Below, piece by piece: positions 1 to 40,059 of a DNA stretch of 40,059 nucleotides. The translations under genes were made by a program, and so were the position numbers. The notes below the pieces were generated by a model, which made no database searches, was not told the origin of the DNA, and saw only the letters and a list, made by a program, of their open reading frames with translations. Source of the stretch: Clostridia bacterium. GTDB lineage: Bacteria; Bacillota; Clostridia; Peptostreptococcales; JAAYPU01. The stretch's first letter is position 1, and the number at the start of each line of letters is the position of its first letter. Location of the stretch: contig JADQBM010000035.1 of assembly GCA_016278615.1 (NCBI GenBank), positions 1 to 40,059 of the forward strand. Reading direction: 5' to 3'.

Positions 1-805
1 CCAAAGTATCCGGCATAAACCGTTCATCCTTTATATGATCTACAGCTAATCCGACTATATTTTGTAATTCTCCTTTAATAGATGTCACCGTGGGTGAAGC
101 CGTAATGGATTTGAAAAGTATATATGTTTCATCAACACTAATCTTTTTATTGATTTGTTTTTTCAACATGCTCTCCATCGCTTTATTTCTATTGAGTTTA
201 AATACAATTTCTCCTCTTTCTGTTTTGTTCCCTTGTGTTAAATCAAAATAGCATTTCAATTTCTTTTCAAAAAAGTAGGGCGTGTCAAAAGAAGTCTTCC
301 ACTTCATCTGTGTTTTTTCTTCGTTCATTTCACCATGACCGCTATTCATATAGTGGCTTCCAATAAGCCCTTTTATCTCATGATTCATATGGATATCCAT
401 TTGGTCCACATTTCCCGAAGGATCTTTAATGGTATAAAAAGTTAAAAGCTGATTGTCATCTAACATGATGCCGTCCAAAGTAACTGTTGCCCCATTTTCA
501 AAAGTATAACTTTTTCCAATCATCTGTCCTTTTCCCAATTCATTTAATTCTTTCAAAGTGCCATTCATTACATTATCATATCCCACTAAATTCTTGTAAT
601 AATAGGCAAGGGTATCTACATGATAACCTGTTAATAAAACAGCCAGCATGAAGACCGCTACTCTTACTTGCCATTTTTTATTAAATGAAGCTTTCGGTTT
701 GCTTTTGTTAAGGGCATGGGATAACCTTCCCTCTAAATCTGAAGGTATATTTAAATGTTCTATTTCTGATTTCTTTTTATTTAGCATTTCTTCAGTTTTA
801 CTCAT
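1..805 (-). CDS. Anti-sigma factor, DUF4179-type, C-terminus missing (runs off window)
   Basis: Reading the minus strand from an ATG at 805 gives an open frame to the window edge (about 268 residues, no stop), beginning MSKTEEMLNKKKSEIEHLNI. A charged cytoplasmic N-terminus (about 1-45) is followed by one membrane segment (about 47-61, VRVAVFMLAVLLTGY) and a long extracytoplasmic part. This part opens with the Y-N-x-V-M-N-G-T-L-x-E-L-N-E-L-G-K-G-Q stretch and the 'GATVTLDGIMLDDNQL' stretch typical of DUF4179 anti-sigma proteins. The start overlaps the end of the sigma factor gene by 8 bases, the usual sigma/anti-sigma coupling. Inferred role: it holds the ECF sigma factor at the membrane until an envelope signal arrives. 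The signal is unknown. The C-terminus lies outside the window. Confidence 0.75.
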   Translation of the reverse strand, partial: MSKTEEMLNKKKSEIEHLNIPSDLEGRLSHALNKSKPKASFNKKWQVRVAVFMLAVLLTGYHVDTLAYYYKNLVGYDNVMNGTLKELNELGKGQMIGKSYTFENGATVTLDGIMLDDNQLLTFYTIKDPSGNVDQMDIHMNHEIKGLIGSHYMNSGHGEMNEEKTQMKWKTSFDTPYFFEKKLKCYFDLTQGNKTERGEIVFKLNRNKAMESMLKKQINKKISVDETYILFKSITASPTVTSIKGELQNIVGLAVDHIKDERFMPDTL

Positions 806-1322
806 GGTCATCATCACCTAAGCTTTCTTTTAATTTTTTTAAGCCTATAGACACCCTTGACTTCACTGTCCCTATGGGAACTTTCATGATATGGGCGATG
901 GTTTCATAGTCCAAATCTAAATAGTAACGTAATTTTATGGCTTCTTGCTGTTTTTCGTTGAGTTGAAGTAAATAGTCATCTATTGCAAATTGTAGATCTA
1001 TATGTTGAATATCCTGAGGAAAAACCTGTTCTTGAGCTATTGCATCCATATAAACGATCTTTTTCTTATTTTTTAGAGTTCTTTTACAACAATTCGCCAA
1101 AATGGTTTTACTCCAAGAGTAAAAAGCGGCTTCTTTTTTTAAATGATTTATTTTTTCATAGAGTATTACGATCATATCCTCAAGAGCATCCATGGCATCT
1201 TCACTATTTTTCATATAGACATAAGCCAGCTTATAATACCCTTCTTTTTCTGCCATGATGAGAGTTACTAATGCGTCTTTATCTCCATGTTTTGCTTTCT
1301 TCACCAATATTTCAGTCTCCAA
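798..1322 (-). CDS. ECF-type RNA polymerase sigma factor
   Basis: Sigma-70 family factor of about 174 residues. Region 2 is seen in 'EDAMDALEDMIVILYEKI' and the following 'FYSWSKTILANCCKR'. Region 4 is the C-terminal helix-turn-helix, with 'LNEKQQEAIKLRYYLDLDY' followed by 'IAHIMKVPIGTVKSRVSIGL'. I place the start at the TTG at 1322, because AGAGGTG lies just upstream with proper spacing and LETEILVKKAKHG is a normal ECF N-terminus. The in-frame ATG at 1424 would add 34 atypical residues. The gene is followed by, and overlaps by 8 bases, the DUF4179 anti-sigma gene, so the pair is translationally coupled. Such pairs usually control envelope or antimicrobial stress genes; the regulon here is unknown. 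A TTGACT at about 1457-1462 (minus) could be a -35 box, but I could not pair it convincingly. Confidence 0.88.
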   Translation of the reverse strand: METEILVKKAKHGDKDALVTLIMAEKEGYYKLAYVYMKNSEDAMDALEDMIVILYEKINHLKKEAAFYSWSKTILANCCKRTLKNKKKIVYMDAIAQEQVFPQDIQHIDLQFAIDDYLLQLNEKQQEAIKLRYYLDLDYETIAHIMKVPIGTVKSRVSIGLKKLKESLGDDDHE

Positions 1323-1539
1323 GCTCACACCTCTTTTCATATATAAGAGTATTTCATTGTTAAAAAAGTTCATTTTATTTAATATATAAATTGTTTTTTC
1401 GAAAACGGAAAGAATCCCCTTCAATAATCTATATACTTTTCAAACAAGTCAAGTATAATTAGAATAGAATAATTTTGAATTTTACTTATTTGTTGACTCG
1501 TTTGTGTAGGATTGTTTTTTGTAAAGGGAGGATTATGAA

Positions 1540-1989
1540 TTGTTTGGTTTTGAAATAACATACCCACTTTTATGGATTGCTTTGGCTGTGACCTTTGCAA
1601 TAATTGAAGCATTTACTCTGGGCCTCACTACAATATGGTTTGCCGCTGGATCATTGATTGCTATGATCGGCGCATTAGTAGGCATATCCCCTACATGGCA
1701 GATTCTTGTTTTTCTTGTTTCATCATCTATTCTAATCTATTTTACAAGACCCTTTGCCGTTAATTTATTAAAGATAGGAAAGCAAAAAACAAATGCTCAA
1801 TCCCTATTAGGAGAAACGGGAATGGTTATAGAGGAAATAAGACCCTTCCAGACTGGTCTTGTTAAAGTATCCGGGCAGATTTGGACAGCAAAAAGCAAAG
1901 ACGATACCATTATTGAAAAAAACAAGAAGGTTAAAATTTCCCATATAGAAGGCGTAAAGCTCATGGTAGAAGAACTCAAGGAAGCTTAA
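1540..1989 (+). CDS. NfeD-like membrane protein (short form)
   Basis: A protein of 149 residues with three hydrophobic segments (about 5-24, 27-50, 52-70) and a soluble C-terminal OB-like beta domain (about 85-149, with 'LLGETGMVIEEIRPFQTG' and 'GQIWTAKSKDDTIIEK'). This is the short NfeD1b arrangement without the ClpP-like protease domain. The start is a TTG preceded by GGGAGG at good spacing; an ATG at 1533 is in another frame and stops quickly. It lies 24 bases upstream of an SPFH gene, the standard NfeD-SPFH partnership, in which the NfeD OB domain is thought to act with the stomatin-like protein in membrane microdomains. The physiological role is poorly defined in the family. Confidence 0.88.
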   Translation: MFGFEITYPLLWIALAVTFAIIEAFTLGLTTIWFAAGSLIAMIGALVGISPTWQILVFLVSSSILIYFTRPFAVNLLKIGKQKTNAQSLLGETGMVIEEIRPFQTGLVKVSGQIWTAKSKDDTIIEKNKKVKISHIEGVKLMVEELKEA

Positions 1990-2013
1990 ATAATAATTTA
2001 GGAGGATACAAGC

Positions 2014-2925
2014 ATGACAATACCCATTTTATTAATTTTTATTTTAATTATTTTAATCATAACCAATATTAGAATTGTCCCACAGGCCGAATCTTCTGTT
2101 ATCGAAAGACTCGGTGCCTATCATATGACTTGGGAGGTAGGGATACATTTCAAAGTCCCTCTTATAGACAAAATTTCAAAAAAAGTTTCTTTAAAAGAAC
2201 GTGTCGTGGATTTCCCTCCTCAACCGGTTATTACAAAAGATAATGTTACAATGCAAATTGACACTGTCATTTATTATCAGATTACGGACGCTAAGCTTTA
2301 TGCTTATGGTGTGGATAACCCAATATCGGCTATTGAGAATCTCACTGCAACTACCCTTCGTAATATCATTGGGGATCTTGAATTAGATGAAACATTAACC
2401 AGTAGAGATATCATCAATACAAAGATGCGAAGTATATTAGATGAAGCCACCGACCCATGGGGTATAAAGATCAATCGAGTAGAAGTTAAAAACATCATTC
2501 CTCCAATAGATATTCAGCAGGCTATGGAAAAACAAATGCGTGCTGAAAGAGAAAGACGGGAAACCATGCTGAGAGCAGAAGGTGAAAAAAGATCTGCTAT
2601 CCTCATTGCAGAAGGACAAAAAGAATCAACTATTCTAAGAGCTGAAGCACAAAAGGAAGCAGCGATTCGAGAAGCAGAAGGACAATCTGAAGCCATTTTA
2701 AAAGTCCAGAATGCCACTGCAGAAGGTTTGAAAATGCTTAAGGCAGCTGCCCCAGATCAAGCGGTTATTGCTTTAAAAAGCTTAGAAACATTTGCAAAGG
2801 TTGCAGATGGCAAAGCAACTAAAATCATCATTCCTTCGGAAATTCAGGCATTAGCAGGGTTGGCCACATCCATCTCAGAGATACTAAAGACAGAAGAGCT
2901 CCCTCAGGAAAAAAGCCCAGAATAA
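2014..2925 (+). CDS. SPFH/band 7 (stomatin-like, slipin) membrane protein
   Basis: A protein of 303 residues with an N-terminal membrane anchor (about 3-20, very I/L rich), the SPFH domain (about 22-185, with 'VPQAESSVIERLGAYHMTW' and 'VDFPPQPVITKDNVTMQID'), then an Ala/Glu-rich coiled coil (about 170-235) built from repeated 'AEGEKRSAIL', 'AEGQKESTIL', 'AEAQKEAAI' and 'AEGQSEAIL' blocks. It ends in an amphipathic tail. Members oligomerise on the inner face of the membrane and organise lipid microdomains. It is the second gene of the NfeD-SPFH pair (RBS AGGAGG before the ATG) and is followed by a strong hairpin terminator. No protease domain is present. Confidence 0.93.
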   Translation: MTIPILLIFILIILIITNIRIVPQAESSVIERLGAYHMTWEVGIHFKVPLIDKISKKVSLKERVVDFPPQPVITKDNVTMQIDTVIYYQITDAKLYAYGVDNPISAIENLTATTLRNIIGDLELDETLTSRDIINTKMRSILDEATDPWGIKINRVEVKNIIPPIDIQQAMEKQMRAERERRETMLRAEGEKRSAILIAEGQKESTILRAEAQKEAAIREAEGQSEAILKVQNATAEGLKMLKAAAPDQAVIALKSLETFAKVADGKATKIIIPSEIQALAGLATSISEILKTEELPQEKSPE

Positions 2926-2936
2926 TAATAAATATA

Positions 2937-2978
2937 AAGAAGGATAAAACAGGCAACTTCCTGTATTATCCTTCTTTT
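2937..2978. terminator. Bidirectional hairpin terminator
   Basis: A 17-bp near-perfect stem (AAGAAGGATAAAACAGG against CCTGTATTATCCTTCTT) with a CAACTT loop is followed by TTT on the plus strand and by an AT-rich tract on the minus strand. It lies between the convergent SPFH and FMN-binding genes and can serve both. Confidence 0.85.
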
Positions 2979-2994
2979 ATTGTTATTACAAAAA

Positions 2995-3387
2995 TTAAAT
3001 AGGGTTATTCAGAGCATTTTCAATTGCCTTTAATATCACATGACTGCTACTTGTTGCCCCTGAAACAGCATCTACCATTAAAGACTGTTCTTGAATTACG
3101 GTCTCAACAATTACTTCTGCAGCAGCACCCTGTCCGTTCTCATGTTCTAACAATTGGATATCTGTAACTTGCCCATTTTCAACGGTTACACGGACTTTAG
3201 CTGACACTAATTTTGCATCAAATCCTCCTGTATAGGCACCATCCTCTATGTTCTCTATCTGGATATCTCTTATTTCCATTGAGGATATAATACTCTCATA
3301 GCTTTTATAGTCAGAATAGTATTTAACCCCCATTACCAAAAAAATACAGACTATAATAATCCCTACCCATAAAACTTTCTTTTTCAA
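2995..3387 (-). CDS. FMN-binding domain membrane protein
   Basis: A protein of 130 residues with an N-terminal signal anchor (about 4-22) and an extracytoplasmic FMN_bind domain. The domain carries the flavinylation motif D106-A-V-S-G-A-T112, followed by SSSH; in this family ApbE attaches FMN to the threonine by a phosphodiester bond. The start is TTG at 3387, with GGGGGAGAGG upstream. It follows hisC by 21 bases, so it may be co-transcribed. It probably acts as an extracytoplasmic electron carrier, like the small flavoproteins linked to RnfG/NqrC-type or flavin-based respiratory modules. No partner dehydrogenase or apbE gene is visible nearby, so the electron donor and acceptor are unknown. 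Confidence 0.85.
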   Translation of the reverse strand: MKKKVLWVGIIIVCIFLVMGVKYYSDYKSYESIISSMEIRDIQIENIEDGAYTGGFDAKLVSAKVRVTVENGQVTDIQLLEHENGQGAAAEVIVETVIQEQSLMVDAVSGATSSSHVILKAIENALNNPI

Positions 3388-3408
3388 TTACGCCTCTCCC
3401 CCTTCACT

Positions 3409-4467
3409 CTATTCCACCAAAATATTATTCAGCACCTTAATAAATGTCTCCATCTCGATGTCTGTGCCAATGGTTACCCTTAAGAAATTATTAATCCTTG
3501 GTTTATTGAAATATCTGACTAAAATACCTCTTTCTCTAAGCTTTTGAAAAAGGATTTGTGCTTCAAAAGCTTTATGAGAAATAAAGATAAAATTTGCTTT
3601 AGAATCTATGATTTCAAAATTTAATGCCTTCAAGGCTTCCATGGTTTTATCTCTTGTCTCAATGATTCTTTTTCGGGTTTCCTCAAAATAAGTGCTGTCC
3701 TTCAAAGCTTCTGACGCGCCAGCTAAGGCGATCCGATCTATGGTGTAAGAGTTAAAGGAGTTTTTGACTCTGTTGAGCCCATCCATCAGTTCTTCACTAC
3801 CAAAAGCAAATCCAATTCTCAATCCAGCTAAAGAACGAGATTTAGATAAGGTATGAATCACCAGCAAATTGGGATATTTGTTAATCAACGAAATACAGGA
3901 CTCCCCTCCAAAATCAATATAGGCTTCGTCCACTATCACAACGCTATCTTTGTTGCTTTTAATAATATCCTCTATCTTTTCTATGTCTAAATATCTTGAA
4001 GTGGGCGCATTGGGATTAGGGATAACAATACCGCCATTCTTTTTATAATAATCTTCTTTAATTATTTCAAAATTTTCATTTAAGGGTACTGCTTCATATG
4101 CCACACCATAAAGGTTGGCATATACAGGATAAAAGCTATAGGTGATATCGGGAAACAAAATCTTTTTTCCCGCAAAAAAAGCTCCAAAACAAAAAGCCAA
4201 CACCTCATCTGACCCATTTCCCACAAAAACCTGTTTTTTATCCAATCCATAGCATTCAGCTACCGTCTGCCTCAAATCATCACACTCAGGGTCCGGATAC
4301 AATCTTAAATCACTATTCGCTGCATCCCGTATGGCCTTGATCACTCTTGGAGAAGGAGGATAAGGGTTTTCATTGGTGTTTAATTTTATGTACTTTTTGT
4401 CCTTTGGCTGTTCTCCTGGAACATAAGGTTTTAAACCTTTTGCTAAATCTGAAAAAAATTTACTCAT
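3409..4467 (-). CDS. hisC: Histidinol-phosphate aminotransferase
   Basis: A PLP-dependent class I/II aminotransferase of 352 residues, the usual HisC length. Visible marks are the substrate-phosphate region 'LNTNENPYPPSP' (about 29-40), 'NPNAPTS' (about 151-157), the pyridine-N Asp180 in 'IVDEAYIDF', and the Schiff-base Lys209 in 'HTLSKSRSLAGLRIG'. It converts imidazole-acetol phosphate plus glutamate to histidinol phosphate. It is isolated from other his genes: the neighbours are asparaginase upstream and an FMN-binding protein downstream. This isolation is common for HisC paralogues with relaxed specificity (aromatic 2-oxoacids), so the assignment to histidine synthesis is by family only. 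Confidence 0.88.
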   Translation of the reverse strand: MSKFFSDLAKGLKPYVPGEQPKDKKYIKLNTNENPYPPSPRVIKAIRDAANSDLRLYPDPECDDLRQTVAECYGLDKKQVFVGNGSDEVLAFCFGAFFAGKKILFPDITYSFYPVYANLYGVAYEAVPLNENFEIIKEDYYKKNGGIVIPNPNAPTSRYLDIEKIEDIIKSNKDSVVIVDEAYIDFGGESCISLINKYPNLLVIHTLSKSRSLAGLRIGFAFGSEELMDGLNRVKNSFNSYTIDRIALAGASEALKDSTYFEETRKRIIETRDKTMEALKALNFEIIDSKANFIFISHKAFEAQILFQKLRERGILVRYFNKPRINNFLRVTIGTDIEMETFIKVLNNILVE

Positions 4468-4528
4468 TTCATCACCGCTCTTTATATATTCATTTCTTGA
4501 TTATAACCATTTATCGAATTTATTTCAA

Positions 4529-4568
4529 GGGACAGTTGGGGCAGTTTGAAGTGACCCCATCTGTCCCC
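4529..4568. repeat. GGGACAG...CTGTCCC palindromic intergenic repeat
   Basis: GGGACAGTTGGGG and its near-complement CCCCATCTGTCCC flank the loop CAGTTTGAAGTGAC, between asparaginase and hisC. The stem is GC-rich compared with its surroundings, and no long T-run follows on either strand. It resembles a REP-like dispersed palindrome more than a terminator. Confidence 0.6.
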
Positions 4569-4614
4569 TCTTCTTTGATTAACTCTCATCTATTCATCTT
4601 TCATTTACTTTCCA

Positions 4615-5655
4615 CTACCTCTGATCCCCTACACCTACTAATAATGGTTTCGTTAGTTCTCCTCGGAGGCTTTCTTCTACCAAGCATTTTATTTTCTTTA
4701 CATCGTAGTTTTTACTGAATAAATAGTACAATTTGGCCAGTGCTGCTTCTGTTGTCATGTCATATCCACTTACTGCACCGGCTTCAACCAGCATACTACT
4801 GGTTTCATAGACACCAATATGAGCCTCGCCCTCAAGGCACTGTGTACACACGATAATGACCACTCCTCTGTCAGAAGCCTCTTTTAAAACTCTGCCTAAT
4901 CTTTCGTCCTGTGTGGGAATATTACCTACTCCAAAGGCTTCAATGATGATGCCCTTCAATGGTGGCTTAAGTATATTTTCTAGAACATCCGTCTGCATCC
5001 CAGGAATGATTTTTACAACAGCAATGGGGAAATCTCCAAATTCCAGAACATTCAGTCCTTTATTGGTATTATGTATGATCCTATGATAGTATACTTCAAT
5101 ATCGACTCCAGCTTTAGCTAATAAAGGAAAATTAGGTGACTTGAAAGCATCTAAGGAGTCGGAACTGGTTTTGATTGTCCGACAGCCTCGGAATAGCTTT
5201 CCATTAAAATATAAGCAGACCTCCGGAACGTCATACCCTGAAGCTATTTGAAGTGCTGTAATGATGTTTTCTCTGGCATCATTTCGGACTTCCCAAAGTG
5301 GTATTTGAGATCCTGTTACCACAACAGGCTTCCCTAATCCTTCAAGCATAAAGGCCAGGGCCGACGCTGTATAAGCCATAGTATCTGTACCATGCAATAC
5401 AACAAATCCATCATATTTATGATAATTTTTTTCTATATCCTTGGCAATCTTTTTCCATTCCTGTTGCGAAACATTGGATGAATCCAATAAAGTTTCATAT
5501 TCATTAATAACATATTCCGGCATAATGTCTGCTTTTAATTCCGAAATGGCATCCAGTTCTTTATACATATACCCCTTATAAGGTGCGTAACCTTTATCCG
5601 TTTTTACCATCCCGATGGTCCCACCTGTATATATGATATATACTTTCTTTTTCAT
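4615..5655 (-). CDS. ansA: L-asparaginase, type I (cytoplasmic)
   Basis: A protein of about 346 residues. The first catalytic threonine is in 'YTGGTIGM' (Thr13) and the second in 'LHGTDTMAYTASAL' (Thr90, Asp91). 'VVVTGSQIPLWEVRNDARENI' is the type I pattern. There is no signal peptide. It hydrolyses asparagine to aspartate and ammonia. I start at the ATG at 5655, because AGGAGAGAG lies 6-12 bases before it; the in-frame ATG at 5679 lies upstream of that ribosome binding site. The preceding minus-strand promoter (TTTATA-17-TATAAT) supports independent transcription. It is consistent with the amino-acid catabolism seen in neighbouring genes. Confidence 0.92.
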   Translation of the reverse strand: MKKKVYIIYTGGTIGMVKTDKGYAPYKGYMYKELDAISELKADIMPEYVINEYETLLDSSNVSQQEWKKIAKDIEKNYHKYDGFVVLHGTDTMAYTASALAFMLEGLGKPVVVTGSQIPLWEVRNDARENIITALQIASGYDVPEVCLYFNGKLFRGCRTIKTSSDSLDAFKSPNFPLLAKAGVDIEVYYHRIIHNTNKGLNVLEFGDFPIAVVKIIPGMQTDVLENILKPPLKGIIIEAFGVGNIPTQDERLGRVLKEASDRGVVIIVCTQCLEGEAHIGVYETSSMLVEAGAVSGYDMTTEAALAKLYYLFSKNYDVKKIKCLVEESLRGELTKPLLVGVGDQR

Positions 5656-5688
5656 AATCTCTCTCCTAAGATTTTTCATTTTTGTTTC

Positions 5689-5717
5689 ATTATATAGTAT
5701 TCACAAACTTCTATAAA
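5689..5717 (-). promoter_or_regulatory. Probable sigma-A promoter of ansA
   Basis: On the minus strand, TTTATA (5712-5717), a 17-base spacer, then TATAAT (5689-5694), about 30 bases before the ansA start codon. The -10 is perfect; the -35 matches 4 of 6. Confidence 0.5.
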
Positions 5718-5779
5718 TCATTAAAATACTATTTGAATCTTTCTTTAAGTCTTATGTGTTATCTAACAAGTTAGCAAAA

Positions 5780-5805
5780 CGGATGGCACAGGACCCATCC
5801 CTACA
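5780..5805. repeat. GTAGGG-family palindrome (GGATGG...CCATCC variant)
   Basis: CGGATGGcacaggacCCATCCctaca. Read on the minus strand it begins TGTAGGGATGGG and matches the element at 32918-32946. It belongs to the palindrome family also seen at 14142, 19231, 19267 and 21433. Confidence 0.6.
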
Positions 5806-5815
5806 ATTAAAAGAA

Positions 5816-5847
5816 AGATTTTGCAGAAATGAAATGCCGCAAAATCT
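5816..5847 (-). terminator. Terminator of ilvE; member of GATTTTG/CAAAATC hairpin family
   Basis: AGATTTTGC (5816-5824) pairs with GCAAAATCT (5839-5847) around a 14-base loop. On the minus strand the stem is followed by TTCTTTT. It lies about 70 bases after the ilvE stop codon. Between the two is a tandem ATCTATTATCTTTT-type array (about 5858-5910). Confidence 0.6.
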
Positions 5848-5857
5848 ATCCTCAACT

Positions 5858-5910
5858 CTTATCTATTATCTTTTATCTATTATCTTTTATCTATTATCTT
5901 TTATCTGTCA
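5858..5910. repeat. Short tandem repeat, TATCTATTATCTTT units
   Basis: Units of TTATCTATTATCTTTTATCT are repeated about three times directly downstream of ilvE. Related GATAAGA/TATCTC arrays adjoin hairpins at 10206-10250 and 35350-35405. Confidence 0.75.
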
Positions 5911-5917
5911 CCTACAA

Positions 5918-6988
5918 CTATACTTCAACCGTCCATCCAAATGCATCGTCAATCTTACCTGTTTGGATTCCTGTAATGGTATCATAAACTCTCTGTGAGA
6001 CCTCACCAATTTCATTGTTATTAATGGTGATTATACGCTCCTTCCAACAGAGCTCCCCAACAGGAGAGATAACTGCAGCTGTACCTGTCGCAAATACTTC
6101 TTCTAACTTTGCTGCTTCATGTGCCTCATAAACTTCTTGAATGGTAAACCTTTTTTCTGTTATTTTAATGCCCCAATGTTTAAGCAAGTGAATAACAGAA
6201 TTTCTTGTAATTCCTGGTAGAATAGAACCCGTTAGGGGGGATGTGATGACCTCCCCATCTATTTTAAAGAAAGCATTAGATGTTCCAATTTCTTCTACAT
6301 ATTTTCTTTCTACACCATCCAACCATAGGACTTGATTATAGCCTTTCTCATTTGCTTTCACTTGGGCTTTCAAACTTGCAGCGTAGTTTCCACCTACTTT
6401 TGCAAATCCAGTCCCTCCTGAAACAGCTCTTACATACTCATCCTCAACAAATATTTTTGTTGGGCTGAGACCTCCTTTGTAGTAAGCTCCCACAGGAGAA
6501 AGAATAATATAGAACTTATAAGTCTTTGAAGGACGAACCCCCAAGTATGGATCCGTTGCAATTATGAAAGGCCGAATATAAAGAGAGGTTCCTTCCGCTT
6601 CGGGTATCCAATCCTGTTCTACTTTCACTATTTTTTTTATGGCCTCTACCATTAATGAAGTGTCCATTTGTGGCATACACATTCTCTCATTGGTTGCATT
6701 TGTTCTTTCGGCATTTTTTTCAGGCCTAAATAATAAAATCCGTCCATCTACTGCTTTATAGGCTTTCAAACCTTCGAACATCTCCTGCCCATAATGCAAT
6801 ACCATTGCAGATGGCTCTAAATGAATAGGCCCATAAGGTATAACTTTTCCGTCATGCCATCCTTTATCTGTATCATAGGTCATTTCAAACATATGATCCG
6901 TAAATAATGTACCAAATTCAAGATGCTCCTGGTCGGGTTTCTTTTTCGGGTTTGTTGTTTTGTTTACAGGGAAATGATATTCCAACAA
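5918..6988 (-). CDS. ilvE: Branched-chain amino acid aminotransferase
   Basis: A class IV (fold type I of D-AAT/BCAT) PLP enzyme of 356 residues. The cofactor lysine is in 'GTGFAKVGGNYAASLKAQ', the phosphate-binding and specificity segments in 'YVEEIGTSNAFF' and 'GSILPGITRNSVI', and the C-terminal 'FATGTAAVISPVGEL' is intact. The long N-terminal extension and the 'KVGGNY' context resemble the larger BCAT type (also found in eukaryotes) more than E. coli IlvE. It interconverts Leu/Ile/Val and 2-oxoacids. Directly upstream on the same strand are the oxidoreductase genes that use these 2-oxoacids, so here it most likely feeds catabolism. TTG at 6988 or 6985 is the start (AGGAGGGC upstream). A promoter at 7190-7217 lies beyond an inverted-repeat element. 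Confidence 0.92.
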   Translation of the reverse strand: MLEYHFPVNKTTNPKKKPDQEHLEFGTLFTDHMFEMTYDTDKGWHDGKVIPYGPIHLEPSAMVLHYGQEMFEGLKAYKAVDGRILLFRPEKNAERTNATNERMCMPQMDTSLMVEAIKKIVKVEQDWIPEAEGTSLYIRPFIIATDPYLGVRPSKTYKFYIILSPVGAYYKGGLSPTKIFVEDEYVRAVSGGTGFAKVGGNYAASLKAQVKANEKGYNQVLWLDGVERKYVEEIGTSNAFFKIDGEVITSPLTGSILPGITRNSVIHLLKHWGIKITEKRFTIQEVYEAHEAAKLEEVFATGTAAVISPVGELCWKERIITINNNEIGEVSQRVYDTITGIQTGKIDDAFGWTVEV

Positions 6989-7014
6989 AAAGCCCTCCTT
7001 TCATAACCTACTTC

Positions 7015-7181
7015 CTAGTACATCGTTCTCTAAATACCTACGCATTCCTATGGTCTGTTTTCCGATTATACTGCGTCAAAGAAACTTGACGTAGAGCCTA
7101 CTACGCCTGCATTTCTTTTTCTTGCCTAATCAAAAAACAACCTCATAGTAGTACCCAGTTATTTAGAGAACGATGTACTAG
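7015..7181. mobile_element. MITE-like element with 22-bp perfect terminal inverted repeats
   Basis: The left end (7015-7036) begins CTAGTACATCGTTCTC and ends TAAATA; the right end (7160-7181) is its exact reverse complement. The 123-bp interior is itself partly self-complementary: TGTTTTCCGATTA near 7060 faces TAATCAAAAAACA near 7120-7132, and GCGTCAA/TTGACG forms a central hairpin. The whole can therefore fold as one long imperfect hairpin. No open frame is present. I see no clear target-site duplication. It lies between the ilvE promoter and the ilvE ribosome binding site, so it would be transcribed as leader RNA. Confidence 0.7.
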
Positions 7182-7189
7182 TTATTTTA

Positions 7190-7217
7190 ATTATAACGGT
7201 TTTGAAGTATTAGTAAA
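7190..7217 (-). promoter_or_regulatory. Probable sigma-A promoter of ilvE
   Basis: On the minus strand, TTTACT (7212-7217), a 16-base spacer, then a perfect TATAAT (7190-7195). The predicted start point falls at the right edge of the 167-bp inverted-repeat element. No T-box (no AGGGTGGNACCGCG) is present in the leader. Confidence 0.55.
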
Positions 7218-7235
7218 GAACCAAAGGGATATTTT

Positions 7236-7775
7236 TTAGTTTTGAAGAACTTCTCCTTTTTTTAATGCTTCCTTATTTACTGGAATCAACTTAGCTTTTT
7301 CCCCTTGGAACATCTTCTCCAATACTTTCTCAACCGTTTCTATCCTCACTACACCGGTTTCTTTTATAATTGCTCCCAGCATGACCATATTTGCTATCTT
7401 GCTGTTTTGTAGCTGCATTGCAATATCATTAGCTGAAATATAATAATCTTTTATATTCTTTCTGTCGGGTTTTATGTTAATAAGCGAAGCATTTATAAAT
7501 ATTGAACCACCATCTTCGAGGGAATCCTGGAATTTGGTTAATGATGGCAGATTCATTGCAACCACTGAAGTTGCTTTGGAAACAATGGGAGAACTTATGG
7601 GTTTATCTGATATGATGACATGACAATTAGCTGTCCCACCACGCATCTCAGGTCCATAGGAAGGGAGCCATGTTACTTCTTTCCCTTCAAGCATACCTGC
7701 ATAAGCCAATATCATACCCATTGACATGACCCCTTGCCCACCAAAACCTGAAATAATAAATCTATGATCAGCCAT
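7236..7775 (-). CDS. 2-oxoacid:ferredoxin oxidoreductase, gamma subunit (branched-chain type)
   Basis: A protein of 179 residues starting MADHRFIISGFGGQGVMSMG, the hallmark N-terminus of the gamma domain, with 'WLPSYGPEMRGGTANCHVI' further on. I choose the ATG at 7775 (GGGAGGTG upstream) rather than the GTG at 7784. It overlaps the beta gene by 8 bases and is the last gene of the fd-alpha-beta-gamma set. With the alpha, beta and ferredoxin subunits it forms the heterotetrameric enzyme that converts 2-oxoacid plus CoA to acyl-CoA plus CO2 plus reduced ferredoxin in the cytoplasm. Together with ptb/buk and ilvE, the likely substrates are branched-chain 2-oxoacids. Pyruvate- and 2-oxoglutarate-specific versions share this domain, so specificity is inferred. 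Confidence 0.9.
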   Translation of the reverse strand: MADHRFIISGFGGQGVMSMGMILAYAGMLEGKEVTWLPSYGPEMRGGTANCHVIISDKPISSPIVSKATSVVAMNLPSLTKFQDSLEDGGSIFINASLINIKPDRKNIKDYYISANDIAMQLQNSKIANMVMLGAIIKETGVVRIETVEKVLEKMFQGEKAKLIPVNKEALKKGEVLQN

Positions 7776-8523
7776 TGTTTGCACCTCCCTCTGGCGTTTT
7801 ATAAACCCCTAATTTATAATATGGCATGAGATTCTCTTCTAACCATTTTAAAGAATCTTCTGGTGTTAACCCCCAATTTGTTGGACATGTGGATAATACT
7901 TCAATCATACTAAAACCTTTTCCATCTCTTTGAATCTCAAATGCCTTCTTAATGGCCTTCTTTGCTTTTCTTATATTTGCCGGTGTATTAACTGCAACTC
8001 TTTCGATATAGGCACTACCTGGAATGGTTGCCATCATCTCAGAAACCAGAATTGGTTTCCCTGCATGGGCTTCATCTCTCCCATAAGGGGCAGTTGTAGC
8101 CTTCTGGCCTATTAGTGTTGTGGGTGCCATTTGTCCACCTGTCATTCCATATATGGCATTGTTCACAAAAATAGTCGTAATTTTTTCACCCCTGTGGGCA
8201 GCTTGAACAATCTCACCTGTTCCAATTGCTGCTAAATCTCCATCTCCCTGATATGTGAATACCAAGGAATCGGGATGAACACGCTTGACACCAGTGGCCA
8301 CAGCAGGTGCTCTACCGTGGGCAGCTTCATAGCTGTCACAATTAAAATACTCATAAGCAAACACCGCACATCCTACTGGGGCAACCCCAACAGCCTTTCC
8401 CAACATGCCTAATTCCTCAATAGCCTCCATTGTGATTCTATGAATAATCCCATGGGTACAACCAGGGCAATAGTGAAATGGTTTAGCCGTTAATCCTTTC
8501 GTCTTTTCAAAGATAGTCTTCAT
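7768..8523 (-). CDS. 2-oxoacid:ferredoxin oxidoreductase, beta (TPP-binding) subunit
   Basis: A protein of 251 residues. The 4Fe-4S/TPP-domain opening 'HYCPGCTHGIIHRI' is at about 17-30. The TPP/Mg motif is 'YQGDGDLAAIGTGE' followed by 'NNAIYGMTGGQMAPTTL'. 'RAPAVATGVKRVHP' is the usual GRAx-xATG segment. It binds thiamine diphosphate and decarboxylates the 2-oxoacid. Its start codon overlaps the alpha stop (ATGA overlap, 8520-8523), and its end overlaps gamma by 8 bases, so the subunits are tightly coupled. The sequence fits the VOR/KOR group that pairs with a separate ferredoxin-like delta subunit. Confidence 0.92.
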   Translation of the reverse strand: MKTIFEKTKGLTAKPFHYCPGCTHGIIHRITMEAIEELGMLGKAVGVAPVGCAVFAYEYFNCDSYEAAHGRAPAVATGVKRVHPDSLVFTYQGDGDLAAIGTGEIVQAAHRGEKITTIFVNNAIYGMTGGQMAPTTLIGQKATTAPYGRDEAHAGKPILVSEMMATIPGSAYIERVAVNTPANIRKAKKAIKKAFEIQRDGKGFSMIEVLSTCPTNWGLTPEDSLKWLEENLMPYYKLGVYKTPEGGANNG

Positions 8524-9584
8524 TTTTTCTCACCCCCTAAGATGTTCTTGATTTTCTCAGCAATCATTTCAGGAGAAGGAACACTTCCCCCAGGACTTCC
8601 TAAAAAGTGAATAGGGAAGCGCCCGTTATTACCAATCTTGACATCATCAATCATTTGTCCTGTGCTCATCTCTACTGTTAGGATTCCTTTCGTACTTTTA
8701 GGTATTTCATCAAAAGCTTTATATGGATAGGGCCATAATGTCTTGGGTCGAATTAACCCCACATTCAAACCTTCCTTTTTCATATCCATAATGGCACTTT
8801 TAACAATCCGTGAAGTTGTGCCATAAGCGACTACAACAAACTCTGCGTCCTTCATCTGATACATTTCATATTGGACTTCATTCTCTTCAATGAGCTTGTG
8901 CTTCGCGTCCAATTTCCAATTATGCTTCTCTAAATCTTCATGAACGATATATAAAGAGTTAATGGAATTGGGTTCTCTTTCTTCATTTGTTCCTGTTGCC
9001 GCCCACTCTTTAGAGGGTAAAGAACGACCTGTTCTTTCTTTAAATTCAATGGGTTCCATCATTTGACCAATCATACCATCCGCAGATATGATAACAGGTA
9101 TTCTATACTGATCCGCAACATCAAAGGCATCCATGGTCATATCAATAACTTCTTGAAGGTTGGCAGGTGCATATACAGGGGTACGATAATCGCCGTTTCC
9201 TCCACCTCGTGTATTTTGAAAATAATCTGATTGAGAGGGCTGAATACCACCGAGTCCCGGGCCCCCTCTTGACACATTAATAATGACACAAGGTAACTCA
9301 CAAGATGCAATATATGAAATGCCTTCCTGCTTTAACGCAATTCCAGGTGATGAAGATGAAGTCATTACTCTTACACCTGCACCTGAAGCACCATATACCA
9401 TATTAATGGCTGCAATTTCACTTTCCGCCTGTAAAAAACATCCTCCTATCTTAGGAAGTTCACGAGACATATATTCAGGTATTTCATTTTGCGGTGTTAT
9501 GGGATAACCAAAAAAATATTTACAGCCTGCTTTTATAGCCGCAGCGCCAAAGGCTTCGTTTCCTTTCATTAAAACCTTAGCCAA
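8520..9584 (-). CDS. vorB: 3-methyl-2-oxobutanoate:ferredoxin oxidoreductase, alpha subunit (VorB-type)
   Basis: A protein of 354 residues with the N-terminal pyrimidine-binding domain ('GNEAFGAAAIKAGCKYFFGY', 'PITPQNEIPEYMSRELP', 'QAESEIAAINMVYGASGAG', 'SSSSPGIALKQEGISY') and the C-terminal transketolase-like domain ('EFVVVAYGTTSRIVKSA', 'LIRPKTLWPYP'). This closely matches proteins annotated VorB. The start is TTG at 9584, with AAAGGAGTG before it. It is separated from the upstream ferredoxin subunit by a 309-base hairpin array instead of the usual few bases, which is unusual for subunits of one complex. Partner subunits follow directly. Confidence 0.9.
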   Translation of the reverse strand: MAKVLMKGNEAFGAAAIKAGCKYFFGYPITPQNEIPEYMSRELPKIGGCFLQAESEIAAINMVYGASGAGVRVMTSSSSPGIALKQEGISYIASCELPCVIINVSRGGPGLGGIQPSQSDYFQNTRGGGNGDYRTPVYAPANLQEVIDMTMDAFDVADQYRIPVIISADGMIGQMMEPIEFKERTGRSLPSKEWAATGTNEEREPNSINSLYIVHEDLEKHNWKLDAKHKLIEENEVQYEMYQMKDAEFVVVAYGTTSRIVKSAIMDMKKEGLNVGLIRPKTLWPYPYKAFDEIPKSTKGILTVEMSTGQMIDDVKIGNNGRFPIHFLGSPGGSVPSPEMIAEKIKNILGGEKK

Positions 9585-9634
9585 AACAAATCACTCCTTT
9601 GCTTAGTTTAATTAATAATGAATAATTATGGTGA

Positions 9635-9650
9635 ATTTTGTAAACAAAAT
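9635..9650. repeat. ATTTTG/CAAAAT hairpin with AATGAATAATTA flank
   Basis: ATTTTGTAAACAAAAT is preceded by TAATTAATAATGAATAATTA. It has the same layout as 10141-10206 (AT-rich ATGAATAATTA array next to a short hairpin). Confidence 0.55.
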
Positions 9651-9662
9651 CATCCTTGAGTC

Positions 9663-9881
9663 TTGAAGTCCTAGCAGTAATCGTTGATTACGTCGCAGGT
9701 CTCATACAAGTGGAACTTTCTAATCTATGATTAGTTAAAGTTGCCATTCGCTCCGTGGAAACTCTCCAATCTTCGATTGGTTAAGAGTTTTTCAGTTGAA
9801 GCCCTAGTCAGAATCTCTGATTCTGCCACAGGTCTCATACTGGAATTCTAAAATCTCTGATTTAAATAGAATTCTTCAGTT
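9663..9881. repeat. Compound array of five AATC-N3-GATT hairpins
   Basis: Five consecutive hairpins lie at 9677-9691, 9714-9742, 9759-9790, 9809-9825 and 9843-9874. All have an apical stem closing on AATC-NNN-GATT (loops GTT, TAT, TTC, TCT, TCT). The three long ones add a 2-3 base bulge on the same side and then a lower stem of 6-8 bp whose sequence differs in each (AACTTT/AAAGTT, AAACTCT/AGAGTTT, GAATTCTA/TAGAATTC). The spacers also repeat: TTGAAGTCCTAG at 9663 and TTGAAGCCCTAG at 9796; CAGGTCTCATAC at 9696 and 9829, both pairs exactly 133 bases apart. TGGAA precedes and TTCAG follows the long hairpins. No open reading frame is present. It lies inside the vor operon. Confidence 0.8.
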
Positions 9882-9893
9882 AAATCCTAAATT

Positions 9894-10121
9894 CTAGTCT
9901 TTTTTAGCTTCTCTATACACGGTTATAACAACATCGGGGCACATGATTGCACAATTTGCGCATCCAGTACATTTATCGGGTTCCGAAACATGCGCAGGAT
10001 GGTAACCCCTTGAGTTAATCTTCTTTTCATTCATTTCAACTATTTTTACAGGGCATGCCGTCACACACAACCCACATCCTTTGCATTGATCTTCATTAAA
10101 AGTAATTTTTCCTTTCGCCAC
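9894..10121 (-). CDS. Ferredoxin-like (delta) subunit of the 2-oxoacid oxidoreductase, 2x[4Fe-4S]
   Basis: A protein of 75 residues with two complete cluster motifs, 'CKGCGLCVTACPVKIVEM' and 'CTGCANCAIMCPDVVITV' (each CxxCxxCxxxCP). The start is GTG at 10121, preceded by GGGAGG. It is first of the fd-alpha-beta-gamma order and passes electrons from the TPP-decarboxylation site to soluble ferredoxin. It sits between buk (upstream) and the alpha subunit (downstream). Both gaps are filled by hairpin-rich repeats (135 and 309 bases), yet all genes run the same way. Confidence 0.92.
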   Translation of the reverse strand: MAKGKITFNEDQCKGCGLCVTACPVKIVEMNEKKINSRGYHPAHVSEPDKCTGCANCAIMCPDVVITVYREAKKD

Positions 10122-10140
10122 GTCTATACCTCCCTTTTAT

Positions 10141-10250
10141 TATAATTAAGAATTAAGAATGAATAATTAAGAATTGATGTGGAGATTTTTCCATAAGAAA
10201 AATCTCTTCCTTAACTCTTATCTCTTATCTCTTATCTCTCATCTTACAAT
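10141..10250. repeat. Composite repeat: AATTAAGAATGAAT array, hairpin, TCTTATC array
   Basis: AT-rich units (AATTAAGAATTAAGAATG) are followed by a perfect 10-bp hairpin GAGATTTTTC-CATAA-GAAAAATCTC (10182-10206) and then CTTATCTCTTATCTCTTATC. The same three-part design is seen, whole or in part, at 5816-5910, 9611-9650 and 35350-35432. It occupies the buk-ferredoxin gap. Confidence 0.7.
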
Positions 10251-10256
10251 TTGTAT

Positions 10257-11324
10257 TTAAGCGTATTCCTTTACTTTTTCTTGCCCTCTCAAGACTCTCA
10301 ACCCGCCTTCTGCTAAGGCTTTCATCTCTTCTTCTCCAGGGATGACAATAATTTTTGCAAGAAATTGGATTCGTCTTTGTATCCATTGAATAAATTTTTC
10401 ATCGTATGCCAGGCCTCCTGTCAATATAATGGCATCAACATCTCCCTCAAGAACCACTGCACAGCTTCCTATTTCTTTAGCTACATTGTAGGCCATGGCT
10501 TCGTACACTAAAGCGGCATACTCATTACCGGAATCAATCATTTTATTAACTTCTCTACCATCGTTGGTCCCTAAATAAGCCCTTAAGCCTGCTTTTCCAG
10601 CTAATTTGCTTTTGATTTCTTCTATAGACATTCCCCCATAAAAGCACATCTTTATCAATTCTCCGGATGGAACTGTTCCCGCTCGCTCTGGGGAAAAGGG
10701 TCCGTCCCCTAAAAGCCCGTTATTAACGTCAACGACTTTTCCTCTTTTATGAGCGCCTACTGTAATGCCTCCCCCCAAATGTGCAACAATCAGATTCACA
10801 TCCTCATATGATTTACCCATGTCTTTTGCCACAAGCCTAGCAACTGCTTTTTGATTTAACGCATGAAATAGACTCTTTCTATTGATCTCAAGCACGCCTG
10901 TAAATCGTGCAATCTCTTCTAATTCATCTACTACAACAGGATCTACAATATAAGCTTCTACACCCGTTTCATCTGCAATCTTACTGGCAATAAGACCTCC
11001 TAAATTAGAAGCATGCTGCCCCTGAACACCGATTTTTAGATCTCCTACCATCTTTTCATTTACAGCATAGGTCCCGCTCTTAAGGGGACGCAAAAGCCCT
11101 CCTCTTGAGACAATAGCTGAAAAATCTTTCAATTTAAAACCCTCATTAATAAGGGTTTCTTCTATTACTTTTTTTCTAAATTCATACTGATCGCCAATAC
11201 TCTCAAATCGAGCTGTTTCCTCAGAAGAATGTCGTAAAACTTTAAGAAAAATTTCTTTTTCATTTTCAAAAACAGCAATCTTTGTAGATGTTGAGCCTGG
11301 GTTAATTACAAGCATTTTATACAT
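10257..11324 (-). CDS. buk: Butyrate kinase (branched-chain acyl kinase)
   Basis: An ASKHA-fold acyl kinase of 355 residues. The phosphate-1 motif is 'LVINPGSTSTKIAVFENE'. Further marks are 'VSRGGLLRPLKSGTYAVN', 'HLGGGITVGAHKRGKVVDVN', 'GDGPFSPERAGTVP' and 'DAIILTGGLAYDE'. It makes ATP and a carboxylate from acyl phosphate. I start at the ATG at 11324 (AGGAGG 6 bases before it), not the ATG at 11342, which would overlap ptb. It follows ptb by 10 bases. In this operon it most likely completes fermentation of isovaleryl-, 2-methylbutyryl- and isobutyryl-CoA, although butyrate itself is equally possible. Confidence 0.92.
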   Translation of the reverse strand: MYKMLVINPGSTSTKIAVFENEKEIFLKVLRHSSEETARFESIGDQYEFRKKVIEETLINEGFKLKDFSAIVSRGGLLRPLKSGTYAVNEKMVGDLKIGVQGQHASNLGGLIASKIADETGVEAYIVDPVVVDELEEIARFTGVLEINRKSLFHALNQKAVARLVAKDMGKSYEDVNLIVAHLGGGITVGAHKRGKVVDVNNGLLGDGPFSPERAGTVPSGELIKMCFYGGMSIEEIKSKLAGKAGLRAYLGTNDGREVNKMIDSGNEYAALVYEAMAYNVAKEIGSCAVVLEGDVDAIILTGGLAYDEKFIQWIQRRIQFLAKIIVIPGEEEMKALAEGGLRVLRGQEKVKEYA

Positions 11325-11334
11325 ACTGATCCTC

Positions 11335-12246
11335 CTATTCAACGCTTTTTGATATCAATGTTGCCAATGCAATGGAATTGAGTTTTGTTTCTGCGGAATC
11401 TGCCCTGGATGTGAGAACAATAGGCGCCCTTGCACCCATAATCACCCCTGCACTTTTGTATCTTGCGAAATATACTAAAGATTTAAAGAATACATTACCA
11501 GTTTCAATATTAGGCACAATAATAATATCTGCTTTTCCTGCTACAGGATGTTTAATCCCTTTGTGATTTGCTGCTTCTTCCGAGACTGCATTATCCAATC
11601 CAAATGGACCTCCCACCATACAATCTTGAATTTCACCATCTGTATTCATTCCAACAAGTTTTTCAGCGTCAACTGTACAGGGCATCTTGGGGTCAACTTT
11701 CTCCTTTGCGCATACAATGGCTACTTTAGGACATGGAATTCCAGTGGCTCTTGCCACAGATACTGCATTTACAATGATATCTTTTTTCGCCTTTATATCT
11801 GGATTGATATTCATGCCTCCATCAGACATGAATATCAATCTTTTAAATTCTGTTGCTTCTGAAATGGCTACATGACTTAGAATTCGATCTGTTCTTAGTC
11901 CTATTTCTGCGTCCAACACTGCCTTAAGCAATATAGAAGTATCTACTAAGCCTTTCATAAGAATCTGAGCTTTTCCTTCAGATACAACTTTCACTGCCAT
12001 TCTACATGCTTTAGCCATATCTCTTTCATCTATGAGTTCATACTTTTTTAAATCAATTTCCAAATCTTGAGCCAATTTCTCTATCTCTTGGACGTCTCCA
12101 AACAAAATAGCCTCCACAATCCCCCTTTTCCTTGCTTCTTCTACAGCAACAAGCACTTCTTCATCCTGTGCAACTGCTACTGAAATTTTAAGCTTTTTAG
12201 GTTGTTTCATAGCACTTTCAATTATTTTGTCAAAATTATTTAACAT
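11335..12246 (-). CDS. ptb: Phosphate butyryltransferase (phosphotransbutyrylase)
   Basis: A protein of 303 residues of the phosphate acetyl/butyryltransferase family, the usual Ptb size. Visible are 'KAQILMKGLVDTSILLKAVL', 'ISEATEFKRLIFMSDGGMNI', 'GPFGLDNAVSEEAANHKGI' and 'GNVFFKSLVYFARYKSAGVI' (compare NPALKTLNALAGNK-like C-terminal blocks of Ptb/Pta). It converts acyl-CoA plus phosphate to acyl phosphate plus CoA. It is the first gene of the fermentation operon, about 38 bases after a predicted sigma-54 start point. The start ATG has GAAGGTGAG upstream. Confidence 0.93.
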   Translation of the reverse strand: MLNNFDKIIESAMKQPKKLKISVAVAQDEEVLVAVEEARKRGIVEAILFGDVQEIEKLAQDLEIDLKKYELIDERDMAKACRMAVKVVSEGKAQILMKGLVDTSILLKAVLDAEIGLRTDRILSHVAISEATEFKRLIFMSDGGMNINPDIKAKKDIIVNAVSVARATGIPCPKVAIVCAKEKVDPKMPCTVDAEKLVGMNTDGEIQDCMVGGPFGLDNAVSEEAANHKGIKHPVAGKADIIIVPNIETGNVFFKSLVYFARYKSAGVIMGARAPIVLTSRADSAETKLNSIALATLISKSVE

Positions 12247-12293
12247 ATCTACTCACCTTCTTTTTTATTCATTAATCTATATTTCTTTTAATT

Positions 12294-12310
12294 TGCAATG
12301 CTCATGCCAA
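12294..12310 (-). promoter_or_regulatory. Sigma-54 (RpoN) -24/-12 promoter of ptb operon
   Basis: On the minus strand the sequence reads TTGGCATGAGCATTGCA: GG at 12307-12308 and GC at 12295-12296 with exactly 10 bases between, against the consensus TGGCACG-N4-TTGCW (one mismatch in the -24 box). It lies about 50 bases before the ptb start codon, and the gene upstream encodes a GAFTGA-containing sigma-54 activator. Confidence 0.88.
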
Positions 12311-12320
12311 AAAATAAAGC

Positions 12321-12354
12321 AGTTGAATTTTCAACGTTTATTAAAAATTCAACT
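12321..12354 (-). terminator. Terminator of the sigma-54 activator gene
   Basis: AGTTGAATTTT (12321-12331) and AAAATTCAACT (12344-12354) form an 11-bp perfect stem. On the minus strand it is followed by GCTTTATTTTTT. It lies between the activator stop codon and the ptb promoter, which would insulate the two transcription units. Confidence 0.65.
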
Positions 12355-12371
12355 ACTATATTATATATTAT

Positions 12372-12387
12372 CTGCATTATTTTGCAG
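12372..12387. promoter_or_regulatory. Activator binding site (UAS) upstream of ptb
   Basis: CTGCATTATTTTGCAG contains a 14-base motif TGCAAAATAATGCA (read on the minus strand) that recurs exactly at 14359-14372 upstream of the activator gene. It sits about 62-75 bases upstream of the -24 box, a normal enhancer distance. Confidence 0.65.
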
Positions 12388-12388
12388 T

Positions 12389-14122
12389 TTAGTCATTGCC
12401 TTTTATATGTTTTCTTATGAGGTAGTAAAGAGTTCTTTCTGATATGCCCATTTTTTTTGCAATAGTTGATCGCTTGAGGTCGAGTTTTAAAAAATCTTCT
12501 AAATATTTTTTTTCTGCAAGATTGATATACTCTGTGTAAGTTATCATTTGATTTATATGACTATTCAATTCTTTTACTTTTGGTATTTCAGTGTGTTTAA
12601 TAGCTGTACCTCTCTCCTCTGTTGAAGGAAGGTGGTCTTCTTTCAGAACACTTTCCGTAGAAGCTATATTAATCATGGCTCTGCCTATATAATTTTCTAA
12701 TTCTCTTACATTTCCGTACCACTGCATACCCATAATCTTCTCCATGGCATTGGGAGAAACACTTCTAACAAAACGACCGTATTCGTGATTGAATTTCTTA
12801 ATAATACTATTTGTAAGGAGAGGAATATCATTTCTTCTATATCTTAATGGTGGAATAAATATTGGATATACATTTAAGCGATAATATAAATCTTCTCTAA
12901 AAGCATTTTCATTGATTTTTTTCTCAAGGTCAGTATTGGTTGCTGCAATAACTCGAACATCCACAACAATGGTCTCATTGCCTCCAACTGGCGTGATTTC
13001 TTTTTCATGTAAGGCACGGAGCAATTTTGCCTGAGTCCCTATATTCATTTCCCCAATTTCATCAAGAAACAGTGTTCCCCCATGAGCTCTCTCAAAAATC
13101 CCTTGTCTCCCTCCTTTTTTTGCCCCTGTAAAAGCACCTTCTACATAACCAAACAATTCGCTTTCAAGAATATTTTCAGACAATGCGGCACAATTCACTT
13201 TAACAAATGGTTTGTTTTTGCGGCTGCTTTCATTATGTATGGCATGGGCAAAAAGTTCTTTTCCAGTTCCACTCTCACCCCTTAAAAGCACAGTAGCCGG
13301 AGTTTTTGCAGCATTTTTAGACTTATTGACAGCACTTTTTATCTGAGGATCCTCCCCAATAATATCTCCAAAAACATATTTTGCTTCTTTTTTTCTAAGC
13401 ATTTCTTTGGTTTCATCTAACTCATAAGTCAGCCGTTTAATCTCAGACAAGTCGTGAATAACGGCCACGCTTCCTCTTAATTCTTCATTTACAATAATGG
13501 GTGCAACATCTACAATAACCTCTTTTTTATTAGGACCAATTTTCATCTGTACATTTTTAATGGGTTTCTTAGTTTTTAATACTTTAAGATGATTGCTTTC
13601 TTCCCCTTCTGGAATATCTACGGTGCAAAGGTTTCCAATGAGTTGACTTTCTTCCATTTCTGACAGCCTCTCATAGGCAGGGTTCACAATGATGCCGATC
13701 CCTTTCTCATCTACTACTGAGATAGCATCTTGTGTTGATTGAAAAATGGCTCTTAATAGAATCTCCATCTCTTTCAATTTTGTATTCTCTGCAAGAAGTT
13801 CATCCAGCTCAGTAATATCCCTAAAAACTGCCACCGCGCCAATAATATTTTCTTGATTATCCTTAAGAGGCATTCTATTGGTAATAATGGTTATATCGTC
13901 TAATGGAAGTTTCTTGTTTAACTCTTCTTTTCCGGTCTGTATGATAACAGGTAATCTTGAGTTGGGTATTATGTCTAAAATATGTTTTCCCAACACTTGA
14001 ACATTTTCTTTTCCAGTTAATTTTTTTGCTGCCTTATTAAAAAGTGTTATAATGCCCTGATTATTCACAGCAATCATGGCGTCATGAGTAGAATTCAATA
14101 TGATTTCAAGATCTTTTCTCAT
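12389..14122 (-). CDS. Sigma-54-dependent transcriptional activator, PAS-PAS-AAA-HTH
   Basis: A protein of 577 residues. It has two PAS domains (about 5-105 and 125-230), a sigma-54 AAA+ domain (about 250-480) with Walker A GESGTGKE (282-289), the sigma-54 contact loop GAFTGA (329-334) and Walker B 'GTLFLDEIGEM', and a C-terminal Fis-type HTH (about 545-577, 'STIAKKMGISERTLYYLIRK'). The intact GAFTGA shows that it can activate RpoN promoters. It lies directly upstream of the ptb operon with its RpoN promoter, and it shares a palindromic site with that promoter region, so it very probably controls branched-chain acid fermentation. PAS domains suggest a small-molecule or redox signal; which one cannot be read from sequence. 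Confidence 0.92.
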   Translation of the reverse strand: MRKDLEIILNSTHDAMIAVNNQGIITLFNKAAKKLTGKENVQVLGKHILDIIPNSRLPVIIQTGKEELNKKLPLDDITIITNRMPLKDNQENIIGAVAVFRDITELDELLAENTKLKEMEILLRAIFQSTQDAISVVDEKGIGIIVNPAYERLSEMEESQLIGNLCTVDIPEGEESNHLKVLKTKKPIKNVQMKIGPNKKEVIVDVAPIIVNEELRGSVAVIHDLSEIKRLTYELDETKEMLRKKEAKYVFGDIIGEDPQIKSAVNKSKNAAKTPATVLLRGESGTGKELFAHAIHNESSRKNKPFVKVNCAALSENILESELFGYVEGAFTGAKKGGRQGIFERAHGGTLFLDEIGEMNIGTQAKLLRALHEKEITPVGGNETIVVDVRVIAATNTDLEKKINENAFREDLYYRLNVYPIFIPPLRYRRNDIPLLTNSIIKKFNHEYGRFVRSVSPNAMEKIMGMQWYGNVRELENYIGRAMINIASTESVLKEDHLPSTEERGTAIKHTEIPKVKELNSHINQMITYTEYINLAEKKYLEDFLKLDLKRSTIAKKMGISERTLYYLIRKHIKGND

Positions 14123-14141
14123 AATTTTCTCCTATCCCCTG

Positions 14142-14279
14142 TACGGACAACCGCAAGGGTCGTCCCTACACATCTTACCCTACGGACAACCGCAAGGGTC
14201 GTCCCTACACATCTTTCCCTACGGACAACCGTAAGGGTCGTCCCTACACATCTTTCTCTAAGGACAACCGCAAGGGTCA
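14142..14279. repeat. Four tandem 39-bp repeats containing the GGACAACC palindrome (GTAGGG family)
   Basis: Units begin at 14142, 14181, 14220 and 14259 (the last partial). Each reads TACGGACAACCGCAAGGGTC, then GTCCCTACACATCTTTCCC, with few changes. The core GGACAACC/GGGTCGTCC forms a hairpin with a GCAA loop. They lie in the predicted 5' leader of the activator gene. Heptamer CCCTAAT and TTTTCTC tracts follow (14280-14327). A 72-codon frame through the repeats is an artefact of their periodicity. Confidence 0.85.
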
Positions 14280-14343
14280 TATCCCTAATCCCTAATCTCT
14301 AATCTTTTCTCTTTTCTCTTTTCTCTGTTATCTGTCCCCTTCT

Positions 14344-14372
14344 ATTATACTACACTTGTGCAAAATAATGCA
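14344..14372 (-). promoter_or_regulatory. Possible sigma-A promoter of the activator gene, overlapping its own site
   Basis: On the minus strand, TGCATT (14367-14372), 17 bases, TATAAT (14344-14349). The -35 lies within the TGCATTATTTTGCA palindrome, which would allow self-repression. The -35 is weak. Confidence 0.4.
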
Positions 14373-14394
14373 GTCCTCTCTGCAATATTTCGCA
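14359..14394. promoter_or_regulatory. Two tandem activator sites upstream of the activator gene
   Basis: TGCAAAATAATGCA (14359-14372) is identical to the ptb-upstream site. A looser copy, TGCAATATTTCGCA, follows at 14381-14394. Their starts are 22 bases apart, about two helical turns. Confidence 0.55.
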
Positions 14395-14433
14395 TGTTGC
14401 TCGTCATTATTCCTTTTGGATATAGATTAAATT

Positions 14434-14463
14434 TTGTGCACTTGTTTATAATAGTGTTATAAT
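14434..14463 (+). promoter_or_regulatory. Possible promoter of the cis-prenyltransferase gene
   Basis: TTGTGC (14434-14439), 18 bases, TATAAT (14458-14463), about 33 bases before the ATG at 14497. The -10 is perfect and the -35 is moderate. Confidence 0.4.
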
Positions 14464-14496
14464 AATTGAGTATTTAATGAATTTTTAAGGAGAAAT

Positions 14497-15141
14497 ATGA
14501 TGAGAATACCTGAACATATTGGAATTATTCCGGATGGGAATAGAAGGTGGGCTCAGTTAAATGGTATGTCTAAGGAAAAAGGGTATGCTGCTGGACTGAA
14601 TCCTGGAATGGATCTTTTCCATCTTTGTCATGAAATAGGCGTAAAAGAATTAACTTTTTATGGTTTTACTGTAGACAACACAAAGCGAGTGAAAAAGCAA
14701 AGACATGCTTTTACAGATGCCTGTATTGAAGCGGTTCAAATGTTTTCCAGGGAGAATGCTACTTTATTAGTAGTAGGAAACAGTGAATCTCCTATGTTTC
14801 CTAAAGAGTTATTGCCATTTACCAAAAGAACGGTTTTCGGTAATGGCGGTATGAAGGTTAATTTTTTAGTGAACTATGGTTGGGAGTGGGACTTAAACTC
14901 ACTAAAATTGGTGGGAGAATCCAACAGAAGTGTTGTCAATCATATCAAGTCCAATGATATCTCAAGAATTGACTTGATTATTCGATGGGGTGGCCGAAGA
15001 AGATTAAGCGGCTTCTTACCGGTTCAATCCATTTATGCAGATTTTTTTGTTCTAGATGATTATTGGCCAGATTTCAAAAAAGAACACTTATCAGATGCGT
15101 TGTATTGGTACAATACTCAAGATATTACTTTAGGCGGTTAA
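14497..15141 (+). CDS. Divergent cis-prenyltransferase (undecaprenyl diphosphate synthase family)
   Basis: A protein of 214 residues, shorter than ordinary UppS (about 230-250). The first conserved region is intact: 'HIGIIPDGNRRWA' with the pyrophosphate-site Asp13 (PDGN). 'ELTFYGFTVDNTKR' replaces the usual LTLYAFSTENWKR. The third region 'DLIIRWGGRRRLSGFLP' has R-W-G-G-R-R where UppS has R-T-G/S-G-E-x, losing that conserved Glu. 'YADFFVLDDYWPDF' has Asp in place of the Mg-binding Glu of YAE. It may be a paralogue with a different chain length or substrate, or with low activity. AAGGAG lies before the ATG. It forms a two-gene unit with the ZnuA-like gene 13 bases downstream; why these two are paired is not obvious. 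Confidence 0.82.
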   Translation: MMRIPEHIGIIPDGNRRWAQLNGMSKEKGYAAGLNPGMDLFHLCHEIGVKELTFYGFTVDNTKRVKKQRHAFTDACIEAVQMFSRENATLLVVGNSESPMFPKELLPFTKRTVFGNGGMKVNFLVNYGWEWDLNSLKLVGESNRSVVNHIKSNDISRIDLIIRWGGRRRLSGFLPVQSIYADFFVLDDYWPDFKKEHLSDALYWYNTQDITLGG

Positions 15142-15154
15142 AAGGAGGTTCTAA

Positions 15155-16060
15155 ATGAAAAAACTTCTTTTATGCTTAGTTCTGACCATTACCCTGATTT
15201 ACTTTAGTGGATGTACCACAAAAATTATAGAGGATTCAAAACCGAACATTGCAGTTTCCATCATACCCCAGGAATCTTTTGTGAAAGCAGTGGGAGGCGA
15301 CTTGGTCCATGTCACTACTATGATTCCACCAGGGAATAGCCCAACAAATTATCAGCCTACACCTATGCAAATAATTGATTTTAGTGAAGCTGATTTGTAT
15401 TTTACAATAGGTGTACCTGCAGAACAAGCTAATATTCTTCCAAAGGCATTGGACCTGAATAAAGACATAAAAATTGTTTCGTTAGCTGATAAAACAGCTG
15501 CCGTTTATCCCCATCGGGTCTTAACAGAGGAAGATTCAGATGAAGAAGGTCCTCATACCAGCCATACTCATGTTGGTACAGACCCTCACATTTGGCTCTC
15601 CCCTAAGCGTGTTATGGTTATGATTGATGCCATTAAAGATGAATTGATTTTATTAGATTCTGAAAACAAATCCATTTATGAAAAAAATGCTGCAGACTAC
15701 ATCGCCCAACTTAAATCAGTTGATAATGAAATTGTAAAAGCATTAAGCAATCTTAATCAAAAATCTTTTATTATCTACCACCCCGCTTTCGGATATTTTG
15801 CCGATGATTATGGCCTTGAAATGGTTACCATAGAAGCGGATGGTAAAGAAACCACTTTAAAACGAATTCAAGATGTTATTAACTATGCGAGAAGTGAAAA
15901 TATAAAAGTTGTTTTTTATCAAGAAGAATTTGATGGCCATCAAGCGGAAATCATTGCAAATGAAATTGGCGGCGCAACAATCCAGGTCGCTCCATTATCT
16001 CCTGATTACATAGAAAATTTAAAGTCCATAACAGATACTTTTAAAGAAGTTCTGCAATGA
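15155..16060 (+). CDS. ZnuA-like metal ABC transporter substrate-binding lipoprotein (orphan)
   Basis: A protein of 301 residues with a lipoprotein signal (MKKLLLCLVLTITLIYFSGC; lipobox FSGC, Cys20). It belongs to the cluster 9 (ZnuA/PsaA) family: 'VVFYQEEFDGHQAEIIANE' and 'VAPLSPDYIENL' near the end, an acidic/His-rich loop 'EEDSDEEGPHTSHTHVGTD', then 'DPHIWLSP', and 'YHPAFGYFADDYGLEM'. The first canonical ligand loop (xDPHxYEPTP) reads GNSPTNYQPTP, so the first His is replaced; this variant also occurs in a subgroup of the family. No ATPase or permease gene is adjacent. Zn or Mn is the likely ligand. It shares a transcript with the upstream prenyltransferase gene. Confidence 0.88.
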   Translation: MKKLLLCLVLTITLIYFSGCTTKIIEDSKPNIAVSIIPQESFVKAVGGDLVHVTTMIPPGNSPTNYQPTPMQIIDFSEADLYFTIGVPAEQANILPKALDLNKDIKIVSLADKTAAVYPHRVLTEEDSDEEGPHTSHTHVGTDPHIWLSPKRVMVMIDAIKDELILLDSENKSIYEKNAADYIAQLKSVDNEIVKALSNLNQKSFIIYHPAFGYFADDYGLEMVTIEADGKETTLKRIQDVINYARSENIKVVFYQEEFDGHQAEIIANEIGGATIQVAPLSPDYIENLKSITDTFKEVLQ

Positions 16061-16248
16061 AGTGAGCCCCATCAGTGGGAGGTTCAAACTCTCCACTGAT
16101 GGCAAGACGAACAACATGGGCGAAGCCCATTCCATCACAGTTGTGATACTGTCCGTTTTACCATTACAGCTAAAGCTGTGGTAATTTAGCAGCTCTTGAT
16201 CTCTCCACCTATAGAGGCGGGAGTCTTAGAGCTGTTTAATGAGATAAA
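16061..16248 (-). ncRNA. Structured RNA-like element, copy 1 (HEARO/OMEGA-like candidate)
   Basis: It fills the whole gap between the ZnuA-like gene and uvrA. Read on the minus strand it begins TTTATCTCATTAAACAGCTC. Its parts are a closing stem CAGCTCT/AGAGCTG (16228-16234 with 16190-16196) enclosing an inner hairpin with loop CTAT; a variable hairpin ACC-ACAGC-TTTA-GCTGT-aat-GGT (16160-16182); the motif AAAACGGACAG (16149-16159); a stem ATCACA/TGTGAT; a hairpin ATGGGC-TTC-GCCCAT (16116-16130); and a long terminal hairpin CCATCAGTGG/CCACTGATGG (16069-16102). A second copy at 39937 shares 63 of the first 66 positions and differs in the variable hairpin. There is no open frame. The length (188) and layout resemble HEARO/IscB-type omega RNAs or IS605-type ends; no alignment was possible. 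Confidence 0.6.
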
Positions 16249-16253
16249 GCAGT

Positions 16254-19139
16254 TTAACCAATATCATTTTTTATAACAGACACGCCAGATTCTTCAGCAT
16301 GAGAATGTTTCTTTAACACCTTTTCAAGGAATTGTCCTGTATAGGAAGCTTCACACGCCGTTATTTCTTCTGGCGTTCCTTTTGCAATCACAGTGCCTCC
16401 TCTATAGCCGCCATCAGGGCCTAAATCAATGATATAATCGCTCACTTTTATAACATCTAAATTATGTTCTATAACAATAACTGTATTGCCACCTTCTACT
16501 AATTTATCCAAGACCGAAATAAGCTTATTCACATCTTCGAAATGCAAACCCGTTGTAGGCTCATCTAAGATATAAAGCGTCTTCCCTGTGCTTCTTTTAC
16601 TCAATTCAGATGCTAATTTTATTCTTTGTGCTTCTCCACCAGAAAGTTGAGTGGATGGCTGTCCAAGTCTGATATAGCCCAATCCCACCTCGAAAAGTGT
16701 TTGCAGCTTTCTGGTAATAACAGGTATGTTTTTAAAAAAATCCAAAGCTTCTTCAACAGTCATATCAAGGACTTCATAGATGTTCTTACCTTTGTACTTA
16801 ACTTCTAAGGTCTCTCGATTATACCTCTTTCCTTTACAGACTTCACATGGTACATAAACATCTGGAAGAAAGTGCATTTCAATTTTTATAATACCATCCC
16901 CACTGCAGGCTTCACAACGTCCACCTTTAACATTAAAACTAAACCGTCCTTTGCTGTACCCTCTCATCTTTGATTCAGGCAGCTGCGTAAACAAGTCGCG
17001 AATATGTGTAAATACGCCAGTATAGGTGGCTGGATTGGATCGTGGCGTTCTACCAATAGGAGATTGGTCGATATCAACAATTTTATCAATGTGCTCAACA
17101 CCTTCAATGGACTCATGTTTTCCCGGTCTCATTTTAGATCGATTGATTGTAGCCGCCAAACTTTTATAAAGAATCTCGTTAACCAAACTACTCTTCCCTG
17201 AACCCGATACACCTGTTACACAAGTGAAAACACCTAAGGGGAAATCCACTTGAATGTCTTTAAGGTTATTCTCCTGAGCCCCTTTAATTGTAATCTGTTT
17301 TCCGTTGGGTTTTCTCCGCTCTTGTGGTATGTTTACTATCCTATCGCCTCTTAAATATTGCCCTGTGATGGATTCTTTACATGCTTTGATTTCTTCTATG
17401 GTTCCTTCAGCAATAACCTCTCCACCATGAGCCCCCGCACCTAACCCCATATCAATAACATGATCTGATGCATACATGGTATCCTCATCATGTTCAACAA
17501 TAAGAAGTGTATTCCCTAAATCCGTAAGGTTTCTTAAAGTTTTCAACAATTTTTCATTATCCTTCTGGTGAAGTCCTATGCTGGGCTCATCCAGTATATA
17601 CAACACACCTACCAGTTTTGATCCTATTTGCGTCGCCAATCTAATCCTCTGAGATTCCCCACCTGATAAAGTCCCCGACGAGCGAGACAAAGTCAGATAG
17701 TCCAATCCCACATCCACTAAAAACTCTAATCTGCTTCTAATTTCTTTGATAATTTGATAGGCAATAAGTTGCTGTTTTTCAGTGAGTATCAATCGGTCTA
17801 TAAAGATCAGTGACTCTCGAACAGACATATCTGCAAATTTTGAGATGTCAATATCCCCTATGGTTACAGCTAATACTTGCGGCTTTAATCGCCTTCCTGA
17901 GCATTCATTACAGGCTTTCAAGCTCATGAAGTCTTCAATCTTTCCTCTGATGTAATCGGAATTTGTTTCTCTATATCTTCTCTCAAGATTGTTTACAACG
18001 CCCTCAAAAGCCTGATTTACAAAAGATTTATATCCACCGCCCTTGCTTTCATAGTAATATTTGAGTTTCTTTTCTTTTGTACCAAAGAGGAGCTCCTGAA
18101 TAAACTTCTGAGGCAAATTTTCAACAGGTTCCTCTAAATTAACCTTATGGGCTTCTGCCAAAGAGGAAATTATTCTATGATAGTAACCCCCTTCCTCCAT
18201 AGAAGAAAAAATCGTACCCAATGCCCCTCCGTTAATACTGAGCCGTTTATCTGTAATCACCAATTCAGGATCTATTTTTTGAATAAAGCCTAAACCATTA
18301 CATTCAGTGCAAGCACCAAAGGGACTGTTAAAAGAAAACATTCTTGGTTCCAATTCCTCGATACTAATTCCGTGTTCAGGACAGGCAAATTTTGTGCTAA
18401 AAAGCAAGTCCTCTTCAGCTTGTATCTTATTAATGATAACCAATCCTTCTGCATGATTTAGAGCCGTTTCAATTGAATCCGTCAACCGGGTAGCAATACC
18501 TTCTTTAACTATAATTCTATCCACTACAATTTCTATAGTATGTTTAAAGGTTTTTTCCAGTTTGATTTCTTCCTCATTGATATCATAAATTTCGCCGTCA
18601 ATCCTGACTCTTGTGAAGCCCTCTTTCCTTACACGGGCCAGAACCTTTTCGTGCTCACCCTTACGTCCTCTGACAACTGGAGAAAGTATCTGAATCCTTG
18701 TTCCTTCATCTAACTCCAATACTTTATCAACAATTTGGTCAACTGTTTGCTGTGTTATCTCTCTTCCACAAACAGGACAATGGGGTATACCAATTCGAGC
18801 ATACATAAGGCGTAGATAGTCATATATCTCAGTAACAGTTCCCACCGTGGAACGAGGATTCTTATTGGTGGTTTTTTGGTCAATAGAAATAGCAGGTGAA
18901 AGTCCCTCTATATATTCTACATTGGGCTTTTCCATTTGCCCTAAAAACTGTCGTGCATAAGCCGAAAGACTTTCTACATATCTTCTCTGCCCCTCTGCAT
19001 AAATGGTATCAAAGGCCAAAGAAGATTTTCCCGAGCCACTAAGCCCAGTAATAACCACCAGTTTATCCCTTGGGATTCTTACATCAATATTCTTCAAATT
19101 ATGCTCTTTTGCACCTTTTATATATATATCTTTAGCCAT
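16254..19139 (-). CDS. uvrA: Excinuclease ABC subunit A
   Basis: A protein of 961 residues, full length. It contains two ABC ATPase modules: Walker A '[17 protein letters not shown]' (about 31-47) and '[16 protein letters not shown]' in the second half, with signatures '[20 protein letters not shown]' and '[18 protein letters not shown]'. Zinc-finger cysteines are seen in 'CPVCG', 'CTECNGLGF', 'CNECSGRRL', '[14 protein letters not shown]' and '[10 protein letters not shown]'. It detects DNA damage with UvrB in nucleotide excision repair. It is transcribed after uvrB from the SOS-type promoter near 21491-21529. Its stop codon lies immediately before the structured element at 16061-16248. Confidence 0.98.
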
Positions 19140-19152
19140 AAAAACCTCCGGT

Positions 19153-19295
19153 AGATTGCTGAAGCAATCTGAATTAATAATGAATAATGAATAATGAACA
19201 ATGTCTTATCTTTTATCTGTCTTCCTGTCTTACGGACAACCGCAAGGGTTGTCCCTACATATTCCTTACGGACAACCGCAAGGGTTGTCCCTACA
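19153..19295. repeat. uvrB-uvrA spacer: hairpin, AATGAAT array and two GTAGGG-family palindromes
   Basis: GATTGCTGAAGCAATC (19153-19168) is followed by TAATGAATAATGAATAATGA, then two copies of TACGGACAACCGCAAGGGTT + GTCCCTACA (19231-19259 and 19267-19295). The second copy runs into the uvrB coding sequence and supplies its TAG stop codon (19291-19293). Confidence 0.85.
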
Positions 19296-21270
19296 GCATC
19301 ATGCTCTTCAGTTCCACTATCTTATCTCTTAATTCTGCTGCCCTTTCAAATTGCAAATTGGTAGCAGCAATTTTCATATCACTTTCAAGTTGAGAAATGA
19401 GTTTTTGCAGTTCTTTTATTGACATTTGTTCTTCTGATCCGTCTACATAGTATTTGTCTTTTTCTTCTGCGGCATGGGTGGCTGCAATAACACCTCTGAC
19501 TTTTTTTACTATGGTTTTAGGCATAATGTGATGTTCTTTATTATATTCTTCCTGAATACCCCTTCTTCTATTGGTCTCTGATATCGCCCGCTTCATAGAT
19601 TCCGTCATTTTATCTGCATACATAATAACTCTTCCATTCACATTTCTTGCAGCACGTCCTATGGTTTGAACCAATGAAGTTTCTGTCCTTAAAAATCCTT
19701 CTTTGTCCGCATCTAAAATAGCGACTAAGGAGACTTCTGGAATATCTAGGCCTTCTCGAAGAAGGTTAATGCCTACGAGAACATCAAATTCACCTAAACG
19801 TAAATCCCTAATGATTTCCACGCGTTCCAATGTATCTATTTCTGAATGCAAGTACCGTACTTTAATACCTGCTTGTTTAAGATAATCTGTTAAGTCTTCG
19901 GACATCTTTTTAGTTAGTGTAGTAATGAAAACTCTTTCCTCATTTGAAATAACTCTATTGATTTCTCCAATGAGATTGTCAATTTGTCCATCTGTTTTTC
20001 TCACTTCGATCTCTGGATCGAGTAACCCTGTAGGGCGAATAATCTGTTCTACTATGATGCCATTGCTTTCATTTTTCTCATAAAGTGTAGGCGTCGCACT
20101 GACGTATACAGTCTGATTGATGAGCCCCTTGAATTCATCAAATGCCAGAGGTCTGTTATCCAATGCGGATGGTAGCCTAAATCCATGCTCCACTAAAACT
20201 TCTTTTCGGGACCGGTCACCGGCATGCATGCCTCTGAGCTGTGGTAACATAACATGAGATTCATCAATAATGATTAAGAAATCTTCAGGAAAGTAATCTA
20301 TAAGTGTATAGGGTCGCGTTCCAGGAGTCAGCCCATTTAAATGTCTCGAATAGTTTTCAATACCTTTGCACATACCAATTTCTCTTAACATTTCTATATC
20401 ATATCGGGTTCTTTGCTCAATTCTCTGGGCTTCCAAAAGTTTCCCCTTGTCATTAAAGAATTTAATTCTGCTTTCAAGTTCCTCTTCTATATCCACAACC
20501 GCTCGCTCCAGATTGTCTTTTGTAGTAACATAATGGGACGCCGGAAAAATGGATACATGATTTCTCAAACCCAAAATTTCTCCCGTAAGAGTATTGATCT
20601 CTTTTAGGGTCTCGATCTCGTCTCCAAATAATTCTACACGTATGGCACTTTCTGCTCCAGAAGGGTAAATATCTATGGTATCCCCTCTGACCCTAAAAGT
20701 GCTTCGTATGAAGTTAATGTCATTTCGCATATACTGTATGTCCACAAGTTTTTTTATGATCTCTTCTCTACTTTTAACCATACCTGGCCTCAAAGAGAGT
20801 ACCTGATTCTCATAATCAACAGGGCTTCCTAATCCATATATACAAGAAACACTTGCTACAATGACCACATCTCTTCTCTCTGAAAGGGCTGCCGTAGCCG
20901 AGTGCCTCAATTTTTCTATTTCATCATTTATATGAGAATCTTTCTCAATATAAGTATCCGTATGGGGCATATAGGCTTCAGGTTGATAATAATCATAGTA
21001 GCTTACAAAAAACTCAACTGCATTATCCGGAAAAAACTCTTTAAACTCCCCATAAAGCTGAGCTGCAAGCGTCTTATTGTGGGAGATAATCAAAGTAGGC
21101 CTTTGCACTTTTTCAATGACATTAGCCATTGTAAAAGTTTTACCCGACCCTGTTACCCCTAACAGCGTCTGATGCTTTTTGCCCGAAACAATGCCTTCTG
21201 TAAGTTCTGCAATCGCCTGAGGTTGATCCCCCGTAGCTTTATAATCTGAAACAACCCGAAATTCTCCCAT
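19291..21270 (-). CDS. uvrB: Excinuclease ABC subunit B
   Basis: A protein of 659 residues from the ATG at 21270 (AGGGAG upstream; an upstream ATG-equivalent at 21357 adds atypical residues across the leader repeats). Marks: '[12 protein letters not shown]', Walker A GVTGSGKT (38-45), the damage-wedging beta-hairpin '[12 protein letters not shown]', DEAD-like '[17 protein letters not shown]', '[19 protein letters not shown]', 'QTIGRAARN', and a C-terminal UVR motif ('[20 protein letters not shown]') that contacts UvrC. It is first gene of uvrB-uvrA; uvrC is not in the window. The stop codon lies within a dispersed palindromic repeat, so the last residues may have been reshaped by it. Confidence 0.98.
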
Positions 21271-21294
21271 AAAAATTCTCCCTAGCAAATTGAG

Positions 21295-21464
21295 TGTTGA
21301 GTTTAAATAGACTCCTTCGGAGTAGTTTAAGTTTAAACTGTAGATTTTGTGAAACAAAATCTACCATAACACTTACACTTCAACGTACTTATTACTTAAA
21401 CTTCAACTTACTCTTTTCTTACACTTACCTTTTACGGGCAGGCGCAAGGCCCGCCCCTACAGTT
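21295..21464. repeat. uvrB leader repeats: hairpins, AAGTTTAAG units, GTAGGG palindrome
   Basis: ACTCCTTCGGAGT (about 21311-21323); a perfect 11-bp hairpin GTAGATTTTGT-GAA-ACAAAATCTAC (21340-21364); CTTACACTTCAACG-like hexamer-derived sequence; and a GC-rich palindrome TACGGGCAGGCGCAAGGCCC, GCCCCTACA (21433-21461). All would lie in a uvrB leader of about 200 bases. Confidence 0.75.
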
Positions 21465-21490
21465 TCTACTTATAATTCTATCCCATTGGT

Positions 21491-21529
21491 ATTATATCAT
21501 ATGAAAAAAAATATGCAAACATATGTTCT
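21491..21529 (-). promoter_or_regulatory. SOS-type promoter of uvrBA with DinR/LexA box
   Basis: On the minus strand AGAACATATGTTTG (21516-21529) fits the Gram-positive SOS box CGAACRNRYGTTYG at 13 of 14 positions. It overlaps a -35 TTGCAT (21513-21518), followed by 16 bases and a perfect TATAAT (21491-21496). Repressor binding there would block polymerase. Confidence 0.78.
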
Positions 21530-21660
21530 TATTTTTCTTACAATAGGAACTTTTGCACATGAAATATAACATTGCTTTAAAAAAATGTCAAGGAATGTAT
21601 CCTGATATTCACATGGTATGTTTTAGGGTGGATTTGAAATTTATGATTATTTAATAAAAA

Positions 21661-21754
21661 AGTGGCTAACGCCACTCCGGTATGGAACCCTATGGTTCCC
21701 TTCGGCGCTGCACCCTCCTTAATCGGCAAAGGAGTATCCCCTCTGCACTCCCCC
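21661..21754. other. GC-rich hairpin-dense intergenic element of unknown family
   Basis: On the minus strand: GGGGGAGTGCAGAGGGG, ACTCCTTTGCCGATTAAGGA, GGGTGCAGCGCCGAAG, then GGAACC-ATAG-GGTTCC, then GTGGC-GTTA-GCCAC directly followed by TTTTTT. The last hairpin plus T-run would terminate transcription on the minus strand. GC content is far above its surroundings. It lies between the 5'-nucleotidase terminator and the uvrB promoter, so it is not needed by either gene. No open frame was found, and I could not match it to a riboswitch class. Confidence 0.6.
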
Positions 21755-21759
21755 TTTTT

Positions 21760-21793
21760 TATATAATAGAAAATCGATATTTCCTATTATATA
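21760..21793. repeat. AT-rich inverted repeat
   Basis: TATATAATAG and CTATTATATA flank a 14-base centre, linking the GC-rich element to the nucleotidase terminator. Confidence 0.6.
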
Positions 21794-21817
21794 AAAAAGC
21801 GGCAGATTTCCTGCCGC
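21793..21817 (-). terminator. Terminator of the 5'-nucleotidase gene
   Basis: Stem GCGGCAG/CTGCCGC with a short loop (21799-21817) is followed on the minus strand by TTTTTT. It lies about 38 bases after the stop codon. Confidence 0.9.
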
Positions 21818-21854
21818 AATGTTTCTGATACTTTTCAATTATGGTGAGTTGGAT

Positions 21855-23585
21855 TTATGGAACCAATATTTCCTGTCCTGGGAAAATGAGATGTGCATTT
21901 TCTATGTTATTGAACTTTGCAAGCTCTTGCCAAGCCATCTCAAATTTTTCAGCTATTTTCCATAAAACGTCTCCTGAAACAACAACATACGTTCGAACAG
22001 CATCTGATACTGGCTTAGACGATGGAGCTGGCTCGGGTTCTTCTTCTATCACTGGCTCTGCCTCAACTAATTCAATGACGCTCATTCTACCATCAACAGT
22101 TATGTCGACTTCTTCTTGAGCTGAGATATATTCTATGAGTGCTTCGTCAAGTGCCATATATTCGTTGACAGTTTCTTTATCAGCAAACATAGTATAATTA
22201 TCTCCTCCAGCTGCCATAAAATCATTTGTTGCAACTACATATTCTTTATCTAAATCAAGAGGTTGCCCTCCTACCTGAATATTTACGACTCTATCTGCTG
22301 CGTCTCTATTAAGATCGATTGTATATGTAATGCCTGAAACCTGAGAGAAAGAACCTGCTGATTCTGGATATGCGGACAACCCATGTTCTAAGGCAGCCTT
22401 GATATCAGCACCGGTTAAGCTTTTAGTAACAATGTAATTACCGAAGGGAAGTACAGTAATAACATCTCCTTTTGTTATCTCTCCAACATCTATAGATGCC
22501 CTTATGCCACCTCCATTAGTTATGGCTGCATCGGCATCTGTGAGTGCTATCATGGCATCCGTTATTAAATTTCCAAGATTTGTTTCTTTTGTTCTTGCGT
22601 CTGCCCTTTCTCCATCAAGCTTTACAATAGTGCTTCCAATTACCTCTGAAAGGATTTCTTCTTGTTCCGCTTTAATAGAATCTATAGTAGCCAATAAGTC
22701 TACATCATCTTCATATGCTGCTGCTCCTTCTTTTGTAACAAGTCTAGCGCTAAAGGCTATATCATCATCTTGAACTTCAATATCTACAAAACCAAGATTC
22801 TTATCATATTCACCTGCACTTACTATGAGTGTATCTCCTACAAGTAAGCCTTCTTCATAAACTGAATGACTATGTCCATCTACGATCAAATCAATTCCTT
22901 CAACCTGTTCAGCAACCAGTTGACTTGTAATTTCAGTCTCTTCGTCGTTTCCAAGATGTGCTAAAGCAATTACGATATCTGCTTTACCTTCAAGCTCAGC
23001 GACCATTTCTTCTGCAGCCTCAATAGGATCTACAAATTCAAGACCTACTACATTATCAGGATGTGTCTTATAAGTTGTTTCAGGGGTGGTCAATCCAAAA
23101 ATTGCTATTTTAACATCGTCAATTTCTTTAATAACATAAGGTGCTATAAAATCAGTATGATCTGATTTTTTGATGTTAGCAGAGATGATATCAAAATTTG
23201 CTAAATCTCTTAAGGCTATTAACCTATCCTGCCCATAATTAAAGTCATGATTTCCAGGAACCATTACATCATATCCAATATCATTCATTAGTTTTACGAT
23301 ACTCTCTCCTTCAACAAGTGTTGCAAAAGTAGTACCATGAAGCGCGTCTCCTGCATCAAGGACCAATACATTTGGATTTTGAGTTTTAGCATCTTTAATA
23401 ATAGATGCTATCCGCGGAAATCCCATTCCATCATAAGCACCTTCAGAAACTCTGGCATGCATATCATTGGTATGAATAATGGTGATAACTTTTGGGGTTG
23501 ATTCTCCTTCTGCAAATACAACTAAGGTGCTCAATAACAACATCAGGCATAATACGATTACAGCAGTTCTTTTCATTTTCCTCAT
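21855..23585 (-). CDS. Secreted 5'-nucleotidase / metallophosphoesterase with LysM domain
   Basis: A protein of 576 residues. It has a signal peptide (MRKMKRTAVIVLCLMLLLST..VVFAEG), a metallophosphatase domain (about 35-280: 'HTNDMHA', 'DAGDALHGTT', 'GNHDFNYGQD', 'GHSHSVYEEG'), a 5'-nucleotidase C-terminal domain (about 310-475: 'NLGNLITDAMIA', 'NGGGIRA', 'VLPFGNYIV', 'AAGGDNYTMF'), and an acidic/Pro linker before a single C-terminal LysM ('YVVVSGDVLWKIAEKF', 'NNIENAHLIFPGQEI'). It dephosphorylates extracellular nucleotides; the LysM holds it to peptidoglycan instead of a sortase or SLH anchor. The ATG at 23585 has AAGGAGAG upstream. It is monocistronic. Confidence 0.93.
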   Translation of the reverse strand: MRKMKRTAVIVLCLMLLLSTLVVFAEGESTPKVITIIHTNDMHARVSEGAYDGMGFPRIASIIKDAKTQNPNVLVLDAGDALHGTTFATLVEGESIVKLMNDIGYDVMVPGNHDFNYGQDRLIALRDLANFDIISANIKKSDHTDFIAPYVIKEIDDVKIAIFGLTTPETTYKTHPDNVVGLEFVDPIEAAEEMVAELEGKADIVIALAHLGNDEETEITSQLVAEQVEGIDLIVDGHSHSVYEEGLLVGDTLIVSAGEYDKNLGFVDIEVQDDDIAFSARLVTKEGAAAYEDDVDLLATIDSIKAEQEEILSEVIGSTIVKLDGERADARTKETNLGNLITDAMIALTDADAAITNGGGIRASIDVGEITKGDVITVLPFGNYIVTKSLTGADIKAALEHGLSAYPESAGSFSQVSGITYTIDLNRDAADRVVNIQVGGQPLDLDKEYVVATNDFMAAGGDNYTMFADKETVNEYMALDEALIEYISAQEEVDITVDGRMSVIELVEAEPVIEEEPEPAPSSKPVSDAVRTYVVVSGDVLWKIAEKFEMAWQELAKFNNIENAHLIFPGQEILVP

Positions 23586-23689
23586 AATTGTTCTCTCCTT
23601 ATTCAATTTTTTTAATGTGAATTTAAGATTTTTCAGTTTAATGATAATAGTTTGTAGAATAGCTATGATGAAATTTTTAGTAATTAGAA

Positions 23690-23718
23690 TTGTATTTTAA
23701 TTAAAATACTGGTATGAT
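23690..23718 (+). promoter_or_regulatory. Promoter of tRNA-Gly
   Basis: TTGTAT (23690-23695), 17 bases, TATGAT (23713-23718). The start point would fall just before the mature 5' end at 23731. Confidence 0.7.
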
Positions 23719-23730
23719 GTTTCTTATAAT

Positions 23731-23804
23731 GCGGGTGTAGCTTAATGGTAAAGCGTCGGCTTCCCAAGCCGGTAACGTGGGTTCGATTCCCATCATCCGC
23801 TCCA
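23731..23804 (+). tRNA. tRNA-Gly (anticodon CCC)
   Basis: Complete cloverleaf with encoded CCA. The acceptor stem is GCGGGTG/CATCCGC, the D arm GCTT..AAGC, and the anticodon stem TCGGC/GCCGG around the loop TTCCCAA (anticodon CCC at 23763-23765). The T arm is GTGGG-TTCGATT-CCCAT, and the discriminator is T. A run of T (23805-23813) follows directly and terminates transcription. It is a single-gene unit with its own promoter, lying between two minus-strand genes. It reads GGG codons, a rare codon class in low-GC genomes. Confidence 0.95.
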
Positions 23805-23928
23805 TTTTTTTTTCTTATGATGAATTAATCATATCATATTCCAGCCATGTTTTTCCATATTAAATATAAAATTCATATATCTAAATATATGAAAAGAAAA
23901 ATAAAAAACTAGTCTCTAACAATTTTAA

Positions 23929-23956
23929 AGAGGATTTTGCTTTCGCAAAATCCTCT
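23929..23956 (-). terminator. Terminator of the S41 peptidase gene
   Basis: Perfect 12-bp stem AGAGGATTTTGC/GCAAAATCCTCT with a four-base loop, followed on the minus strand by TTTAAAATT. It belongs to the GATTTTG/CAAAATC hairpin family. Confidence 0.75.
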
Positions 23957-23991
23957 AATTATTATCCTTATCTTTTCATCTCAATCAATTA

Positions 23992-25191
23992 CTATTTAAG
24001 TATTTCCAAAGCCTTCTTAAGCTGAGGATCATTTTCTCGTGTCAAAACACCATCCTCAAGCATATCGTCTTCAATTTCTATAATGATATCTGGTTCTATA
24101 CCCACCTCATGAATGGTCTTTCCCTCTGGCGAAAAATATTGAGCAATGGTTAGTTCTATGCCACCCCCGTCCTCAAGGGGTAAAATTCTTTGTATAATCC
24201 CTTTGCCAAAAGTCTGTGTCCCGATAATAGTCCCTTCACCTGAATCTTTAACCCCTGCTGTCAAAATTTCCGAAGCACTTGCTGAGCCGCCATTTACCAA
24301 GATTACAAATGGCATATCGACTTTTGAGCTATCTGATCTATGATACTGTCTATTTCCATTTCTGTCTTCTATATATACAATAACACCTTTTCCCATAAGA
24401 GCGTCCGCAATTTCCAAACATTCGTCAACCAATCCACCCGGATTATCTCTGAGATCAATAATGAGCCCCTCTATATTCATTAGCTCCAAATCTCTTAGAT
24501 TGCTTTTAAATTCATCAGATGTTTTATTTTCAAAAGAAGTAATTCGGATATACCCAATATTATCTTCAAGCACTTCGGATTTTATTGTTTTTAACTTAAC
24601 ATTGGCTCTTGTTATTTCAAAATCTAATAGTTCTTCTTCTCCCTCTCTTAATACGGTTATTGTAACATTCGTACCCGGTTCTCCCCTCATATTGGATACG
24701 GCGTCATCCATTTGATCTGCAGTGTACTCTTTGCCATTAATTTTAACAATTTTATCTCCGCTTTTAACCCCTGCCCTTTGTGCTGGCGTATCTTCTATGG
24801 GGGCCACCACCAAAATAAAGCCGTCTCGACCTGGTGCCACTGTTACCCCGATCCCCTGATATTCGCCCTGAGTTGAAATCATAAGTTCATCATATTCTTC
24901 TTTTGTCAAGTAGGCGGAATAGGGATCTCCAATACCTTTAAACAAACCTTTGTACATACCTTCTTTTAACTTTTCGCTATCTACAGGTATATAATAATTC
25001 TCCTCAATATGCTGTCGTAGTTGAAAAAGTTTTCCATATTCATTTAATATATCTTTATAAGCCTTATACTCGTCTTCAGAAATAAATATTCTTCCATTTA
25101 ATGGATAATATGATATCACACCGAAGGTTGCTGCTGATGCTATCAACATAAAGACAATAACAATCAGGATGACCTTTTTTTTACTAATCAT
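23992..25191 (-). CDS. C-terminal processing peptidase, S41 family (CtpA/CtpB-like)
   Basis: A protein of 399 residues from the ATG at 25191 (GAGAGG upstream). An N-terminal signal anchor (about 5-25) is followed by a helical region containing 'GLFKGIGDPYSAYLTKEEY', a PDZ domain (about 95-185, 'YQGIGVTVAPGRDGFILV', 'SGDKIVKINGKEY'), and the S41 catalytic core with the Ser in 'VNGGSASASEILTAGV' and the Lys in 'GTQTFGKGIIQ'. It cleaves proteins from their C-termini outside the membrane. In many Clostridia this gene follows ftsEX and the M23 hydrolase; here it lies about 6 kb away from them. Confidence 0.94.
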   Translation of the reverse strand: MISKKKVILIVIVFMLIASAATFGVISYYPLNGRIFISEDEYKAYKDILNEYGKLFQLRQHIEENYYIPVDSEKLKEGMYKGLFKGIGDPYSAYLTKEEYDELMISTQGEYQGIGVTVAPGRDGFILVVAPIEDTPAQRAGVKSGDKIVKINGKEYTADQMDDAVSNMRGEPGTNVTITVLREGEEELLDFEITRANVKLKTIKSEVLEDNIGYIRITSFENKTSDEFKSNLRDLELMNIEGLIIDLRDNPGGLVDECLEIADALMGKGVIVYIEDRNGNRQYHRSDSSKVDMPFVILVNGGSASASEILTAGVKDSGEGTIIGTQTFGKGIIQRILPLEDGGGIELTIAQYFSPEGKTIHEVGIEPDIIIEIEDDMLEDGVLTRENDPQLKKALEILK

Positions 25192-25550
25192 TACGATATT
25201 ACCTCTCAAATCTTAAGTCATATATTTATTGTATTAAACAACTATAATTAATATAACAGGAATGAGTGAATTTTAAAAGCAATTATTGTCATTTATTATC
25301 TAATCTATACCTAAAAGTCCATGTAGCCAGAGTAATTTGGTTTAATTTTTGCTTAATAATATACCTTTATTTGAAAATCATACTTTGCAATATTATAAAA
25401 AGATCCCGTGATCTTCTTATTAAACATTTTGATTGTGTTTTGTGATTAATTGGTTTGGAAATCAGTGAGAAAGAAACTCAGAATAGGAATATCTTTTGCT
25501 TACTGTAGGAAAACAAAGTGGAATTTGAAGACATCATTTACATTAACAGA
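25192..25550. other. Intergenic region between trkH and the S41 gene
   Basis: There is no convincing gene here. A small hairpin AAGATC-CCGT-GATCTT (25400-25415), with AAAA at 25397-25400 (TTTT on the minus strand), may be a weak trkH terminator. The rest is plain AT-rich sequence containing the S41 promoter region. Confidence 0.5.
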
Positions 25551-26999
25551 TTAGTCTTGCTTCCAAAATGCAGGAATAAATAGTAAGTAGACTGTAAACA
25601 ATTCAAGGCGTCCAACAAGCATAATAATTGATAACACGGAAGTAGAAAAATTACTTAAGCTACTATAGTTGCCTGCTGGCCCAACCACATCAAACCCAGG
25701 ACCTGTATTTCCAATACAAGCAGCAACTGCACTTGCTGCAGTCATTAAGCTTATGTTATCAAATGATAGTAAAAAAGTACCAACAATAAAAGTGAATAAG
25801 TATAAGACAATAAAGCTGAAAATATCCGAAACACTATCTGTAGGAATCGGCTTATTATTTAATCTGATTGGAATCATTGCATGTGGATGAAATTTCTTAG
25901 TGAATTCCCTTTTTATAAGGCGAAGAGCTACAACAATCCTTAGACTTTTTATGCCCCCACTGGTGGATCCTGTACAGCCCCCTATAAACATGAGTATAAA
26001 TAGAATAAATTTGCTCATGGTTGGCCATTGATCAAAATTTGCTGTGGCAAAGCCTGTTTCCGTTGTAATTGAACTAACTTGGAAAAAGGAATACCTAATA
26101 GCAGATCCTATAGAATCATACACATTATTAAATAATAAATTCAAGGTAATAATTCCAGTAGCTGCAAAGATAATCATAAAATAAAACCTATATTCATCAT
26201 CTTTAAACACAGTCCGCCATCTTCCCTTATATAATGCGTAATAAATGGCAAAGTTAGAGCCTGAAAGAAACATAAATATCGAAATAACCAAATCAATATA
26301 AGTACTATTATAGTGAGCAATGCTTTGATTATAAACAGAAAATCCTCCTGTTCCTACTGTTGCAAACGTATGAACAAATGCATCATAAAGATTCATGCCC
26401 CCTAGAAGTAATAATATTATTTCTGAAACGGTCATTACGATGTATATGACATATAATATTTTTGCATTATCTGATATTTTATGGGTGATTTTCTCTACTG
26501 TGGGTCCGGAACTTTCTGCTTTAATAATCTGAATACTGCCTATGCCAATGGATGGCATCAAGGCAACTGCAAAAACCAGTATTCCTACACCCCCCAGCCA
26601 GTGTGTAAAAGACCTCCAGAAAAGAATGCCTTTAGGAACAGCTTCTATGTCTGTAAGAATAGATGCACCCGTTGTCGTAAACCCTGAAACAGCTTCGAAA
26701 AAAGCATCAATAGGATTTGGAATATATCCGGAAAAAACAAAAGGCAGCGATCCTATTATTGATGCGAGAAACCATCCTAAACCTACAATAGCTAAACCTT
26801 CTCTAAATGTAAATCTATTTGATTTGATCTTTATTCTTTTGAAAGCAAATCCTAAGATTAATGAAATTAAAGAAGCTAAAAGGATGGATATATAGGATGC
26901 CTCCCTATATAATAAAGATACAAAAAAAGAGGGAATCATCCCAACACTTAAAATAATTAGTATTATCCCACTTACTTTTATTACAATTCTATGGTTCAT
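25551..26999 (-). CDS. trkH: Potassium uptake transporter, TrkH family
   Basis: A very hydrophobic protein of 482 residues with about ten membrane segments and four pore loops. The selectivity residues are visible in each: 'GFTTTGASILT', 'ATVGTGGFSVYN', 'ITTETGFATAN' and 'CIGNTGPGFDVV', with 'GGCTGSTSGGIKSLRI' near the third. It moves K+ (possibly with Na+ or H+) across the membrane. The regulatory TrkA/KtrA subunit normally required is not adjacent. Divergently transcribed beside it is a histidine kinase operon that could sense osmotic or ionic change, but nothing in the sequence proves the link. The ATG at 26999 is preceded by GAGGGGG at about 12 bases. Confidence 0.94.
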   Translation of the reverse strand: MNHRIVIKVSGIILIILSVGMIPSFFVSLLYREASYISILLASLISLILGFAFKRIKIKSNRFTFREGLAIVGLGWFLASIIGSLPFVFSGYIPNPIDAFFEAVSGFTTTGASILTDIEAVPKGILFWRSFTHWLGGVGILVFAVALMPSIGIGSIQIIKAESSGPTVEKITHKISDNAKILYVIYIVMTVSEIILLLLGGMNLYDAFVHTFATVGTGGFSVYNQSIAHYNSTYIDLVISIFMFLSGSNFAIYYALYKGRWRTVFKDDEYRFYFMIIFAATGIITLNLLFNNVYDSIGSAIRYSFFQVSSITTETGFATANFDQWPTMSKFILFILMFIGGCTGSTSGGIKSLRIVVALRLIKREFTKKFHPHAMIPIRLNNKPIPTDSVSDIFSFIVLYLFTFIVGTFLLSFDNISLMTAASAVAACIGNTGPGFDVVGPAGNYSSLSNFSTSVLSIIMLVGRLELFTVYLLFIPAFWKQD

Positions 27000-27270
27000 A
27001 TCACGGCCCCCTCTTAGCTGCTACCAAAGATAAGATGAAAATTTTCACTTATTGATTAATTATATTTCTTCGAATAAAAAACTTAAAGTTCTCAGAATGA
27101 CCATTGTGAAAATTACCATACTTATTAACAACGATTATGATGGATGTTCTCTTTAGCACGCATTATTTTACTGGATTATCCCGTTTTACTACTTGCTACA
27201 TGAATTAACTGCAAAATTTCCTTAATTTATGGTATAGTTAACAGAAAATAATTAATTGTTGAGGGTAAAA

Positions 27271-29118
27271 ATGTTTAAATCATTAATCAGTAGAATCTCA
27301 ATTGTATATGTAGGTCTTGTTGGGTTAATCGCAGTAATAGGATTGGCTTCTACTTTTAATCTTGTAAGGCTTGAGAGATCTGTAGATGGCCTTTTATCAG
27401 ACAATTACAAAAGCATAAAAGCCATATCACACATGATGGAAACCGTAGAAAGACAAGATAGTGCCGTTTTGATGTATCTTAATATAGATAAAGAAAGGGG
27501 ATTGGAGCTATTTTCCCAGAACAATCAGATGTTTATGGAATGGTTCGTGGTGCAAAAAAATAATATTACGGAAGTGTCAGAAGCTGAATTAGTAGATGAT
27601 TTAGCTTTACAATATAAAGAATATGTCAATATATTTTTAAAGCTACAGGAAATACGAAATACTAAAGAAGATGAAGATGCTATTAAATATTATAATGAAG
27701 AAATACTAACCAAGTTCAGTCAAATTAAAAGAATCCTTTCAGACCTTTTTGTGCTGAATGAGAATGCCATGTATGAAAATAACCAAAGAACCTCTGATAA
27801 CTCAAGACAATCTATGTACTTTATACTAATACTTTCACTTATATCGGTTGCAGGAGGATTTGCCGCTTCAAGATTTTTTGCTCATCGATTTCTTGCTCCT
27901 ATTAAGCAGTTATCTGAGGGTATTAGCCGAGTAAAGTCTGGAGAATTAAACCAATACATTGAAATCAACACAGGGGATGAAGTACAAGAGCTTTCAAAAC
28001 AGTTTAATGATATGACTCAACGGTTATATCAATTCGAACAGAGTACCATTGGAATATTGATGGCGGAGAAAAATAAATCCCTTGCCATCGTAAAAAGTAT
28101 TGCAGATCCATTGTTGGTTCTGGATGTAAACTATCGGATTATATTGATTAATGATGCTTGTGAAAGTTTCTTTAGTATTAACGAAAAACGATATATCAAC
28201 AGACATATACTTGAAGCAATTGGAAACGGAGAATTATTTGACCATATTTCAAATGTGGTTGAGAGCAGCGAGGACCAGAAAGAAAAGATTATTTGTTTTG
28301 ATAACGAGGATGCATTCTATTTCAATATTATCGTCACTGTAGTCAGACAGTCGGATGGCAGTATTTCAAATATTATTGTACTCATGCAAAACATAAGTGA
28401 GTTAAAAGAACTGGAGAAAGTAAAGACAGATTTTATCGCAAACATATCCCATGAGCTTAGAACACCCTTGACTTCAATCCTCATGGGAATAAGCATTTTA
28501 TCTGAAACCGATAAAATAAATCTTAATTCAGATGAAAAAGATATTATAGAAACCATAAAAGAGGACTCTGAGCATCTTGAGCATTTGGTTAACGAATTGC
28601 TCGAATTATCCAGGCTTGAATCTGGAAAAGCAATTTTTAGAAAAGATTTCTATTCAATAAATAAAGTCCTTACATCCTCTATCAAACAATTTCAGGAATA
28701 TGCTGATAGAAAAGGGATCTTACTTAAAGATGATTCTGATTATAATTTACCAATATTATATGGCGATTCCGATAAAATAACTTGGGCAATAAACAACCTT
28801 ATCAGTAATTCCCTTAAATATTCAGATGAAGGAGACACAGTTTTTGTCTATGCAAAAGCAGATGAAAAGAAGGTGACCCTTTTTGTTAAAGATTCAGGTC
28901 CTGGTATACCTATAGAATACGTAGATGATATATTTGATCGATTTGTACAAGTAAAAGGCCAAGGAGTTGAAATCAAAGGAATAGGGCTGGGCTTATCTGT
29001 GGTGAAAGAAATTGTTAAGGCACATGGGGGAAAAGTGTGGTGTGAAAGCAAGGTAGATTCTGGAAGCACCTTCATTATTGAACTTCCATTATATTCCAAG
29101 GAGGATTTAAATGAGTAG
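27271..29118 (+). CDS. Membrane sensor histidine kinase, HAMP-PAS
   Basis: A protein of about 615 residues from the ATG at 27271 (GAGGG just before; two TTG codons upstream are less likely). Order: TM1 (about 10-28); a helical extracytoplasmic sensor of about 150 residues resembling four-helix-bundle MCP/CHASE3-type sensors; TM2 (about 182-203); HAMP (about 204-256); PAS (about 270-380); HisKA with His394 in 'ANISHELRTPLTSI'; and an HATPase domain with N box 'WAINNLISNSLKYSD', G1 'VKDSGPGIP' and G2 'GIGLGLSVVKEIVKAHGG'. It is of the VicK/PhoR-like class. It overlaps the response regulator gene by 8 bases (29111-29118). Confidence 0.94.
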   Translation: MFKSLISRISIVYVGLVGLIAVIGLASTFNLVRLERSVDGLLSDNYKSIKAISHMMETVERQDSAVLMYLNIDKERGLELFSQNNQMFMEWFVVQKNNITEVSEAELVDDLALQYKEYVNIFLKLQEIRNTKEDEDAIKYYNEEILTKFSQIKRILSDLFVLNENAMYENNQRTSDNSRQSMYFILILSLISVAGGFAASRFFAHRFLAPIKQLSEGISRVKSGELNQYIEINTGDEVQELSKQFNDMTQRLYQFEQSTIGILMAEKNKSLAIVKSIADPLLVLDVNYRIILINDACESFFSINEKRYINRHILEAIGNGELFDHISNVVESSEDQKEKIICFDNEDAFYFNIIVTVVRQSDGSISNIIVLMQNISELKELEKVKTDFIANISHELRTPLTSILMGISILSETDKINLNSDEKDIIETIKEDSEHLEHLVNELLELSRLESGKAIFRKDFYSINKVLTSSIKQFQEYADRKGILLKDDSDYNLPILYGDSDKITWAINNLISNSLKYSDEGDTVFVYAKADEKKVTLFVKDSGPGIPIEYVDDIFDRFVQVKGQGVEIKGIGLGLSVVKEIVKAHGGKVWCESKVDSGSTFIIELPLYSKEDLNE

Positions 29119-29686
29119 AGTTCTTGTAGTAGATGATACGAAAAATATTCGTGCTTTGCTAAGTAAATGTCTTGAAAAAGAATGCTATGAAGTAAAGTGT
29201 GCTGTAAATGGTCCCCAAGCAATCGAACTTTGCCGGAATGAAAAGTTCGATATTATCTTCTTGGACATCAAAATGCCCAATTTTAGTGGTACTGAAGTAT
29301 TGAAGCAAATTCGAAACATGGGGCTTAATACGCCTGTAATTATTATAACCGCCTATCCCTCAATAAAAAATGCTGTTGAGTGTACTCAGATGGGAGCTGT
29401 GGCATATTTGCAAAAACCCTTTACTGCAGAAAGAGTTAGAACAATACTTAAGGAAGTAAAAGAGAATGAAATGTATGAGCAAATCAAATCCGAGGAGCTT
29501 ATCAAATATGTAGAGGATTGCATCAAAAATTCCGAATTTGCAGAGGCTATTCAAATACTTAGAAAATTAATGTCAGAAAAACCCTTAGAACCAGCACCCT
29601 ATCTCTTAATGTCAAAAGCTTATAATGGGTTAAACAAGCATGAGGAAGAAAACAAATTTTTAAGGATATATGATTCTTTATTATAA
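29111..29686 (+). CDS. Response regulator: receiver domain with helical (TPR-like) C-terminus
   Basis: A protein of 191 residues. The receiver domain (1-120) has Asp8/Asp9, phospho-acceptor Asp52, Thr80 and Lys102 all present. The C-terminal 70 residues ('YVEDCIKNSEFAEAIQILRK', 'PAPYLLMSKAYNGLNKHEEE') look like a pair of TPR-type helices, with no DNA-binding domain. The output is therefore probably protein-protein. It is translationally coupled to the kinase gene. Its stop overlaps the end of recJ on the opposite strand by 6 bases (29681-29686), so the two genes converge with no spacer and no terminator. Confidence 0.9.
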   Translation: MSRVLVVDDTKNIRALLSKCLEKECYEVKCAVNGPQAIELCRNEKFDIIFLDIKMPNFSGTEVLKQIRNMGLNTPVIIITAYPSIKNAVECTQMGAVAYLQKPFTAERVRTILKEVKENEMYEQIKSEELIKYVEDCIKNSEFAEAIQILRKLMSEKPLEPAPYLLMSKAYNGLNKHEEENKFLRIYDSLL

Positions 29687-31489
29687 TTTTGTATCCAATG
29701 CTTGATCCAACTTAACTCTTTTTGCTGATCTATAAGCATTCACTATCAACTGGACCGTTCTTCTTCCCATATATTCATTAATAGAAATCCTAAAAACAAA
29801 ATCCATTTGTATCTTATTATCTTTTCCGTTATACATTCTAATCATTTCTCTTTGCCCAAAGTTATTAATAATTATATCATTGAATCTCTCTATGTCTTCG
29901 AAAAATACCGCCTCAATAGGCCTTCCAGTATTAGATACCAACTTAAGCTTCAATACATTTTTATTCTTTCCCAACACAGTGGCATCCTGTATCCTAATGC
30001 TTTTTTCAGCAAATAAAGGTCTGGGGTTTCCTTTTCCAAAGGGCTCCAAGGTCTCCATCTCTTCAGCTAATCCCATGGTAATAAGTTCAAAAGGCAGTTG
30101 CATGTCAATGGACACAATGCGTTGCATGTCTTCGGTACTTAACGAACATTTATCATTTAATTTCTTTACAAATTCCTCAATATTGCGTTCCTGTAACGAA
30201 AGCCCTGCCGCCATGGGATGCCCACCAAATTTTTCTAATAAATCTTTGCATTTTAACAACTCTTCGAACATATTATAGGCTTCGATAGATCTTCCTGATC
30301 CTTTTACGCATTCATTTGATTTAGTAAGCACTATTGTAGGGAGATGGTACCTTTCTTTAATCCTTCCTGCAATAATACCTGCTATGCTTTCATGGATGTC
30401 TGGAATATACACCACGATAACTTTATGATCTGCAAGATTTAAACCCTCTATTATATCAATCGCTTTGTCAAATCCTTGAACCGTCATGTTCTTTCTTTCT
30501 TCATTTAATTCATAAAGTTTTTGTGCTAACGCCCTAACTTCTTCGTAATCTTGAGATTGCAGGAGTTCCAAAGAGAGTTCTCCTGAATCTATTCGACCCG
30601 TTGAATTGATGCAAGGCCCTATAATAAAAGACGTTTCAAAGGTTGAAATTTTCTTACTTCCCAAACCGGTTCTATCAATAAGTGCTCTAAGGCCTTTGTT
30701 ATTTGTATGGTTAAGCATATCAAGTCCATTCTTTGCTATTATCCTATTCTCATCAATGAGGTCTACCACATCACATATTGTGGCTATTGCCGCATATTCA
30801 AGGTATTTATTGGCTTCTTGTACATCTACCCCTAACCTTTCAAATACTTCTTGTATAACTTTGAATACAACTCCTGCACCACATAAATGCTTAAAAGGGT
30901 ATTCACAATCTAATTGCTTTGGATTAACCACTGCATCAGCTTGTGGCACTAAATAATTTCGATTGCCACTTTCATCTTCTAAAAATGGGACATCATGATG
31001 ATCTGTTATGATAGTCTTCATTCCTAATTCTTTAGCCATCTCAATTTGACTCATTGCTGAGATCCCATTATCACAAGTTATGATAAGATCTACGCCATCC
31101 TTATGGGCCGTTCTTATAATATCCTCGTTGATTCCATATCCATCTGTTATTCTATGAGGTATATGGTAGGATACATTTGCAGCACATTCTTTTAGAGCCG
31201 TATGAAAGATATATGTACTCATGATACCATCAACATCATAATCACCAACGATTCTAATATGTCCTTCTCCCTCGATTATGTCCTTGATAATATCTACGGC
31301 TTTTTTCATATCTTTAAAGTGCTTTGGAGCGTACATTTCGTTTATTGACGAATATAAATATGTACTGATCTGCCTTTCTTCTTTTAATCCCCTATTAATA
31401 AGAAACTTTGCTAAAACAGGGCTAATATTAAATTTTTCAACCATGTCATCATAGTCTTCATTTATATTTTTGAGCATCCATCTTTCCAA
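29681..31489 (-). CDS. recJ: Single-stranded-DNA-specific exonuclease RecJ
   Basis: A protein of about 602 residues starting at TTG 31489 (GGAGG at good distance); the in-frame ATG further up lacks a ribosome binding site. DHH motifs: 'RIVGDYDVDGIMS' (about 79-91), 'IITCDNGISA', 'IITDHHDVP', 'YPFKHLCGAGVVFKV'. The DHHA1 motif is 'KFGGHPMAAGLSL', and a C-terminal OB domain follows. It degrades single-stranded DNA 5' to 3' in recombination and repair. It is somewhat longer than E. coli RecJ (577). It lies between the two-component genes and the M23 hydrolase gene, apparently as a separate unit. Confidence 0.95.
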   Translation of the reverse strand: MERWMLKNINEDYDDMVEKFNISPVLAKFLINRGLKEERQISTYLYSSINEMYAPKHFKDMKKAVDIIKDIIEGEGHIRIVGDYDVDGIMSTYIFHTALKECAANVSYHIPHRITDGYGINEDIIRTAHKDGVDLIITCDNGISAMSQIEMAKELGMKTIITDHHDVPFLEDESGNRNYLVPQADAVVNPKQLDCEYPFKHLCGAGVVFKVIQEVFERLGVDVQEANKYLEYAAIATICDVVDLIDENRIIAKNGLDMLNHTNNKGLRALIDRTGLGSKKISTFETSFIIGPCINSTGRIDSGELSLELLQSQDYEEVRALAQKLYELNEERKNMTVQGFDKAIDIIEGLNLADHKVIVVYIPDIHESIAGIIAGRIKERYHLPTIVLTKSNECVKGSGRSIEAYNMFEELLKCKDLLEKFGGHPMAAGLSLQERNIEEFVKKLNDKCSLSTEDMQRIVSIDMQLPFELITMGLAEEMETLEPFGKGNPRPLFAEKSIRIQDATVLGKNKNVLKLKLVSNTGRPIEAVFFEDIERFNDIIINNFGQREMIRMYNGKDNKIQMDFVFRISINEYMGRRTVQLIVNAYRSAKRVKLDQALDTKL

Positions 31490-31548
31490 TTTTATGCCTC
31501 CATCCGAATAATAAAATAACACCTATATTTTACCATACATAAAAGCAA

Positions 31549-31572
31549 AGAATTTTGCCAGAGCAAAATTCT
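31549..31572 (-). terminator. Terminator of the M23 hydrolase gene
   Basis: Perfect 10-bp stem AGAATTTTGC/GCAAAATTCT with loop CAGA; on the minus strand it is followed by TTGCTTTTATG. It belongs to the GATTTTG/CAAAATC-like hairpin family. Confidence 0.65.
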
Positions 31573-31608
31573 ATTGCGATTTATATTTATTATTCATTAG
31601 CCGCCCAT

Positions 31609-32730
31609 TTATTTCAAATATGGCATGGGGTCAATATAATTTCCATCTTTTCTTACTTCAAAGTGTAAATGAGGACCTGTAGACATACCTGTACTCCCTG
31701 ATTTGGCAATAGTTTGTCCTTTTTTAACTTTATCGCCCATAGCTACAAGAAGAGTATTGTTATGCCCGTAAAGGGTTACCATGTTGCCTCCATGGTCAAT
31801 CATAATAGCTTTGCCATAGCCTCCCAACCAATTTGAGTGGATAACGGTTCCATCATTGGCTGCAACAATTGTATTGTTTGCGGGAACACCAATATCGATC
31901 CCAGTATGTAATTTTCTTGTTTTTAATATAGGGTGGATTCTATAGCCAAATGAAGAAGTTATTCTTTCATACCCTGGAGATGGCCATGCGAAAACCCCAC
32001 CTACATAAGCTTCATTGGATTGGGCCTTTCGGATTTTGTCAGAAAGCTCTGCAGCATATTGGTTAAGTTCATCTACTTGGCTTTCTAAAGCCTTGTTGCT
32101 TTGTGCAACCTCTGATCGGAGACGCGTAACTTCTCCTCGGCTCACTTCAACCTGTTCCCTCTTGATTTTAACATTCTCTCTTTGTTGAACTAAATCATTT
32201 TTTAATTGTTCAAGACTGCGCTTCTTTAGATCAATTTCTTGATATTTTGTCTTAAGATATTTCAACAAATCAACATCTTGCTCTGTAATTTTATTGACCA
32301 TATCAATATTAGTTAAAAATTCTTGAAAAGTTGAAGAGCCTAACAAAATTTCCATTACGCCAACTTCTCCATTTTTATACATGACCCGTAGTCTTGAGTT
32401 TAAGACATCATTTTTACCGTCAATTTCTTCCTGTGTGTTTTCAAGTTCAAGTATTGTCTGATCAATACTATCCTGAGTCTCTTTTAAATTATTTTGAAGT
32501 CTACTTATTTCTTTCTCTGCAGCTTCTATCTCTTTATCCAGATCTGAAATTTGCTGACTAAGGGTTCTTTCCTTTTTTTCTCCCTGATTCAGCAGAGCTT
32601 TCACATCACTAATACGACCATTAATCCCCTCTAACTCTTTTTGATCCGCATTGGATGCAAAAATTAAAGACGATAAAAATAAAGAAAACATGAGTGTAAA
32701 TGTCAGCGAATAAAACAATACCTTTTTCAT
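31609..32730 (-). CDS. Secreted M23 peptidoglycan hydrolase with coiled coil (EnvC/PcsB-like)
   Basis: A protein of 373 residues. It has a signal peptide (about 1-26, ending SSLIFASNA), a long coiled coil (about 30-220, heptad-rich; 'EKKERTLSQQISDLDKEIEA', 'LKKRSLEQLKNDLVQQREN'), then a LytM/M23 domain (about 245-373) with zinc ligands in 'KLHTGIDIGVPANN' and 'TGPHLHFEVRKDG'. Coiled-coil M23 or CHAP proteins encoded beside ftsEX are the hydrolases that FtsX activates by conformational change. ftsX lies directly upstream, across a repeat-filled gap. The ATG at 32730 (or the preceding TTG) follows AAGGGGGAAAA. Confidence 0.93.
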   Translation of the reverse strand: MKKVLFYSLTFTLMFSLFLSSLIFASNADQKELEGINGRISDVKALLNQGEKKERTLSQQISDLDKEIEAAEKEISRLQNNLKETQDSIDQTILELENTQEEIDGKNDVLNSRLRVMYKNGEVGVMEILLGSSTFQEFLTNIDMVNKITEQDVDLLKYLKTKYQEIDLKKRSLEQLKNDLVQQRENVKIKREQVEVSRGEVTRLRSEVAQSNKALESQVDELNQYAAELSDKIRKAQSNEAYVGGVFAWPSPGYERITSSFGYRIHPILKTRKLHTGIDIGVPANNTIVAANDGTVIHSNWLGGYGKAIMIDHGGNMVTLYGHNNTLLVAMGDKVKKGQTIAKSGSTGMSTGPHLHFEVRKDGNYIDPMPYLK

Positions 32731-32752
32731 CAAACCGTTTTCCCCCTTGTTG

Positions 32753-32906
32753 ATTTAAGTTTAAGCTTAAGTGTAAGTGTAAGTGTAAGTTTAAGCTTAA
32801 GTGTAAGTGTAAGTTTAAGTGTAAGTGTAAGTGTAAGTTTAAGCTTAAGTGTAAGTGTAAGTTTAAGTGTAAGTGTAAGTGTAAGTTTAAGTTTAAGTGT
32901 AAGTCT
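32753..32906. repeat. Hexamer tandem array, about 25 units (TTTAAG/TGTAAG/CTTAAG)
   Basis: A strict 6-bp period, with units TTTAAG, CTTAAG and TGTAAG arranged in a higher-order pattern (TTTAAG CTTAAG, then two TGTAAG or more). It fills the ftsX-M23 gap. A frame of repeated Leu-Thr/Leu-Lys across it is an artefact. The same hexamers recur at 32974-32990 and in altered form at 21295-21425. Confidence 0.9.
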
Positions 32907-32917
32907 AATATGTAAGC

Positions 32918-32946
32918 TGTAGGGATGGGTCTCTGTGCCCATCCGC
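32918..32946. repeat. GTAGGG-family palindrome
   Basis: TGTAGGGATGGGTCTCTGTG, CCCATCCGC. The stem is GGATGGG/CCCATCC. It is a near match to the reverse complement of 5780-5805. Confidence 0.65.
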
Positions 32947-32990
32947 AACAATATAAATTAAGTTATGAGTTTGAGTTTAAGTTTAAGTTT

Positions 32991-33046
32991 TAAAATCCCT
33001 AACCCCTAACCCCTAATCTCTAATCCCTAATCCCTAATCTCTAATC
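32991..33046. repeat. Heptamer tandem array (CCCTAAT/CTCTAAT)
   Basis: About seven units of CCCTAAC, CCCTAAT or CTCTAAT run up to the ftsX stop codon. A shorter run of the same units lies at 14280-14300. Confidence 0.85.
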
Positions 33047-33940
33047 TTATGTGTCAAGAAACTTTCTCATAGATAAAATGCTGCCCAGTGATCCGATTCC
33101 AACACCTAAGCTTATAAAAATCCAAACAAGGTGGTGGATTAAAAATTCTTGAGGAACCAGTTCTACGGAAAACATAACAAAAGCTTCCTCTGCAAAAGCT
33201 TCTGTAATTTTCTTGTAAAGAAAATCAATAATGGCTACAGAAACCCCAGAACCAATAAGTCCAATAATAATACCTTCTACTAAAAATGGACCTCTAATAA
33301 ACCAATTGGTTGCACCGACATATTTCATAATACTTATTTCTTTTTCTCTTGCTGTAACCGTTAGTTTGACCGTGTTGGCCACAATGAAAATTGAAATAAT
33401 AACCAATACAAAAATCAAAATCATTCCCGCCAACTGAATAAAATCAGTAATATTTAAAAGTTTTTCAACGATGCTTTGATAGTATTTAATGTCTTCAATG
33501 CCATTCATGCTTTTAACTCTTGCTACAACTGAATCAGCATCTTCCAAATTGGTAACTTTTATTTCCAAAGAATTTGGGAAAGGATTTGACTCCAATCCAT
33601 CCAATAAATAGCCATTATTTCCCCATCTGCTTTTCATAATCACCAAAGCTTCTTCTTTATTGATATAAGTAACTGTATCGACACCTGATATCTTTTGGAT
33701 TTCATTTTCCATTTCATAGATGCCTTCTTCGCCCAGGTCATCCTCTAGATAAAGCTGAATGGTATCAAATTGAGATTGGGCTGTTGTGGCTAAAAGGTTT
33801 ATGTTCACTATCAATATGAAAAACAGACCTAATATCAACAACATAGAAGTAATAGAAAATATTGAAGCCGTACACATATTTTTATTTCTAATTAATTGCT
33901 TGAATGCCTGCTTAACTGAATACACTGCAGCTCTAAACAT
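33047..33940 (-). CDS. ftsX: Cell division ABC transporter permease FtsX
   Basis: A protein of 297 residues with four membrane segments (about 22-48, 170-195, 215-245, 268-290) and a large extracytoplasmic loop between TM1 and TM2 (about 50-165) that in this family binds the peptidoglycan hydrolase. 'TAREKEISIMKYVGATNWFI' is the standard FtsX coupling segment. It overlaps ftsE by 8 bases. With FtsE it transmits ATP hydrolysis to the external M23 hydrolase encoded downstream. Confidence 0.95.
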   Translation of the reverse strand: MFRAAVYSVKQAFKQLIRNKNMCTASIFSITSMLLILGLFFILIVNINLLATTAQSQFDTIQLYLEDDLGEEGIYEMENEIQKISGVDTVTYINKEEALVIMKSRWGNNGYLLDGLESNPFPNSLEIKVTNLEDADSVVARVKSMNGIEDIKYYQSIVEKLLNITDFIQLAGMILIFVLVIISIFIVANTVKLTVTAREKEISIMKYVGATNWFIRGPFLVEGIIIGLIGSGVSVAIIDFLYKKITEAFAEEAFVMFSVELVPQEFLIHHLVWIFISLGVGIGSLGSILSMRKFLDT

Positions 33941-34616
33941 GATATTTGTACGCTCCTCTCATGTCATCTCTTACAATCTTTCCTCGTTCAATGCCAATGA
34001 CACGCTTTTCCATTTTGTCCACTATTTCTTTAGCATGAGTTACCATGACAATGGTGGTTCCACGCAAATTAATTTGAATCAATAGTCTCATAATTTCCCA
34101 AGCTGTATCTGGGTCTAAATTACCTGTGGGCTCATCAGCAATCAAAACAGAAGGATTATTAATAATAGATCTTGCAATAGATACCCTTTGTTGTTCCCCT
34201 GCTGAAAGCTCGTGAGGATATTGGTTCGCTTTTTCGCTTATGCCAACAAGACTTAGAGCCTGAGGCACCACCCTTTTAATGCTTCTTGAGGTCATATGTA
34301 TAATATCCATGGCAAAGGCAACATTTTCAAAAACTGTTTTTTGAGGCAAAAGCCTAAAATCTTGGAATACAATACCGATATTTCTTCTAAGCTTAGGGAT
34401 CTTTCTATTTGAAAGATGAGTCACTTCTGTATCTCCTAAAAAAATTTTGCCTTTAGTCGCTTCGATCTCTTTTAATAGTAATTTTATAAAAGTGGACTTC
34501 CCTGCTCCGCTTGGGCCCACTAGAAAAACAAATTCGCCTTTTCCAATGCTTAAATTGACATCTGAAAGTCCCACATTGGATCCGTACATTTTAGTTACGT
34601 CCTGAAATCTTATCAT
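33933..34616 (-). CDS. ftsE: Cell division ABC transporter ATP-binding protein FtsE
   Basis: An ABC ATPase of 227 residues: Walker A GPSGAGKS (about 34-41), signature 'LSAGEQQRVSIARSI', Walker B 'SVLIADEPTGNLDPDTAW', and the H-loop in 'TTIVMVTHAKEIVDK'. It is first of ftsE-ftsX-M23. The upstream AT-rich minus-strand region contains a TATAAT around 34660 but no clear -35. Confidence 0.96.
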   Translation of the reverse strand: MIRFQDVTKMYGSNVGLSDVNLSIGKGEFVFLVGPSGAGKSTFIKLLLKEIEATKGKIFLGDTEVTHLSNRKIPKLRRNIGIVFQDFRLLPQKTVFENVAFAMDIIHMTSRSIKRVVPQALSLVGISEKANQYPHELSAGEQQRVSIARSIINNPSVLIADEPTGNLDPDTAWEIMRLLIQINLRGTTIVMVTHAKEIVDKMEKRVIGIERGKIVRDDMRGAYKYHV

Positions 34617-34772
34617 GACTTCTTTTTTCCTCTCTTAGTTATGCTAATTACATTTTATTATATATTTTTATTGTTTTCTACAAAATATGAAAAAAAATCT
34701 TTGTTATTTTTTTCAAATACTTTCTTTTTCTCCTACTTATGATTATAATTTTTGTAAGATGAGGTGAATAAT

Positions 34773-35348
34773 TTGAAAAATAAGCTCAGAAAAGAGATTT
34801 TGGCCATAAGAGACGAACTTAATTATAATACAGTTATGGATGCAGAACAGAAAATCTTAGAACAATTAACTCGTTGGGATCCATACAATAGCGCTGAATA
34901 CGTTATGGTCTATGCCGATTTTAGGAATGAAATCAGAACCCATGGGATTATGCAGCATCTTTTGTCCAATAAGAAAAAGTTGATTGTCCCGCTTACGCAG
35001 AAAGAAAACATTGATATCCTGCCCATCCAAATACAGTCGCTAAACGACTTAACCCCAGGGCATTTTGGCTTATCAGAACCCAATGCAAAAATAAATCAAC
35101 CATTTGATTCTGAACTTTTAGATTTGATTCTGATTCCAGGAATTGTATTTGATCTCTCAGGGAATCGAATCGGCTTTGGCAAAGGCTATTATGATCATTT
35201 TCTTTCTCATTTAAAGAACGAAATACCCTATGTTGCATTGGCCTACGATTTTCAAGTTTTAGATGTCATTCCCCATGAAAAACATGATATCCAAATGGAC
35301 CATATCTTAACGCCCACAAGAATCATTAATGCGAAAGATAACAGGTGA
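34773..35348 (+). CDS. 5-formyltetrahydrofolate cyclo-ligase
   Basis: A protein of about 191 residues from the TTG at 34773; GAGGTG lies 6 bases before it, and the GTG at 34764 is part of that ribosome binding site. Features: N-terminal 'KNKLRKEILAIRDEL', central 'YADFRNEIRTHGIMQHLL', and the ATP/Mg loop 'LILIPGIVFDLSGNRIGFG' followed by KGYYDHFL. It converts 5-formyl-THF to 5,10-methenyl-THF with ATP. It is monocistronic or loosely followed by the CheY-like gene. Confidence 0.94.
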   Translation: MKNKLRKEILAIRDELNYNTVMDAEQKILEQLTRWDPYNSAEYVMVYADFRNEIRTHGIMQHLLSNKKKLIVPLTQKENIDILPIQIQSLNDLTPGHFGLSEPNAKINQPFDSELLDLILIPGIVFDLSGNRIGFGKGYYDHFLSHLKNEIPYVALAYDFQVLDVIPHEKHDIQMDHILTPTRIINAKDNR

Positions 35349-35349
35349 A

Positions 35350-35432
35350 GAAGATAGATAAGAGATAAAAAAGATAGATAATAGATAAGAGATAATAGAT
35401 AATAATTGAGGGGGATTTTGATACTCAAAATC
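35350..35432. repeat. GATAAGA tandem array plus GATTTTGA/TCAAAATC hairpin
   Basis: AGATAGATAAGAGATAAAAA-type units (35350-35405) are followed by TTGAGGGG and a hairpin GATTTTGA-TAC-TCAAAATC (35414-35432). It has the same order as the minus-strand elements at 5816-5910 and 10182-10250. Confidence 0.75.
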
Positions 35433-35511
35433 TACATAGAACTTTGACAGTAAATCATTGAGTGATAAAAATAAATAAAATTAAAAAATTATGTGAGGAG
35501 TGTAGAAGAAA

Positions 35512-35880
35512 ATGATGAACAAAAGTAAAACGATTCTTATTTGTGATGACTCCATAACATCAAGGAGAAAATTGAGAGAAACTATTAATTCGAAAGGAGA
35601 TTTTACCATATTTGAGGCGGAGAATGGTCAAAAGGCAATTGATCTTTATAAAACAAAAATGCCCGACCTTGTTTTTATGGATATTGTCATGCCTGTAAAA
35701 GATGGCGTAATGGCAACCCAGGAAATCCGAGCTCTCAATAAGAAAGCAAAAATTGTCATCATATCGTCCGTAGGAACTAAAGAAAATTTAAAAAAAGCTT
35801 TAACCTGTGGCGCTTCAGATTTTGTACAGAAACCATGGGAAGATGCTCATATAGAAAGTATACTTGCAAAACTTATTTGA
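35512..35880 (+). CDS. Single-domain CheY-like response regulator
   Basis: A receiver of 122 residues with no output domain. Asp12/Asp13, phospho-acceptor Asp57 ('FMDIVMPVKDG'), Ser85/86 and Lys107 are all present. It begins 'TILICDDSITSRRKLRETI', a CheY/chemotaxis-like style. GAGGAG lies upstream of ATG-ATG. It is followed 16 bases later by a CheX-like protein, the natural phosphatase partner of a CheY. No kinase, MCP or flagellar gene is nearby. Confidence 0.93.
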   Translation: MMNKSKTILICDDSITSRRKLRETINSKGDFTIFEAENGQKAIDLYKTKMPDLVFMDIVMPVKDGVMATQEIRALNKKAKIVIISSVGTKENLKKALTCGASDFVQKPWEDAHIESILAKLI

Positions 35881-35896
35881 AAGGGGAGAAGAAAAA

Positions 35897-36766
35897 ATGT
35901 TCAGTCAATATTTTGGACAATATCTTTTAAGCAAAGGCTGCCTTACCATAGAACAATTAAAGGCTGCCTTAGAGTATGAAAAAAACACGAAAGTCAAACT
36001 TGGAATCTTGGCAATGAATGCTGGTTTTATGTCTGTGGATGAAATAGAGAAAGTCCACAAGGAACAAGCAAGAGTAGATGAAAAATTTGGAGAAATCGCA
36101 ATCGCACAGGAGTATCTTACTTCAGATCAATTAGAAATTCTTTTAAGCACTCAAAAACAAGGCCATTTGGTTCTCAGCCAATGTATAGTGGACAAAGGAT
36201 TCATGACCTTAACTCAATTAAATACTGTCATGGAAGCCTATATCAGCTCCCTCAGTCTAACTATGGACGATTTAAAGGCTTTTGATGAAGGAAAACTATT
36301 AAATGCTTACATTCATTTTGAGGACACATTGTGGCATGAAATTTATACTGAATACATCTCCCTTTTACTGAGAAACTGTATTCGATTTATTAACGATGTC
36401 CCGGTTATTCACATTGAAAAGGTAGATGAAAATTATTTAAGTGATTGGATGGTTTCACAAAGGATTTTTGGAAAGTTCAGTATGTTTACATCTCTTGCTT
36501 CAAATGACACGGATTCTCTTAAGCATTTGGCAGAATTATTTAATAAAGAAAGTTATGACTCTTTTGATGAATATGCACAAGATGGCGTAAGTGAATTTTT
36601 GAATTTACATAATGGAATATTTTTAGTCAACATATCCAATAACGGCGTGGTCTTAGACATGGTGCCACAAAAAATAAAAAATCATGTAAAGCTGGATGAA
36701 TTACCAGAATGCTTCAAAATTACTCTAACCTGGCTTTGGGGCAGTATTGATATGATTATATATTAA
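35897..36766 (+). CDS. MshEN-like repeats fused to a CheX-like phosphatase domain
   Basis: A protein of 289 residues from the ATG at 35897 (GGGGAG upstream). Residues about 5-115 hold four copies of a 23-residue pattern LGxxLxxxGxxTxxQLxxxLxxQ ('FGQYLLSKGCLTIEQLKAAL', 'LGILAMNAGFMSVDEIEKV', 'FGEIAIAQEYLTSDQLEILL', 'LSQCIVDKGFMTLTQLNTVM'), as in paired MshEN/GspE N-terminal domains, some of which bind c-di-GMP. Residues about 145-289 resemble CheX, including 'EYAQDGVSEFLNLHNGIFL' with the E-x-x-N pair that positions the attacking water. It is paired with the upstream CheY-like receiver. Inferred role: it removes phosphate from that receiver under control of the N-terminal repeats. The assignment of both domains is by eye. 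Confidence 0.7.
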   Translation: MFSQYFGQYLLSKGCLTIEQLKAALEYEKNTKVKLGILAMNAGFMSVDEIEKVHKEQARVDEKFGEIAIAQEYLTSDQLEILLSTQKQGHLVLSQCIVDKGFMTLTQLNTVMEAYISSLSLTMDDLKAFDEGKLLNAYIHFEDTLWHEIYTEYISLLLRNCIRFINDVPVIHIEKVDENYLSDWMVSQRIFGKFSMFTSLASNDTDSLKHLAELFNKESYDSFDEYAQDGVSEFLNLHNGIFLVNISNNGVVLDMVPQKIKNHVKLDELPECFKITLTWLWGSIDMIIY

Positions 36767-36770
36767 GGTG

Positions 36771-36810
36771 AAAGGGATTTTGGACACGAATGTCAAAATC
36801 CCTTTCTTTT
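36771..36810. terminator. Bidirectional terminator after the CheX-like gene
   Basis: AAAGGGATTTTG-GACA and TGTC-AAAATCCCTTT form a long stem with one bulge and loop CGAA, followed by CTTTT on the plus strand. The convergent small gene (stop at 36809) ends at its edge. It belongs to the GATTTTG/CAAAATC family. Confidence 0.85.
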
Positions 36811-36997
36811 AATGTTCATACTTTTTAAATAAATCCTGTAGTTTTGAAGCCTGCATCCCACTCTCTTCTGCAAATTTTTTAAAAGTTTCAGCCACTTCCT
36901 TATCAGCAACCTGCTTAGAAAACATTTCATAATCCCGCACATTTTCTTGAGCATCTAATAATTTCTTTAAAATAGTATCACGTGTTCTCATTTCCAT
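36809..36997 (-). CDS. Small helical protein of unknown function
   Basis: A highly charged, helical protein of 62 residues ('TILKKLLDAQENVRDYEMFS', 'VAETFKKFAEESGMQASKLQ') with no membrane segment or cysteine. A good ribosome binding site (AGGAGGGC, 6 bases before the ATG) and a terminator immediately after it support a real gene. The pattern of a helix with spaced Glu and the 'EMFSKQVADKEVAETFKKFA' phrase recall one half of ferritin-like or rubrerythrin four-helix proteins (compare 'A..E..v...f..lA..E..H'), but the metal ligands are not complete. Function not assigned. Confidence 0.75.
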   Translation of the reverse strand: MEMRTRDTILKKLLDAQENVRDYEMFSKQVADKEVAETFKKFAEESGMQASKLQDLFKKYEH

Positions 36998-37111
36998 AAT
37001 TTTGCCCTCCTGTTTTGATTGCTTTTATTTTTAACTTATAAGGAATTATTATGTATTGAAGTCACTTTAAATCTCTAAAAGTTTAACAAAGGATGAATTC
37101 ATTGCGAATAC

Positions 37112-38461
37112 CTACTTCATAAGATTTATTATACTTTCTCTGAAAACTTGTGTATGATGGCTAATATCCTTTTCAGATAGCTCGGGCGATGTAACAGCCA
37201 TAATATTAAAATAAGGAGATAAAAGAATCCCTCGGTTCAATGCATATAAGAATAGATATTCATACATTTCCAAATCTTCTGCTTCCAAAGCTTCAGTCCC
37301 ATTTAAGGGCTCTTTTTTCATAAAACGATATTCTCCTCTGCAACCGATTCGTGCTGTTCCCCAAGGCAAATCGAATTCTTTTATTACCCCTTCTATACCT
37401 TTAATCCACTGATCCATGAGAGAAACCATTTTTTTATAATTTGCATCTGTAAATAAATGCTCAAATGAAGCTTTTATGGCAGCAACTGAAACAGCATTGG
37501 CTGTCAATGTCCCTCCAATACCTGCCACATCAATGGTGCTCCGATCAATGGTGTCAGAAATCACTTTGGCGATTTTTTCACTTACACCATAAGCTCCTAC
37601 AGGAATTCCACCTCCAATAGGCTTACCCATTGTGAGCATGTCAGGCTTTAGTCCAATCTCTTTTGCATAGCCTCCAAGTCCGCCGGTAATGGTATGGGTT
37701 TCATCTATAATCAATAAGGTGCCGGTTTCTTCAGTTATCTTCTTAAGTGCCTCAACATATCCTCTTTGTGGATATACGATTCCAATGTTTGTCAATGCCG
37801 GTTCTGCTAAAACACAAGCGACATCTTTGTTCTCGAGAGCGACTTTTAGTGCCTCAATATCATTAAACTCTATTACCTTTGTTGTTTCCCTTGGATTGAT
37901 TCCAAAACCTAAATTACCAATTCTTGATTCAGGTCTACCAGATTCATCTAAGGTAATAAAAGCTTCATCAACGGTTCCATGGTAGCACCAGTTAAAAACC
38001 AATACATATTTTCTTTTTGTAATAAACCTTGCCAGTCTAATGGCGAATCTATTGGCATCTGTTGCAGAGAGCGCCAATTGCCAATAAGGCAGTCCAAATC
38101 TTCGCTGTAGTTCTTCTCCCACCCAAACGTCTGTTTCAGTAGGGAGGGTATAGGTCAAGCCCTTTTTCATCTGATTATGAACTGCATCAATCACTTGAGG
38201 TGGTGTATGCCCAAACAGGGCGCCACTATAACCCATACAGAAATCAATATATTCATTGTCATCTATGTCTGTGAAATAGGCTCCGTATGCTTCTTTTACC
38301 ACCACTGGATAACCCCCTGGCCATTTTAGCATCCAATACATAGGTACTCCATCTAAATAACACTTTTCAGAACGTTGGAAATTTTCTTTTGACTTAGGGT
38401 GCATCTTTATAAAAACTTTTCGCTCTTGTTCTAAACACTTTCTTAGTTTTTCTCGATTCAT
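37112..38461 (-). CDS. Class III PLP-dependent aminotransferase
   Basis: A protein of 449 residues of the class III (ornithine/GABA/GSA) group. Cofactor marks: 'LSATDANRFAIRLARFIT' (phosphate site), 'VFNWCYHGTVDEAF', Asp in 'LLIIDETHTITGGLGGYA', and the Schiff-base Lys in 'DMLTMGKPIGGGIPVGAYG'. It is closest in style to glutamate-1-semialdehyde aminomutase-like transaminases and their 'aspartate aminotransferase family' relatives. No hem genes are nearby, so a catabolic role is more likely. The substrate cannot be read. GGGAGGGG lies before the ATG. A long AT-rich gap lies upstream. Confidence 0.9.
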   Translation of the reverse strand: MNREKLRKCLEQERKVFIKMHPKSKENFQRSEKCYLDGVPMYWMLKWPGGYPVVVKEAYGAYFTDIDDNEYIDFCMGYSGALFGHTPPQVIDAVHNQMKKGLTYTLPTETDVWVGEELQRRFGLPYWQLALSATDANRFAIRLARFITKRKYVLVFNWCYHGTVDEAFITLDESGRPESRIGNLGFGINPRETTKVIEFNDIEALKVALENKDVACVLAEPALTNIGIVYPQRGYVEALKKITEETGTLLIIDETHTITGGLGGYAKEIGLKPDMLTMGKPIGGGIPVGAYGVSEKIAKVISDTIDRSTIDVAGIGGTLTANAVSVAAIKASFEHLFTDANYKKMVSLMDQWIKGIEGVIKEFDLPWGTARIGCRGEYRFMKKEPLNGTEALEAEDLEMYEYLFLYALNRGILLSPYFNIMAVTSPELSEKDISHHTQVFRESIINLMK

Positions 38462-38808
38462 GGGTTTCCCCTCCCTTTTATAGATATGACTTTCATGATT
38501 AGAATTGATATGTACCCTTTACCTATATAAAAATATATATTCAATAATTGTGCCAAGCCTCTAAAAAGCATCAAATGTGAAAATCTTCTAAATACAATAA
38601 CACTCAAGTATGAATTACGATATTTTTTTCTTATAAATAAGAAAAAAATAAACAACCTATTAAACAGACTATGTCGAAACATTTTGCCATGCATAGAGCC
38701 CTTGAATTAGGTATAATAAGGGTGCATAAAAAATATCATAAGTTTCAATGTATTATTTTATGTTATATTCCTAAACTACTATATAGAGAAAAGGGGTGAA
38801 TTATAACT
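38462..38808. other. Intergenic region with a 30-bp AT palindrome
   Basis: There is no supported gene; the 78-codon minus-strand frame here lacks a ribosome binding site and has biased composition. It contains a perfect inverted repeat, TATTTTTTTCTTAT then ATAAGAAAAAAATA around AA (38621-38650), and promoter-like AT-rich sequence (TATAAT at about 38714, no good -35) for the small membrane protein. Confidence 0.6.
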
Positions 38809-39045
38809 ATGAATGGCTTGATAATTCTAACAAGTATGAGCTTTGTTGCATTTATTGTATATAAAATCGTGAAGCCCAAAATAGCAAAATACATTTTAAC
38901 TCCAATAATCAGTCTTTTATATGGGTTCATGTTGTTCTTTTTGGGGATGGGTATTAATAGTGTTGTATATCTTGTACTTGCTGTAATACCAGTGATTTTT
39001 GGTGCTTTTTATATATTTAAGCAGCATAATAATAAGAAGAACTGA
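38809..39045 (+). CDS. Small integral membrane protein of unknown function
   Basis: A protein of 78 residues with three hydrophobic stretches (about 2-19, 28-49, 50-70), a short charged loop (KIVKPKIAKY) and a positively charged tail (KQHNNKKN). The ATG is preceded by AAGGGGTG about 10 bases away. It is followed by a hairpin terminator. It resembles many small uncharacterised Firmicute membrane proteins; no family recognised. Confidence 0.7.
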   Translation: MNGLIILTSMSFVAFIVYKIVKPKIAKYILTPIISLLYGFMLFFLGMGINSVVYLVLAVIPVIFGAFYIFKQHNNKKN

Positions 39046-39080
39046 ATCATTTAAGGTGTAATATTTATAAACTGAAAATA

Positions 39081-39120
39081 AAGCCTGCCCTTCTATGATG
39101 GAAAATTGGACAGGCTTTAT
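39081..39120. terminator. Hairpin between the small membrane protein and the SDR gene
   Basis: AAAGCCTG and CAGGCTTT pair around a loop of about 22 bases (further CC/GG pairing possible). On the minus strand it is followed by ATTTTCAGTTT. It lies between convergent genes and probably ends the SDR transcript. Confidence 0.6.
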
Positions 39121-39172
39121 AAGCTTAAAGTCAACAGAATACTATATCAAATATTTAATTAAAAATGATTAA

Positions 39173-39916
39173 TTACGCCGTCTCGCCACCATCAATTGGA
39201 ATAAACTGACCTGTTATATAGGATGCATCTGATGAGGCCAAGAAGGCATATAAAGCACCCACTTCTTCTGGATCTGCATGTCTTTTAAGAGGTATCCCTT
39301 CATTTACAACTTCAAACATTTCTTCTGTATACTCTGCTTTTTGCATAGGTGTCATAACATAACCAGGACAAATAGAGTTGGCTCTTATATAGGGCGCATA
39401 CTCCAAGGCAATGGTCTTAGCCAGTAGTATCACTCCTGCTTTTGAAGCATTGTAATCCGCATAGAATGGATGCCCATTCATACCATTTGTTGAGGCCGTA
39501 AACAATATAACACCGCTTTGTTGCTTTTTCATTCTTTTTATTGCTTCTTTAGAGCAAAGAAACATGCCGTTAAGGTTTATATCTATTACTCTTTTCCATT
39601 GCTCAAATTCGATTTCGTCATAAGCTTTTCTAACACTGATACCTGCATTGGATATTAAAACATCAATGCCTCCAATTAATTGGTCTACTTTTTCAAAACC
39701 TTTTACAACGTCTTTTTCTACGCTAACATCCACTTTGACAGCGCCTATTATTCCTGGATTGCTATTCAACACCTCTTGAAACGCACTTTCATTGATATCA
39801 AAAATAACAACCTTTGCGCCTTCTTTTACAAATCTCTGTGCAGTTGCAAGTCCTATCCCACTTGCGCCACCTGTAACCACAACTCTTTTTCCTTGAAGAT
39901 CTTCATATTTGGCCAT
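39173..39916 (-). CDS. Short-chain dehydrogenase/reductase (SDR, FabG-like)
   Basis: A classical SDR of 247 residues: the NAD(P) motif TGGASGIG (about 15-22), Asp after beta-2 in 'VVIFDINESAFQ' (which favours NAD), 'LISNAGISVRKAYDEIEFEQ', catalytic Ser in 'ILFTASTNGMNG', Tyr-x-x-x-Lys in 'YADYNASKAGVILLAKTIAL', and the C-terminal 'YITGQFIPIDGGETA'. It oxidises or reduces a hydroxy/oxo group; the substrate is unknown. It lacks fatty-acid synthesis neighbours, so it is not necessarily FabG. The ATG at 39916 is preceded by AAGGGGGCTTTTAA. Its upstream region runs into copy 2 of the structured element. Confidence 0.93.
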   Translation of the reverse strand: MAKYEDLQGKRVVVTGGASGIGLATAQRFVKEGAKVVIFDINESAFQEVLNSNPGIIGAVKVDVSVEKDVVKGFEKVDQLIGGIDVLISNAGISVRKAYDEIEFEQWKRVIDINLNGMFLCSKEAIKRMKKQQSGVILFTASTNGMNGHPFYADYNASKAGVILLAKTIALEYAPYIRANSICPGYVMTPMQKAEYTEEMFEVVNEGIPLKRHADPEEVGALYAFLASSDASYITGQFIPIDGGETA

Positions 39917-39936
39917 TTAAAAGCCCCCTTTATTTT

Positions 39937-40059
39937 TTTATCTCATTAAACAGCTCTAAGACTCCCACCTCTATAGGTGACGAGATCAAGAGCTGCTAAA
40001 TTCTAAAGTTGCCTTTTTGCCCCAAGCTTGCTTGGCAAGGCAAAACGGACAGCAGTGAG
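39937..40059 (+). ncRNA. Structured RNA-like element, copy 2 (cut by window end)
   Basis: Positions 39937-40002 match the start of copy 1 (minus strand 16248 down to 16183) at 63 of 66 positions. Then comes a different, longer hairpin (40003-40041; GCC-TTTT-TGCC..AAGC-TT-GCTT.GGCA-AGGC) in the same slot, then the shared AAAACGGACAG (40042-40052) before the window ends. In the inner stem a G-U pair of copy 1 is an A-U pair here. The 3' part, and any linked gene, lies beyond the window. Confidence 0.6.

Follow-up and report, generated by a model that had tools for sequence, protein, structure and literature searches.

A dispersed hairpin-ended element of Clostridia, best read as a non-autonomous IS200/IS605-like mobile element

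Using a combination of covariance-model searches, comparison of copies and alignment of orthologous sites, our work here finds that a hairpin-packed stretch of clostridial DNA belongs to a family whose copies are scattered over several genomes, have sharply defined ends and lie 3′ of an AATGAAG-like site; across an order, compensatory changes in relatives preserve the end hairpins. The most plausible reading is that of a non-autonomous element of IS200/IS605-like, single-strand type, and this family of hairpin elements, which was found in one order, is apparently not catalogued. With moderate confidence, we further propose that it is a miniature mobile element moved as single-stranded DNA by a Y1 (HUH) enzyme of the IS200/IS605–REP group acting in trans. 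The copy that led to the family (L001) lies in the window, by which we mean the whole 40,059-nt stretch analysed, contig C84 of the host genome (G000; 3.5 Mb, 128 contigs).

The window copy is an extended form of 185 nt at 16063–16247 on the plus strand, as delimited by its covariance-model match (16056–16247, plus strand, E 2.3e-16), the other copies and the empty sites. It follows directly on the target AATGAAG (16056–16062, plus strand), within which the ZnuA-like reading frame (15155–16060, plus strand, 301 aa) has its TGA stop at 16058–16060; a uvrA-like frame lies at 16254–19139 on the minus strand, both putative names being those of the preliminary description. On the plus strand, the element comprises the LE hairpin CCATCAGTGG...CCACTGATGG (16069–16102; helices 1 and 2 of the predicted fold), a middle module of hairpins around ATGGGCGAAGCCCAT, ATCACAGTTGTGAT and TTACC..GGTAA (16115–16182), recognized from copies, BLAST pieces and the predicted fold, the RE hairpin TTTAGCAGCTCT...AGAGCTGTTTAA with an inner hairpin (16185–16239; predicted helices 4–7), and the 3′ terminus GATAA (16243–16247), which is conserved in most copies. 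Because an A mostly comes after GATAA, the right end is uncertain by at least one base. The middle measures about 7 nt in the usual form and is about 60 nt longer in the window copy, with further hairpins; BLAST pieces 2–60 and 129–194 of the query flank this module. The 196 nt around the copy fold with a z of −6.25 on the minus and −5.54 on the plus strand, none of 200 dinucleotide shuffles was as stable on either strand, and the list of open reading frames contains none of at least 80 aa within the copy, bearing out the preliminary description of a free-standing, hairpin-packed element that lacks a reading frame. The location given there also stands, while its limits of 16061–16248 give way to 16063–16247 for the element proper.

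A BLAST search of the host genome with the window copy returned 46 pieces among the 40 of 49 candidates scored, which correspond to 29 places; because four LE-only and four RE-only pieces at contig ends may belong together as halves of single copies, we put the copy number at 25–29, so that further genomic copies do exist. The usual copy, about 130 nt long, consists of AATGAAG, TGAGNC, the LE hairpin, a short middle, the longer RE hairpin and TTTAATGAGATAA. A second copy in the window (39938–40059, minus strand), identified by BLAST and the covariance model (match 39938–40056, minus strand, E 3.8e-17), comprises the RE together with a portion of another type of middle module and is truncated by the contig end; the blocks that it had been said to share with the first copy are confirmed by the two model matches. 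Outside both window copies, the best match in 240 kb of the host genome has an E of 0.46. The middle of the second copy is common to a second, larger repeat family built of GTGGC..GCCAC, GGAACCC..GGTTCCC, CGACTCGCTACGCTC and ..ATAATAGAAAATCGATATTTCCTATTAT with optional inserted hairpin modules, which occurs at host loci L048–L054 and L068–L070 and at 40015–40059 of the window. Its CTGTCCGTTTT..GCAAGCTTGGGG module is also the middle of long copies of the family studied here. Long copies may hide a transposase gene in assembly gaps.

Host copies with a visible LE follow AATGAAG in 23 of 25 cases and AATAAAG in the other two. The element runs from AATGAAG/TGAG.. on the left to ..GAGATAA on the right and has no terminal inverted repeats; nor is there a regular target site duplication, as the left AATGAAG and the right GATAA plus variable letters differ in most copies, with L039 and L125, which show the same 6 nt on both sides, as the exceptions. 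Copies come behind gene ends on the plus strand; the preliminary description had used the minus strand. For gene-end counts we relied on 24 LE-visible host copies, a set that lacks the deleted copy L043, which the search missed, and from which two chance matches within L011 and L025 were removed. The stop of a long reading frame (301 codons at the window copy) falls within AATGA in eight of them (L001, L002, L004, L015, L021, L037, L038 and L039), L003 and L022 have a TAA two bases upstream, and at L028 and L029 the frame runs into the element and stops there at a TGA; 12 of the 24 are no more than 7 nt from a gene end. Five copies (L005, L006, L008, L013 and L014) sit directly 3′ of TATAATGA, and at L037 and L039 a same-strand reading frame begins within 6 nt downstream of the element. 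In a 240-kb background sample, with genes called by a simple longest-frame rule, AATGA outside coding DNA held a gene stop in 14 of 241 instances and AATGAAG in 3 of 28, proportions that the eight stop-bearing copies exceed (P 4e-5 and 0.003, respectively). As copies at gene ends outnumber what target supply would predict, a further factor may be at work alongside the target.

Comparison with empty orthologous sites establishes that the element inserts 3′ of a site resembling AATGAAG and that the gene end is older than the insertion. In the sister-genus comparison (ten aligned pairs at 70–83% DNA identity, with the right boundary not fixed to the base), the element is absent from the orthologues of L001, L005, L013, L021, L028 and L037; for four of these loci (L001, L021, L028 and L037), the element-free orthologue stops at the same codon as the host gene. 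The empty site of the window copy reads GGAATAAAG, in an orthologue (L194) that ends at the same codon; in its second-genus match, L193, the gene end is not comparable. The empty site of L013 keeps TATGGTATAAT, that of L021 was found in two genera, that of L028 reads CAATGAAAT, where the relative's TAA corresponds to the TGA given by the element, and that of L037 reads GGAATGAAG, with CAATAA in the other genus. At L015, the orthologue stops one residue sooner and the downstream DNA is not comparable. The target letters at the empty sites are AATGAAG (L186, L149), AATAAAG (L194) and AATGAAA (L188), with other letters at L182, L184 and L190.

Two Clostridia MAGs, G061 and G062, provide a further empty site: G061 reads CTCAAATGAAG followed directly by TAGAGG where G062 carries a form of about 50 nt, and three other comparisons between the two (L127, L122 and L109) are not clean empty sites. 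At L110, three A's at the right end are without explanation and count against our reading as single-stranded DNA transposition. Hybrid joints between GGGAGTTTCAGA and GGGAGTCTTAGA make it more likely that the ~50-nt form in these two genomes arose by deletion from the ~130-nt form than that it is the primary unit. In G061 we also noticed the apparent halves of one copy (L112 and L115) adjoining TGTGAATG / CATTCACA ends, as though an insertion sequence had interrupted it.

Sequence searches would make the family appear rare, given the few genomes matched. Across 60 genomes comprising the host and its relatives, clear, diverged copies occur in the family-mate G001 (the same genome as G060, Anaerovorax MAG JAENZQ) and one short match in each of two others; the host was the sole match to the LE pattern (up to 3 mismatches) among 391 genomes drawn from the class; an exact-pattern scan of a one-genome-per-species collection found eight stretches, four in JAENZQ, one each in G061 and G062 and two chance-like; and in 60 genomes around and including G062, matches were confined to G062 and G061. 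Four candidates with only a short matching stretch were dropped, namely the weak matches L073 and L074 from the scan of relatives and, from the exact-pattern scan, L102 of an archaeal MAG and L103 of Pleionea; L073 (G041) is itself an array of ATTCGAATTTAGACAGACTGGAATTTAAAG repeats with differing spacers, CRISPR-like in appearance. The covariance model, built from 21 copies (16 from the host, four from G001 and one from G061), says otherwise: at E ≤ 0.001 it matched 20 of 393 genomes of the order, 18 of them besides the host and G001, while G002, the third genus of the family, gave no match. Twelve of the 18 have two to six matches among the best candidates scored, at most eight per genome, and among the matches listed two are partial and the others cover model positions 1–130. 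One of the 18 is represented solely by L226, a doubtful match that looks unrelated in sequence and is kept in the counts. Two of 54 order-level matches (two of the 54 being from G001) overlap a called reading frame; these opposite-strand frames have 68 and 69 codons. Several copies also show additional hairpins: L255, L257, L258 and L263 hold another small hairpin sequence inside the LE or RE hairpins, as if nested (..GTAGATAACCCAA..TTTGATTTGGTGTTAGTCACTTAGTTTG.. in L255, L258 and L263, a variant in L257), and the two G498 copies L254 and L259 have an extra CACCCGCGGGCAC hairpin in their LE loops.

The covariation among copies that the preliminary description had proposed to look for is evident at the order level, where 66 model matches gave 64 distinct rows, one being a reverse-strand match of L109 and two being partial. 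Changes on both sides were seen in 35 of 37 pairs, and the covariation measure was 0.510, against 0.195 in shuffles and 0.053–0.128 in slid controls. Of 2282 pair cells in the 64 rows, 90.4% are paired vs 71.8% in shuffles and 37–47% in slid controls. The figure of 90.4% is biased upward, since the rows had been aligned with the covariance model itself, for which pairs had been predicted on the plus strand. When only the 21 close copies were given to RNAalifold, three pairs showed double change. Helix 3, which joins the RE terminus to the segment 5′ of the RE hairpin foot, has 88.2% of its cells paired and double change in all five pairs, and could also be the plain base of the RE hairpin. Among 16 settled copies in the host, substitutions affect 3.7% of paired and 3.2% of unpaired positions. 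We take these data to mean that active lineages maintain the fold among themselves and that copies, once settled, drift; the similar rates at paired and unpaired positions agree with selection acting on mobility, not on individual copies.

Database searches place the element in no known family. Within the window, the only Rfam match over cut-off is a tRNA, a tRNA-Gly (CCC) gene at 23731–23804; a permissive search of 15900–16400 (E up to 10) gave seven matches, the best being RT-11 at 18.1 bits against a cut-off of 143.5. RF02033 was not among the seven, and the suggested identity as a HEARO/IscB omega RNA is thus not upheld. Rfam release 15 likewise gave no match over cut-off at 18 order-level loci, the phage, plasmid and viral-contig collections searched gave none to the window copy or to single order-level copies, and the literature searched, including a text search for five element oligomers, held no description of the family in the accessible portions (PMC7290912, PMC6006769, PMC8266576). 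For the enzyme, we turned to Y1_Tnp genes (PF01797), of which the host has six, JAENZQ seven and G061 and G062 one each. In the stretches of surrounding DNA that were examined, LE or RE was found at none of these genes, and the best covariance-model match there had an E of 0.59; 27 nt of the element middle upstream of L181 (E 0.01–0.016) were rejected as a copy, as there is no element around the match. By eye, most Y1 genes have other repeats at one or both ends, with none seen at the truncated L178. The six host genes, of RAYT-like size, lie at L056–L067 on contigs C53, C40, C77, C14, C109 and C101, most of them near a repeat of their own such as GGACAACCGCAAGGGTCGTCCCTAC at C109.

Several other explanations have to be weighed against this background. 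We regard it as unlikely that the family is a REP/REPIN-like repeat moved by a host RAYT (TnpA-REP) gene: its copies are chromosomal and intergenic, the phage and plasmid collections searched gave no match, and RAYT-like-size Y1 genes are present in the host, G001, G061 and G062 alike, yet most of these genes carry another repeat and none has LE or RE, and the element, at about 130 nt with two unlike hairpins, has no GTAG tag. A cis-regulatory or small RNA, such as an intercistronic or 3′-end stability element retained at gene ends for the benefit of the host, is a rather less promising candidate. It would account for the strong fold of the window copy, for gene-end copies beyond target supply, for those directly behind TATAATGA and for the frames starting close behind L037 and L039. 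GU also exceeds AC on the plus strand, by 15 to 5 wobble-type events in host copies and by 86 to 13 cells (22 to 9 by column) in alignment A1, where GU is overcounted because the plus strand was used to choose the pairs; at the order level, however, the figures are just 129 and 82. Moreover, in settled copies, pairing makes little difference to the mutation rate of a position, and the genes flanking the 54 order-level matches are sense/sense in 20 and antisense/antisense in 14 cases (others mixed or unknown), so the sense bias is not family-wide.

The family described here shares with IS605/TnpB elements a hairpin at either end, the occurrence of copies lacking a gene and a target in the left flank. 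We nevertheless think it improbable that the element is an ends-only remnant of a TnpB/IscB transposon, its RE being the 3′ part of an omega RNA and maybe still a nuclease guide, given that TnpB (PF07282) has no match in the host, that the Rfam searches of the window and the 18 order-level loci yielded no such RNA over cut-off, and that LE and RE in the loci scanned lie 42–184 nt apart, with no pair enclosing a gene. Spread via an RNA intermediate, as a bacterial SINE-like element, appears highly improbable: the conserved folded strand would agree with it, as would the A that comes after GATAA in 16 of 21 host copies with GATAA and after GATAA or its equivalent in 42 of 46 matches where it can be located, but this A may be part of the element or target.

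We therefore return to single-stranded DNA as the form in which the element would travel. A Y1 (HUH) enzyme of the IS200/IS605–REP group, supplied in trans, would bind the LE and RE hairpins and make two top-strand cuts, a left one behind the target and a right one behind GATAA, and the strand would then be peeled out and pasted behind another AATGAAG. The window copy would have arisen in this way at the ZnuA-like stop codon and has an additional hairpin module in its middle. A stop codon (..AATGA) or the end of a −10 box (TATAATGA) can be contained in AATGAAG; an insertion there would therefore do little harm, and copies would persist at gene ends and promoter ends. A more tentative idea is that of a long-lived, gene-less hairpin lineage across the order that borrows its enzyme in trans, has tuned its target to stop codons and −10 boxes, which would make insertion at gene boundaries harmless, and exchanges extra hairpin modules with other repeat families. 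The family offers a ready covariance model for annotation, based on compensatory change in many genera of one order, as well as a natural test of two questions: whether single-strand transposases act on elements not encoded beside them, and how genes are spared by the choice of target. It further cautions that strong covariation need not imply a functional RNA, since mobility alone may maintain pairing.

In its build, the element is most like the ends-only elements of IS200/IS605 (PATEs), the preliminary description's alternative of IS605-type ends being supported by the hairpin ends, the fixed left target, the lack of inverted repeats and of regular duplications, and the covariation of the right terminus with the segment 5′ of the RE hairpin, all of them marks of single-strand transposition in IS200/IS605. 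Like PATEs, it has no inverted-repeat termini, a hairpin near each end and no gene, inserts 3′ of a short fixed target, and has an RE terminus complementary to the segment 5′ of the RE hairpin. According to the accessible parts of PMC6006769 and PMC8266576, a right-end guide 5′ of the RE hairpin pairs with the RE terminus in IS200/IS605 and a left-end guide with the target; helix 3 of the element has the former pairing, and for the latter a CTT faces AAG in 24 of 54 matches and 10 of 19 genomes, counted without a chance control. In contrast to PATEs, the left guide is not seen in the window's subfamily, the target is about 7 nt rather than 4–5, and the hairpins exceed the 20–25 nt given for IS200/IS605 in the accessible part of PMC6006769. 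Membership in IS200/IS605 remains a candidate one because no parent IS, TnpA or other enzyme with the element's ends was found in the four genomes. REP/REPINs with their RAYTs are likewise intergenic, non-autonomous and present in many copies per chromosome, but the element consists of two different hairpins in one polarity with no GTAG tag, and the RAYTs examined are not bordered by its ends. HEARO/IscB omega RNAs (RF02033) resemble it as free-standing folded elements of similar length and differ in that it has no RF02033 match, and the lack of terminal inverted repeats and of a regular target duplication speaks against a classical DDE MITE. BOX and RUP are dispersed, modular hairpin repeats, as is the family described here.
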